NCBI RefSeq assembly: GCF_026991475.1
Contig: NZ_JALXBK010000090.1
Span: forward strand, 1-44,305
Origin: Sulfurimonas sp.
GTDB taxonomy: Bacteria; Campylobacterota; Campylobacteria; Campylobacterales; Sulfurimonadaceae
DNA: 44,305 nucleotides
Reading direction: 5' to 3'
The notes under the pieces were generated by a model, which was given only the letters and a program-made list of their open reading frames with translations, made no database searches and was not told the DNA's origin. The translations under genes were made by a program, and so were the position numbers. Of the stretch, positions 1 through 44,305 are shown piece after piece (within the stretch, counting starts at the first letter, position 1; each line of letters opens with the position of its first letter).

Positions 1-1
1 T

Positions 2-55
2 GCTTCAAAAATCAAACAATCTCAAGAGTTAAAAGCTCTTGAAAGTGTTCTTTGA
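2..55 (+). CDS. Possible C-terminal tail of a gene entering from the left edge
   Basis: Frame 2 is open from the window edge to a TGA at 53-55 and reads as a plausible amphipathic helix end (KIKQSQELKALESVL). The other two forward frames also stop soon, so this rests only on protein-like composition. A hairpin with arms CAAGAG (23-28) and CTCTTG (36-41) lies inside it, and T-rich tracts follow at about 80-95, which could belong to a weak terminator. The gene cannot be identified from 17 residues. Confidence 0.3.
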   Translation, partial: ASKIKQSQELKALESVL

Positions 56-326
56 GGTTTTACTGTTACTAGGCTATTGTCTTTTTTATTTTTTCGCTCC
101 GTTTAAGTTATTCTTTATAGGATTGCTTTAAAATAATTTGGGAACATTGTAACATAATGATAGTCTCCAAAGTGTAACTTATGTAACATTTCTTTTTCAT
201 TGATTTGGCTTTTGTACTTAAATCTAGCCAGATGTTGCATTCTAGTCCGTAATATAGAGATTATAAGGAGTTAATTAATTATTATTAATATTATTATTTA
301 AGGTTTTTAAATGTAAAATGATTTGA
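56..326. other. AT-rich intergenic stretch, no gene recognised
   Basis: No convincing reading frame or RNA gene. Visible features are T-rich runs at about 80-95, three copies of TGTAAC (149-154, 173-178, 182-187) that might be an operator or chance, an AAGGAG with no usable start codon after it (about 265-270), and a 31-base block made only of A and T at 271-301. Decayed coding sequence begins to be recognisable just downstream. Confidence 0.6.
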
Positions 327-566
327 AAATTAGATGGTTTTGGTGATAAATTTATAAATATAGATAGAGTTGTACTAATTAATAAGAGATGCTTTGACTG
401 ATATATATTAGTTTAATGAGTTTCTTATTTTATTGGAAAAAAGATAGATGCTAAAGTGACTGTAAAATTAATTTTAGATAAAATGATATAAAGAGTAAAA
501 ATGAAAGATAGTTATGCTAATTTTATAACAAAAGAACAGGGTAATGGGACAGGATTGGACCAACCC
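327..566 (+). pseudogene. Relic of a histidine kinase ATPase (HATPase_c) domain
   Basis: One frame, broken by stops at about 402-419 and at 489-491, carries the landmarks of a kinase ATPase domain. VVLIN at 369-383 resembles an N-box, and RDAL follows at 385-396 one frame over, as expected if bases were lost inside the usual VLINLxxNARDAL. FITKEQGNGTGL at 522-557 resembles the G2 box that reads FTTKVQGKGTGLGL in the intact kinase encoded at 2267-4570. The two boxes are about 51 codons apart here against about 57 residues in that intact protein. At base level the stretch near 522-560 also looks similar to 4420-4458. The last piece (ATG at 501 to TAA at 591-593) overlaps the start of the next gene. 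Read as a decayed kinase copy; a short leader peptide from 501 is the less likely alternative. Confidence 0.5.
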
Positions 567-582
567 GTGATGGGGATGCTAA

Positions 583-2265
583 ATGATTATTAACATTAAA
601 GAGTTAGCACAACAAACAAAAGATATAAGAGTTCTCTATGTAGAAGATGAAGAGAGTGTAAGAGAGCAGACTTTAATGATTTTGGAGATGCTATTTAGTT
701 CTATTGACTCTGCGTTTGATGGTGAAGATGGATGGCAGAAATATCAAAAAAGTAGTTACGATATTGTTTTTACCGATATAAGTATGCCTCGTATGGATGG
801 GCTTGAGCTTATTCGCCATATAAAAGAGCAAGACCCTATGCAAAAAGTTGCGATTATTTCAGCATATAATACTGCTGATTATCTCTTGCAAGCTATAGAA
901 CTAGGTGCAGATGCGTTTATTTTAAAGCCTATAAATATGGATAAAATGATGTTAAGCATTAAAAAATTATCAGATGGTATTGTGGCTGCAAAATTTATGG
1001 AAAATTACAATCAACAACTGCAAGATGAGGTAGAAGAAAAAACGAAAATTATTAGAAAACAAGCTATTATAGATAAGCTTACTGGTTTACAAAATCGTTT
1101 TGCACTTAATACTATGCTTGATAATTTAGAAAAAGAGATGAGTCTTATTTTAGTGAATATTGATAACTTTGATAGTATTAATACAATTTATGGTTATGAT
1201 AATGGAAATAAAGTTATACAATCTTTAGCAAAACTCATTGCCAAAAATATGCCAAAAAATTCGGAACTCTACTATATAGGTAGTGATGAATTTTGTATTG
1301 TAGCGCAAGAGATAGATGGTAAAAAAATTAAACGTTATGCACAAGATTTACAAGCAGTTGTTGCAAATTCTTTTGTTGAACTTGATGGCAATAACTTAAA
1401 AGGTACTGTTACTATATCTATATCGCAAGGAAGAGAAAATCTTTTAAAATATGCACATATCGCACTAAAAGAAGCAAAAAATAAAGGAAAAAATCGTATT
1501 GAGTTTTATGTAAAAGAGTTAAATGTTGAAAAATTACAGCGTCAGATTCAGGAGTATAGTCCTATTATTCGCCAAGCGATTGAATCTGGAAATATTCTGC
1601 CTTACTTTCAACCCATTGTTGATAATTTTACTCATAAAATTACAAAGTATGAGTGCCTAGCAAGAATAGAAGATGGTGATCAGGTTTATTCTCCTTACTA
1701 TTTTATAGATATTGCAAAGATGATAGGACTTGTTTCTGAGATTACAAAAATAATGATAGATAAATCTTTTAAAATGTTTAGTGGTAATGATTATGAGTTT
1801 TCTATTAACATAACAGAAGTTGATTTGAATGACGAATATCTTTATGACTATTTTAAAGAGAAATTACAAGAGTATAACATTGATGTTTCTCGTGTTATAT
1901 TAGAGGTTTTAGAGGGAGTGAGTGCGCATGGTCTTAGCAATTCATTAGAACAGCTTAAAAGATTAAAGTCATTTGGATTTACTCTTGCCATAGATGATTT
2001 TGGAACGCAAAATTCAAATTTTGAAAGAGTTAACAATATGAATGTTGATTTTATTAAAATTGATGGTGGATTTGTAAAAAATATGGCAATAGATGAAAAA
2101 AGTTACTCTATAGTGAAGACGATAAGTGAGTTTTCAAAGAGTATAGGTGCCAAGGTGATTGCAGAGTATGTGCATGATGAAGAGACACAAAAAAAAGTAG
2201 AAGAACTTGGTATAGAGTATTCACAGGGTTACTACTTTTCTGAACCTAAAAGAGACTTAGATTAA
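583..2265 (+). CDS. Response regulator with GGDEF and EAL domains (REC-GGDEF-EAL)
   Basis: Cytosolic cyclic di-GMP regulator of 560 residues. The receiver spans about 15-130, with acidic residues E21/D22, phosphoacceptor D65 and conserved K115. A short coiled linker (140-160) leads to a GGDEF domain (about 161-312) whose signature is GSDEF at 233-237. The first glycine is changed, so cyclase activity is doubtful, although the DKLTGLQNR entry motif is kept. The EAL domain (about 325-558) reads ECLAR at 357-361 in place of EALxR but keeps the main metal/catalytic residues: E357, N409, E441, D471/D472, K492, E528 and QGYYFSEP at 548-555. The likeliest net role is a phosphodiesterase switched by phosphorylation, with GGDEF regulatory. 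The start is ATG 583 after GGGG at 572-575. The FIST kinase gene starts one base after the stop, so that kinase is the obvious phosphodonor by inference. Confidence 0.93.
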   Translation: MIINIKELAQQTKDIRVLYVEDEESVREQTLMILEMLFSSIDSAFDGEDGWQKYQKSSYDIVFTDISMPRMDGLELIRHIKEQDPMQKVAIISAYNTADYLLQAIELGADAFILKPINMDKMMLSIKKLSDGIVAAKFMENYNQQLQDEVEEKTKIIRKQAIIDKLTGLQNRFALNTMLDNLEKEMSLILVNIDNFDSINTIYGYDNGNKVIQSLAKLIAKNMPKNSELYYIGSDEFCIVAQEIDGKKIKRYAQDLQAVVANSFVELDGNNLKGTVTISISQGRENLLKYAHIALKEAKNKGKNRIEFYVKELNVEKLQRQIQEYSPIIRQAIESGNILPYFQPIVDNFTHKITKYECLARIEDGDQVYSPYYFIDIAKMIGLVSEITKIMIDKSFKMFSGNDYEFSINITEVDLNDEYLYDYFKEKLQEYNIDVSRVILEVLEGVSAHGLSNSLEQLKRLKSFGFTLAIDDFGTQNSNFERVNNMNVDFIKIDGGFVKNMAIDEKSYSIVKTISEFSKSIGAKVIAEYVHDEETQKKVEELGIEYSQGYYFSEPKRDLD

Positions 2266-2266
2266 G

Positions 2267-4570
2267 ATGAAAAATTATATTTATGAAGTCGATATTGAAG
2301 GGCTGTTCTCTCTTTTTGAAGATAGAGCTACTGAAATAGAGTCTGCAAACTCTGTTTTGATTCAAATTTTTTCAGGTCAAGTGCAAGAGGAATTTGCAAA
2401 AGTTGTTACTTTTGTTCAGGAAAGATTTGTTAATGCTGTGGTAGTTTCAGCCTCAACAGATGGTGAGATTTATAATGAAAAGGTACTTACAAATAGTACG
2501 GTTATATCAGTCTCTTTATTTAATGAAACGGAGTTAAAAAGTAAATATATTGATACCAATTCAAGTTTTGAAAATGGTGCTGTGTTTGCAAAAGAGTTAG
2601 TGACATCAAGAACAAAACTACTACTTGCTTTTACAAATGGATTAAAATGTAATGGCGAAGAGTTCTTACGAGGAATTTACTCTGTAGCTCCTCATATTAT
2701 TGTTGTAGGTGGGCTCTCTGGTGATAATAGTAAATTTGAAAACTGTTTAATTGGTAAAGGTTCTGAACTTTATAATAGTGGTGCAGTAGCTGTTGCATTC
2801 GATTCTGATATTTTACAGGTAGATACCTTTTATAATTTTGGATGGAAAGGAATTGGTATTTCTCAAGAGGTTACGAAGTCTGAAAAAAATAGAGTATATA
2901 CTATTGGCAATTTAACAGCAGTTGCTTTTTATGAAAAATATTTGGGCGTAGAGATTGCAGAAAAACTACCAAAAATAGGCGTAGAATTTCCTCTAATTAT
3001 AGAAAAAGATCATTTAAAGATAGCAAGAGCGGTCTTAGCAAAACATGAGGATGGAAGTTTGAGTTTTGCTGGTAATATTGAACAAGGAGAGAGAGTTCGT
3101 ATAGGTATTGGGGATGCCCAAGAGATAATTAATAATCCAATTACAAGTGATAAGATTAATGTAGAGGTATTTTATATCTATTCATGTATGGCTCGTCGTC
3201 GTTTTATTCCAGATCTTATAGAAAAAGAGATAGCCCCTTTTGCTGAGCTTGCACCTACGAGTGGATTTTTTACTTATGGAGAGTTTTTTACAAATGATAA
3301 ACCAGAACTTTTAAATCAAACACTTACTGCAGTGGCTCTCTCTGAATCAGAAGCTATTTATACTATCAAGCATACAAATATAACAGAACCACAGAATAAT
3401 ATCACTCATAAAGCATTGAAAAATATACTCCATGCAACAACAGAAGAGTTATATAAAGAGACCTCTCGTATTGATGGGATCGAAAAAGAGTTACTTGTTC
3501 AAAGGGAAATAGTATCTCTTATTCAAAAAATGGCAAAGATGGCTAGTTGGGAGTTGATACTTGACAAAGAGGAAATTATTTGGTCGGTAGAGTCATATGT
3601 TATATACCAAAGAGATCCAAAGCTTGGTCCACCAACGAAAGAGGAATTTATTTACAAAATGGTACTTCCTGAATATAGAGAGAAAGTTCTTGAATTGACT
3701 CAAAATGCAAAGAATGGAGATAATTTTACACTAGAGATGAAAGTAAAAAGAGGTGATTCAAAAGTAATTACTGTTATTGATAGTGCAAAAATGATTTTTA
3801 AAGATGAAAAACCTTATAAGCTTGTAGGTATTACTATAGACTTAACAGAAATGAGAATGAAGGATGATATTATTTCACAACAATCAAAGTTAGCACAAAT
3901 GGGTGAAATGGTAAATATGATAGCGCATCAATGGAGGCAACCACTTAATGCCGTGAGTGCAGCATCTATTAAATTGAGTATGCAAGATGAGATGGATTTA
4001 TTAACGAGTGCAAAAGTTCAGGAGACGACGGCTTTTATTGGTGAGATGGTTCAGGAGATGTCCAAGACCATTGATGATTTTATGAACTTTACAAAACCAA
4101 CAGATACTAAAGAGTCTGTATTCTTTCAAGATATTGTTGATGATATTATGCGTCTTATGCAAGCACAGTTAAAAAATCATAATATTGATTTTATAGAGGA
4201 GATAGATAAAAATTTATCTATATTGACCTATAAAAAAGATTTGGAGCATGTTTTAATCAATCTTTTTTCAAATGCTAGAGATGCTTTTGAAGGAAAAGAG
4301 ATTAAAAATAAATTTATAAAACTAAAAGTTTTCTATGAAGAAAAAAATTGTATTGTTCAAGTAAGTGATAATGCAGGAGGTATATCTGCTGATGTTATTA
4401 ATAGAATTTTTGATCCTTATTTTACAACAAAGGTACAGGGTAAGGGAACGGGTTTAGGTCTTTATATGAGTAAAAAGCTACTTGAGACAACGATTGATGG
4501 GGTAATAAGTGTGAATAATATTAATGATGGTGCGGAATTTAGCATTGTTATGAAGGATTGTGTGGTTTAA
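2267..4570 (+). CDS. FIST-domain sensor histidine kinase (FIST-PAS-HisKA-HATPase)
   Basis: Soluble sensor kinase of 767 residues with no membrane segment. Residues 25-225 look like FIST_N (SASTDGEIYN near 61-70; VVGGLSGD near 146-153) and 225-370 like FIST_C (YSCMARRRF near 305-313). FIST is a predicted small-ligand sensing module. A coiled stretch (385-425) and a PAS-like domain with a PAC end (about 425-530) follow. The kinase core has H-box AHQWRQPLN with H554, N-box around N669, G1 DNAGGI at 701-706 and G2 GKGTGLGLYMSK at 725-736. All residues needed for autophosphorylation are present. It sits between two receiver-output genes with 1-base spacing on each side, so it probably phosphorylates REC-GGDEF-EAL, REC-PP2C and REC-GGDEF; this is inference. 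The window encodes a second FIST kinase at 22694-26557. The ligand is unknown. Confidence 0.93.
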   Translation: MKNYIYEVDIEGLFSLFEDRATEIESANSVLIQIFSGQVQEEFAKVVTFVQERFVNAVVVSASTDGEIYNEKVLTNSTVISVSLFNETELKSKYIDTNSSFENGAVFAKELVTSRTKLLLAFTNGLKCNGEEFLRGIYSVAPHIIVVGGLSGDNSKFENCLIGKGSELYNSGAVAVAFDSDILQVDTFYNFGWKGIGISQEVTKSEKNRVYTIGNLTAVAFYEKYLGVEIAEKLPKIGVEFPLIIEKDHLKIARAVLAKHEDGSLSFAGNIEQGERVRIGIGDAQEIINNPITSDKINVEVFYIYSCMARRRFIPDLIEKEIAPFAELAPTSGFFTYGEFFTNDKPELLNQTLTAVALSESEAIYTIKHTNITEPQNNITHKALKNILHATTEELYKETSRIDGIEKELLVQREIVSLIQKMAKMASWELILDKEEIIWSVESYVIYQRDPKLGPPTKEEFIYKMVLPEYREKVLELTQNAKNGDNFTLEMKVKRGDSKVITVIDSAKMIFKDEKPYKLVGITIDLTEMRMKDDIISQQSKLAQMGEMVNMIAHQWRQPLNAVSAASIKLSMQDEMDLLTSAKVQETTAFIGEMVQEMSKTIDDFMNFTKPTDTKESVFFQDIVDDIMRLMQAQLKNHNIDFIEEIDKNLSILTYKKDLEHVLINLFSNARDAFEGKEIKNKFIKLKVFYEEKNCIVQVSDNAGGISADVINRIFDPYFTTKVQGKGTGLGLYMSKKLLETTIDGVISVNNINDGAEFSIVMKDCVV

Positions 4571-4571
4571 A

Positions 4572-5735
4572 ATGGCGTATAATTTAAAAATATATGAAAG
4601 TTTAAATATTTTATGTGTAGAAGATGATGAAAGTATTCGTAACATTTATGATGCTATGTTTTCTCTTGTATTTAAAAATGTCTATTTGGCTGAAAATGGA
4701 AAAGAGGGATTGGAAATTTTTCAAAAAGAGAAGATAGATATAGTACTTACAGACCACTCAATGCCTGTTATGGATGGGCTTGAGATGAGTAGGAAAATAC
4801 GAGAAGTTGATGCTACTATTCCTATTGTTATGATTACTGCTATTGAAAATATAAATATGTTACGAGATGCTATAGATATTCGCATAACAAGTTTTATAAA
4901 AAAGCCAATTTCTTCACAAAGTATCTTTTCTACTTTAGAGTTTGTGGCAAAATCAGTTTTGGCAGAGCGGCTTTTGGTGCAATTTCAAAAAGAAAAATTG
5001 CTTTATAGTGAGTACCAAGAGAATTTAACTTATGAAAAAGAGAGAACAATCATAAAAAATGATGTTGTGGAAAATAGATTTTTAAATTTTGAATGTGAAG
5101 TTTTTTTTCAACCACGAGATACTTTGAGTGGTGATAGTTATAGCATACGCAAAGTTGATGAAAAGAGGTATTTCGCTTTTATTGTGGATGGTATGGGCAA
5201 GGGAATCTCTGCTTCGGTAACTGCTATGATGTGTTGTGCTTATGCAAATCATATTGTAAATGAAATCATAGTTACAAAAGATGACTTTTCTCTTTCTTCA
5301 TTAATTACAAGAGTTATGAAATTTTTAGCACCAAATTTGTTGGAGGATGAGGTTATCTCTGCTTCTTTCTTATTTTTTGATGGGAAAGAAGAGATAATGG
5401 AGTATGCAATGTTTTCTATGCCTGCTATGCTGTATGTAAGTAAAGAAGATAAAAATGTACATAAAATCAAATCAAATAATCCTCCTCTATCTGCATATAC
5501 AAGTAGTGTAAATAGCACTCGTATAGGAGTGAATGATATAGATAAATTTTTATTTTTTAGTGATGGTGTGAATGAAAATAGCCTCAAAAAATCTCAAGAT
5601 TCTTATGCAAAATTTTTACATAATGATTTTTTAGAGAGTGCCAATTTAGAAGAGTTTGAATTAAAAAGAGTAGAAAAAATTGAAGAGCAAGAGGATGATG
5701 TTACTTATATTTTTTTAAAAAATAGGAATAATTAA
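4572..5735 (+). CDS. Response regulator with SpoIIE/PP2C-type Ser/Thr phosphatase output
   Basis: 387 residues when started at ATG 4572, directly after the kinase stop; a GTG at 4560 in frame would overlap the kinase and adds only four residues. The receiver (about 9-125) has VEDDE, phosphoacceptor D61 (LTDHSMP) and the KKP lysine. A coiled linker is followed by a SpoIIE-type PP2C domain (about 170-385) with the metal-binding motifs SGDSY, VDGMGKG, FFSDGVNE and a terminal DDVT, so it should be catalytic. Relatives of this REC-PP2C layout dephosphorylate anti-sigma-factor antagonists or related STAS proteins (RsbU/SpoIIE logic). No STAS or anti-sigma kinase gene is visible in the window, so the substrate is unknown. 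Placement between a FIST kinase and a diguanylate cyclase suggests one sensor feeding both a phosphatase and a cyclic di-GMP branch. Confidence 0.9.
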   Translation: MAYNLKIYESLNILCVEDDESIRNIYDAMFSLVFKNVYLAENGKEGLEIFQKEKIDIVLTDHSMPVMDGLEMSRKIREVDATIPIVMITAIENINMLRDAIDIRITSFIKKPISSQSIFSTLEFVAKSVLAERLLVQFQKEKLLYSEYQENLTYEKERTIIKNDVVENRFLNFECEVFFQPRDTLSGDSYSIRKVDEKRYFAFIVDGMGKGISASVTAMMCCAYANHIVNEIIVTKDDFSLSSLITRVMKFLAPNLLEDEVISASFLFFDGKEEIMEYAMFSMPAMLYVSKEDKNVHKIKSNNPPLSAYTSSVNSTRIGVNDIDKFLFFSDGVNENSLKKSQDSYAKFLHNDFLESANLEEFELKRVEKIEEQEDDVTYIFLKNRNN

Positions 5736-5736
5736 T

Positions 5737-6633
5737 ATGAATTTAACAGTTTTATATGCAGAAGATGATGAACGAACAAGAAAAGAGATAGGAGAAATTT
5801 TATGCCTAAAGATTCAAAAAGTGCTTACTGCAAAGGATGGGGCAGAAGCTTTAGAACTTTTCAAGAAAAATAGTGTTGATTTTGTGATTAGTGATTACAG
5901 AATGCCAAAGAGGAGTGGAAATGAGCTTTGTAGAGCAATAAAAGAGATACAACCTCAGGTGCCATTCGTTCTTTTGACTGCATTTAATGATACTGAGTTA
6001 CTTACCGGTGCTATAGATGTAGGAGTAGATAAATTTTTGCAAAAACCACTTGAAATAAACCAATTTACAAATCTTTTAAAAGATGTTGAAAATAAAATAG
6101 CACTACGTCTTTCACTTGAAAAGAGTTGTGAAAAAGAGAAATCCAAACTTATTAAAAAAGCAAATTCTGATCCTATGCGGGGAATATCAAATAAAATGTT
6201 TTTATTGCAAAGGTTGGAGACTCTTTTACAATATTCACAAAGAGAAGAAGATATTATAAGTGTTATCTTTTTTGATATAGATAATTTCAAACATATTAAT
6301 GGCGAATATGGTCATATGTATGCCGATAGACTCTTAGTAAAATTAACTGAGTTAGTAAAAAAACATATACGAAAAGATGATCTTTTTGGACGATGGGGTG
6401 GGGATGAGTTTGTTATTGTTGTGAAAGAGCATTCAAAAGAGGCAGTTCTAAAATTTGTAGATAAACTTTATAGAGTAATAAATGGACATAACTGGAGTGA
6501 TGATATGGGGATTACTGTTACTTTAGGTGTTGCATTTAATGATGGAAAAATAGATGCAAAAGAGCTTGTGTCTCAAGCAGATTTCAAAATGTTAGAGGCA
6601 AAAAAAATGGGGAAAAATAGATGGCAAGATTAG
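5737..6633 (+). CDS. Response regulator diguanylate cyclase (REC-GGDEF)
   Basis: 298-residue cytosolic protein expected to make cyclic di-GMP from GTP. The receiver (about 3-118) has AEDDE, phosphoacceptor D53 (ISDYRMP) and K103 (LQKP). The GGDEF domain (about 140-298) has an intact GGDEF at 221-225 and, five residues upstream, RKDD at 212-215, which matches the RxxD inhibitory I-site, so product feedback is expected. FFDIDNFKHIN gives the first metal Asp. The entry motif is divergent (SDPMRGISN instead of the usual DxLTGLxNR). The gene begins one base after the PP2C stop, and its last 13 bases overlap the next gene. It is the best candidate for the active cyclase of this cluster, opposing the EAL protein at 583-2265. 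Confidence 0.93.
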   Translation: MNLTVLYAEDDERTRKEIGEILCLKIQKVLTAKDGAEALELFKKNSVDFVISDYRMPKRSGNELCRAIKEIQPQVPFVLLTAFNDTELLTGAIDVGVDKFLQKPLEINQFTNLLKDVENKIALRLSLEKSCEKEKSKLIKKANSDPMRGISNKMFLLQRLETLLQYSQREEDIISVIFFDIDNFKHINGEYGHMYADRLLVKLTELVKKHIRKDDLFGRWGGDEFVIVVKEHSKEAVLKFVDKLYRVINGHNWSDDMGITVTLGVAFNDGKIDAKELVSQADFKMLEAKKMGKNRWQD

Positions 6634-8525
6634 TATTTATTTTTGCTCTTTTAGTGATTACTCTTTATGCAGATAGTATAGATAATTTACTTGGGATGAT
6701 ACAAAAAAAGAGTGACCTTTCGCAGAAGACAAAGCTTGCAAATAGTGGTGTCTCGTTCGTATGGACACGTGATGATTTAGATAGAATGCAAATTACAAAT
6801 CTTAAACAGATTTTAAATACAGTCTATCCTTTTGGATATAATGAAAACAGATATGGTTTAGTTGATCCACTTACATATAATGCTGGTCAACCTTTTTTAA
6901 GTTCTACTGTCCGTCTTTACATTGACAATCAAGAGATAACAACGGGACTCTATGGAAGTGGTGTTTTTCTTATGGGTGATACTAACATTGACTGGGTTGA
7001 TCATATAGAAATATATACAGAAAATCCAACATATGAATATGCAACAGAATCAACGGTAACACTCATAAAACTCTACACTAAAAGTGTAGCTAAAGATGAG
7101 GGAAGTATGTTAAAAGTTGCAGGGGGAAGTTATGGTGCATCAACTTTAGACGGCTATAATGCTGGTTATGTTAATGATTGGTCATATTTTGTATTTGGAC
7201 TTGCTTCAAATGATAAAAGAGAAAAACACTATAGTTACACAACAGAGCTGTCACGAAATAAAAAGTTGACTAGCGTGGTAGGAACTCTTCATAAGGGTAC
7301 TACAAATATACTCTTAACTGCATTCACTCAAGATAGAGATGGTTTTATGAATGCAAGTTTAGATGCTACACCAGAAAAATCAAAACTTTATTCAGAGTAT
7401 ATACATCTTGGAATTGATTCTAAGATAAATAATTTCTCTTATCTTTTAACTACGAGTTATACAAAAACAAAAGCTGAGATGTTAGATAATGTAACGCCTA
7501 TATCTTCAGCACCATATTATGGCATGTTTCCCATAAAATCTACACAAACAGATACACGTTCCTATGTATTGACAGGGGAAGTAAAATACAAATACCATAA
7601 AGAGAACAATACCCTTTTGACTGGTCTTAAATATAGAACCAAAAGAGCAAAATGGGATAAAGCTCTCCTTAATGGTATTAATATGGCAGAAAATGATAAT
7701 ACACGAGTACAAAATATAGCAACTGCATATGTCGAAAATCAATATGCACTCCATAAAAACTCTATTTTTACTTTGGGTGCAGAGTATCAAAGGATAGAAA
7801 ATAGAGATACCGTACAAAATGACAATTTACTTATGTATAGAGTAGGGCATACATATACAACAGATAATTGGACAATGAAAACTTTTTATTCACATACACT
7901 CTCTACTTTAGAACCATATCTTGTAAAATCATTTGCATTTACAGCACATCCTCTCTCTTACTATAAACCTTCACAAAATGATACACTTGTAGAAGATATA
8001 TTATATGAGAAAAAAAATAATAAGTATGAGTTGATTGTTGATTATACACAAGGAAAAGATTACTACATTCCTTTAGATGCTGGAAAAATAGTTAACTATG
8101 ACAAAATACTAAAAATGGGTGGAGTTGAAGCACGATGGACGCACTTTTATCATGGTTGTGATAAGTTTTTTGTACAAGGAGGATATAGAGTTATATATAA
8201 TACTCCTAAAGAATATTTTACTACTCTTAAACAATATAGAGCAGTTGTTAGAAATATTAATACTTTTGATAAATTTGATATTTTTAATGAATTGATATAC
8301 GATAGAAATAATGTCTCAAATAAAGATTTTTATAATTATAGTGCAGGGGTGCAGTATAACTATAGCAATAGTTTTACTTTTGCTATAAAAGGGGTAAATC
8401 TTTTTGATGATGCAAGAACAACTAACTATGCACGAACAAATCCTATAACATTTCAATCAGAAAAAGAGCTGAATATATCACCAATTGATAGAGAGATACA
8501 AATAAGTGTGAAGTGGATTTTTTAA
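6621..8525 (+). CDS. TonB-dependent-receptor-like outer-membrane protein
   Basis: 634 residues. The N-terminal signal peptide (MARLVFIFALLVITLYA) probably ends at residue 17. Residues about 40-155 look like a plug domain (a region starting SFVWTRDDLDRMQITNLKQIL-like, ending in a VDHIEIYTEN motif), and the remainder is a long alternating, aromatic-rich beta barrel. The protein ends SVKWIF, with the terminal Phe typical of outer-membrane barrels. No clear TonB box is visible after the signal peptide. ATG 6621 overlaps the diguanylate cyclase gene, and the next gene starts on its stop codon. In known envelope signalling, receptor-like barrels of this kind can occur next to YfiR/DUF4154 proteins and kinases or cyclases. 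That context suggests a sensing rather than a nutrient-uptake job, but the ligand and any transport activity are unknown. Confidence 0.82.
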   Translation: MARLVFIFALLVITLYADSIDNLLGMIQKKSDLSQKTKLANSGVSFVWTRDDLDRMQITNLKQILNTVYPFGYNENRYGLVDPLTYNAGQPFLSSTVRLYIDNQEITTGLYGSGVFLMGDTNIDWVDHIEIYTENPTYEYATESTVTLIKLYTKSVAKDEGSMLKVAGGSYGASTLDGYNAGYVNDWSYFVFGLASNDKREKHYSYTTELSRNKKLTSVVGTLHKGTTNILLTAFTQDRDGFMNASLDATPEKSKLYSEYIHLGIDSKINNFSYLLTTSYTKTKAEMLDNVTPISSAPYYGMFPIKSTQTDTRSYVLTGEVKYKYHKENNTLLTGLKYRTKRAKWDKALLNGINMAENDNTRVQNIATAYVENQYALHKNSIFTLGAEYQRIENRDTVQNDNLLMYRVGHTYTTDNWTMKTFYSHTLSTLEPYLVKSFAFTAHPLSYYKPSQNDTLVEDILYEKKNNKYELIVDYTQGKDYYIPLDAGKIVNYDKILKMGGVEARWTHFYHGCDKFFVQGGYRVIYNTPKEYFTTLKQYRAVVRNINTFDKFDIFNELIYDRNNVSNKDFYNYSAGVQYNYSNSFTFAIKGVNLFDDARTTNYARTNPITFQSEKELNISPIDREIQISVKWIF

Positions 8526-8932
8526 TGAAATTTTTATTTTTATTACTAACGCTTTTTGTCTCTTTATATGCGGATGTCTATACACAAAAGTTATATGAGA
8601 CTGTTTTAGGTTCAATTTTTAAAGAGAGACCAATTGTTGTTTTTGCTACGGGTGATGTAAAGGCTACACTGCAAAATAGTAAAATGTTTGATGTAGTTGG
8701 CAATTGCAAAAATGCTGTTGTAGCAGTTATTGGAAATGACACAAGTTTAGAACAGAGATGTAAAAATATACCAATATTTGCGACGACACATAGAAATTAT
8801 ATGCGCATTTTAAATGCTTTTGGAGCGTTTTATTGGAGAAAAGGGCGTCCACAAATTCATTTTAGAGAGGGAGAATTAAAGATGTTTCATCTTCATTTGT
8901 CTCATGATTTACAAAGGTTTATAGATGAATAA
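8525..8932 (+). CDS. Small periplasmic protein, possibly YfiR-like (DUF4154-like)
   Basis: 135 residues from ATG 8525, which overlaps the TAA of the barrel gene (TAATG). An in-frame GTG at 8513 would only place MDFL ahead of a clean signal peptide, so it is rejected. The signal peptide MKFLFLLLTLFVSLYA is followed by a mature domain of about 119 residues with two cysteines (C61, C80) that could pair. A C-terminal stretch near 99-122 (GAFYWRKGRPQIHF) resembles the end of YfiR-type proteins, where a glycine-rich turn precedes a strand. YfiR proteins are periplasmic repressors or sensors acting on membrane signalling enzymes. The family call is inference from size, compartment and neighbours: an outer-membrane barrel upstream and a membrane kinase overlapping its 3' end. 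Confidence 0.6.
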   Translation: MKFLFLLLTLFVSLYADVYTQKLYETVLGSIFKERPIVVFATGDVKATLQNSKMFDVVGNCKNAVVAVIGNDTSLEQRCKNIPIFATTHRNYMRILNAFGAFYWRKGRPQIHFREGELKMFHLHLSHDLQRFIDE

Positions 8933-10373
8933 TAATGTTTTTTTTAAGAAGAGTTTTTATATAACTTATGTGACAGTAATTGTACTTATTGTAGGTGCTT
9001 TTTATATCTTTAAAATATTTGATAAGACAAGTAGTGATATAGAGAGATTAACACTCCAATCTAATATTGAATATATTAATAATATCACAAATAATCTTGC
9101 TAATTTGATAAACAAAAAAACAGATATGCAACTTGTAAATAGTTTAAAAATAAGTAAGGTATTAAGAAGAAGTTTGGAAGAAAACTTAGGGATGTTTAGA
9201 ACGAAGCGATATAAATATATTTATGTTGTGCAAAAGTTACCAAACACAGAGAAATTTTGCTTTTTACTCGATGGAGCAAAAAAAGATAAAAGTGGTTTTT
9301 TAGAAATTTTTCAACCTTTTAATATTCAAGAGTGGTTAGAGGTGTACAAGACAAAAAAACCACGTTACTTTAAACATCGAAATATTAAAAGTTTATGGCT
9401 GACTTACCTCAAACCTATTGTGCAACACAATAAAGTTGTTGGAATTATTGCCATAGATTTTTCGTTGAATGAGTATAATTATATGCACAATACACTAGAT
9501 GATCTCTCGTTTAGTATAAAGATTTTTATGAGTTTGTTGTTATTTGTTTTTATTGTTGTTTTAATTTTTGTATTTATAGATAAAAAACGGGTTTATTTAC
9601 TTAAAAAACAGGCAAAAGAGATTCAAAACTTTAATATTACGCTACAAAAAAAGATAGATGAAGAGGTAATAAAAAATAGAGAAAAAGATAAACAGATCTT
9701 AGAACAGTCGCGTTTAGCACAGATGGGAGAGATGATAGGAATGATTGCACATCAATGGCGACAGCCCATTAATGCTATTAGTGCAGCAAGTATTACTATA
9801 AATATGCGAGCACAGATGGATACACTAGATCCAAAAAGTACGATAGAACTTGCAGATAAAATAGGGGAGCTGACGCAACATCTTAGTAAAACTATTGATG
9901 ATTTTAGAAATTTTTTCAAAGATACAAAAGAGAAACAAGATATGACTTATGATGAGTTGGTTATTTCTACACTTGATATTGTTGGCGTATCGGTTCAAAA
10001 TAAAAATATTACTATCATAACAGATATACAAAGCGATATAGTTTTTTGTACTTATGTTAATGAGTTAAAGCAGGTGTTATTAAATCTTATAAAAAATGCA
10101 GAAGATGTACTAGAGGAGAAGAAGATAAAAAATGCTTTTATTAAAATCGAAGCTGTAGAAAATCGTTTAATTGTTCGAGATAATGGTGGAGGAATACCTG
10201 AAGATATTATTCAGAAAATATTTAATCCATACTTTTCAACAAAAACACTGAATGGAACAGGTCTTGGACTTTACATGAGTAAGACAATCGTTGAAAATCA
10301 TTGTGGAGGTACAATTAGTGTAACAAACGATGCTGAGGGTGCAGTTTTTTGTGTTGTGTTGCCTAGTACATAG
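8925..10373 (+). CDS. Membrane sensor histidine kinase with periplasmic domain
   Basis: 482 residues: transmembrane segment about 11-31, a periplasmic domain of about 165 residues (32-196) that looks like a single Cache-type sensor, second transmembrane segment about 197-218, a coiled stretch (225-262), then the kinase core. H-box AHQWRQPIN carries H276; N-box includes N391; G1 is DNGGGI from D419; G2 is NGTGLGLYMSK at 443-453. All catalytic motifs are intact. The ATG lies inside the end of the preceding periplasmic-protein gene, so translation is probably coupled. It is the likely inner-membrane partner of the barrel and the periplasmic protein, and could feed the receivers encoded upstream; no receiver gene follows it. 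The core is close in style to the kinase at 2267-4570. Confidence 0.92.
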   Translation: MNNNVFFKKSFYITYVTVIVLIVGAFYIFKIFDKTSSDIERLTLQSNIEYINNITNNLANLINKKTDMQLVNSLKISKVLRRSLEENLGMFRTKRYKYIYVVQKLPNTEKFCFLLDGAKKDKSGFLEIFQPFNIQEWLEVYKTKKPRYFKHRNIKSLWLTYLKPIVQHNKVVGIIAIDFSLNEYNYMHNTLDDLSFSIKIFMSLLLFVFIVVLIFVFIDKKRVYLLKKQAKEIQNFNITLQKKIDEEVIKNREKDKQILEQSRLAQMGEMIGMIAHQWRQPINAISAASITINMRAQMDTLDPKSTIELADKIGELTQHLSKTIDDFRNFFKDTKEKQDMTYDELVISTLDIVGVSVQNKNITIITDIQSDIVFCTYVNELKQVLLNLIKNAEDVLEEKKIKNAFIKIEAVENRLIVRDNGGGIPEDIIQKIFNPYFSTKTLNGTGLGLYMSKTIVENHCGGTISVTNDAEGAVFCVVLPST

Positions 10374-10421
10374 TTTTTTATTTAATTAAAATGCAAAAGT
10401 TAGTCATTAAGTAAAAGTTGA

Positions 10422-10427
10422 TATAAT
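10422..10427 (+). promoter_or_regulatory. Sigma-70-type -10 element for the DUF2018/hemA operon
   Basis: A perfect TATAAT lies 34 bases before the ATG at 10462, in AT-rich sequence after the end of the signalling cluster. The -35 region is weak, as usual in Campylobacterota. An AAGAGG Shine-Dalgarno sequence follows at about 10450-10455. Confidence 0.6.
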
Positions 10428-10461
10428 CCTAAAAATTAAAATTGAAAAAAAGAGGTTTAAT

Positions 10462-10749
10462 ATGAGCTATGCAGCTTTATTTGAAGATGAAGAAGATATT
10501 TTTGGTGGTTCACCAAGATCAAAATTTATGGATGTAGTTTTTAATGCAAACAATGATATTGTACGTCAAGAACTAGAGAATTTTATAGAAAAAGTTGCGG
10601 TGATGGAACTGATGCTAGAAGAGCATGTTGGTGAAGATATTGATAAAGCAGTAGATACTTATAGAGCTACACATCTTGATGATGCAAGTACAAAAACAAA
10701 AAGTCTTTATGTTGAGCTAATGGGGACTGTTCTTTCTCAAAGTGAATAG
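10462..10749 (+). CDS. DUF2018 family protein (HP0242-like)
   Basis: 95 residues, acidic, all helical in appearance, no signal peptide or membrane segment. The segment EDIFGGSPRSKFMDVVFNA followed by a helix rich in E, L and M matches my recollection of H. pylori HP0242 (EIFEGNPLDKWNDIIFHA), the type member of DUF2018, whose homodimer has a knotted/pseudoknotted helical fold. Gene order supports it: HP0242 sits close to the ispB-hemA-proS-hemC genes HP0240-HP0237, and the same set follows here. The molecular function is not known. It is the first gene after the promoter at 10422. Confidence 0.78.
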   Translation: MSYAALFEDEEDIFGGSPRSKFMDVVFNANNDIVRQELENFIEKVAVMELMLEEHVGEDIDKAVDTYRATHLDDASTKTKSLYVELMGTVLSQSE

Positions 10750-10752
10750 TCA

Positions 10753-11169
10753 TTGCGTACGCTAAGTAGAATTTTATTGGTACTGCTATTTTTTAGCAGT
10801 GCTATTTTTGCAAATAATTATGTTTATACGAAAGAAATTTCGCTAAAAAAGGATGAGCAAAAGAAAATTCTTGTAAAATACGATTCCAGAGAGAAACTTT
10901 TTAAATTTAGTTGGACTTTATATATAAATGGTGGCTTAGTTATGCATCGTTCATACGATAAAATTGTGGCACAAAATATTTTATATTTGAATGGTAAAAA
11001 TCAGAGTTTCAAGCTAGAACTTGTGACGCGTGGTGCAAATTACTATGAACCACCTTATGTGCTAGTTAAATTTAAAGAGTTTAATGCTCAAAAAAACGAA
11101 GCGGTGTTTCAACTGTTCTTACATGATAAAAACAGCGAAATTAAGTGGAAGTTTTTGAAAAATAGATAA
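10753..11169 (+). CDS. Secreted or periplasmic protein of unknown function
   Basis: 138 residues from a TTG start at 10753, three bases after the previous stop; no ATG lies nearby and the frame gives a proper signal peptide (MRTLSRILLVLLFFSSAIFA, cleavage near residue 20). The mature part is short, basic and strand-rich, with no cysteine and no motif I recognise. It occupies the position that HP0241 has in H. pylori, between the DUF2018 gene and the polyprenyl synthase, but I cannot confirm homology. Confidence 0.75.
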   Translation: MRTLSRILLVLLFFSSAIFANNYVYTKEISLKKDEQKKILVKYDSREKLFKFSWTLYINGGLVMHRSYDKIVAQNILYLNGKNQSFKLELVTRGANYYEPPYVLVKFKEFNAQKNEAVFQLFLHDKNSEIKWKFLKNR

Positions 11170-11181
11170 AAGATGAGATGA

Positions 11182-12069
11182 ATGCAACGAGTAGAAAAAG
11201 AGATACAAAGACTAATAACAGAGTGTGACTATGATGAAGTGACACGGCTTTTTAATATGCTGAGCGGTGGTAAAAGACTCCGTGCTAAGCTAATCTTAAA
11301 GATTGCAGCAGAACATAAAGATGCTCCTCTTCTGGCTGCGATTGTTGAACTCATTCACGCAGCTTCACTACTGCACGATGATGTAATAGATGAAGCTGAT
11401 ACACGTAGAGGCATGGCATCTGTAAACGCAACTGATGGCAGTAAAACTGCTGTTATGCTTGGAGATATTTTATACTCAAAAGCCTTTACCGAACTTGTTG
11501 CATTTGACAAAGATGTCGCACAAACCATAGCAGCGTCTGTTACGGCACTCTCCAAGGGTGAAATGATGGATGTTAAGATGGCTGAAGAGTTTAATGTTGA
11601 TGAAGAGAAGTATCTTAATATGCTCTATCTTAAAACAGCAACACTCATCGAAGCGGCTGCGAAGGCTGCTGCCCTTTTAGTTGCAAAAGATGCCGAAGCT
11701 CACGCGCTGTATGGTAGAAATCTTGGACTCTCTTTTCAGATCATAGATGATATTTTAGACATTACTGCTGATGAAGAGAGTCTTGGTAAACCTGCTATGA
11801 ATGATTTTGTAGAGGGAAAATGTACGCTACCATATATATATCTTCATCAACTACTTGATGAGAATGAAAAAGCAAGATTGCTTTCATCGCATGCAAAGAA
11901 AATAGATAAGAATGAAACGCAATGGATACAAGATAAAATGAGTGAATATAAAACGATTGAAAAATCTTTTGTTTTAGCACAGAAGCTCTCTGATGAAGCA
12001 AAAGAGGCCTTGTCAAATGATGAAGCCTTGGTCAATATACTTGATACTATGATAAAAAGAAGTTATTAA
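11182..12069 (+). CDS. ispB: Polyprenyl diphosphate synthase (octaprenyl-type)
   Basis: 295-residue trans-prenyltransferase that extends allylic diphosphates with isopentenyl diphosphate to make the isoprenoid tail of menaquinone. The first Asp-rich motif is DDVID at 66-70, the second DDILD at 189-193, with GGKRLR at 29-34 binding the diphosphate. The residues four and five positions before the first motif are S62 and A61, both small, which fits a long-chain product. The stop overlaps the hemA start (TAATG at 12067-12071). Chain length cannot be fixed from sequence, so ispB is the conventional name. Confidence 0.9.
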   Translation: MQRVEKEIQRLITECDYDEVTRLFNMLSGGKRLRAKLILKIAAEHKDAPLLAAIVELIHAASLLHDDVIDEADTRRGMASVNATDGSKTAVMLGDILYSKAFTELVAFDKDVAQTIAASVTALSKGEMMDVKMAEEFNVDEEKYLNMLYLKTATLIEAAAKAAALLVAKDAEAHALYGRNLGLSFQIIDDILDITADEESLGKPAMNDFVEGKCTLPYIYLHQLLDENEKARLLSSHAKKIDKNETQWIQDKMSEYKTIEKSFVLAQKLSDEAKEALSNDEALVNILDTMIKRSY

Positions 12070-13346
12070 TGCACTATTTAATAGTTAGTTTTTCACATAA
12101 AAACAGTGATATAGAACTTAGAGAAAAATTTACGTATACAAATGAAGAGAAAGAGGGATGTCTTAAAAGACTTATACAAGCACCTTCAATAAGTGAAGCG
12201 ATACTTTTGGCAACATGTAATCGTATGGAAATATATGTATGCTGTAGCGATGTTGATGATGCTCTGCAACATATGATGACACTTCTAACATATAAAGGTG
12301 GTATCTCTCCGGAGTACATCAAAAAAACAGCAGAAATAGTTGATGATAGTAGTGCTATTCACCATCTTTTTGCGGTGGCGAGTTCTATTGACTCTATGGT
12401 TGTTGGTGAAACACAAATTGCTGGTCAGTTAAAGGATGCTTATAAATTTGCACACGATAGAAAATATTGTGATAAAAAGATGTCTAGAGCACTCTCCCAT
12501 GCTTTTAAATGTGCAGCAAAAGTAAGAAATCATACAGATATATCTTCTAAACCAGTTTCCGTTGCTTCTGTCGCAATTAGTCAAATAAAAGCAAAAGTGG
12601 GTGATCTGAAAAATAAAAAGGCACTTGTTATTGGTGTTGGTGAAATGAGTGAAATCTGTGCAAAACATCTTGTCTCTGACGGAGTTGAGACTTATATAAC
12701 AAATAGAACCAGAAAAAAAGCAGAAACTTTAGCAAGTGAGTGTCAGGCAAAAGTATATGAATTTGGTAATTTAGATAAAGCTATAAATGAATTTGACATA
12801 ATTTTTACAGCTACAAGTGCTCCATACCCAATTATTACGAGTGACCTAGTAGAAAGGACTGCGTTTAAGCGTTTTTGGTTTGATATGGCAATTCCTCGTG
12901 ATATTGATATTAAAAAACAGGATGATATTGAACTTTTTGTTGTTGATGATATTAAAAATATTGTTGATGCAAACAGAGCTGATCGAGAACAGTATGTCAG
13001 ACAAGCACATGGAATTGTAGGCCGAGGTGTTGTAGAATTTTTTGAATGGCTTGATGCACTTAATGTTGAACCTTTAATAAAAGAGATATATCAAAAAGCA
13101 GATGATGCTGTAGATGTTGAAACGCAGCGGGCACTGAAAAAAGGTTTTATACCAAAAGAGTGTGAGTATGAGGCAAAAAAAATGGCACAACAGGCCATTA
13201 AAAGATTTTTGCATGATATGACAAAAAAAATGAGAGAGGCTTCTCATGAAGCTAAAAGTGATACAGTTACGGGTGCTATGCAGTATATGCTTAATGATGC
13301 ACACGATAATATTCCAGATCAATATAAACATCACATAAAGGATTAG
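12069..13346 (+). CDS. hemA: Glutamyl-tRNA reductase
   Basis: 425 residues; first committed step of C5 tetrapyrrole synthesis, reducing glutamyl-tRNA to glutamate-1-semialdehyde with NADPH. Catalytic Cys is C50 in ATCNRMEIY; VVGETQIAGQLKDAY (near 110-124) is the family signature; the NADPH Rossmann loop is VIGVGEMSE (near 188-196); a helical dimerisation domain occupies about 310-425. Start is fixed by TAATG overlap with the polyprenyl synthase. hemC lies four genes downstream in the same run, so two steps of one pathway are co-expressed here. Confidence 0.96.
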   Translation: MHYLIVSFSHKNSDIELREKFTYTNEEKEGCLKRLIQAPSISEAILLATCNRMEIYVCCSDVDDALQHMMTLLTYKGGISPEYIKKTAEIVDDSSAIHHLFAVASSIDSMVVGETQIAGQLKDAYKFAHDRKYCDKKMSRALSHAFKCAAKVRNHTDISSKPVSVASVAISQIKAKVGDLKNKKALVIGVGEMSEICAKHLVSDGVETYITNRTRKKAETLASECQAKVYEFGNLDKAINEFDIIFTATSAPYPIITSDLVERTAFKRFWFDMAIPRDIDIKKQDDIELFVVDDIKNIVDANRADREQYVRQAHGIVGRGVVEFFEWLDALNVEPLIKEIYQKADDAVDVETQRALKKGFIPKECEYEAKKMAQQAIKRFLHDMTKKMREASHEAKSDTVTGAMQYMLNDAHDNIPDQYKHHIKD

Positions 13347-13349
13347 AGT

Positions 13350-15053
13350 TTGAGAAGAAGTAGAGCATTTATTCCAACATCAAAAGAGGCACCATCTGAT
13401 GCAACACTGCCAAGCCATATATTTTTAGCTCGTGCAGGTTTTATCACACAAGTTGCAGCAGGACTTTATAACTATCTTCCTTTAGCAAAGCGTGTTATTA
13501 GAAAAATAGAAAACATTGTAAATGAAGAGATGGTAAAAGTAGGAGCGCAAGAGGTTGAACTCTCATTTGTGACACCTGCTGATTTATGGGCAGAGAGTGG
13601 AAGAATAGAGAAGTTTGGAAAAGAGCTGCTGCGTTTCAAAGACAGAAAAAACAATCTTTTTGTTCTTGGACCAACACATGAAGAGATGATGGTCGATTTG
13701 GTTCGCAATCGTGTTACTTCATATAAAAATCTGCCACTAAATCTCTACCAAATAAAGACTAAATTTCGTGATGAAGCGCGTCCTCGTTTTGGGTTAATGC
13801 GTGGTCGTGAATTTATTATGAAAGATGCTTACTCTTTTCATGCTTCTACTGAAGATTTAGATCGTGAATTTGAAGCTATGGAAGCAGCTTATAAAAAAAT
13901 ACTCACTCGTTTAGGTCTTGATTTTAGAGTTGTTGAAGCAGATAGTGGGGCTATTGGTGGGAGTGGTTCTAAAGAACTTATGGTTATTGCAGACAGTGGA
14001 GAAGATACCATTGCAATCTGTTCAAAATGTGAATATGGTGCAAATATTGAAGCTGCTTCAAGAAGTGCGAGAGCCTTAGTTCCTGAAGCTCCAGTTGCTG
14101 ATTTTAATAAATTTTTAACACCAGATACAAAGACAATAGATGAACTAGCTGAGTTTTTTAAAGTTGATCCATATTATACTGTTAAATGTGTCGCTAAAAG
14201 GGTAGTGTATGAAGATGAAAGTGAAATCGTGCTTTTCTTTGTACGGGGATGTGATAACCTGCAAGAGGTAAAAGCTCTAAACGCAACAGAAGCTCTTGAT
14301 ATTGTAGATGTTACAGAGGAAGAACTTAAAGAGCTAGGTTTAGAACCTGGATTTATTGGTCCACTTGATCAAGTAAAAGCAAAACATGTCATAGACAGTG
14401 ACTTAAAAGGTGCTACAAATATGATTTGTGGTGCGAATGAAGATGGTTACCATTTTATAGGTGTTGATATGTCTATTTTAGATGATGTTGTTTACTTTGC
14501 TGATATCGCAGAAGTAAATGAAGGAGATATTTGTCCATATTGTGATGGAAAACTCTCATTTACAAAAGGTATAGAAGTTGGGCATATATTTAAACTAGGA
14601 ACAACGTACTCAAAACCACTTAAAGCAGAATTTTTAGATGAGAATGGAAAAAGTCAGCCTTTTATTATGGGAACATATGGTATGGGTATTTCTCGTTTAG
14701 TGGCTTCTGTAATTGAGCAACATCATGATGAGAGTGGCTGTATTTGGACAAAAGAGACAGCACCTTATATGGTAAATATTATGATAAGTAACATTAAAGA
14801 TGAAGCACAAGTAGAAGCTGGTGAAGCACTTTATGAACAACTGCAAAACGCAAATATTGAAGTAATGCTTGATGATAGAAAAGAGCGTTTTGGATTTAAA
14901 ATGAAAGATGCAGAACTTATTGGTTTTCCATATACTGTGATTGTTGGAAAAGAGCTTGTTGATGGTAATGTACAACTCTTTGATAGAGCTACAAAGACAA
15001 AAGAGAGTATGAGCGTTGCAGATATTTTTGATAAATTGATGGAATTTATTTAG
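13350..15053 (+). CDS. proS: Prolyl-tRNA synthetase, bacterial type with editing insert
   Basis: 567 residues; class II synthetase charging tRNA-Pro. The length and layout fit the bacterial type with an INS editing domain (about 225-385) between motifs 2 and 3. Motif 2 is [17 protein letters not shown] (from about residue 139), motif 3 [11 protein letters not shown] (from about 445), and an anticodon-binding domain fills 470-567. It starts with TTG at 13350, preceded by AAAGGA and only three bases after hemA; the protein then begins [10 protein letters not shown], as expected for the family. fxsA starts on the next base after the stop. Confidence 0.96.
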
Positions 15054-15488
15054 ATGCTCTATTTTTTACTTTATCTCTTTTTAGAAGTCCTTGTCTCTGT
15101 CAATATCTCTTCAGAGATTGGTGGACTTGCTACATTTTTAGAGATACTCTTCACTGCGTTTATAGGAATGTCAATTTTAGTAAATTTTAGAACAACTCTT
15201 ATGGAAAATATGAGAGCTGTTTCGTTTAGTTGTATTGATCTTGAAGAGTTTCAAAGATTAAATCTTTTTACACTGATTGGTGCTATTTTACTTATTATTC
15301 CTGGATTTTTGACCGATATTATAGGTGCTTTAATGCAGTTTAGTGTCATTACGAGTATGATTGTTAACCGTTATAATGTAAAATCCAATAATAATTGTAA
15401 GGCTTCTTATAATGAAAAAATTAATAAACAAAAGGATTCAGATGTCATTGATGTGGAAATTATTGGCGACGACTCTACTACTAAGTAG
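15054..15488 (+). CDS. fxsA: FxsA family membrane protein
   Basis: 144-residue inner-membrane protein with three hydrophobic segments (about 1-18, 24-43, 71-100) and the FxsA signature PGFLTDIIGAL at 83-93, then a short charged cytosolic tail. E. coli FxsA, when overproduced, relieves F-plasmid exclusion of phage T7; its normal role is not settled. ATG follows directly on the proS stop. The last 77 bases overlap the next gene in another frame if that gene starts at 15412. Confidence 0.85.
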   Translation: MLYFLLYLFLEVLVSVNISSEIGGLATFLEILFTAFIGMSILVNFRTTLMENMRAVSFSCIDLEEFQRLNLFTLIGAILLIIPGFLTDIIGALMQFSVITSMIVNRYNVKSNNNCKASYNEKINKQKDSDVIDVEIIGDDSTTK

Positions 15489-16275
15489 TTTAGCGTACGC
15501 ACAGAGTGCTAGCGATAATGTATCAGATTTTTTAGAAGATCAATTTAGCTCAAATGAAAGACTTAAAAGTGTTGATGTAAAAATAGATAGTGTTGTACCT
15601 GTAAAAGAGGTAAAAGGCTGGAATGCCTATATTGTCGATGTGAAAGCTGTGCTTAAACAGAGACCTAAGAAAACCATTAATCAAAAAATGATTTGGTTCT
15701 CTAATGGTGATGTTATCACAAAAGATTTAGTAGATTTAAAATCAGGACAAAATTTACTAGAAGTAGTTAAACCACAATTTAAAGATGCATACTATAGACC
15801 TGAAAACCTTATTTATGGAAATAAAGATGCCGAACATAAGATAGTCATCTTTTCAGACCCGTTATGTCCATTTTGTAAAGGTTTTGTTCCAGGAGCATTA
15901 CAAAACTTGAAAAAAGAGCCAAATAAATTTGCAGTTTATTACTATCACTTCCCACTATTGCGTTTACATCCTGCTTCTGGAACCTTGGTAAAAGCTGCTG
16001 TTGCAGCTGAATTACAAGGTGTGAAAAATGTTATTTTAAGACTTTATACAGTGAAAGTTAATCCACGAGAAAAAGATGTAAATAAAATTCTTGCTGCGTT
16101 TAATAAAGTTGAGGGAACAAATATTACTGTTGCAGATATTAATTCAGAGGCTGTTAAAAAGCAGACGAAAAATGATGTTGATGTCGCACGTGACTTGATG
16201 GTTGCTGGGACTCCTACTGTTTATCTTGATGGCAAAATAGACAATACTAAGAAAAAATATTTGAAAGTAAAATAA
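15412..16275 (+). CDS. Periplasmic thiol:disulfide protein, DsbC/DsbG/DsbA-like
   Basis: 287 residues from ATG 15412. N-terminal signal sequence with hydrophobic core LLATTLLLSSLAYA, cleaved near residue 30. Residues about 35-125 form an N-terminal domain; the thioredoxin fold follows with active site CPFC at 152-155 and cis-Pro loop GTPT at 266-269. Expected to oxidise or isomerise disulfides in periplasmic proteins. Two starts compete: 15412 (GTAAGG upstream, 77-base overlap with fxsA, basic n-region) and 15442 (AAAGGA five bases upstream, shorter signal). I keep the longer form; the mature protein is the same either way. Its location between fxsA and hemC may reflect a need for envelope thiol chemistry, but no direct link is visible. 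Confidence 0.88.
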   Translation: MKKLINKRIQMSLMWKLLATTLLLSSLAYAQSASDNVSDFLEDQFSSNERLKSVDVKIDSVVPVKEVKGWNAYIVDVKAVLKQRPKKTINQKMIWFSNGDVITKDLVDLKSGQNLLEVVKPQFKDAYYRPENLIYGNKDAEHKIVIFSDPLCPFCKGFVPGALQNLKKEPNKFAVYYYHFPLLRLHPASGTLVKAAVAAELQGVKNVILRLYTVKVNPREKDVNKILAAFNKVEGTNITVADINSEAVKKQTKNDVDVARDLMVAGTPTVYLDGKIDNTKKKYLKVK

Positions 16276-17234
16276 TGCAAAAACTTACAATAGCAACCCG
16301 TGTATCAGATTTGGCTCTTTGGCAAGCATATCATGTCAAAGATAGAATTGAAAAAAGTTATCCTGATATAGAAGTGGTACTTAATAAAATTGTTAGTAAT
16401 GGTGATAAAGTTTTGGATAAGCCACTTGCACTTATAGGCGGTAAAGGACACTTTACAAAAGAACTTGAGGATGAGATGCTTGCAGGAAATGCTGAACTTG
16501 CAGTGCATAGTCTTAAAGATGTGCCTACATATATGCCAGAGGGTTTAGAGCTTATTGCTGTGACACAAAGACAGGATCAGAGTGATGTCTTTTTATCACA
16601 CACTTATGCTAGCTTAGAAGATTTACCGCAGGGTGCTGTTGTTGGAACAACAAGTCTGAGAAGACGTATGCAACTCTTACAAAAGCGTCCAGATTTGAAA
16701 GTGGAAGATTTACGAGGTAATGTAAATACAAGACTTAGAAAACTAAAAGAGGGACAGTATGATGCCATTATCCTTGCATGGATAGGTCTTCATAGACTTG
16801 ATTTGTTAAAAGATATTCCATTTACACAAAAACTTTCACTAGATATGATGATACCTCCAATGGGTCAAGCTGCTCTTGGTATTGAAATAGTTAGCAATAA
16901 TGAAAAAGTAAGAGAGATCGCACTTACTCTTAAAGATGAAGATACTTTTATCTGTACAAAGCTTGAGCGTGAATTTATTTCTGCTATTGGTGCAGGTTGT
17001 TCTGCGCCTGTAGCGTGTAATGCCGTTATAAATGCAGGAGAGATTACATTTAGAGTGATGCTTGGGTTTGCTGATGGAACACATATTATGCAAGAGAGAG
17101 TTGTTGTAAATGTGAGTCAAGCAGAGGGGCTAGGTACAAAAATTGCAAAAGAGATGATAGAGAATGGTGCTTTAAAACTGCTTGAAGATGCTCAAAATGC
17201 TGCGTTTAAAGATGCAATGCCACAACGTCTGTAA
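16275..17234 (+). CDS. hemC: Porphobilinogen deaminase (hydroxymethylbilane synthase)
   Basis: 319 residues; polymerises four porphobilinogens to hydroxymethylbilane in haem synthesis. Cys242 in GAGCSAPVA should carry the dipyrromethane cofactor. Other family landmarks: AVHSLKDVP (76-84), TTSLRRRMQL (125-134), LRGNVNTRL (146-154). The usual LAxAGLxRL motif reads LAWIGLHRL here (167-175), a mild deviation. The start overlaps the previous stop (TAATG) and its own stop overlaps the next start the same way, so translation is coupled on both sides. Confidence 0.96.
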   Translation: MQKLTIATRVSDLALWQAYHVKDRIEKSYPDIEVVLNKIVSNGDKVLDKPLALIGGKGHFTKELEDEMLAGNAELAVHSLKDVPTYMPEGLELIAVTQRQDQSDVFLSHTYASLEDLPQGAVVGTTSLRRRMQLLQKRPDLKVEDLRGNVNTRLRKLKEGQYDAIILAWIGLHRLDLLKDIPFTQKLSLDMMIPPMGQAALGIEIVSNNEKVREIALTLKDEDTFICTKLEREFISAIGAGCSAPVACNAVINAGEITFRVMLGFADGTHIMQERVVVNVSQAEGLGTKIAKEMIENGALKLLEDAQNAAFKDAMPQRL

Positions 17235-18445
17235 TGAATACTCTTACACTTACTAAACAGAAAATTTTTGATAATAAAAAAAGAGTTTTTGCTTATGAAC
17301 TTATATTTAAAGAAGATTCGGATAGCTTAAGTGGGCTTACCTCTCATCTTAAAGAGGCGTCTCAGCTTATTGTCCACGCTATCTCTAATGAGGAACTTAA
17401 TAAATTAATAGGACATGAAAGCAAGGTTTTTATTAATGTTGATGATGCGACTTTGACAAAGGGCATTTTAGATGTATTGGACAATAAGAGATTTATTTTA
17501 AATATATTAGAAGATATTGAGTTAAATGATCATGTTGTTAGTAAGATAATACAGTATAAAAAGCGTGGATTTAGCATATCTTTAGAACATTTTGATTCTA
17601 GTGCAGATATGATTAAAAAATTTGCCAGACTATTTAATTTTATTGATATTATTAAAATGGATATTATTCTCTCACAACCACAAAATTTAGAAAACTTGGT
17701 AAAAAAATTTCGAAATACAAGAATAAAACTTGTAGCTCAAAATATTGAAACGCAAGAAGATTATGACTACTGTTTGAATATGGGAATGGATTATTTTCAG
17801 GGATATTATCTTGATAAACCTCAAACGATTGAACTAGCAGAACAAAAAGAACCGTTGCAATTTATAATTTTACAGCTTATAAAAATCATTAAAGATGATA
17901 ACTCAACAGAATCTCTTGAGAGTTTTATTCGACAACAGCCGGATTTATCCTATAAATTGGTTGCTTTTTTTAATAATATGAAAAAATTTGATGTAAAAAT
18001 TGAATCATTAACACAAGTAATTACGTTAATGGGAAGAGCAAAACTTTTACGATGGTTATTGGTTTATCTTTATTCCGAAGCTTCTTCAAATCCTGCATCA
18101 AAAAGTATACTTGAACTCGCTCTTAAAAGAGCGCAGCGTATGGAAGATGAAGCAGCCCCAGAGTATAAAAACAAAGCTTATTTAGCTGGTATGTTTTCAA
18201 TGTTAGATTCGATATTTGAAACAGATATGCGAGAGTTGATGAATCATCTTGATATGGACAGAGATATACGCTCTTTGGTACTAGAACGCAAGGGTATTTT
18301 TGCCGGAAGTTTAATGCGGGCAGAAGAGGCAGAAAAAGAGTATTTAAAAAAAATAATGCTTGCAAATTTTGATAAACTTAACGCAAATGACTTAATCATT
18401 ACACTTGAAGAGAATGGTATAGAAATAGACAAGAACCGGTTTTAG
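17234..18445 (+). CDS. EAL-HDOD protein with degenerate EAL domain (YuxH type)
   Basis: 403 residues. The N-terminal EAL-like domain (about 1-205) reads YELIF at 21-25, where an active enzyme has EAL, and lacks the DDFG metal motif, showing SLEHFDS in that region; QGYYLDKP is kept near 190. Hydrolysis of cyclic di-GMP is therefore unlikely. Residues about 205-400 resemble an HDOD domain, a non-catalytic HD relative. Family members act as signalling scaffolds, some in motility control. It is coupled to hemC by TAATG overlap and ends the operon; why a signalling scaffold rides on a haem/tRNA-synthetase operon is not explained by the sequence. Confidence 0.85.
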   Translation: MNTLTLTKQKIFDNKKRVFAYELIFKEDSDSLSGLTSHLKEASQLIVHAISNEELNKLIGHESKVFINVDDATLTKGILDVLDNKRFILNILEDIELNDHVVSKIIQYKKRGFSISLEHFDSSADMIKKFARLFNFIDIIKMDIILSQPQNLENLVKKFRNTRIKLVAQNIETQEDYDYCLNMGMDYFQGYYLDKPQTIELAEQKEPLQFIILQLIKIIKDDNSTESLESFIRQQPDLSYKLVAFFNNMKKFDVKIESLTQVITLMGRAKLLRWLLVYLYSEASSNPASKSILELALKRAQRMEDEAAPEYKNKAYLAGMFSMLDSIFETDMRELMNHLDMDRDIRSLVLERKGIFAGSLMRAEEAEKEYLKKIMLANFDKLNANDLIITLEENGIEIDKNRF

Positions 18446-18489
18446 ATTTTTTACAAAACAACTTACAATAATGGAGTTTAAATACTATT

Positions 18490-20304
18490 ATGAAAAATAC
18501 AATAGCACTTTTAAAAAAATATGATGAAATAAAGATAATTGATGCGGCTTTAGATATATATTTGGAAATCCCTCATTTAGCATATGCTGAAGTGAAAAAA
18601 GAGGATGGTGGTAAAGCACTTCTATTTACAAATGTAATTGATGCAAAAAATGATATAAAATTTGAAGAGCCTGTACTTATGAATGTTTTTGGTTCATATA
18701 AACGTTGTGAACTGCTTTTTGGCAGAACTATTGAGAGTGTTGCTGATGAGATAACAAACTTACTACATATGAAACCACCTTCTGGATTTATGCAAAAAAT
18801 TGATATGGCAAAAGAGCTTTTTTCACTTAAAAATATTTTTCCAAAACGCCTTAAAGGGGAGGGAGAGTGTCAAGCTATTAAATACCTTAAAGAGGAAGTT
18901 GATTTGCACAAACTTCCTGTTCTTACAACGTGGGAACAAGATGGTGGACCTTTTATAACTATGGGGCAGGTCTATACGCAAAGTCTTGATGGAGAGATGA
19001 CAAATCTTGGAATGTATAGATTGCAAGTGTATGATAAAAACCATTTGGGAATGCATTGGCAGATTCATAAAGACTCTTCACACTTTTTTGATCAGTATCA
19101 AAAAGCAGGCAAAAAGATGCCTGTAAGCATTGCAATAGGTGGTAATCCTCTCTACACTTGGTGTGCAACGGCACCTCTTCCTTATGGTGTAAATGAACTT
19201 TTGATGTATGGGCTTATTACAAAAACTCCGGCACAACTTGTAAAATCTTTGACAACACCTCTTTATATTCCTAAAGATGTTGATTATGTCATTGAAGGAT
19301 GGGTTAATCCTAGTGAGATGAAAATTGAGGGTCCTTTTGGTGACCATACCGGTTATTATACACTTGAAGAGCCATATCCTGTGCTTGAAGTAAGTGCAAT
19401 TACTATGAAGAAAAATAGAACATTTTTAGCAACTGTTGTAGGCAAACCTCCTTTAGAAGATAAATATATGGGTTGGGCAACAGGTAAAATATTTTTTCCA
19501 CTTCTTAAAACAACTGTGCCTGACTTACTTGATTATCATATGCCTGAAAATGCAGGTTTTCATAATCTAATACTAGCAAAAATGCAGCCACTTTATAAAG
19601 GGCATGCTAAACAGTTTATGCACGCTTTTTGGGGTGCAGGACAGATGAGTTTTGTTAAACATGCTATTTTTGTTGATGAAAATGCTCCAAAATTAGAAAA
19701 TTATGAAGCATTTGCAACATATATTTTAAATAGATTTACACCAAAGTCTATGTTTATTACAGAGGGGATTTTAGATGCACTTGATCACTCCTCTGCCGAA
19801 ACGCTTGTTGGTGGGAAATTAGGCATAGATGCAACTTTGGCAAATAAGGTAGAACCACCACAACTTTTAGGTGATGCTGAGCTTTTGACAAAAGTAAAAG
19901 AGGTAGTACCTCAAGCAGTTGATTTACACCAATTTATGAGACGTACAAACAATCCTATAACTGTGATAAGTGTTCAAAAAAGTAAAAATGTAAAAGAGTA
20001 TTTTGATGCTTTAGTAGAGCTTAGCCCACATTTAAGAGTGGTAGTATTTGTAGATGAGAATAAAAATGATATACGTAATTCCTATATGCTTATTTGGCGT
20101 GTAACAAATAATATGGATGCACTTAGAGATGTCTATAGTGCAGGCTTAATGGTTGGCGTTGATGGAACAAATAAAACGCAACTTGATGGTTTTACTAGAG
20201 AGTGGCCAGACGATGTGAATTGTACGCCAAGTGTAGTTGAAAGTTTAAAAATAAAGGGTATTTGGGATTTTGATGATAAATTGTTTAAAAAGTTTCAATT
20301 ATAA
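18490..20304 (+). CDS. UbiD-family decarboxylase, probably menaquinone pathway (MqnL-like)
   Basis: 604 residues, the length of the long UbiD subfamily that uses prenylated FMN to decarboxylate aromatic acids. It begins with a helix and LEIPHLAYAEVKKEDGGKA, then contains IEGPFGDHTGYYTLEEPYP (near 278-296) and a C-terminal region with WGAGQMSF, all typical of the family. Campylobacterota make menaquinone by the futalosine route, whose last decarboxylation is assigned to a UbiD-type protein (MqnL), so that is the likely role; a 4-hydroxybenzoate-type substrate cannot be excluded. TTACAATA at about 18463-18470 could be its -10 region. GGAG at 18473-18476 is 13 bases from the ATG, a long spacing. 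Confidence 0.88.
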   Translation: MKNTIALLKKYDEIKIIDAALDIYLEIPHLAYAEVKKEDGGKALLFTNVIDAKNDIKFEEPVLMNVFGSYKRCELLFGRTIESVADEITNLLHMKPPSGFMQKIDMAKELFSLKNIFPKRLKGEGECQAIKYLKEEVDLHKLPVLTTWEQDGGPFITMGQVYTQSLDGEMTNLGMYRLQVYDKNHLGMHWQIHKDSSHFFDQYQKAGKKMPVSIAIGGNPLYTWCATAPLPYGVNELLMYGLITKTPAQLVKSLTTPLYIPKDVDYVIEGWVNPSEMKIEGPFGDHTGYYTLEEPYPVLEVSAITMKKNRTFLATVVGKPPLEDKYMGWATGKIFFPLLKTTVPDLLDYHMPENAGFHNLILAKMQPLYKGHAKQFMHAFWGAGQMSFVKHAIFVDENAPKLENYEAFATYILNRFTPKSMFITEGILDALDHSSAETLVGGKLGIDATLANKVEPPQLLGDAELLTKVKEVVPQAVDLHQFMRRTNNPITVISVQKSKNVKEYFDALVELSPHLRVVVFVDENKNDIRNSYMLIWRVTNNMDALRDVYSAGLMVGVDGTNKTQLDGFTREWPDDVNCTPSVVESLKIKGIWDFDDKLFKKFQL

Positions 20305-20392
20305 GTAAATTTTATCAAAAGCTTGTGATATAAGCCAAGTGTAATTATTTCTAGTGTAAGATGGATTTTACTTTTTATTAAGGTTGTTCTAT

Positions 20393-20728
20393 ATGAATAA
20401 ATTTGTGTTACTATTTCTTTCTTTTATGATTCTTTCTCTAACATCTGCAAATGCAGCCATATATAAAGGGCAAAGAGTTTTTATTAAAAGATGTCTACCT
20501 TGCCATAAAGATGGACAAAACTTTGTTTCTAAATATAAGATGAAGCATTGGAAAAAATTGATGAAGAAAAAAGGAAAGCCACTCGCACAACTTCACTTAA
20601 AAAGCGAAAAAGCAAAAAAATCATGGAAATATTTTAAAAGTAAAAGGTATGCAAAAAAATCAAAACATCTCAAACAATTTCTTGTTGAATATGCCAAAGA
20701 CAGCGGAAATGTTCCAGCTTGTAACTAA
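20393..20728 (+). CDS. Small monohaem cytochrome c-like protein, lysine-rich
   Basis: 111 residues from ATG 20393 after TTAAGG; a TTG at 20384 in frame is less likely. Signal peptide about 1-21 (MNKFVLLFLSFMILSLTSANA) sends it to the periplasm, where haem would attach at CLPCH (C34, C37, H38). The mature part is unusually basic, with runs such as WKKLMKKKGK and a Lys/Ser-rich middle, and ends CN. The sixth haem ligand is not obvious; a Met at about 44 or 52 is possible. It could be an electron carrier or a haem-binding accessory protein. It lies alone between the UbiD-like gene and argH. Confidence 0.8.
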   Translation: MNKFVLLFLSFMILSLTSANAAIYKGQRVFIKRCLPCHKDGQNFVSKYKMKHWKKLMKKKGKPLAQLHLKSEKAKKSWKYFKSKRYAKKSKHLKQFLVEYAKDSGNVPACN

Positions 20729-20736
20729 CTTTTTAA

Positions 20737-20765
20737 AGTAAAGCGTGAGCTTTGCTCTCTCTTCT
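20737..20765 (+). terminator. Weak hairpin after the cytochrome gene
   Basis: Arms AGTAAAGC (20737-20744) and GCTTTGCT (20749-20756) pair over eight positions with one G-T wobble around a GTGA loop; the downstream stretch is pyrimidine-rich (TCTCTTCTCTTTG), not a clean T run, so termination would be partial. Confidence 0.4.
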
Positions 20766-20838
20766 CTTTGTAAAATGCCTCTTTTTAGATAAAATATCAA
20801 ACTTTTTAAATACTATATTTATAACCTAAGGAACTGTA

Positions 20839-22224
20839 ATGGAAAAAATGTGGTCAGGCCGCTTCTCGGCATCTGCTTCAAATCTTTTAGACCAATTTAA
20901 TGCATCAATTATGTACGATAGAAAATTATATCGTGAAGATATTGAGGGCTCACAAGCTCATGCAAAAATGCTTGCAAAACAGGGCATACTCACGCAAGAT
21001 GAGTTAGAGCAGATTCTTGAGGGGTTAAATCAAGTAAAGCAGGAGATAGAATCAGGCAGTTTTGAGTGGAAAATCTCCGATGAAGATTTACATATGGGTA
21101 TAGAAAAACGCCTTACTCAGCTTATAGGTGATGCTGGAAAAAAACTCCATACTGCAAGAAGTAGAAATGATCAGGTAGCTGTAGATTTTCGCCGTTATGT
21201 TCTACGCAAAAATTTAGAGATTAGCCAAGCAATAAAAGCACTTATGGAAGTTGTTTTAGAAGTTGCTAACAAACATACACAGACACTTATTCCAGGAATG
21301 ACACATTTGCAACATGCACAGCCTATTAACTTTGGGTTTCATTTGGGTGCATATCTTTCAATGTTCAAGCGGGATATTGAACGTTTTGAAAGTTCATATA
21401 AACGCAACAATATCTCTCCTCTTGGTTGTGCAGCACTTGCTGGTACACCTCATAATGTAGACAGAGAGTATTCTGCACAACTTTTAGGTTTTGATAGTGT
21501 AAGCGTAAATTGTCTTGACACTGTAAGTGACAGAGATTTTGCTTTAGAAATTTTGTTTAATATCTCAACAATGATGATGCACATTTCACGCCTTTCTGAA
21601 GAGCTTGTAATGTGGTCATCTTATGAATTTGGATTTGTTGAACTCTCAGATGAGTATTCGACAGGAAGTTCAATTATGCCTCAAAAGAAAAATCCTGATG
21701 TACCAGAGCTTTTACGCGGAAAAACTGGTCGTGTTTATGGATCGTTAATGGGACTTTTAACTGTAATGAAAGGTTTGCCTCTTGCATACAATAAAGATAC
21801 ACAAGAGGATAAAGAGGGCGTTTTTGATGCTGTAGAGACTGCTGAAATTTCACTTGAAATTTTAAAAGAGGCCATAAAAACTATGCAGGTAAAAGCACAA
21901 AATATGGAAAAAGCTTGTGCTATTGGACATTTGAGTGCTACAGATTTAGCTGATTATTTAGTTGAAAAATGCAATATACCATTTCGAGAAGCACACTTCA
22001 TTACAGGTCATGCTGTAGCAAAAGGTGAAGAGCTTGGTGTTGACTTGTCTAAAATGGATTTTAAATATCTTAAAGAGATAGATGAACGTATAGATGAAGA
22101 TGTAATGGAGTTTTTACAACTGCGTCACTCTATGAATGCTCGAACGTCTGAGGGTGGAACTGCAACGACTAGAACGAAAGAACAGTTAGAGTATATTCAA
22201 AACTATTTACAAGAGAACAAATAA
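20839..22224 (+). CDS. argH: Argininosuccinate lyase
   Basis: 461 residues; last step of arginine synthesis, splitting argininosuccinate to arginine and fumarate. The fumarase/aspartase superfamily signature [11 protein letters not shown] is at about 276-286, with HTARSRNDQ near 113-121 and [10 protein letters not shown] in the C-terminal domain. The protein starts MEKMWSGRF, as in the family. AAGGA at 20828-20832 precedes the ATG by six bases. The OsmC-like gene begins one base after the stop, so the two are cotranscribed. Confidence 0.97.
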
Positions 22225-22225
22225 A

Positions 22226-22690
22226 ATGAAAATGACAGTAACACACAAAGAGGCAATGAAATTTGAAGTAAAAAGTGCAAAAAGCAGTTTTATTATTGAT
22301 TGTCCTACTATCTCACCTGTAGAGTATTTCCTCTCAGGCATCATCACTTGTAGTGCAACAGATATTGTACTTTTACCGAAAAATCAAGGTTTTACTGTAA
22401 CAGATTTGCAAGTAGAAGGTGATGCAACCCGAGCGGAAGATCATCCGAGAAAATTTACAAAGCTCTTTTTGGATTACAAATTTAACTCTGATGGAGAGGA
22501 TGTTCAAGCAGCTCGTTGGGTTGCAGCTTCTATTGAGACATACTGTTCAACTATTAATACTATTCGTGATACAACAGAGATCTCTTACTCTGTGACACAT
22601 AATGGAAAACTGGTTCGTGAAAATGAACAAGTTATCAGCGGTGGTGGCTCTAACATTGATTTGGGTGAAATTGACGCTTGTTGTAGTTAA
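22226..22690 (+). CDS. OsmC/Ohr family protein
   Basis: 154-residue cytosolic protein of the OsmC fold, which reduces organic hydroperoxides or other reactive species through two cysteines. The pair is present: C42 in IITCSATDI and C107 in ETYCSTINTI, with SPVEYFLSGI before the first. The protein has an extra C-terminal tail ending DACCS with vicinal cysteines, which most OsmC proteins lack and which could bind metal or form a disulfide. It follows argH by one base and precedes the hybrid kinase gene by three bases, a possible link between thiol/peroxide stress and that kinase. Confidence 0.85.
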   Translation: MKMTVTHKEAMKFEVKSAKSSFIIDCPTISPVEYFLSGIITCSATDIVLLPKNQGFTVTDLQVEGDATRAEDHPRKFTKLFLDYKFNSDGEDVQAARWVAASIETYCSTINTIRDTTEISYSVTHNGKLVRENEQVISGGGSNIDLGEIDACCS

Positions 22691-22693
22691 AAT

Positions 22694-25600
22694 ATGAAAC
22701 AGTTTAATATTAATTACTCCTCAAAAGAATCTTTTAAAAACTATCTTCATGAGAATGATATTGTATTTGCAAATGACAAAATTTTGGTACAAATTTTTAC
22801 GTCGTTTCGTGAAAAACATAAGGTACAAAAAATAGCATCTGAGATATGTGAAGTTTTGCCAAATGCTGTTTTGATAGGATCCTCGTCTGCAGGTGAAATT
22901 ATTGATGGTTTAATGCAAGAAGAGAGCTGTGTTGTTGCTATATCTGTGTTTGAAAAAACAAAGATTGTTGCAAGTTATGTTGAAGGCGAAGATGCATACT
23001 CTATGGGTGTCTTAATGGCATCAAAACTTTTAAATGAGAAGAGCAGATGTTGTATTAACTTTGTAGATGGCTTAACCATCAATGGAGATGAATATCTTAG
23101 AGGTTTTTCTACTTTAAATACAAATAGTGTTATTGTATCTGGTGGTATGAGTGGGGATCTTTTCACATTTGACTCTGTATTTTGTATTTATCAAACAAAA
23201 GTTCTTAGTTCTGCTGCTGTTGGTATTTCATTAGAAGGTGATGAGTTATATGCTTTTAATGCTTATAATTTAGGATGGCGGGCTGTTGGCCCAAAATTTA
23301 CAATTACAAAAGCCGTAGGTAATCGTGTTTATGAAATAGATAATAAACCTATCAAGGAGCTATATCGAGAAGTTCTTGGGAGTAAAATTGTAAGGAATAT
23401 GCCGGCTTCAACAATAGAATTTCCTTTTATAAAAGAAGTTGATAGCATTCCAATTGCCAGAAGTATGATAAATATAATGGAAGATGGAAGTGTTATATAT
23501 GCAGGAGAACTTAATGAAGGCGATGTAGTTCGTTTTGGTGTAGGTAGTAAAGAACTTATTTATGACCATAATATGAGTCAACTAATAGCCTCTAAAGAAC
23601 ATGATATACAGGCCGGATTTATCTACTCTTGTTCTGGAAGAAAACAGTTTTTGGGAAAAGAGCTTGAATCTAATTTTCAATATTATGAAAAGATTGCCCC
23701 TGTAAGTGGTTTTTTTACTTTTGGAGAATTTTTTTCAGGTTTGAAAGAGCCTTCTTTGCTCAATATTACAACAACACTTCTTTTTTTATATGAAAAAGAT
23801 ACAGAGAACATATCTAAAAACAGATATACAAATAAATCACTAAAAGATGATAAGCAAAAAACTTTAACAAACAAAGGTTTATTCAATCTCGTTGACTATG
23901 TGACAAAAAATTTAGATTTTGAAAAACAAAATATGGAAAAATCTAAAAAGAGGCTCGATGAACTTTTAGAAGCTATTGATAGTGTTTCTATTATTTCTAA
24001 AACAGATAGTAAAGGTATTATTACCTATGTCAATGATGCCTTTGTAAAAATAAGTGGCTATTCGCGTGAAGAATTATTAGGACGTAATCATAATCTTGTT
24101 CGGAGTCCAAATAGCGATGCCGCTCTTTTTAAAGAGATGTGGCAAACGATACAAAAAGGAGAGATCTGGCAAGGAGAGTTAGAAAATAGAACTAAAGATG
24201 GGCATTTATATTATGTGAAAAGTTCTATTATTCCTTTGCATGATATAAATGGAAAAATTGTAGAATATTTGGCAATAAGGGAAGATGTTAGCTCTTTGGT
24301 TGGGAGTAAAAAAGAGATTGAAAAACAAAATGCATTAACAAATATTATTCTTGATAATGAAGAGAGTATTATTATACTTACAAAAAATGATGAAATTGAC
24401 AAAATAAATGAAGCATTTTTTAGAACATTTCCTTATGAAAACTTGGAGACATTTAAGAGTTGGCATAGGTGTATTTGTGAACTATTTATTGAGAAGGAGA
24501 ATTATCTTCAAAAGAAATTAGATGCATCTCAAAGATGGTATGATCCAATTTTACATGAACCTTTTATAACACATTTAGCTGCTATGATTGATAAAAATGG
24601 AAATGAAAGAATTTATCATGTAAAATCAAAGGAAATTATGTATGATGAAGATACCGCATATGTTGTAAGTACTTTTCATGATATTACAGAGATAGAGCAA
24701 GCAAAACAAAAAGCACAAAAAGCTGAAGCAGCACAAGCAATGTTCTTGGCAAATATGTCTCATGAAATAAGAACACCAATGAATGGCATAATAGGTTTTA
24801 CAGAGCTTCTTGAAAAAACGCCTATGAATGAATCTCAAGAAAAATATGTAGATATTATAAAAGGCTCCACGCAAACTCTTTTGGGTATTATAAATGATAT
24901 ATTAGATTTTTCAAAAATTTCTGGACAAAAAATAGAACTTGAAAATTTAGAGATTAATCCCTATCATGAATTAGATGCAACTTTTGAACTTTTACGTGCT
25001 GTTGCCGAGAAAAAAAATCTTGATTATGTAAAAAAACTAGATACGAATATGTTTGAATGTATCTATACAGATCCTACTCGCTTAAGACAAGTTTTAACAA
25101 ATTTACTTTCTAATGCAATTAAATTTACCCCTGAAGATGGTAGTGTGAGTCTGGAGACACATGTTTTAAATACGAATGAAGAATCACAATTTATACGATT
25201 TGAAGTTAAAGATACTGGTATTGGGATTCCTCAATCAAAACAGAAGACAATATTTGAACCTTTTTCACAAGCTGACTCTTCTACGACAAGAGAGTTTGGT
25301 GGAACGGGATTAGGATTAAGTATTAGTAATAGTTTTGTAAAAGCTATGGGAGCTGAACTTTGTGTAAAATCGAAGGAGAAAGAGGGATCTGTTTTTTATT
25401 TTGATTTGGAATTTAAGAGATGTAATTCATTAATTGAATTAAAAGAACTTATGCAACAATGGAAAGTTGTTATACTAGAGGATGATGATGAAATATTATT
25501 ACAAAGGGTTGGTGATATTTTATCTTCATTTGGAGTTGTATATGAAATAGTTCCAAAAGAGCTAGCCGACACTTTTGTCTTAGGAACTAAAAGTATTGTA

Positions 25601-26557
25601 ATAGCTTTTGAAAATATTAAAGAGTTCTTATTTTTAAAAGAATTTCCAAAAGATCAAATTATTTGTTTATCTGAGAAAAAACTATTTGATTATTCTATAG
25701 AATGTGTTGATTTAATTATAGATGAGTCGTTAGCATCAAACTTATATAATTTTTTATTTAGAAAATTAAAAAATAAAAATATTGAGAAAAAACAAATTGA
25801 ACATAATAGTATTGCTTTAAATATATTAATTGCTGAAGATTATGAGATGAATCGAATTCTGATGGAAACTATTTTTGAACAATATAAAAATATTCGTATT
25901 ACCTTTGCAAAAAATGGAGACGAAGCGGTTGCAAAAGTTTTTCATAATGATTTCGATATGGTTCTTATGGATGTTAATATGCCTATTCTCAATGGATTGG
26001 AAGCAACAAAAATAATAAGAAAAAAACTCTCTAAACATATTCCTATTATTGCTTTGACTGCAAATGCCCTTGAAGGAGATCGCGAACGATTTTTAGCAGC
26101 TGGAATGGATGATTATCTTTCTAAACCAATTGAAATCGGTAAACTCGAAGAGATATTACAAAAATTTGCACAAAACAGAATAGTTGAAAATTTTAAACCA
26201 AATGAAGAGATAGAAAAAAATATTTGTTTGGATGATATGGTTGAAAATATTACACAAAATTTAGGTGTTGCACCTGAGATGGCGATTACATTACTACATA
26301 GTTTCTACTCTAGTCTTGATCTATCTTTTATAGATTTACAAAAGGCTGTCCAAAGTAGAGACAATCAGATGATTTTAAATCTTGTACATAAAATAAAAGG
26401 TTCATCTTCTACAATGAGAATTGACACTATTGCATCTTTGATGCAAGAAATAGAAGAAAAAGTTAAAAAGGGTGAAACGATTAATTATGATAAAATTTTT
26501 GATATAATGCAGAAATATTTAAAATCATTACAAAGAGAATTAAAAAATGTTTCATAA
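22694..26557 (+). CDS. FIST-domain hybrid sensor kinase with two receivers and HPt
   Basis: 1287-residue soluble phosphorelay protein. FIST_N about 25-215 and FIST_C about 215-370 (YSCSGRKQF at 311-319); coiled linker to 420; PAS 1 about 422-535 with PAC end; PAS 2 about 545-668; HisKA with H690 in MSHEIRTPMNG; HATPase with N-box N807, G1 DTGIGI (840-845), G2 GGTGLGLSIS (869-878). A first receiver-like domain (about 922-1025) keeps EDDDE at 929-933 but has IVIAFENI where the phosphoacceptor Asp should be, so it is a pseudo-receiver. The second receiver (about 1041-1160) has D1093 (LMDVNMP) and K1144. A C-terminal HPt domain carries H1232 (VHKIKGSS). The relay H690-D1093-H1232 would end on an external receiver; the next gene (REC-HD-GYP) overlaps by 11 bases and is the best candidate. 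The FIST half is a paralogue of the kinase at 2267-4570. Confidence 0.93.
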   Translation: MKQFNINYSSKESFKNYLHENDIVFANDKILVQIFTSFREKHKVQKIASEICEVLPNAVLIGSSSAGEIIDGLMQEESCVVAISVFEKTKIVASYVEGEDAYSMGVLMASKLLNEKSRCCINFVDGLTINGDEYLRGFSTLNTNSVIVSGGMSGDLFTFDSVFCIYQTKVLSSAAVGISLEGDELYAFNAYNLGWRAVGPKFTITKAVGNRVYEIDNKPIKELYREVLGSKIVRNMPASTIEFPFIKEVDSIPIARSMINIMEDGSVIYAGELNEGDVVRFGVGSKELIYDHNMSQLIASKEHDIQAGFIYSCSGRKQFLGKELESNFQYYEKIAPVSGFFTFGEFFSGLKEPSLLNITTTLLFLYEKDTENISKNRYTNKSLKDDKQKTLTNKGLFNLVDYVTKNLDFEKQNMEKSKKRLDELLEAIDSVSIISKTDSKGIITYVNDAFVKISGYSREELLGRNHNLVRSPNSDAALFKEMWQTIQKGEIWQGELENRTKDGHLYYVKSSIIPLHDINGKIVEYLAIREDVSSLVGSKKEIEKQNALTNIILDNEESIIILTKNDEIDKINEAFFRTFPYENLETFKSWHRCICELFIEKENYLQKKLDASQRWYDPILHEPFITHLAAMIDKNGNERIYHVKSKEIMYDEDTAYVVSTFHDITEIEQAKQKAQKAEAAQAMFLANMSHEIRTPMNGIIGFTELLEKTPMNESQEKYVDIIKGSTQTLLGIINDILDFSKISGQKIELENLEINPYHELDATFELLRAVAEKKNLDYVKKLDTNMFECIYTDPTRLRQVLTNLLSNAIKFTPEDGSVSLETHVLNTNEESQFIRFEVKDTGIGIPQSKQKTIFEPFSQADSSTTREFGGTGLGLSISNSFVKAMGAELCVKSKEKEGSVFYFDLEFKRCNSLIELKELMQQWKVVILEDDDEILLQRVGDILSSFGVVYEIVPKELADTFVLGTKSIVIAFENIKEFLFLKEFPKDQIICLSEKKLFDYSIECVDLIIDESLASNLYNFLFRKLKNKNIEKKQIEHNSIALNILIAEDYEMNRILMETIFEQYKNIRITFAKNGDEAVAKVFHNDFDMVLMDVNMPILNGLEATKIIRKKLSKHIPIIALTANALEGDRERFLAAGMDDYLSKPIEIGKLEEILQKFAQNRIVENFKPNEEIEKNICLDDMVENITQNLGVAPEMAITLLHSFYSSLDLSFIDLQKAVQSRDNQMILNLVHKIKGSSSTMRIDTIASLMQEIEEKVKKGETINYDKIFDIMQKYLKSLQRELKNVS

Positions 26558-27590
26558 TGTAAGTATAGTAATTGTTGATGATGAGACGTTAAATCTGATT
26601 TTATTAGAAGAACTGATAAAACAAGAGGGGTATATTAATTATAAAACTTTTTTGGAACCTTCTAAAGCACTAGAATATGCAAAAGAGAATAATGTAGATG
26701 CTTTAATTACTGATTATAATATGCCAAAAATGGATGGAATTGAGCTCCTTCAAAAAATGAAAGCTCTTCATCCAGACATGGTAAGTATTATGATAACGGC
26801 AAATAATGATACTGAAATGATGGAATATGCTTTGCAAAGTGGTGTGACCGAGTTTTTGCTAAAACCGATATTTCCTATTACATTTAAATTACGTTTGAAA
26901 AATATATTAGAGCTGGCATTTTCTTTGGTAATAAATAAAGATTTTAATAAAATTTTACAGCAAAAAGTTGAAGAGACAACTGATGCATTAAAAGAGAGTG
27001 AAGAAGAAATTTTAGAAGTTCTTTCTAATGCAGCAGAGTATAAAGATCCTGAAACCGCAAGCCATATTGCAAGGGTGGCATACTACTCTAAACTTATAGC
27101 TAAAAAATATGGACTTGATGAAGAGGAGCAAAACATTTTGTTTTATGCTGCTCCTTTACATGATATTGGTAAAATAGGAATTCCTGATAGTATTTTACTG
27201 AAACCTGGAAAATTAACAAAAGATGAATTTGAGAAGATGAAAGAGCATTCTAAAATAGGGGCAGGTATCTTATCTTCAAAAAACAATGAGTATATAAAAG
27301 CAGGTAGAGTTATTGCACTAACGCATCATGAAAAGTATAATGGGCAAGGCTATCCTGAGGGATTGCAAGCTGAGAATATTCCATTATTTGGTAGGATTGT
27401 TGCTATTGCAGATGTCTTTGATGCATTGACTTCTCAAAGACCTTATAAAAAAGCTTGGACCTTTGAAAATGCATTGAATCTACTTATTGAAGAAAAAAAT
27501 GAATATTTCGATCCACAGCTTGTGGATATTTTTGTCGATGCACAAGAAGAGGTAAAAAAAATTTATATGGAGTTCCAAGAAGAAGTATAA
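26547..27590 (+). CDS. Response regulator cyclic di-GMP phosphodiesterase (REC-HD-GYP)
   Basis: 347 residues. Receiver about 5-122 with VDDE, phosphoacceptor D56 (ITDYNMP) and K106 (LLKP). A coiled linker leads to an HD-GYP domain (about 150-345) with HDIGK at 205-209, a full HHEKYNGQGYP (260-270) and IVAIADVFDALTSQRPYKKAW, so it should hydrolyse cyclic di-GMP in the cytosol. The start overlaps the end of the hybrid-kinase gene, implying coupled translation and a kinase-regulator pair. The gene runs tail to tail with the double-receiver gene, only 12 bases separating the stops. Confidence 0.94.
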   Translation: MFHNVSIVIVDDETLNLILLEELIKQEGYINYKTFLEPSKALEYAKENNVDALITDYNMPKMDGIELLQKMKALHPDMVSIMITANNDTEMMEYALQSGVTEFLLKPIFPITFKLRLKNILELAFSLVINKDFNKILQQKVEETTDALKESEEEILEVLSNAAEYKDPETASHIARVAYYSKLIAKKYGLDEEEQNILFYAAPLHDIGKIGIPDSILLKPGKLTKDEFEKMKEHSKIGAGILSSKNNEYIKAGRVIALTHHEKYNGQGYPEGLQAENIPLFGRIVAIADVFDALTSQRPYKKAWTFENALNLLIEEKNEYFDPQLVDIFVDAQEEVKKIYMEFQEEV

Positions 27591-27602
27591 GTACTTTTCT
27601 TA

Positions 27603-28715
27603 TTAATTTTTCAAATTTTCTAGTGAAATAAGGAATTCATTTTCTTTTAATGGAAAAAGTTTGAGTAAATATTTTTTATTATTATATAAGATGCTATTTT
27701 TATAGGCTTTATGTTCCTTCATTGCTATAATTATATCTGTTATAATCTCCTTGTCTACTTTATCAAATGTTTGAATAAGATTATTGGAACTTTCACCAAA
27801 AATTTCTATGAATTTAGAATCACTCCATTTTTTTCTTGAGTTTGCATAAAAAATAGCGTTCGCATAAAATTTATTGAGAAATTGTTTACAGCTGTTTGAT
27901 GCTTCAATTGTGCATTGAAGATCTCGCTTATTTTGATTTTGTTGCATAACCTGTTCAATTTTAAGTTTGAGTTCTTCAGGTGAAAATGGTTTTTTAAAGT
28001 AATCAAGAGCGCCTTGTTTATATGCATTTCGCATTATCTCTATATCTAGGTTACTAGATATAATAAAGATAGGAAGATGAAAATTATTTTCATCTTGTTT
28101 TATGTTTTTTAAAATTTCAAGACCATTCATTTCGGGCATTTCCATATCGAGTAGTATCAAGTCTATTTTTTGTGATTGAATTATTTCGAATGTTTCTTCT
28201 CCATTTTTTGCTTCAAGTAGTCTGTATCCTGAAGGAGAGAGAATTTTTTTAATCATTCTTCTTATGACTACTGAATCATCTACAATTAAAATTGTATAGT
28301 TTGGATTAATCTTTATGTTATAGATAATATTTAAAATATCTTTGAGAATGATTTTTGCATTTTTACCTTTTATAACATAATCTAAAATTCCAAGTCTAAA
28401 GAGTTCATCTCTTCTGGAGAGATCATTATCTGATGTGAAAATAACAATTTTTGTCTCTTTTTCAGATTTTTGAAGTTCAAAAATAAGCTCCTCTCCATCT
28501 CCATCTGGAAGATGTAAATCCAAAATGATTAAAGTCATGTCATGTTTATTTAAAATCTCTTTTGCATCTGCCAAATTATAACTCTGAAAACATTCATACC
28601 CTTCTTCTTGAAGATGTTTTGCTACAGTATTATTTATAACACGAGAATCTTCAACAATGAGAATTTTAAAATTGTTTTTTCCTGTATCAGTTGTAGTTTC
28701 TAGACATTGAAACAT
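27603..28715 (-). CDS. Double-receiver response regulator with unassigned C-terminal domain
   Basis: 370 residues. Receiver 1 (about 16-132) has VEDS, D66 (ILDLHLPDGDG) and K116 followed by Gly instead of Pro. Receiver 2 (about 140-257) has VDDS, D190 (LLDMEMPEMNG) and K242 in KKP. The last ~110 residues are not GGDEF, EAL or a DNA-binding domain that I recognise; they include ANAIFYANSRKKWSDSKF and look like a small alpha/beta domain, possibly sensory. AAGGA sits 6 bases before the ATG, just after the HIT gene, so the pair is one transcript. It may be a phosphate sink or a second target of the hybrid kinase encoded convergently; this is inference. Confidence 0.85.
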   Translation of the reverse strand: MFQCLETTTDTGKNNFKILIVEDSRVINNTVAKHLQEEGYECFQSYNLADAKEILNKHDMTLIILDLHLPDGDGEELIFELQKSEKETKIVIFTSDNDLSRRDELFRLGILDYVIKGKNAKIILKDILNIIYNIKINPNYTILIVDDSVVIRRMIKKILSPSGYRLLEAKNGEETFEIIQSQKIDLILLDMEMPEMNGLEILKNIKQDENNFHLPIFIISSNLDIEIMRNAYKQGALDYFKKPFSPEELKLKIEQVMQQNQNKRDLQCTIEASNSCKQFLNKFYANAIFYANSRKKWSDSKFIEIFGESSNNLIQTFDKVDKEIITDIIIAMKEHKAYKNSILYNNKKYLLKLFPLKENEFLISLENLKN

Positions 28716-28724
28716 GAAAAATCC

Positions 28725-29081
28725 TTATAAGAAGTCCTTAGGATCTGCATCACTAAAGTGTCCCCATGTTAATTTTGCTCCACCTAAAACGTGAAAATGC
28801 AAATGTTTTACCTCTTGTCCACCGTTATCTCCTACATTTGTTATCACTCTGTATCCACTTTTATCAATGCCAACTTGCTTAACAAGTTCCTGAATAAATT
28901 CAGTCATTCCTGCCATTGTCTCTGGACTTACTTCATTAAAGCTATCTACATGAATTTTTGGAATTGCCAAAAGGTGTGTAGGCGCTTTTGGATTTATATC
29001 GTGAAAAGCTAAAAAGTTTTCATTTTCTAGTTCAATATTGGCATTTATCTCTTTGTTTACTATTTTACAAAATAGACACAT
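28725..29081 (-). CDS. HIT family nucleotide-binding protein (HinT type)
   Basis: 118 residues of the histidine triad superfamily, which hydrolyses nucleoside phosphoramidates and related substrates. The triad is HLHFH (H93, H95, H97) in EVKHLHFHVLGG; the N-terminus MCLFCKIVNKEI and HDINPKAPTHLLAIPK are typical of the HinT branch. N-terminal C2/C5 with H36 may form part of the zinc site found in some members. It is divergent from pheS, the arrangement I recall for Cj0898 and Cj0897c in C. jejuni. Confidence 0.93.
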   Translation of the reverse strand: MCLFCKIVNKEINANIELENENFLAFHDINPKAPTHLLAIPKIHVDSFNEVSPETMAGMTEFIQELVKQVGIDKSGYRVITNVGDNGGQEVKHLHFHVLGGAKLTWGHFSDADPKDFL

Positions 29082-29103
29082 TCTCTTTCCTTCTTTTTAT
29101 TTT

Positions 29104-29109
29104 ATTATA
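29104..29109 (-). promoter_or_regulatory. -10 element for the HIT gene and double-receiver gene
   Basis: On the minus strand this reads TATAAT, 22 bases before the HIT start codon, followed by AAGGAAAGAG as a ribosome binding site. No clear -35 box is visible. Confidence 0.5.
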
Positions 29110-29152
29110 TCATACCAAAACCTTAATGAAGCTACATATAAATTAATTTCGC

Positions 29153-29158
29153 TATAAT
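29153..29158 (+). promoter_or_regulatory. -10 element for the pheS-pheT-aroA-ispH operon
   Basis: TATAAT within CGCTATAATCC, 34 bases before the pheS TTG start. A GGAG at 29181-29184 sits eight bases before that TTG. The spacing to the start codon resembles that of the promoter at 10422. Confidence 0.6.
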
Positions 29159-29192
29159 CCAATTAAAATTTTACACTTATGGAGACTCTCAA

Positions 29193-30185
29193 TTGAAAGA
29201 GTGGTACGATAAAATAAATGAAACAGATTCTGTTGATGCTTTAGAAGAGATACGCATTGCTTTGTTTGGAAAGAAAGGTGTTTTAGCAGCACAGTTCGCA
29301 AAAATGAAAGATGTTCCAAATGAACAAAAAGGAGCATTCGCCAAAGAGTTGAATGCACACAAGCAAAACTTGATGAATGAGTTTTCTGCAAAGAAAATTG
29401 TACTGCAAACGCAGGCACTTCAAGAGGCAATGAAAGCAGAGGCAATAGATGTTTCTATGTTTTCAACGAAGAGTGCAGCAGGTGCCTTACATCCTGTAAT
29501 GGAGACTATGGATAGAATTGTTGAGTATTTTTCATCTATGAATTTTAGTGTCAAAACTGGAAATATTGTAGAAGATGATTTTCATAACTTTGAAGCACTT
29601 AATCTTCCAAAATACCATCCAGCGCGTGATATGCAAGATACATTTTACTTTAAAGATGAGATGCTTTTACGTACACACACTTCTCCTGTTCAAATTAGAA
29701 CGATGCTTGAGAACAAACCGCCTATTCGTATGATAGCACCTGGTGCAGTCTTTCGTCGTGATTATGATTTGACACATACTCCGATGTTTCATCAAGTTGA
29801 AGGTCTTTTGGTTGATAAAGAGGGAACAGTCTCTTTTGCAAACTTGAAATTTATTTTAGAAGATTTTTTGAAGTATATGTTCGGTGATGTAGATGTACGC
29901 TTTCGTCCATCATTCTTCCCATTTACAGAGCCTTCTGCTGAAGTTGACATCTCTTGTGTATTTTGTAAAGGTGAGGGGTGTAGAGTGTGCTCTCACACTG
30001 GTTGGCTTGAAGTTTTGGGATGCGGTATAGTTGATCCTAACGTTTTTGAAGCGGTAAAATACAAAAATGTAAGCGGATACGCATTTGGTTTGGGTGTTGA
30101 GCGTTTTGCTATGCTTATTCATCAAATTGGAGATCTTCGTTCACTCTTTGAGGGCGATATTAAATTACTGGAGCAGTTTCAATGA
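29193..30185 (+). CDS. pheS: Phenylalanyl-tRNA synthetase alpha subunit
   Basis: 330 residues; catalytic class II subunit of the alpha2-beta2 enzyme. N-terminal coiled region 1-85, then the catalytic core with motif 2 [18 protein letters not shown], a Cys-rich segment [12 protein letters not shown] before [10 protein letters not shown], and motif 3 [18 protein letters not shown]. Start is TTG 29193 with GGAG eight bases upstream; no ATG in frame is close enough. The stop overlaps pheT (ATGA). Confidence 0.96.
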
Positions 30186-32518
30186 TAGTTACAAGAAGTT
30201 GGTTAAATGAGTGGATTGATTTAAGTGGTATCTCAACTGAAGATATTGCAAAGACATTTAATTCCATCGGCTTGGAAGTTGATAGAGTGCATGAGTATAG
30301 AGTACCAAAAAAGATTGTTTTTGGTAGAGTTTTAGAGTGTGAAAAACATCCTGATGCCGATAAACTGAATGTTTGTAAAGTAGATGTTGGCTCAGGTGTT
30401 CGACAAATTGTTTGTGGTGCTGCAAATGTAAGAGCTGGTTTAGATGTAGTAGTAGCAACTGTTGGTGCAGTTATGCCTTCGGGTCTTGCTATTAAGCCGG
30501 TAAAACTTCGTGGCATTGCATCTGATGGTATGATATGTTCTGCAGGTGAGATAGGACTTCCTGATCTTGGCAAAGGTATTATGGAACTTGATTCAAGTAT
30601 TGGTAAGTACGAGCTAGGTCAAGAAGTAAGTGAAAACACTATTTTAAATGATGATTTAATAGAGATTGAATTGACCGCAAATAGAGGAGACTGTCTTAGT
30701 ATTCGTGGTGTTGCGCGTGATTTGAGCGCTGCGTTTGACAGACCTATAAAAGAGTATGTAGTAACAGACAATGATGAAAAAAGAGGGGTAGGTAGGATTT
30801 TAGCGCTTACTCATGAAAACTCTTTATGTGTAAATTTAAGATACAAAGCACTTGATTTAAAAGAGCTTACTCTTCCTATGGTCATAGCCTTAAGATTAGC
30901 GCAGATTGAGGAGAAAAGAGATACAGATGTAGAGTCTCTTCTTTATTATGTTACGCAAAGTACAGGTGTGATTTTAAGAGCCTATGCACGAGACTTCTTT
31001 ACATCCGATAAAGAGAGCGTGGCAAAACTTACTGTAGGTGAAGATGCAAAAGCATTTGCTTGTATTAAATCATCTGCAAATAAAATTGCTTCCATAATCG
31101 GTGTGAATCAAAGTGATGATTCTAAAGTAAAAAATGAAAATAGTACACTTTTCTTAGAAGCGAGTTATATTCCACCAGATGTTATCTCTAAAAAAATGGC
31201 AGATAATAAAGTAGAAGCTGATGCAATGTTTTACAGAACATCAAGAGGAAGCGAACCTGAATTAGAAGGTGGTCTCTCTTATTGTGTTGATCTAATTGAG
31301 AGTTGTTCATCTTCTACTACTTATGGTGGGAGCATTGAACATCTTTACTCTTTTAAAGAAAAAATTGTAAAAGTGACAAAACAAGAGATTGATGCAATAA
31401 TTGGTGCAAATATTGATAAATCTGTTGTAACAAAAATTATGAAAAATCTTGGTTTTGATACATCAAAATCTTCTACAGATGTTTTTGTTATTCATGTACC
31501 GCAATTTAGACATGACATTGTAAATAAACAGGATATTGTTGAAGAGATTGTTCGTATGGTTGGTATTGATAATATTCCCTCTAAACCATTTTTACTTGAA
31601 GAAGAAAATAGACTTGAAGATAACTACTTTGAGTATAAAAAGCGTTCTATTTATAGACATCGTGGAGCACAAAGTGGCTTTTTTGAATCCGTACACTTTA
31701 TTTTTGATGAGAAAAAGGTTTTACAAAAGTATGGTTTTGCAACTACAAAAGAGGAGTTAGAACTTCTTAATCCTATTGTTCAAACACTTGATACCTTGCG
31801 TCCAACATTACTAACTGGTCTGCTTAAAGCAGCATCACAAAATGTAAAAAATGGATATGCTGCTGTCTCTCTTTTTGAAATAGGTTCTGTGTTTACTCCT
31901 TTACGAGAAGAGTCTTTAAACGCAGCCTTTTTAATGAGTGGTAATAAAGAGCATGAAAGTCTAACAAATGGTGGTAAACCTGCAGAAGTTGATTTTGCAT
32001 ACTTTACGCAAAAAATAGCAGATGTTGTTGGTGATGTAGAATTAAAAGAGTATAAAACTATGCATAACCTCTCACACACATATCAAACAGCACAAGTGTT
32101 GCAAAATGGTGTGGTACTTGGAGAGTTGTTCCGTGTGCATCCTGAAGTAGAAAAAGAGTATGGCTTACAAAGTACATTTTTATGTGAATTAGATTTTTCT
32201 AAACTATCTTATGGCTTGAAAATTGCGAAAAAAACATCAAAATATCAAGCATCTTTTAGAGATTTGAGCCTTTTGATGCCAAAAGATATGTCGTACGAAA
32301 AAGTAAAAAATTTAATTCAAGCAAGTGAAATCCCAAATCTTATCCGTTTTTATCCTGTAGATAGATATACAGATGAGACACTTGGAGATACTATGAGTCT
32401 TAGTCTGCGTTTTGTGCTACAATCGTATGAAAAAACACTTGAAGAAGAAGATATTACAGCCGTAATGGATAAAATTTTAGAAGAGTTAAATAAAGAACTT
32501 GGAATTGGTTTAAGATAA
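30182..32518 (+). CDS. pheT: Phenylalanyl-tRNA synthetase beta subunit
   Basis: 778 residues, full length for the bacterial long form. An N-terminal tRNA-binding OB domain (about 40-148) includes [17 protein letters not shown] at 54-70; B3/B4 editing region follows in the middle; B5 domain about 385-460; synthetase-like core about 475-670; FDX-ACB anticodon domain about 685-778 ([12 protein letters not shown] near its start). ATGA overlap with pheS and TAATG overlap with aroA indicate a coupled operon. Confidence 0.96.
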
Positions 32519-33801
32519 TGAAAAGTGTAGTTGTATCACCTGCAAAGAAATTTTCTGTAAAAATTGCTAATATAGCATCAGATAAATCTATATCACATAG
32601 AAGTGTAATGTTTGCAATGCTTGCAGATGGTGTGAGCGAAATAGAGAATTTTTTACGCGCAGAAGATACGCTTAACTCTTTAGAAATTGTAAAAAATCTT
32701 GGTACAAAAGTTGAAGATGATGGCAAAATCATTAAAATTACATCAGATGGAATAAAAGAACCTTTTGAAATTTTAGATTGTGGTAATTCAGGAACAGGTA
32801 TTCGTCTCTTTTGTGGTCTCTTAAGTTCGGCAGATGGACACTTTGTGCTTACTGGTGATAAATATCTTCGTCGTCGTCCTATGAGGCGAGTTACTGAACC
32901 TCTTAGAAGTATTGGTGCAAAAATTGATGGACGAGAAGATGGAAATCTTGCACCAATTTCTATTCGTGGTGCATCGTTAAAAGCATTTAAGTATGAGAGT
33001 AAAATAGCTTCTGCACAAGTAAAATCTTGTATGATTCTTGCTGCCTTAAACGCAGATGGTGTCTGTCAATACCATGAGCCTGAACTCTCTCGTGACCATA
33101 CTGAGAGAATGCTTCAAGGTATGGGTGCTACACTTGAAGTTGAAGGTCTTACAACTACCATAGAACCTCTTAAAAAGTTACTTTCCCCTTTGAAAATTAG
33201 AGTTCCAGCTGATCCTTCATCTGCATTCTTCTTTGCTGTTGCTGCTGCTATTACTCCTGATTCTGATGTTGTTTTAGAGGGTGTTACACTCAATCCTACT
33301 CGTATTGAAGCCTTTAAAGCATTAGAGAGAATGGGTGCAAATATTAGCTATGAGCTTAGTGACAATAAATATGAACCAGTTGGTAACATTTATGTAAAAT
33401 ATGCACCTCTGCATGCAATTGTAGTAGAAAATAATATTTCATGGCTTATTGATGAACTTCCTGCACTAAGTATTGCCATGGCTTGTGCAGATGGTGAAAG
33501 TATAGTAAAAAATGCAAAAGAGTTACGAGTAAAAGAGAGTGATAGAATCTCAACTGTAGTTATGGGTTTACGTGCTTGTTCTATTGAGGTAGATGAGTAT
33601 GAAGATGGATATAAAATTAGTGGTGGTACTTTAAGTAAAGCGACTGTAGATAGTGATGGTGACCATCGAATAGCTATGAGTTTTATTATTGCAGGCTTGC
33701 GATGTGGTATGGAAGTGAGTGATTTAGAGTGTATAAATACCTCTTTTCCAAACTTTTTTGAGTTGTTACAACAACTCACCTATGTAAAATTTAAAAATTA
33801 A
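32518..33801 (+). CDS. aroA: 3-phosphoshikimate 1-carboxyvinyltransferase (EPSP synthase)
   Basis: 427 residues; sixth step of the shikimate pathway, joining shikimate-3-phosphate and phosphoenolpyruvate. Landmarks: DKSISHRS (22-29) with the active-site Lys23, GNSGTGIR (89-96), RRRPMRR near 120, and [10 protein letters not shown] near residue 380. The start overlaps the pheT stop (TAATG). The next gene, ispH, is separated by a 131-base structured leader rather than by the tight spacing seen elsewhere in the operon. Confidence 0.97.
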
Positions 33802-33806
33802 GTGAA

Positions 33807-33916
33807 AAATTTCTCTCACCGTTAGGTGTAGCTTTACAGAAAATAATTTAGTTATTTTCTGCATCGTCCTTTAGGCCAGAAGTGAGAGGAATTTACAAAG
33901 GAATTACTTCCTTTGT
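33807..33916 (+). promoter_or_regulatory. Structured RNA leader upstream of ispH (three hairpins)
   Basis: Three exact or near-exact inverted repeats lie between aroA and ispH. Stem 1 pairs 33807-33819 with 33882-33894 (13 pairs, one G-U; arms contain CTCTCAC and GTGAGAG). Inside it, stem 2 pairs CAGAAAATAA (33837-33846) with TTATTTTCTG (33852-33861) around TTTAG, ten perfect pairs. Stem 3 pairs ACAAAGGAA (33895-33903) with TTCCTTTGT (33908-33916) around TTAC, nine perfect pairs, and stops one base before the AAGGAG at 33918-33923 that serves ispH. The unpaired parts of the closed loop (33820-33836, 33862-33881) contain CCGTTAGG and CCTTTAGG. It matches no riboswitch I know. Possible roles are translation control, attenuation or transcript processing. 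Confidence 0.6.
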
Positions 33917-33932
33917 GAAGGAGACAGATATC

Positions 33933-34763
33933 GTGAAAATTGAACTTGCAGAAAATTATGGATTTTGTTTTGGTGTGAAGCGTGCTATTAAAATAGCAGA
34001 AGAGAATACAAACGCAGCGACTTATGGACCACTTATTCATAACTCTAAAGAGATACAGAGACTTGATAAAGATTTTAAAGTTGGACTTGTAGAAGATTTC
34101 ACTACCTTTAAGTCTGGTGATAAAGCCATTGTTCGTACACATGGAATAGTTAAAGAGGAGTTGGCAGCTCTTAAAAGCAGCGGCGTAGATGTAGTTGATG
34201 CAACTTGTCCTTTTGTGACAAAACCACAAGAGATTGCTCAGGAGATGAGTGAAAAAGGCTACAGTGTAGTAATTTTTGGAGATGAAAAACATCCAGAGAT
34301 TAAGGGAGTAAAATCTTATGCAACGCACGGTGCAATTGTTGTTAGTTCTGTTGATGATGTAAAAGATATTAAACTTCATGAACGTGTGGCGCTCATCGCA
34401 CAAACAACACGAAAAGTAGAAGATTATATGTCTATAGCAAATTATCTTATTCCTAGACATAAAGAGGTGAGAATATTTAATACTATATGTAATGCAACTT
34501 TTGAAAATCAAGAAGCCATTCGTAAGCTTGCCAAAAAAGCAGACGTTATGATTGTTATTGGTGGAAAAAATTCATCAAATACCAAACAGCTTTTTAGCAT
34601 TTCAAAAGAGAACTGTAGTGAGAGTTATCATATTGAAGATGAGACGGAGATAGAGAGTGAATGGTTCAAAAATAAAGCACTTTGTGGTATAAGTGCCGGT
34701 GCTTCTACTCCTGATTGGATTATTCAAAACGTTATAAATAGTATAAAAAATAGTATTGTGTAG
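33933..34763 (+). CDS. ispH: 4-hydroxy-3-methylbut-2-enyl diphosphate reductase
   Basis: 276 residues from GTG 33933, preceded at nine bases by AAGGAG (33918-33923). A GTG at 33882 in frame would add 17 residues translated from the hairpin leader, with no family similarity, so it is rejected. The enzyme is the last step of the MEP isoprenoid pathway and carries a [4Fe-4S] cluster; the three ligands are C12 (GFCFGVKRA), C92 (DATCPFVTK) and C186 (TICNATFENQ). Active-site residues H36, H70 and H120/E122 and the GGKNSSNT loop (210-217) are present. It supplies isoprenoid precursors for the polyprenyl synthase at 11182. Confidence 0.95.
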   Translation: MKIELAENYGFCFGVKRAIKIAEENTNAATYGPLIHNSKEIQRLDKDFKVGLVEDFTTFKSGDKAIVRTHGIVKEELAALKSSGVDVVDATCPFVTKPQEIAQEMSEKGYSVVIFGDEKHPEIKGVKSYATHGAIVVSSVDDVKDIKLHERVALIAQTTRKVEDYMSIANYLIPRHKEVRIFNTICNATFENQEAIRKLAKKADVMIVIGGKNSSNTKQLFSISKENCSESYHIEDETEIESEWFKNKALCGISAGASTPDWIIQNVINSIKNSIV

Positions 34764-34810
34764 TTCTCTCACACAATACTATTCCCCCTTTTTCAGCTTT
34801 TTTTCATATT
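34749..34810 (+). terminator. Rho-independent-type terminator after ispH
   Basis: A perfect 13-base-pair hairpin pairs 34749-34761 with 34771-34783 (arms contain AGTATTGTGT and ACACAATACT) around a nine-base loop. It begins inside the last ispH codons and is followed by CCCCCTTTTTCAGCTTTTTTT. It should separate ispH from rpsA, which has its own -10 elements. Confidence 0.7.
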
Positions 34811-34831
34811 TCTCTTTCAATTTAATACCAA

Positions 34832-34854
34832 TATAATTAAATATTAGATATAAT
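34832..34854 (+). promoter_or_regulatory. Two -10 elements for rpsA
   Basis: TATAAT occurs twice, at 34832-34837 and 34849-34854, downstream of the ispH terminator. The second, 32 bases before the rpsA ATG, has spacing like the other promoters in this window. GAGGATAGG at about 34876-34884 is the ribosome binding site. Confidence 0.55.
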
Positions 34855-34886
34855 CACGACAATTTTTATGTAACAGAGGATAGGTA

Positions 34887-36548
34887 ATGGCGTTCGATAA
34901 CGAATCATTTGAAGAAGAAGAAAATTTTGCAGAGATGTTTGCTGCAAGTGAAAAACAACAGGAAAAAAGTCGCACAGTAGAAGGTGAGATAGTAGAGATA
35001 CAAGCTGATGACAATAGAGCATTGGTAGGTGTAGGTGATAAACTTGAAGGTATTTTAAGCCTTGATGAAATCCGTGATGAAAATGGTGAACTTAAGTTTA
35101 CTACTGGTGATAAAATCAAAGTGCTAGTTATGGGATACTACAATGAGCGTCCTAAAATTTCACACAAAAAAGTTTTAGAGCAAGAAAAAACTATTGAGTT
35201 TATTGATGCAAACAAAGATGATTTTGAAGATTTAGTGGTTGAAGGTATTATTACTAAGAAAAATCGTGGTGGTTATGTAGTAGAAGCTGATACAGTTTCA
35301 TTTTTCATGCCTCGTTCATTAGCTGCGTTTAAAGATACAGACGATGTAGTTGGTCGTAAAATCAAAGCACAAGTTATTAAAATTGATCCAGAAGAAAACT
35401 CAATTATTCTTTCTCGTCGTAAACTTTTTAACGAAGAACGTAAAAAGAAAAAAGAGATCATCGATCAACTTATGGCAGAAGATGTTATTGTTGAAGGTGT
35501 TATCAAAAAAATCACTAGCTACGGAATGTTTGTAGATGTTGGTGGTGTTGATGGTCTTGTTCACTATAATGAAATCTCTTATAAAGGGCCGGTTAATCCG
35601 TCTAAACTTTATAATGAAGGTGATGTAGTAACTGTAAAAGCTATCTCTTATGATAAAGATAAACGTCACTTATCTCTTTCTATTAAAGCTGTACAACCAG
35701 ACCCATGGGCTGAAGTTGAATCAGAACTTGATGAAGGAGATACAATTACTGTAACTGTCTCTAATGTAGAAGCGTATGGTGCATTTGTTGATCTTGGAAA
35801 TGATATTGAAGGTTTCTTACATATTTCTGAAATTACTTGGAATAAAAATGTAAAAAATCCAGGAGATTACTTAGAAGTAGGTCAAGAGATTGATGTTGAA
35901 GTTATTGAAATTAATTCAAAAACTCATAAACTTCGCGTATCTTTAAAAAGATTACTTCCAAAACCATTTGATGAGTTCTTGAAAAACTATAGAGAAGGTG
36001 ATGTTGTAACTGGTACTGTTACTTCTTTAACTGATTTTGGTGCTTTTGTTCGTATTGATGGTGTTGAAGGTCTTTTACATAATCAAGACATCTCTTGGGA
36101 TAAAAATACAAAGGCAAGAGAAGTATTAAAATCTGGAGAGGAAGTTGAAGTTAAAATTGCTAAAATCAATGCAGAAGATCAAAAAATCTCATTGAACCGC
36201 AAAACTTTACTTGAATCACCAATAGATAAATTTGCTACTACTCATAAAGTAAATGATGTAGTAACTGGAACTATTCGTGATATTAAAGATTTTGGTGTAT
36301 TTGTTTCACTTGAAGATGGTGTTGATGCACTGATCCGTGATGAAGATTTAACTCCATTAAATAAAGAAGAATTAGAAATAGGTCAAGAGATAGAAGCTGC
36401 AATTGCAAACATTGACACTCGCCGTGACCGTATCCGTTTATCTGTTAAAAAATTGGACTACATTAAAAATCAAGCGATGCTTGAAGAAATAAATGATAAC
36501 GAATCACACTCTTTAGGTGATTTAATTAAAGATAAATTGAATAAATAA
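34887..36548 (+). CDS. rpsA: 30S ribosomal protein S1
   Basis: 553 residues; binds mRNA on the small ribosomal subunit and helps initiation on weakly bound or structured leaders. Six S1 (OB-fold) repeats are visible, starting near residues 30, 112, 198, 284, 370 and 454; repeats 3-6 show the classic core (YGMFVDVG, YGAFVDLG, FGAFVRID, FGVFVSLE), while 1 and 2 are divergent as usual. An acidic N-terminal tail (DNESFEEEENFAE) precedes repeat 1. It follows its own promoters and is probably cotranscribed with the two genes after it. Confidence 0.97.
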   Translation: MAFDNESFEEEENFAEMFAASEKQQEKSRTVEGEIVEIQADDNRALVGVGDKLEGILSLDEIRDENGELKFTTGDKIKVLVMGYYNERPKISHKKVLEQEKTIEFIDANKDDFEDLVVEGIITKKNRGGYVVEADTVSFFMPRSLAAFKDTDDVVGRKIKAQVIKIDPEENSIILSRRKLFNEERKKKKEIIDQLMAEDVIVEGVIKKITSYGMFVDVGGVDGLVHYNEISYKGPVNPSKLYNEGDVVTVKAISYDKDKRHLSLSIKAVQPDPWAEVESELDEGDTITVTVSNVEAYGAFVDLGNDIEGFLHISEITWNKNVKNPGDYLEVGQEIDVEVIEINSKTHKLRVSLKRLLPKPFDEFLKNYREGDVVTGTVTSLTDFGAFVRIDGVEGLLHNQDISWDKNTKAREVLKSGEEVEVKIAKINAEDQKISLNRKTLLESPIDKFATTHKVNDVVTGTIRDIKDFGVFVSLEDGVDALIRDEDLTPLNKEELEIGQEIEAAIANIDTRRDRIRLSVKKLDYIKNQAMLEEINDNESHSLGDLIKDKLNK

Positions 36549-36561
36549 GTAATTTATTTTA

Positions 36562-37041
36562 ATGCAAAAGTTGATAAAATGGCTTGCTCCTATTGTTGCA
36601 ATAGGTGTCGCCATTTTTCTAACTTACTTTTTGATTTCAATCAACTCACAAACGGTTCTTTCAGATAATGAGCCTCTTGGATTTCAAGACAAAGTAAAAC
36701 AAGAAAAAATAGAAAAAAGTTGGCTAAACCATTTTTCTAAAACTAAAAAATTGGGTTATTCTTATCCTGTAAACGAAATCTATCTTAAAATGGATTTAGA
36801 TGAAAAAATAACTAAAACTATTACCTATAAACTATCTGCAAATATTCAAGATCCGTACCAACTGTTTTGTTTAAAAGAAGAACTGGCACGATATAAGTTG
36901 AAATATTTTTTAAAAAAAGATAAACTAGGTGTATATTTACTTATTTATTCGCAAAATGTTAATAAATTAAATGATTTAGTAAAAGTACTAAAAGATTACA
37001 AAATAAATGCTCGAATTGAGCACTATAAAGAGGATTATTAA
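36562..37041 (+). CDS. Membrane-anchored protein of unknown function between rpsA and serA
   Basis: 159 residues. One N-terminal transmembrane segment (about 8-27) works as an uncleaved anchor; the rest (about 130 residues) is probably periplasmic and alternates charged and hydrophobic residues, with a ferredoxin-like strand/helix feel near the end (KLNDLVKVLKDYKINARIEHY), reminiscent of SPOR-type folds. No catalytic motif is seen. C. jejuni has a putative periplasmic protein at the same place (Cj0892c, between rpsA and serA), suggesting a conserved neighbour. The stop is directly followed by the serA ATG. Confidence 0.8.
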   Translation: MQKLIKWLAPIVAIGVAIFLTYFLISINSQTVLSDNEPLGFQDKVKQEKIEKSWLNHFSKTKKLGYSYPVNEIYLKMDLDEKITKTITYKLSANIQDPYQLFCLKEELARYKLKYFLKKDKLGVYLLIYSQNVNKLNDLVKVLKDYKINARIEHYKEDY

Positions 37042-38628
37042 ATGCAAAAATATACTGTAGTAGTTTGTGACCATATACATCAAGCAGGTTTAGATATGCT
37101 TGAAAATGATGAAAACATTAACTTTGTTATGGCAGCAGATGTAGATAAAAAAGAGTTAGTTGAAAAAATTATTCCAACTGCTGATGTGGCAATTACAAGA
37201 AGTTCAACAGATGTTGATGACTTTTTTATAGAACATGCAACAAATATGAAAGCTATTGTTCGTGCAGGTGTTGGTGTAGATAATGTAAATATTCCTGAGT
37301 GTTCTAAAAAAGGTATTATTGTTATGAATGTACCTACGGCAAACACAATTGCTGCAGTTGAGCTTACTATGACACATATGCTTTCATGTATGCGTATGTT
37401 TCCATACTCTCATGATCATTTAAAAAATCAAAGAATTTGGAAGCGTGAGAAGTGGTATGGTTATGAGCTCAAGGGCAAAAAACTTGGTATTATTGGATTT
37501 GGTAATATCGGTTCTCGTGTTGCAAAACGTGCAAAAGCATTTGAAATGGATATTGTTGCGTTTGACCCATATATTAATCCTTCAAAAGTTACTGATCTTG
37601 ATATGACATATACAAAAAATTTCGATGATATTTTAGCATGTGATGTAATTACAATTCATACTCCTAAAAATAAAGAGACAATTGGAATTATAGATAAAGA
37701 AGAGATTGCTAAAATGAAAGATGGTGTTGTTTTAGTAAACTGTGCAAGAGGTGATTTGTATAATGAAGACGCACTTTATGATGGTCTAAAATCTGGAAAA
37801 ATTCGTTTTGCTGGAATTGATGTTTTTGGAAAAGAGCCTGCTATTAATAACAAACTTCTTGATTTAGATAACATTGTTGTCTCTCCTCACCTTGGAGCGA
37901 ATACTTATGAATCTCAATACAACATTGGTACACAAGCAGCAGGAAATGCAATTGCTGCTGCAAAAGGAATTGCATATCCAAACGCAATGAATTTACCAAT
38001 TGATGAGTCTAAAATACCTGCATTTGTAAAACCATTTTTAGAAATGGGACAAAAAATAGGATTTTTAGAATCTCAAATAAACAAGTCTAAAATTGTTTCT
38101 ATTAAAGTGAAAGGGCAGGGAGAAATAGGAAAGTATGTTGATTCTCTTGCAACATTTGTAACTGTTGGTGCTATGAGTCACTCTAATGAATCAATTAACT
38201 ATGTAAATGCGGACTTTATTGCAAAAGAGAGCGGTATTGAAGTAGAGAGCGTAAATCTTGGAGATTCTGAGGTTTATAAAAATCTTATTACTATAAAACT
38301 TACTACAAATGAGGGTACAACATCTATTTCTGCTACAATTTTAGAAGATGGCTTGCAACGTGTTGTTTCTATTGATGGCTTTGATAATGAAGTAGCACTT
38401 AAAGGTGATATGATTCTCTTTAAAAATAGTGATGTTCCCGGTGTAATTGGGAGTGTAGGAACTATTCTTGCAAACCATAATGTAAATATTGCAGATTTTT
38501 CATTAGCTAGAAATGAGAGCAAAGAAGCTCTTGCTGTCATTCTTGTTGATAATGCAGTAAATGATACTGCTCTTAGTGAATTAGCAGCACTAGAGGCTTG
38601 TAACAGCGTTAATTACGCACGTTTCTAG
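37042..38628 (+). CDS. serA: D-3-phosphoglycerate dehydrogenase
   Basis: 528 residues; first step of serine synthesis, oxidising 3-phosphoglycerate with NAD. Rossmann loop GFGNIG at 152-157; catalytic R236 (NCARGD), E265 and H283 (SPHLGANT). The usual CARGGIIDEDAL reads CARGDLYNEDAL, a small change beside the catalytic Arg. The protein is the long form, with an intermediate allosteric substrate-binding domain (about 310-450) and a C-terminal ACT domain (about 455-528, GVIGSVGTILANHNVNI), so feedback by serine is possible. It ends the + strand operon. Confidence 0.95.
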   Translation: MQKYTVVVCDHIHQAGLDMLENDENINFVMAADVDKKELVEKIIPTADVAITRSSTDVDDFFIEHATNMKAIVRAGVGVDNVNIPECSKKGIIVMNVPTANTIAAVELTMTHMLSCMRMFPYSHDHLKNQRIWKREKWYGYELKGKKLGIIGFGNIGSRVAKRAKAFEMDIVAFDPYINPSKVTDLDMTYTKNFDDILACDVITIHTPKNKETIGIIDKEEIAKMKDGVVLVNCARGDLYNEDALYDGLKSGKIRFAGIDVFGKEPAINNKLLDLDNIVVSPHLGANTYESQYNIGTQAAGNAIAAAKGIAYPNAMNLPIDESKIPAFVKPFLEMGQKIGFLESQINKSKIVSIKVKGQGEIGKYVDSLATFVTVGAMSHSNESINYVNADFIAKESGIEVESVNLGDSEVYKNLITIKLTTNEGTTSISATILEDGLQRVVSIDGFDNEVALKGDMILFKNSDVPGVIGSVGTILANHNVNIADFSLARNESKEALAVILVDNAVNDTALSELAALEACNSVNYARF

Positions 38629-38649
38629 AATCTTTCCAAACTTTTTTAC

Positions 38650-38690
38650 ACAGACCTTTTTTTAAGGTCTGTATTTTCCTCTTTTTACCT
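38650..38690 (+). terminator. Terminator after serA
   Basis: ACAGACCTT (38650-38658) pairs perfectly with AAGGTCTGT (38664-38672) around a T5 loop; ATTTTCCTCTTTTTACC follows as a broken T-rich tail. It ends the rpsA-serA transcript and the poly-A/poly-T symmetry could make it work in both directions. Confidence 0.65.
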
Positions 38691-38827
38691 CTTTTTTCCT
38701 TATCCATTTATCTTAAACGCAGTGTTATATCATCTATCTAAACGTAGTGAGTTCTTGTGGATGTAATATTAGTTTTTTGTAAAAAGAGTAGATGAAAAAA
38801 GTAGGAGAGGGAAAAAGTATTAGGAGT

Positions 38828-38859
38828 TAGATTTACAGAATATACTATCTGTAAATCTA
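38828..38859 (-). terminator. Hairpin downstream of the RND operon
   Basis: A perfect 12-base-pair inverted repeat (38828-38839 with 38848-38859, arms with GATTTACAGA and TCTGTAAATC, 8-base loop) lies 13 bases after the stop of the last minus-strand gene. On that strand it is followed, after about 12 bases, by CTTTTTCCC, so it is a plausible but not canonical terminator. The 38673-38827 stretch between the two hairpins shows no gene. Confidence 0.55.
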
Positions 38860-38871
38860 GATAGAAGAGAC

Positions 38872-40587
38872 CTAAACAGGCTCTTCTACCGATACAGCTT
38901 TTTTCTCATGAAAGTGAAAGTGAGTTTCTAAATCTATCATATATAATAGTACAGGAACAACAACTAGTGAAGATATAACAGCTACAATGGTTCCAAAAAT
39001 TAAGGCAACGCCTAGCCCACCAAATACAGCATCACTAGCAAGTAGTGTTGAAGCTAGCATAATTGCAACTGCAGTTAAGAAAATAGGTTTTGCGCGTGTT
39101 GCACTTGCGTAAGCGATAGCTTCTGCTTTATGCATACCTTTTTCATCCATAAGAGATTTTGTAAAGTCAATAAGTAGTAATGAGTTACGAGAACTAATAC
39201 CAATAAGGGCAATAAAACCAATTAGTGATGTGGCTGTTAGAAAAAATGTATCTGTTGTAAAGAGATTCATTATCCAGTGACCAAAAATTACACCAATTAT
39301 AGATAAAAATGAACCAAGCAGGATGATACCGCTTAAAGTATAGCTTTTATAGTAGATAACCATAAGTAAGAATATAAGTATTAACGCAGCAATAAATGCA
39401 GCACCTAGATCTCTAAATGTATCAAGAGTTACTTTCATCTCTCCATCCCATTTTAGTTTATATGCATCACCTGTTTTTTTATCTTTTAATGATAAATCAA
39501 AAAGACCTGTTTTAGTAATATCATATTCACTAGTAAAAGTTTTTAAGATTTTATCTCTTGCTTGAATGAGTGGATAGACTTGCGAAACCATATCAGTTTC
39601 TGCCATAACATTAGTCATTTGATGTAAATCTTTACTCATTATTTTAGGATGAGATTTTGTTGGAATGATTGTTACAAGTTCTGTAACAGGAATCATCATA
39701 CCTCTTTTATTCATAAGTTTGAGAGATGTTAATTTTGCTCTTACTGAGTTTAAATCTTTTCTAGTAAATCTTTTTGACGTCGGTGAGAGTGTTAAAAATA
39801 GAGGAATCTGCTCATTGTATTTTGCTGAATTTTTTACAGCTACATCCATACCTTCAAAGGCAAGATAAATAATATTGTTGAGCTGTTTTACAGAAATTCC
39901 AGATTTTGATGCTTTTGTTGTATTAATTTTTAAATCAAAAGTAGAGTATATCTCATCTTCCATAGTATCAATATCTACGAGACCTTTTGTAGATTTAAAA
40001 ACTTTTTCAACTTTTCCTGCTAATTTTCTTATGCCTTGTGCATTGTCACCATAAATTTCTGCAACGATAGCTGAAAGAGTTGGAGGACCTGCTGGTGGTT
40101 CTACAAATGAAATATGTGTATTTGGATAGAGCTTTTCACATGCATTTTGAATGACAGGACGCATTCTTTGAACCATCATATATGAAGGTTCTTCTCTTTC
40201 ATGTTTTTTCGTAAGATTTAAAACAATCTCCGCTACATTTTCAGAATTCTTAAATTGGCTTCCCTTAATAAGACCAGCAAAATCAAGTGGTGAGCCCATC
40301 CCTAAAAACACTTCTGTATTAAGAACTTCTTTTTCTTGCACTACATAACGGCTAACACACTCAGTAACTTTTTTTGTCTGCTCAACAGAGTCTCCATTAG
40401 CAAGTGTTACATAAATGTTGAATGTATCGTTGTTTTTACCAGGGAGCATTTTTACTTTTACTATTTCTGTTGGAGCAATCATAAGGATAGATACTATAAA
40501 GGCAACAAGCGTACCAAAAAGAATAAGTCTTCTTTTTGCCTTGCTCTGTATGCCCTCACGCACAAGGTTTTCAAATTTTTTAAACAT
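38872..40587 (-). CDS. RND efflux permease, C-terminal half
   Basis: 571 residues corresponding to the second repeat of an AcrB-type permease: first transmembrane segment about 20-38, a large periplasmic porter/docking region (40-390), then five transmembrane segments (about 393-412, 416-436, 447-468, 500-518, 525-550). The fourth helix of the half reads GISSRNSLLLIDF (463-475), with R467 where AcrB has the relay Lys (K940). The tail is His-rich (HFHFHEKK, 556-563). Normal RND permeases are single chains of about 1000-1050 residues; here the gene starts with its own ATG overlapping the stop of the N-terminal half (TAATG), with AAAGGAG seven bases upstream. The two halves are therefore meant to be separate polypeptides that must assemble in the inner membrane. 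Confidence 0.9.
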   Translation of the reverse strand: MFKKFENLVREGIQSKAKRRLILFGTLVAFIVSILMIAPTEIVKVKMLPGKNNDTFNIYVTLANGDSVEQTKKVTECVSRYVVQEKEVLNTEVFLGMGSPLDFAGLIKGSQFKNSENVAEIVLNLTKKHEREEPSYMMVQRMRPVIQNACEKLYPNTHISFVEPPAGPPTLSAIVAEIYGDNAQGIRKLAGKVEKVFKSTKGLVDIDTMEDEIYSTFDLKINTTKASKSGISVKQLNNIIYLAFEGMDVAVKNSAKYNEQIPLFLTLSPTSKRFTRKDLNSVRAKLTSLKLMNKRGMMIPVTELVTIIPTKSHPKIMSKDLHQMTNVMAETDMVSQVYPLIQARDKILKTFTSEYDITKTGLFDLSLKDKKTGDAYKLKWDGEMKVTLDTFRDLGAAFIAALILIFLLMVIYYKSYTLSGIILLGSFLSIIGVIFGHWIMNLFTTDTFFLTATSLIGFIALIGISSRNSLLLIDFTKSLMDEKGMHKAEAIAYASATRAKPIFLTAVAIMLASTLLASDAVFGGLGVALIFGTIVAVISSLVVVPVLLYMIDLETHFHFHEKKAVSVEEPV

Positions 40588-42173
40588 TAATGTTCTCCTT
40601 TAGTAAGGTCGGGACGTTTGAGTATTCTTACTGCTAGGTAAGGGGTAAAAATATAGGCGATAAAAAGTGAAGCAATAAGTGCTACAGGTACATTCTCCGG
40701 AATTGGTTTCATAAATTGACCCATCATTCCTCCAACAAATGCCATAGGAACCATTGTCATAATGATTGCTAAAGTAGCAATATTTGTTGGTGCACCAATT
40801 TCATCTGTTGCCTTAATCATAAGCTCATCATCACTAAGATGTGCTGATTCAACAGAATGGTAATGTCTATGAATGTTTTCGATAACAATAATAGCTGCAT
40901 CTACTAGTAGTCCAAGTGCAAGTAAAAATGCAAAGAGCGTAATTCTATTGATTGTCTGCCCACTTAAATATGCTATAAAAAGAGTGACTGCTAAAATAGC
41001 CGGAACAGTAAAAGTAACAATAATTGATTCTCTCCATCCAAGTACAAAAATAAGTAAAATAGCGATAATTACAATTGAGAGAACAAGATGCATAACAAGT
41101 TCATTTACGGCATCATCAGCTCTTACTCCATCATTTCTAGTAATGACATAGTTAATGCCATTTTTCTTTAAAAGATCTTTATATTGTTCAAGATTTTTTT
41201 CGACTTCATTAGCAATATTTACTGCATTTGTACCTTGCAGTTTTGATACTGTTAATGTAACTTGCTTGTCAAATTTTGAAAATTTATTTTTGCCCTCTCT
41301 TTTTGCAATGAGTGCTGATTTGAAGTTTTGAATATCATAAGAGTCTTTAATTTTTGCCACTTGTTTGAGATATATTGGAGAACCCATATACTGTGCTACT
41401 ATAATGTTTCCAACGTCTTTTGCACTTTCAATAGCATTTTCAACCCCAACCATAACTATCTTATTATCTTTTGTTCTATTCTTTACTGCTGGTACATTAT
41501 ATGCCAGTGCTTGAACAGCTTGCATAATTTGTCCCATAGAAAGGTTGTATCCAGAGAGTTTATTGAGGTCAACTTCTATGTTAAATTGATGTTTATGTCC
41601 ACCTTTTATGGCTGTTACGGCAACATTGTCAAGAGCATTTATTTTTTGTTGAATCTTTTTTACTTTGTCATAAAGTTCTGTTTGATTTAGCATTCCATTA
41701 GAATAAAATGCAACACTCAAGATAGGAATATCAATATCAATATCTAGTGGTTTGATAATAGGATTTCTAGCTCCCTTAGGAAACATATCTGAATTTTGCA
41801 TAATTTTGTCATAAACTTTTAGGTTAGAAGCTTCTTTCTTTTGACCAATAAAAAATGCTGCGTTTACTACACCAACATTATCCATAGCAGTACCATAAAT
41901 ATGTTCAACCCCTTTAATCTCTTTAAGTTTTCTCTCCAAAGGTTGTACAATGATTTTTTCTACCTCTTTTGCACTTGCACCAGGAAGGGCAACAATAACA
42001 GTTGATCCACTGACAACCATTTGAGGATTCTCTTCTCGAGGCATAATTTCAAGAGAGAGGTATCCAAGTACCAATAAAAATATTCCTAAAACGATTGTTA
42101 AAGGATTTCGGAGAAAGGTCTTGGCTAGTTTTCCTGCCGAGTCACCAGGTTCATAAATTTTATGATGTTTCAT
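40587..42173 (-). CDS. RND efflux permease, N-terminal half
   Basis: 528 residues, the first repeat of an AcrB/CzcA-type proton-driven efflux permease: transmembrane segment about 25-43, periplasmic porter domain 45-355, and five further segments (about 361-379, 386-405, 411-432, 463-483, 495-515). The fourth helix has GLLVDAAIIVIENI, with D425 kept and A426 in place of the second Asp of AcrB (D407/D408); single-Asp forms occur in other RND branches. It ends in a short cytosolic tail (RPDLTKGEH), at the loop that joins the two halves in normal permeases. It overlaps the C-half by one base and follows the adaptor by 11 bases. Substrate not predictable. Confidence 0.9.
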   Translation of the reverse strand: MKHHKIYEPGDSAGKLAKTFLRNPLTIVLGIFLLVLGYLSLEIMPREENPQMVVSGSTVIVALPGASAKEVEKIIVQPLERKLKEIKGVEHIYGTAMDNVGVVNAAFFIGQKKEASNLKVYDKIMQNSDMFPKGARNPIIKPLDIDIDIPILSVAFYSNGMLNQTELYDKVKKIQQKINALDNVAVTAIKGGHKHQFNIEVDLNKLSGYNLSMGQIMQAVQALAYNVPAVKNRTKDNKIVMVGVENAIESAKDVGNIIVAQYMGSPIYLKQVAKIKDSYDIQNFKSALIAKREGKNKFSKFDKQVTLTVSKLQGTNAVNIANEVEKNLEQYKDLLKKNGINYVITRNDGVRADDAVNELVMHLVLSIVIIAILLIFVLGWRESIIVTFTVPAILAVTLFIAYLSGQTINRITLFAFLLALGLLVDAAIIVIENIHRHYHSVESAHLSDDELMIKATDEIGAPTNIATLAIIMTMVPMAFVGGMMGQFMKPIPENVPVALIASLFIAYIFTPYLAVRILKRPDLTKGEH

Positions 42174-42184
42174 ATTTACTTTCC

Positions 42185-42973
42185 TTAGTTTATAGATACT
42201 GTTGCATACATACCTGGATACACAGAATGATGGTGTGATTTAAAAGATATTTTTACTTTAAATGTATGTGTCATTGGATTTGAATTTGGAATAATTGCAG
42301 TGACTTTTCCAATCTCTTTGATATGTTGCGATGGAATATTTATAATAACTTTTTTACCAGGTTTAATTGTATTCAAATCACTTTCTGCAACTTCAACTAA
42401 TACCTTTAAATCACTTAGATCAGAAAGAATAACAGCTGGCATACCTGGCATTGCCATCTCACCTACGCGAACATTAACTTTGATTACAACACCCTTATTT
42501 GGAGCAGTAACATTTAGGTATTTATATTGATTTTTTACCTCTTTTAATCTCTCTTTTGCTTGTTGAACTTGTTTCTGAGAAATTGCAACTAAATCACGAA
42601 GGTTCTTAGCCGCAAGTGCAAGATTCTCTACTTCATATCTAGAAACCATATCTTTAGCAAGTAGTCTTTTATTTCGCTCAAGATTCAATTTTACATTTGT
42701 AAATTGGTTTTGATACATTTGCAGAGAGAGTTGCGCTTGAGAAATTGCAAGTTCTACTTGTGATTTTGCTGCATCTATCTCTTTTGAATCAATACTGTAA
42801 AGAAGTTGCCCTCTTTTAACAGAATCACCTTCTGAAACGTTTACTCGTGTTACAAAGCCCATAAAGCGACTCGTAATCATCTTTTTGTTATCAGAAATAA
42901 CTGTTCCAGAAAGAGTTAGTGTCTCTGCGATAAGTGAAGCACTCAGTGCCAGTAGTATTAGTAGTTTTTTCAT
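42185..42973 (-). CDS. RND periplasmic adaptor (HlyD/AcrA family)
   Basis: 262 residues. Signal peptide MKKLLILLALSASLIA (1-16); barrel-sandwich/lipoyl halves around GFVTRVNVSEGDSVKRGQLL (38-57) and VTAPNKGVVIKVNVRVGEM; an alpha-helical hairpin coiled coil in between (about 62-150); a beta-barrel domain to the end (HHHSVYPGMYATVSIN). It is shorter than typical adaptors (350-400 residues) because the membrane-proximal domain appears to be absent. No lipobox Cys. It would bridge the split permease and the TolC-like protein encoded on either side. Confidence 0.9.
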   Translation of the reverse strand: MKKLLILLALSASLIAETLTLSGTVISDNKKMITSRFMGFVTRVNVSEGDSVKRGQLLYSIDSKEIDAAKSQVELAISQAQLSLQMYQNQFTNVKLNLERNKRLLAKDMVSRYEVENLALAAKNLRDLVAISQKQVQQAKERLKEVKNQYKYLNVTAPNKGVVIKVNVRVGEMAMPGMPAVILSDLSDLKVLVEVAESDLNTIKPGKKVIINIPSQHIKEIGKVTAIIPNSNPMTHTFKVKISFKSHHHSVYPGMYATVSIN

Positions 42974-42974
42974 T

Positions 42975-44305
42975 CTAGTTTTCTCCGTTTGCTAATTTTT
43001 CTAAAGCAAAAACTGCTTCTGTGCGTTTGTTTTTTGCTTGTTGTAGTTGTAAAATTTTCTCTATTTGAAGAGATTGTTTGATAATGACATCACTCATAGA
43101 GACAAGTTTTTCTTTATATCTGTATTCGTAGTTTTCATAAATTGCGTTTGCCAGTGCAAGCTCTTTTTCAAGTGAAGCTATTTCAACATTTATACTTTTT
43201 ATTTTTGTTCTTATTTTTGCAAGTTTAAGTGCTATACCTTCTTTTGCTAGCTCTACTTGAGAACTCATTTTGAGGCGATCTAGTTTTGCTTTTTCTAGTT
43301 TAGAGTTATCAGTTCCACCATTAAAAAGGTTCCATGTAAGTCTTGCACCTATTGTATAGGCTTTATGATCACTTGCATTACCTAAGAAAGTATTGTCTGC
43401 AGTTGAAACTTCTCCAAATGCACCAACAGTGGGATAAAATGCACCCTCTGCTGCGCCTTGCATTGATTTTCTTATTGCAAGACCTGTTGTCGCTTTTTTA
43501 ATGTCTAAGTTAGTTTTTAAAATTTGGGCATCTGTATAAACAGGCATTGGAACATCTGTTTTAGGTGTCTTAATTTCAGTTACTTTTTTATTGAGTAAAA
43601 AGCTGATGTATTGTAAAAGTAGTTCTTTATTTGCCTTCATTTGTACTAAAAGTCTTGTAACATTTCCTTTTTTTGCTTGTACTTCTAAAAGGTCAACTTT
43701 TTTTGCATACCCGACTTCTATCATTGTTTTTGTAGTGTTCTCTAAAATATTAATATTATTCATTACTATATTTAAGTGGGCTATAGATGTGTCGAGTAGT
43801 GCTACATCGTAGTAGCTTTTTCTTAGTTGGTATATCTTTTCATTGACGATTTTATCTTTTTCAAGCTTTTTCATTTTAGACATCTCTTTCATAATGTCTT
43901 TATAGCTTGAAATTGCAAAGCCTGTAAAGAGAGGCAGTTCGTATTTTAGTTTACTTTGAAAGAGGTTTCTATATCCTGGATAGTTTAAATCTTTTGGAGC
44001 TACAGATAAAATATTTGGGTTAGTACCATCAAATTCACTAAATCCAAAGTCCCCAAATGTTGCCTCTCGTGAAGTAAGCTTAAATCCAAAAACATTGAGG
44101 GCATCGTTTGAACGAGCTACATCTTGTTGAAATGTAAGTTTCCCCCAGTTCATTCCCGCCGCTGTACCTTCATTTGCCTTTGCAGCTTCTACGTCTATTT
44201 TTGCCGCTTTTATTTCCAAGTTCTGTGACTTGAGTATCTCTAAGGCTTCATCAAGAGAAAGGCCATTTTCTGTACTTGTTAAATCATCATTGGTGAGCCT
44301 GTATT
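42975..44305 (-). CDS. TolC-family outer-membrane efflux protein (5' end outside window)
   Basis: The frame is open to the window edge: before TTG 44219 it continues as LSLDEALEILKSQNLEIKAA, the usual start of a TolC helical repeat, so that TTG is not the start and the gene is cut by the right edge. The visible ~443 residues contain two TolC repeats with long helices (SSYKDIMKEMSKMKKLEKDK; KLAKIRTKIKSINVEIASLEK) and strand segments (AYTIGARLTWNLFNGG). It forms the outer-membrane channel of the tripartite pump. The stop lies one base before the adaptor start. Promoter and signal peptide are beyond the window. Confidence 0.92.
   Translation of the reverse strand, partial: YRLTNDDLTSTENGLSLDEALEILKSQNLEIKAAKIDVEAAKANEGTAAGMNWGKLTFQQDVARSNDALNVFGFKLTSREATFGDFGFSEFDGTNPNILSVAPKDLNYPGYRNLFQSKLKYELPLFTGFAISSYKDIMKEMSKMKKLEKDKIVNEKIYQLRKSYYDVALLDTSIAHLNIVMNNINILENTTKTMIEVGYAKKVDLLEVQAKKGNVTRLLVQMKANKELLLQYISFLLNKKVTEIKTPKTDVPMPVYTDAQILKTNLDIKKATTGLAIRKSMQGAAEGAFYPTVGAFGEVSTADNTFLGNASDHKAYTIGARLTWNLFNGGTDNSKLEKAKLDRLKMSSQVELAKEGIALKLAKIRTKIKSINVEIASLEKELALANAIYENYEYRYKEKLVSMSDVIIKQSLQIEKILQLQQAKNKRTEAVFALEKLANGEN

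Follow-up and report, generated by a model that had tools for sequence, protein, structure and literature searches.

A TonB-receptor-like barrel, a miniature YfiR-like protein and a membrane signalling protein form a conserved gene module and a candidate envelope relay in Campylobacterota

Can a protein built like an outer-membrane receptor pass a signal through the periplasm to a membrane kinase? The question is raised by three overlapping genes at 6621-10373 of Sulfurimonas sp. contig NZ_JALXBK010000090.1 (the window, the whole stretch of 44,305 nucleotides that was analysed), which had been predicted to encode a TonB-receptor-like barrel, a small two-cysteine periplasmic protein with a YfiR-like end and a kinase with a periplasmic domain that could feed the cyclic di-GMP (c-di-GMP) receivers just upstream. 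The observation itself is confirmed: barrel, small protein and kinase are encoded by co-directional ORFs on the + strand (6621-8525, 8525-8932 and 8925-10373) with overlapping ends. The junction between barrel and small protein is TAATG, a 1-base overlap (13 bases if the GTG start at 8513 is used), and the small protein and kinase genes overlap by 8 bases. The trio forms the 3' end of a packed same-strand run of seven genes beginning at 583, in the order REC-GGDEF-EAL, FIST-PAS kinase, REC-SpoIIE, REC-GGDEF, barrel, small protein and kinase, with the following features:

583-2265, + strand: REC-GGDEF-EAL response regulator, first gene of the seven-gene run
2267-4570, + strand: cytoplasmic FIST-PAS histidine kinase, a probable second input to the same regulators
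4560-5735, + strand: REC-SpoIIE response regulator (PP2C-type phosphatase), a likely output of the kinase
5737-6633, + strand: REC-GGDEF response regulator, a likely output of the kinase
6621-8525, + strand: outer-membrane plug-and-barrel protein, TonB-receptor-like, 634 aa
8525-8932, + strand: mini-YfiR, exported protein of 135 aa (from the ATG) with a predicted YfiR fold, the C61/C79 pair and a signature hairpin
8822-8851, + strand: signature hairpin of mini-YfiR, aa 100-109 (GAFYWRKGRP)
8925-10373, + strand: membrane histidine kinase, 482 aa, third member of the trio
8925-9569, + strand: sensor module of the kinase, aa 1-215 (TM, extracytoplasmic PDC/cache-like domain, TM)
9693-10370, + strand: transmitter of the kinase, with HQWRQP H-box and HATPase_c

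The REC-GGDEF gene overlaps the barrel gene by 13 bases and is absent from that place in the nearest relative; REC-SpoIIE is kept beside the trio in the related loci L031 and L035. The assignment of the upstream receivers to c-di-GMP holds for the REC-GGDEF (5737-6633) and REC-GGDEF-EAL (583-2265) proteins but not for REC-SpoIIE (4560-5735), which is of the PP2C type. Promoter-like sites are no more frequent than in shuffles.

The barrel protein comprises an N-terminal stretch (aa 19-43), a plug (~aa 40-155) and a 22-stranded barrel (~aa 161-634). Its structure model (mean pLDDT 88) places the plug inside a barrel of ~22 strands, the arrangement of TonB-dependent receptors, and in structure comparison matches BtuB (TM 0.69-0.73), PfeA and FhuA, bearing out the predicted receptor likeness; the Pfam Plug match, at 15.9 bits, lies below its cut-off of 23.9. 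This full plug-and-barrel fold, like that of BtuB and PfeA, together with the TonB encoded in the window's genome, would suit an ordinary TonB-driven transporter whose adjoining signalling genes report uptake or regulate an import operon. However, 0 of 32 trio barrels showed a TonB box when a loose pattern was applied to their N-terminal sequences (a stricter one had missed the boxes of control receptors), as had been noted for the window's barrel, and a conserved stretch, approximately SDLSxKTKxExxG, stands in these 32 barrels where the box is expected. Two TonB-receptor genes outside such trios in the same genome provide an internal control, encoding the box-like ENINVSA and SPINIES. The confidence of the barrel model is low at this position, and the absence of the box therefore rests on sequence. 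Moreover, no transport genes were found to travel with the trio, and 36/38 mini-YfiR genes adjoin a barrel, all of which makes a mere transporter improbable.

The small protein begins with a signal-peptide-like segment, and its two cysteines, noted earlier, are C61 and C79. It matches no Pfam or NCBIfam family, PF13689 (DUF4154, YfiR) included; PF13689 likewise exceeds its cut-off in none of 38 relatives taken singly and nowhere in the window's genome, and a sequence search of solved structures with the small protein returned no match. Its relationship emerges from the modelled structure: with the AlphaFold2 model (pLDDT 90), Foldseek places YfiR structures at the top rank (TM 0.5-0.64, probability ~1), and comparison by VIA with YfiR chains gives Z 9.8-10.4 over 117-123 of 135 residues, against Z 6-6.6 for the first unrelated folds. 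Profile comparison with DUF4154 gave a probability of 93% with the signal peptide included but of 10% (E 0.003) without it, controls lying at the weaker E 0.12-0.56 and the reversed ones among them at E 0.12-0.13, and was dropped as main evidence for YfiR because the signal peptide carried most of the match. For this reason the small protein, termed mini-YfiR, is called YfiR-like by predicted fold and gene position and not a member of PF13689. The YfiR likeness first proposed thus stands at the level of the modelled fold (Z about 10), which also speaks against an unrelated family, but not as a PF13689 match.

Conservation within the mini-YfiR family is strongest in the hairpin G-A-F-x-W-x-K-G-R-P, with G100, W104, K106, G107, R108 and P109 kept in 95-100% of the 38 relatives. 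The strand by which YfiR binds YfiN and YfiB is known (PMC4655355; PMC3375315), and the hhalign alignment sets the hairpin on this strand, although the correspondence is approximate. YfiR corresponds in fold to one half of an ABC-type solute-binding protein, a structure that would suit ligand binding equally well, and the main rival to a signalling relay is ligand capture, in which the barrel would be a selective pore rather than a signalling partner and mini-YfiR a one-lobed solute-binding protein docking, once loaded, on the kinase sensor. The top Foldseek ranks do hold 3LKV (a Vibrio YfiR relative) and a Rhodothermus binding protein, and ABC substrate-binding proteins (3LKV, 3LFT with L-Trp and the Rhodothermus SBP) are found among the fold matches beside YfiR. 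However, mini-YfiR has one lobe only and lacks a second that could close over a ligand, and its most conserved residues form the GAF-W-KGRP hairpin, at the strand that in YfiR binds partners (an approximate position in hhalign); we regard ligand capture as rather unlikely.

The two cysteines occur together in 30 of the 38 relatives, are both absent from 7 and are found singly in 1, as expected of a disulfide. P. aeruginosa YfiR, which has two cysteine pairs (PMC4655355) where mini-YfiR has the single pair C61/C79, reacts to periplasmic redox conditions without the need for YfiB (PMC3375315). With C61 and C79 gained and lost together, mini-YfiR might similarly be the sensor itself, responding to periplasmic redox state or envelope stress through C61-C79 while the barrel only anchors or titrates it. 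This is very unlikely, however, given that the trio is kept in the 7/38 relatives without both cysteines and that the invariable barrel would be left unexplained.

In the kinase, two membrane helices flank an extracytoplasmic domain and are followed by the H-box and the ATPase, in agreement with the original prediction. HATPase_c is matched at 1e-19 and HisKA at 7.5e-5, under its cut-off, with an HQWRQP box, and these kinase domains share the run with REC genes, as in two-component systems. The trio kinase and the FIST kinase (2267-4570) have transmitters that share 48% identity, which would fit cytoplasmic and envelope inputs acting on shared regulators. The sensor domain has no Pfam match above cut-off, and a sequence search of solved structures with it returned no match. 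The first ~215 residues of the third protein, which comprise this domain and its two membrane helices, are homologous across kinase, GGDEF-EAL and GGDEF types (hhalign E 1e-41 to 1e-61), and a profile derived from the kinases also matched GGDEF and GGDEF-EAL proteins through this common N-terminus.

Conservation of the trio was surveyed in order- and genus-level relatives and in 80 loci from named genome records, the latter mostly from Sulfurimonas, Sulfuricurvum, Sulfurovum, Arcobacter, Hydrogenimonas and other Campylobacterota, with a few MAGs labelled Aquificaceae or Desulfurellales in their records. After duplicate removal, 85 of ~95 distinct loci are complete (a barrel and a recognised output) with the order barrel, small protein, membrane output protein, and most of the exceptions are cut by contig ends. 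Gene order and tight, mostly overlapping junctions recur across the phylum, more than by chance. A reciprocal test in 60 whole genomes found a mini-YfiR next to 35/37 sensor-domain matches; conversely, 35/38 mini-YfiR genes adjoin a sensor domain and 36/38 a barrel. The set is present in 27-28 of the 60 genomes, and the remainder are without both mini-YfiR and sensor domain. Barrel-like matches apart from the set were weaker or fragments, with one strong partial match at a contig edge. The trio is a conserved module, its parts present or absent together, and the expectation that the three genes would be neighbours elsewhere is borne out by both surveys (85 of ~95 loci; 60 genomes). Two loci stand out in other respects: L131 (1-4948) has two tandem pairs of barrel and mini-YfiR ahead of a single GGDEF-EAL gene, and L100 (CAMCYD010000073.1) is a kinase-type trio on a MAG contig titled Helicobacter pylori PMSS1, a label that looks doubtful.

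The output encoded by the third gene varies. Single-pass domain searches, in agreement with Pfam, assign GGDEF-EAL to 51 distinct loci, a histidine kinase to 19 and GGDEF to 15. The kinase types group together on a single branch of the barrel tree (support 89), with at least 7 switches of output class overall. Since the third protein of most sister trios combines this sensor domain with GGDEF or GGDEF-EAL, the link to c-di-GMP is stronger than the original prediction could know. The best evidence for this link comes from outside the window, in the receiver genes near kinase-type trios. A same-strand receiver gene lies within 4 genes of 13/17 kinase-type trios, as opposed to 1/43 and 0/10 (1/53) for the cyclase types (Fisher p 7e-10, the loci being related); because these trios share a single branch of the barrel tree, the 13/17 cannot be counted as independent. 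Most of the receivers belong to REC-EAL, REC-GGDEF, REC-GGDEF-EAL, REC-HD-GYP or REC-SpoIIE proteins, so that regulators, mostly equipped with a c-di-GMP enzyme domain, usually accompany a trio that has no such enzyme of its own.

Other sensors occur beside kinase-type trios. FIST (NosP-like) proteins recur there, either as a FIST kinase or as a free FIST protein (window 2267-4570; L035, 3034-5334; L036, 2103-3230). NosP is a nitric-oxide sensor, so that the same regulators might also receive a gas or redox signal. At 22694-27590 the window holds another sensor-to-c-di-GMP unit, in which the gene for a second FIST kinase, a 1287-aa hybrid combining PAS, receiver and Hpt domains, overlaps a REC-HD-GYP gene. 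In L037 (10243-13155) and L094 (ORF 6), a kinase of 960-970 aa beside the kinase-type trio has a fused extracellular solute-binding (NMT1-like) region, checked against Pfam in L037 only, and its transmitter shares 47-49% identity with the one in the trio kinase.

Computation establishes the gene linkage, the folds, the shared sensor domain, the exchange of outputs and the placing of regulators near kinase types only. The trio is kept in dozens of species, mostly with a c-di-GMP enzyme, and hence probably carries outside signals inward. YfiB sequesters YfiR, freeing YfiN (PMC4655355, PMC4887326, PMC3375315), and by analogy the trio is probably a trans-envelope relay of the YfiBNR kind, with a TonB-receptor-like barrel standing in for YfiB and the inner-membrane protein under the control of mini-YfiR. 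In such a relay, the barrel, lacking a TonB box, would sense a ligand or state at the cell surface and would bind or release mini-YfiR through its plug and N-terminal stretch, which form the periplasmic face. Free mini-YfiR would then dock on the cache-like extracytoplasmic domain and set the activity of the inner-membrane protein, presumably by repression, as YfiR does. The window's kinase would pass phosphate to receivers of its own operon, probably REC-GGDEF and REC-SpoIIE and possibly REC-GGDEF-EAL, shifting c-di-GMP and a PP2C-type regulator, whereas most sister trios would use this sensor domain to drive a GGDEF or GGDEF-EAL enzyme directly. On balance, these trios appear to be an undescribed, phylum-wide class of sensor, in which a barrel turned pure receptor signals through a miniature YfiR to one sensor domain with exchangeable outputs, the kinase clade being a derived swap that gained c-di-GMP and PP2C-type response regulators.

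The closest known systems are YfiBNR and HmsCDE (Pseudomonas, Escherichia, Yersinia), in which a YfiR-fold periplasmic protein is likewise encoded with an outer-membrane protein and an inner-membrane signaller bearing an extracytoplasmic sensor, and in which the output is c-di-GMP, as in most relatives of the trio. However, the outer-membrane partner in YfiBNR is the OmpA/Pal-type lipoprotein YfiB and not a TonB-receptor-like plug-and-barrel protein, and mini-YfiR is shorter than YfiR, falls outside PF13689 and has one cysteine pair rather than two. YfiN is a membrane diguanylate cyclase, whereas the output of the window's trio is a kinase and that of most sister trios a cyclase. A widespread YfiR-YfiN core, often without YfiB and with GGDEF-EAL, HPT or a kinase as the alternative output, was reported by Malone and colleagues in 2012 (PMC3375315). 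As in the trio, the YfiR-type protein of these pairs adjoins a membrane protein with an exchanged output; the pairs were found by homology to the P. aeruginosa Yfi proteins, whereas the mini-YfiR family escapes PF13689, and the text contains 0 occurrences of TonB (PMC3375315). The FecA and FpvA TonB-dependent transducers, which act with anti-sigma factors, are also plug-and-barrel receptors that signal inward, as proposed for the trio. Unlike these, the trio barrel has no N-terminal signalling domain, no TonB box was seen in it, no anti-sigma/ECF pair accompanies it, and its signal would travel by way of a separate protein with the YfiR fold. A literature search for YfiR together with TonB receptors, outside whose scope lay subscription journals and preprints, returned unrelated papers only.

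A modular YfiR-YfiN core with interchangeable outputs is therefore already known. By contrast, the literature searched gave no description of the TonB-receptor-like barrel as a fixed outer-membrane partner, of the Pfam-invisible mini-YfiR family or of the shared sensor domain, and these look new. The claim of an undescribed system would hold for these three parts but not for the core, and the original interpretation is only partly supported, since one of the presumed c-di-GMP receivers is of the PP2C type, the core was reported in 2012 (PMC3375315) and the flow of signal is a proposal. The signals that activate YfiBNR are given as unknown in published work on that system, and a barrel with a fixed YfiR-type partner offers a receptor whose ligand can be sought. 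The natural exchange of a cyclase for a kinase plus regulator on one sensor domain similarly provides a ready-made test of modular signalling. To our knowledge, few routes lead from an event at the cell surface to c-di-GMP without a transcription step. If the proposed relay is correct, several TonB-receptor genes of Campylobacterota would probably encode sensors and not transporters, with three such trios in the window's genome.

Related arrangements are also built on longer YfiR proteins. In several Campylobacterota genomes, canonical DUF4154 genes sit between a barrel gene and a GGDEF or GGDEF-EAL gene, and triads with a canonical or long YfiR (e.g. L179, L181, L186, L189) have the same gene order and positional roles as the mini-YfiR trio. 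However, their YfiR proteins are longer (170-200 aa), several are matched by PF13689, and the sensor profile of the mini-YfiR trio found no match in the 18 loci searched. The third trio of the window's genome (L189, G000:C45, 3390-7957) has a 182-aa YfiR-type protein that is missed by Pfam and a HAMP-GGDEF-EAL output. In the second (L061, G000:C1, 6631-10080) the output is a GGDEF protein directly, and the trio is followed immediately by luxS, encoding autoinducer-2 synthase (10166-10681).
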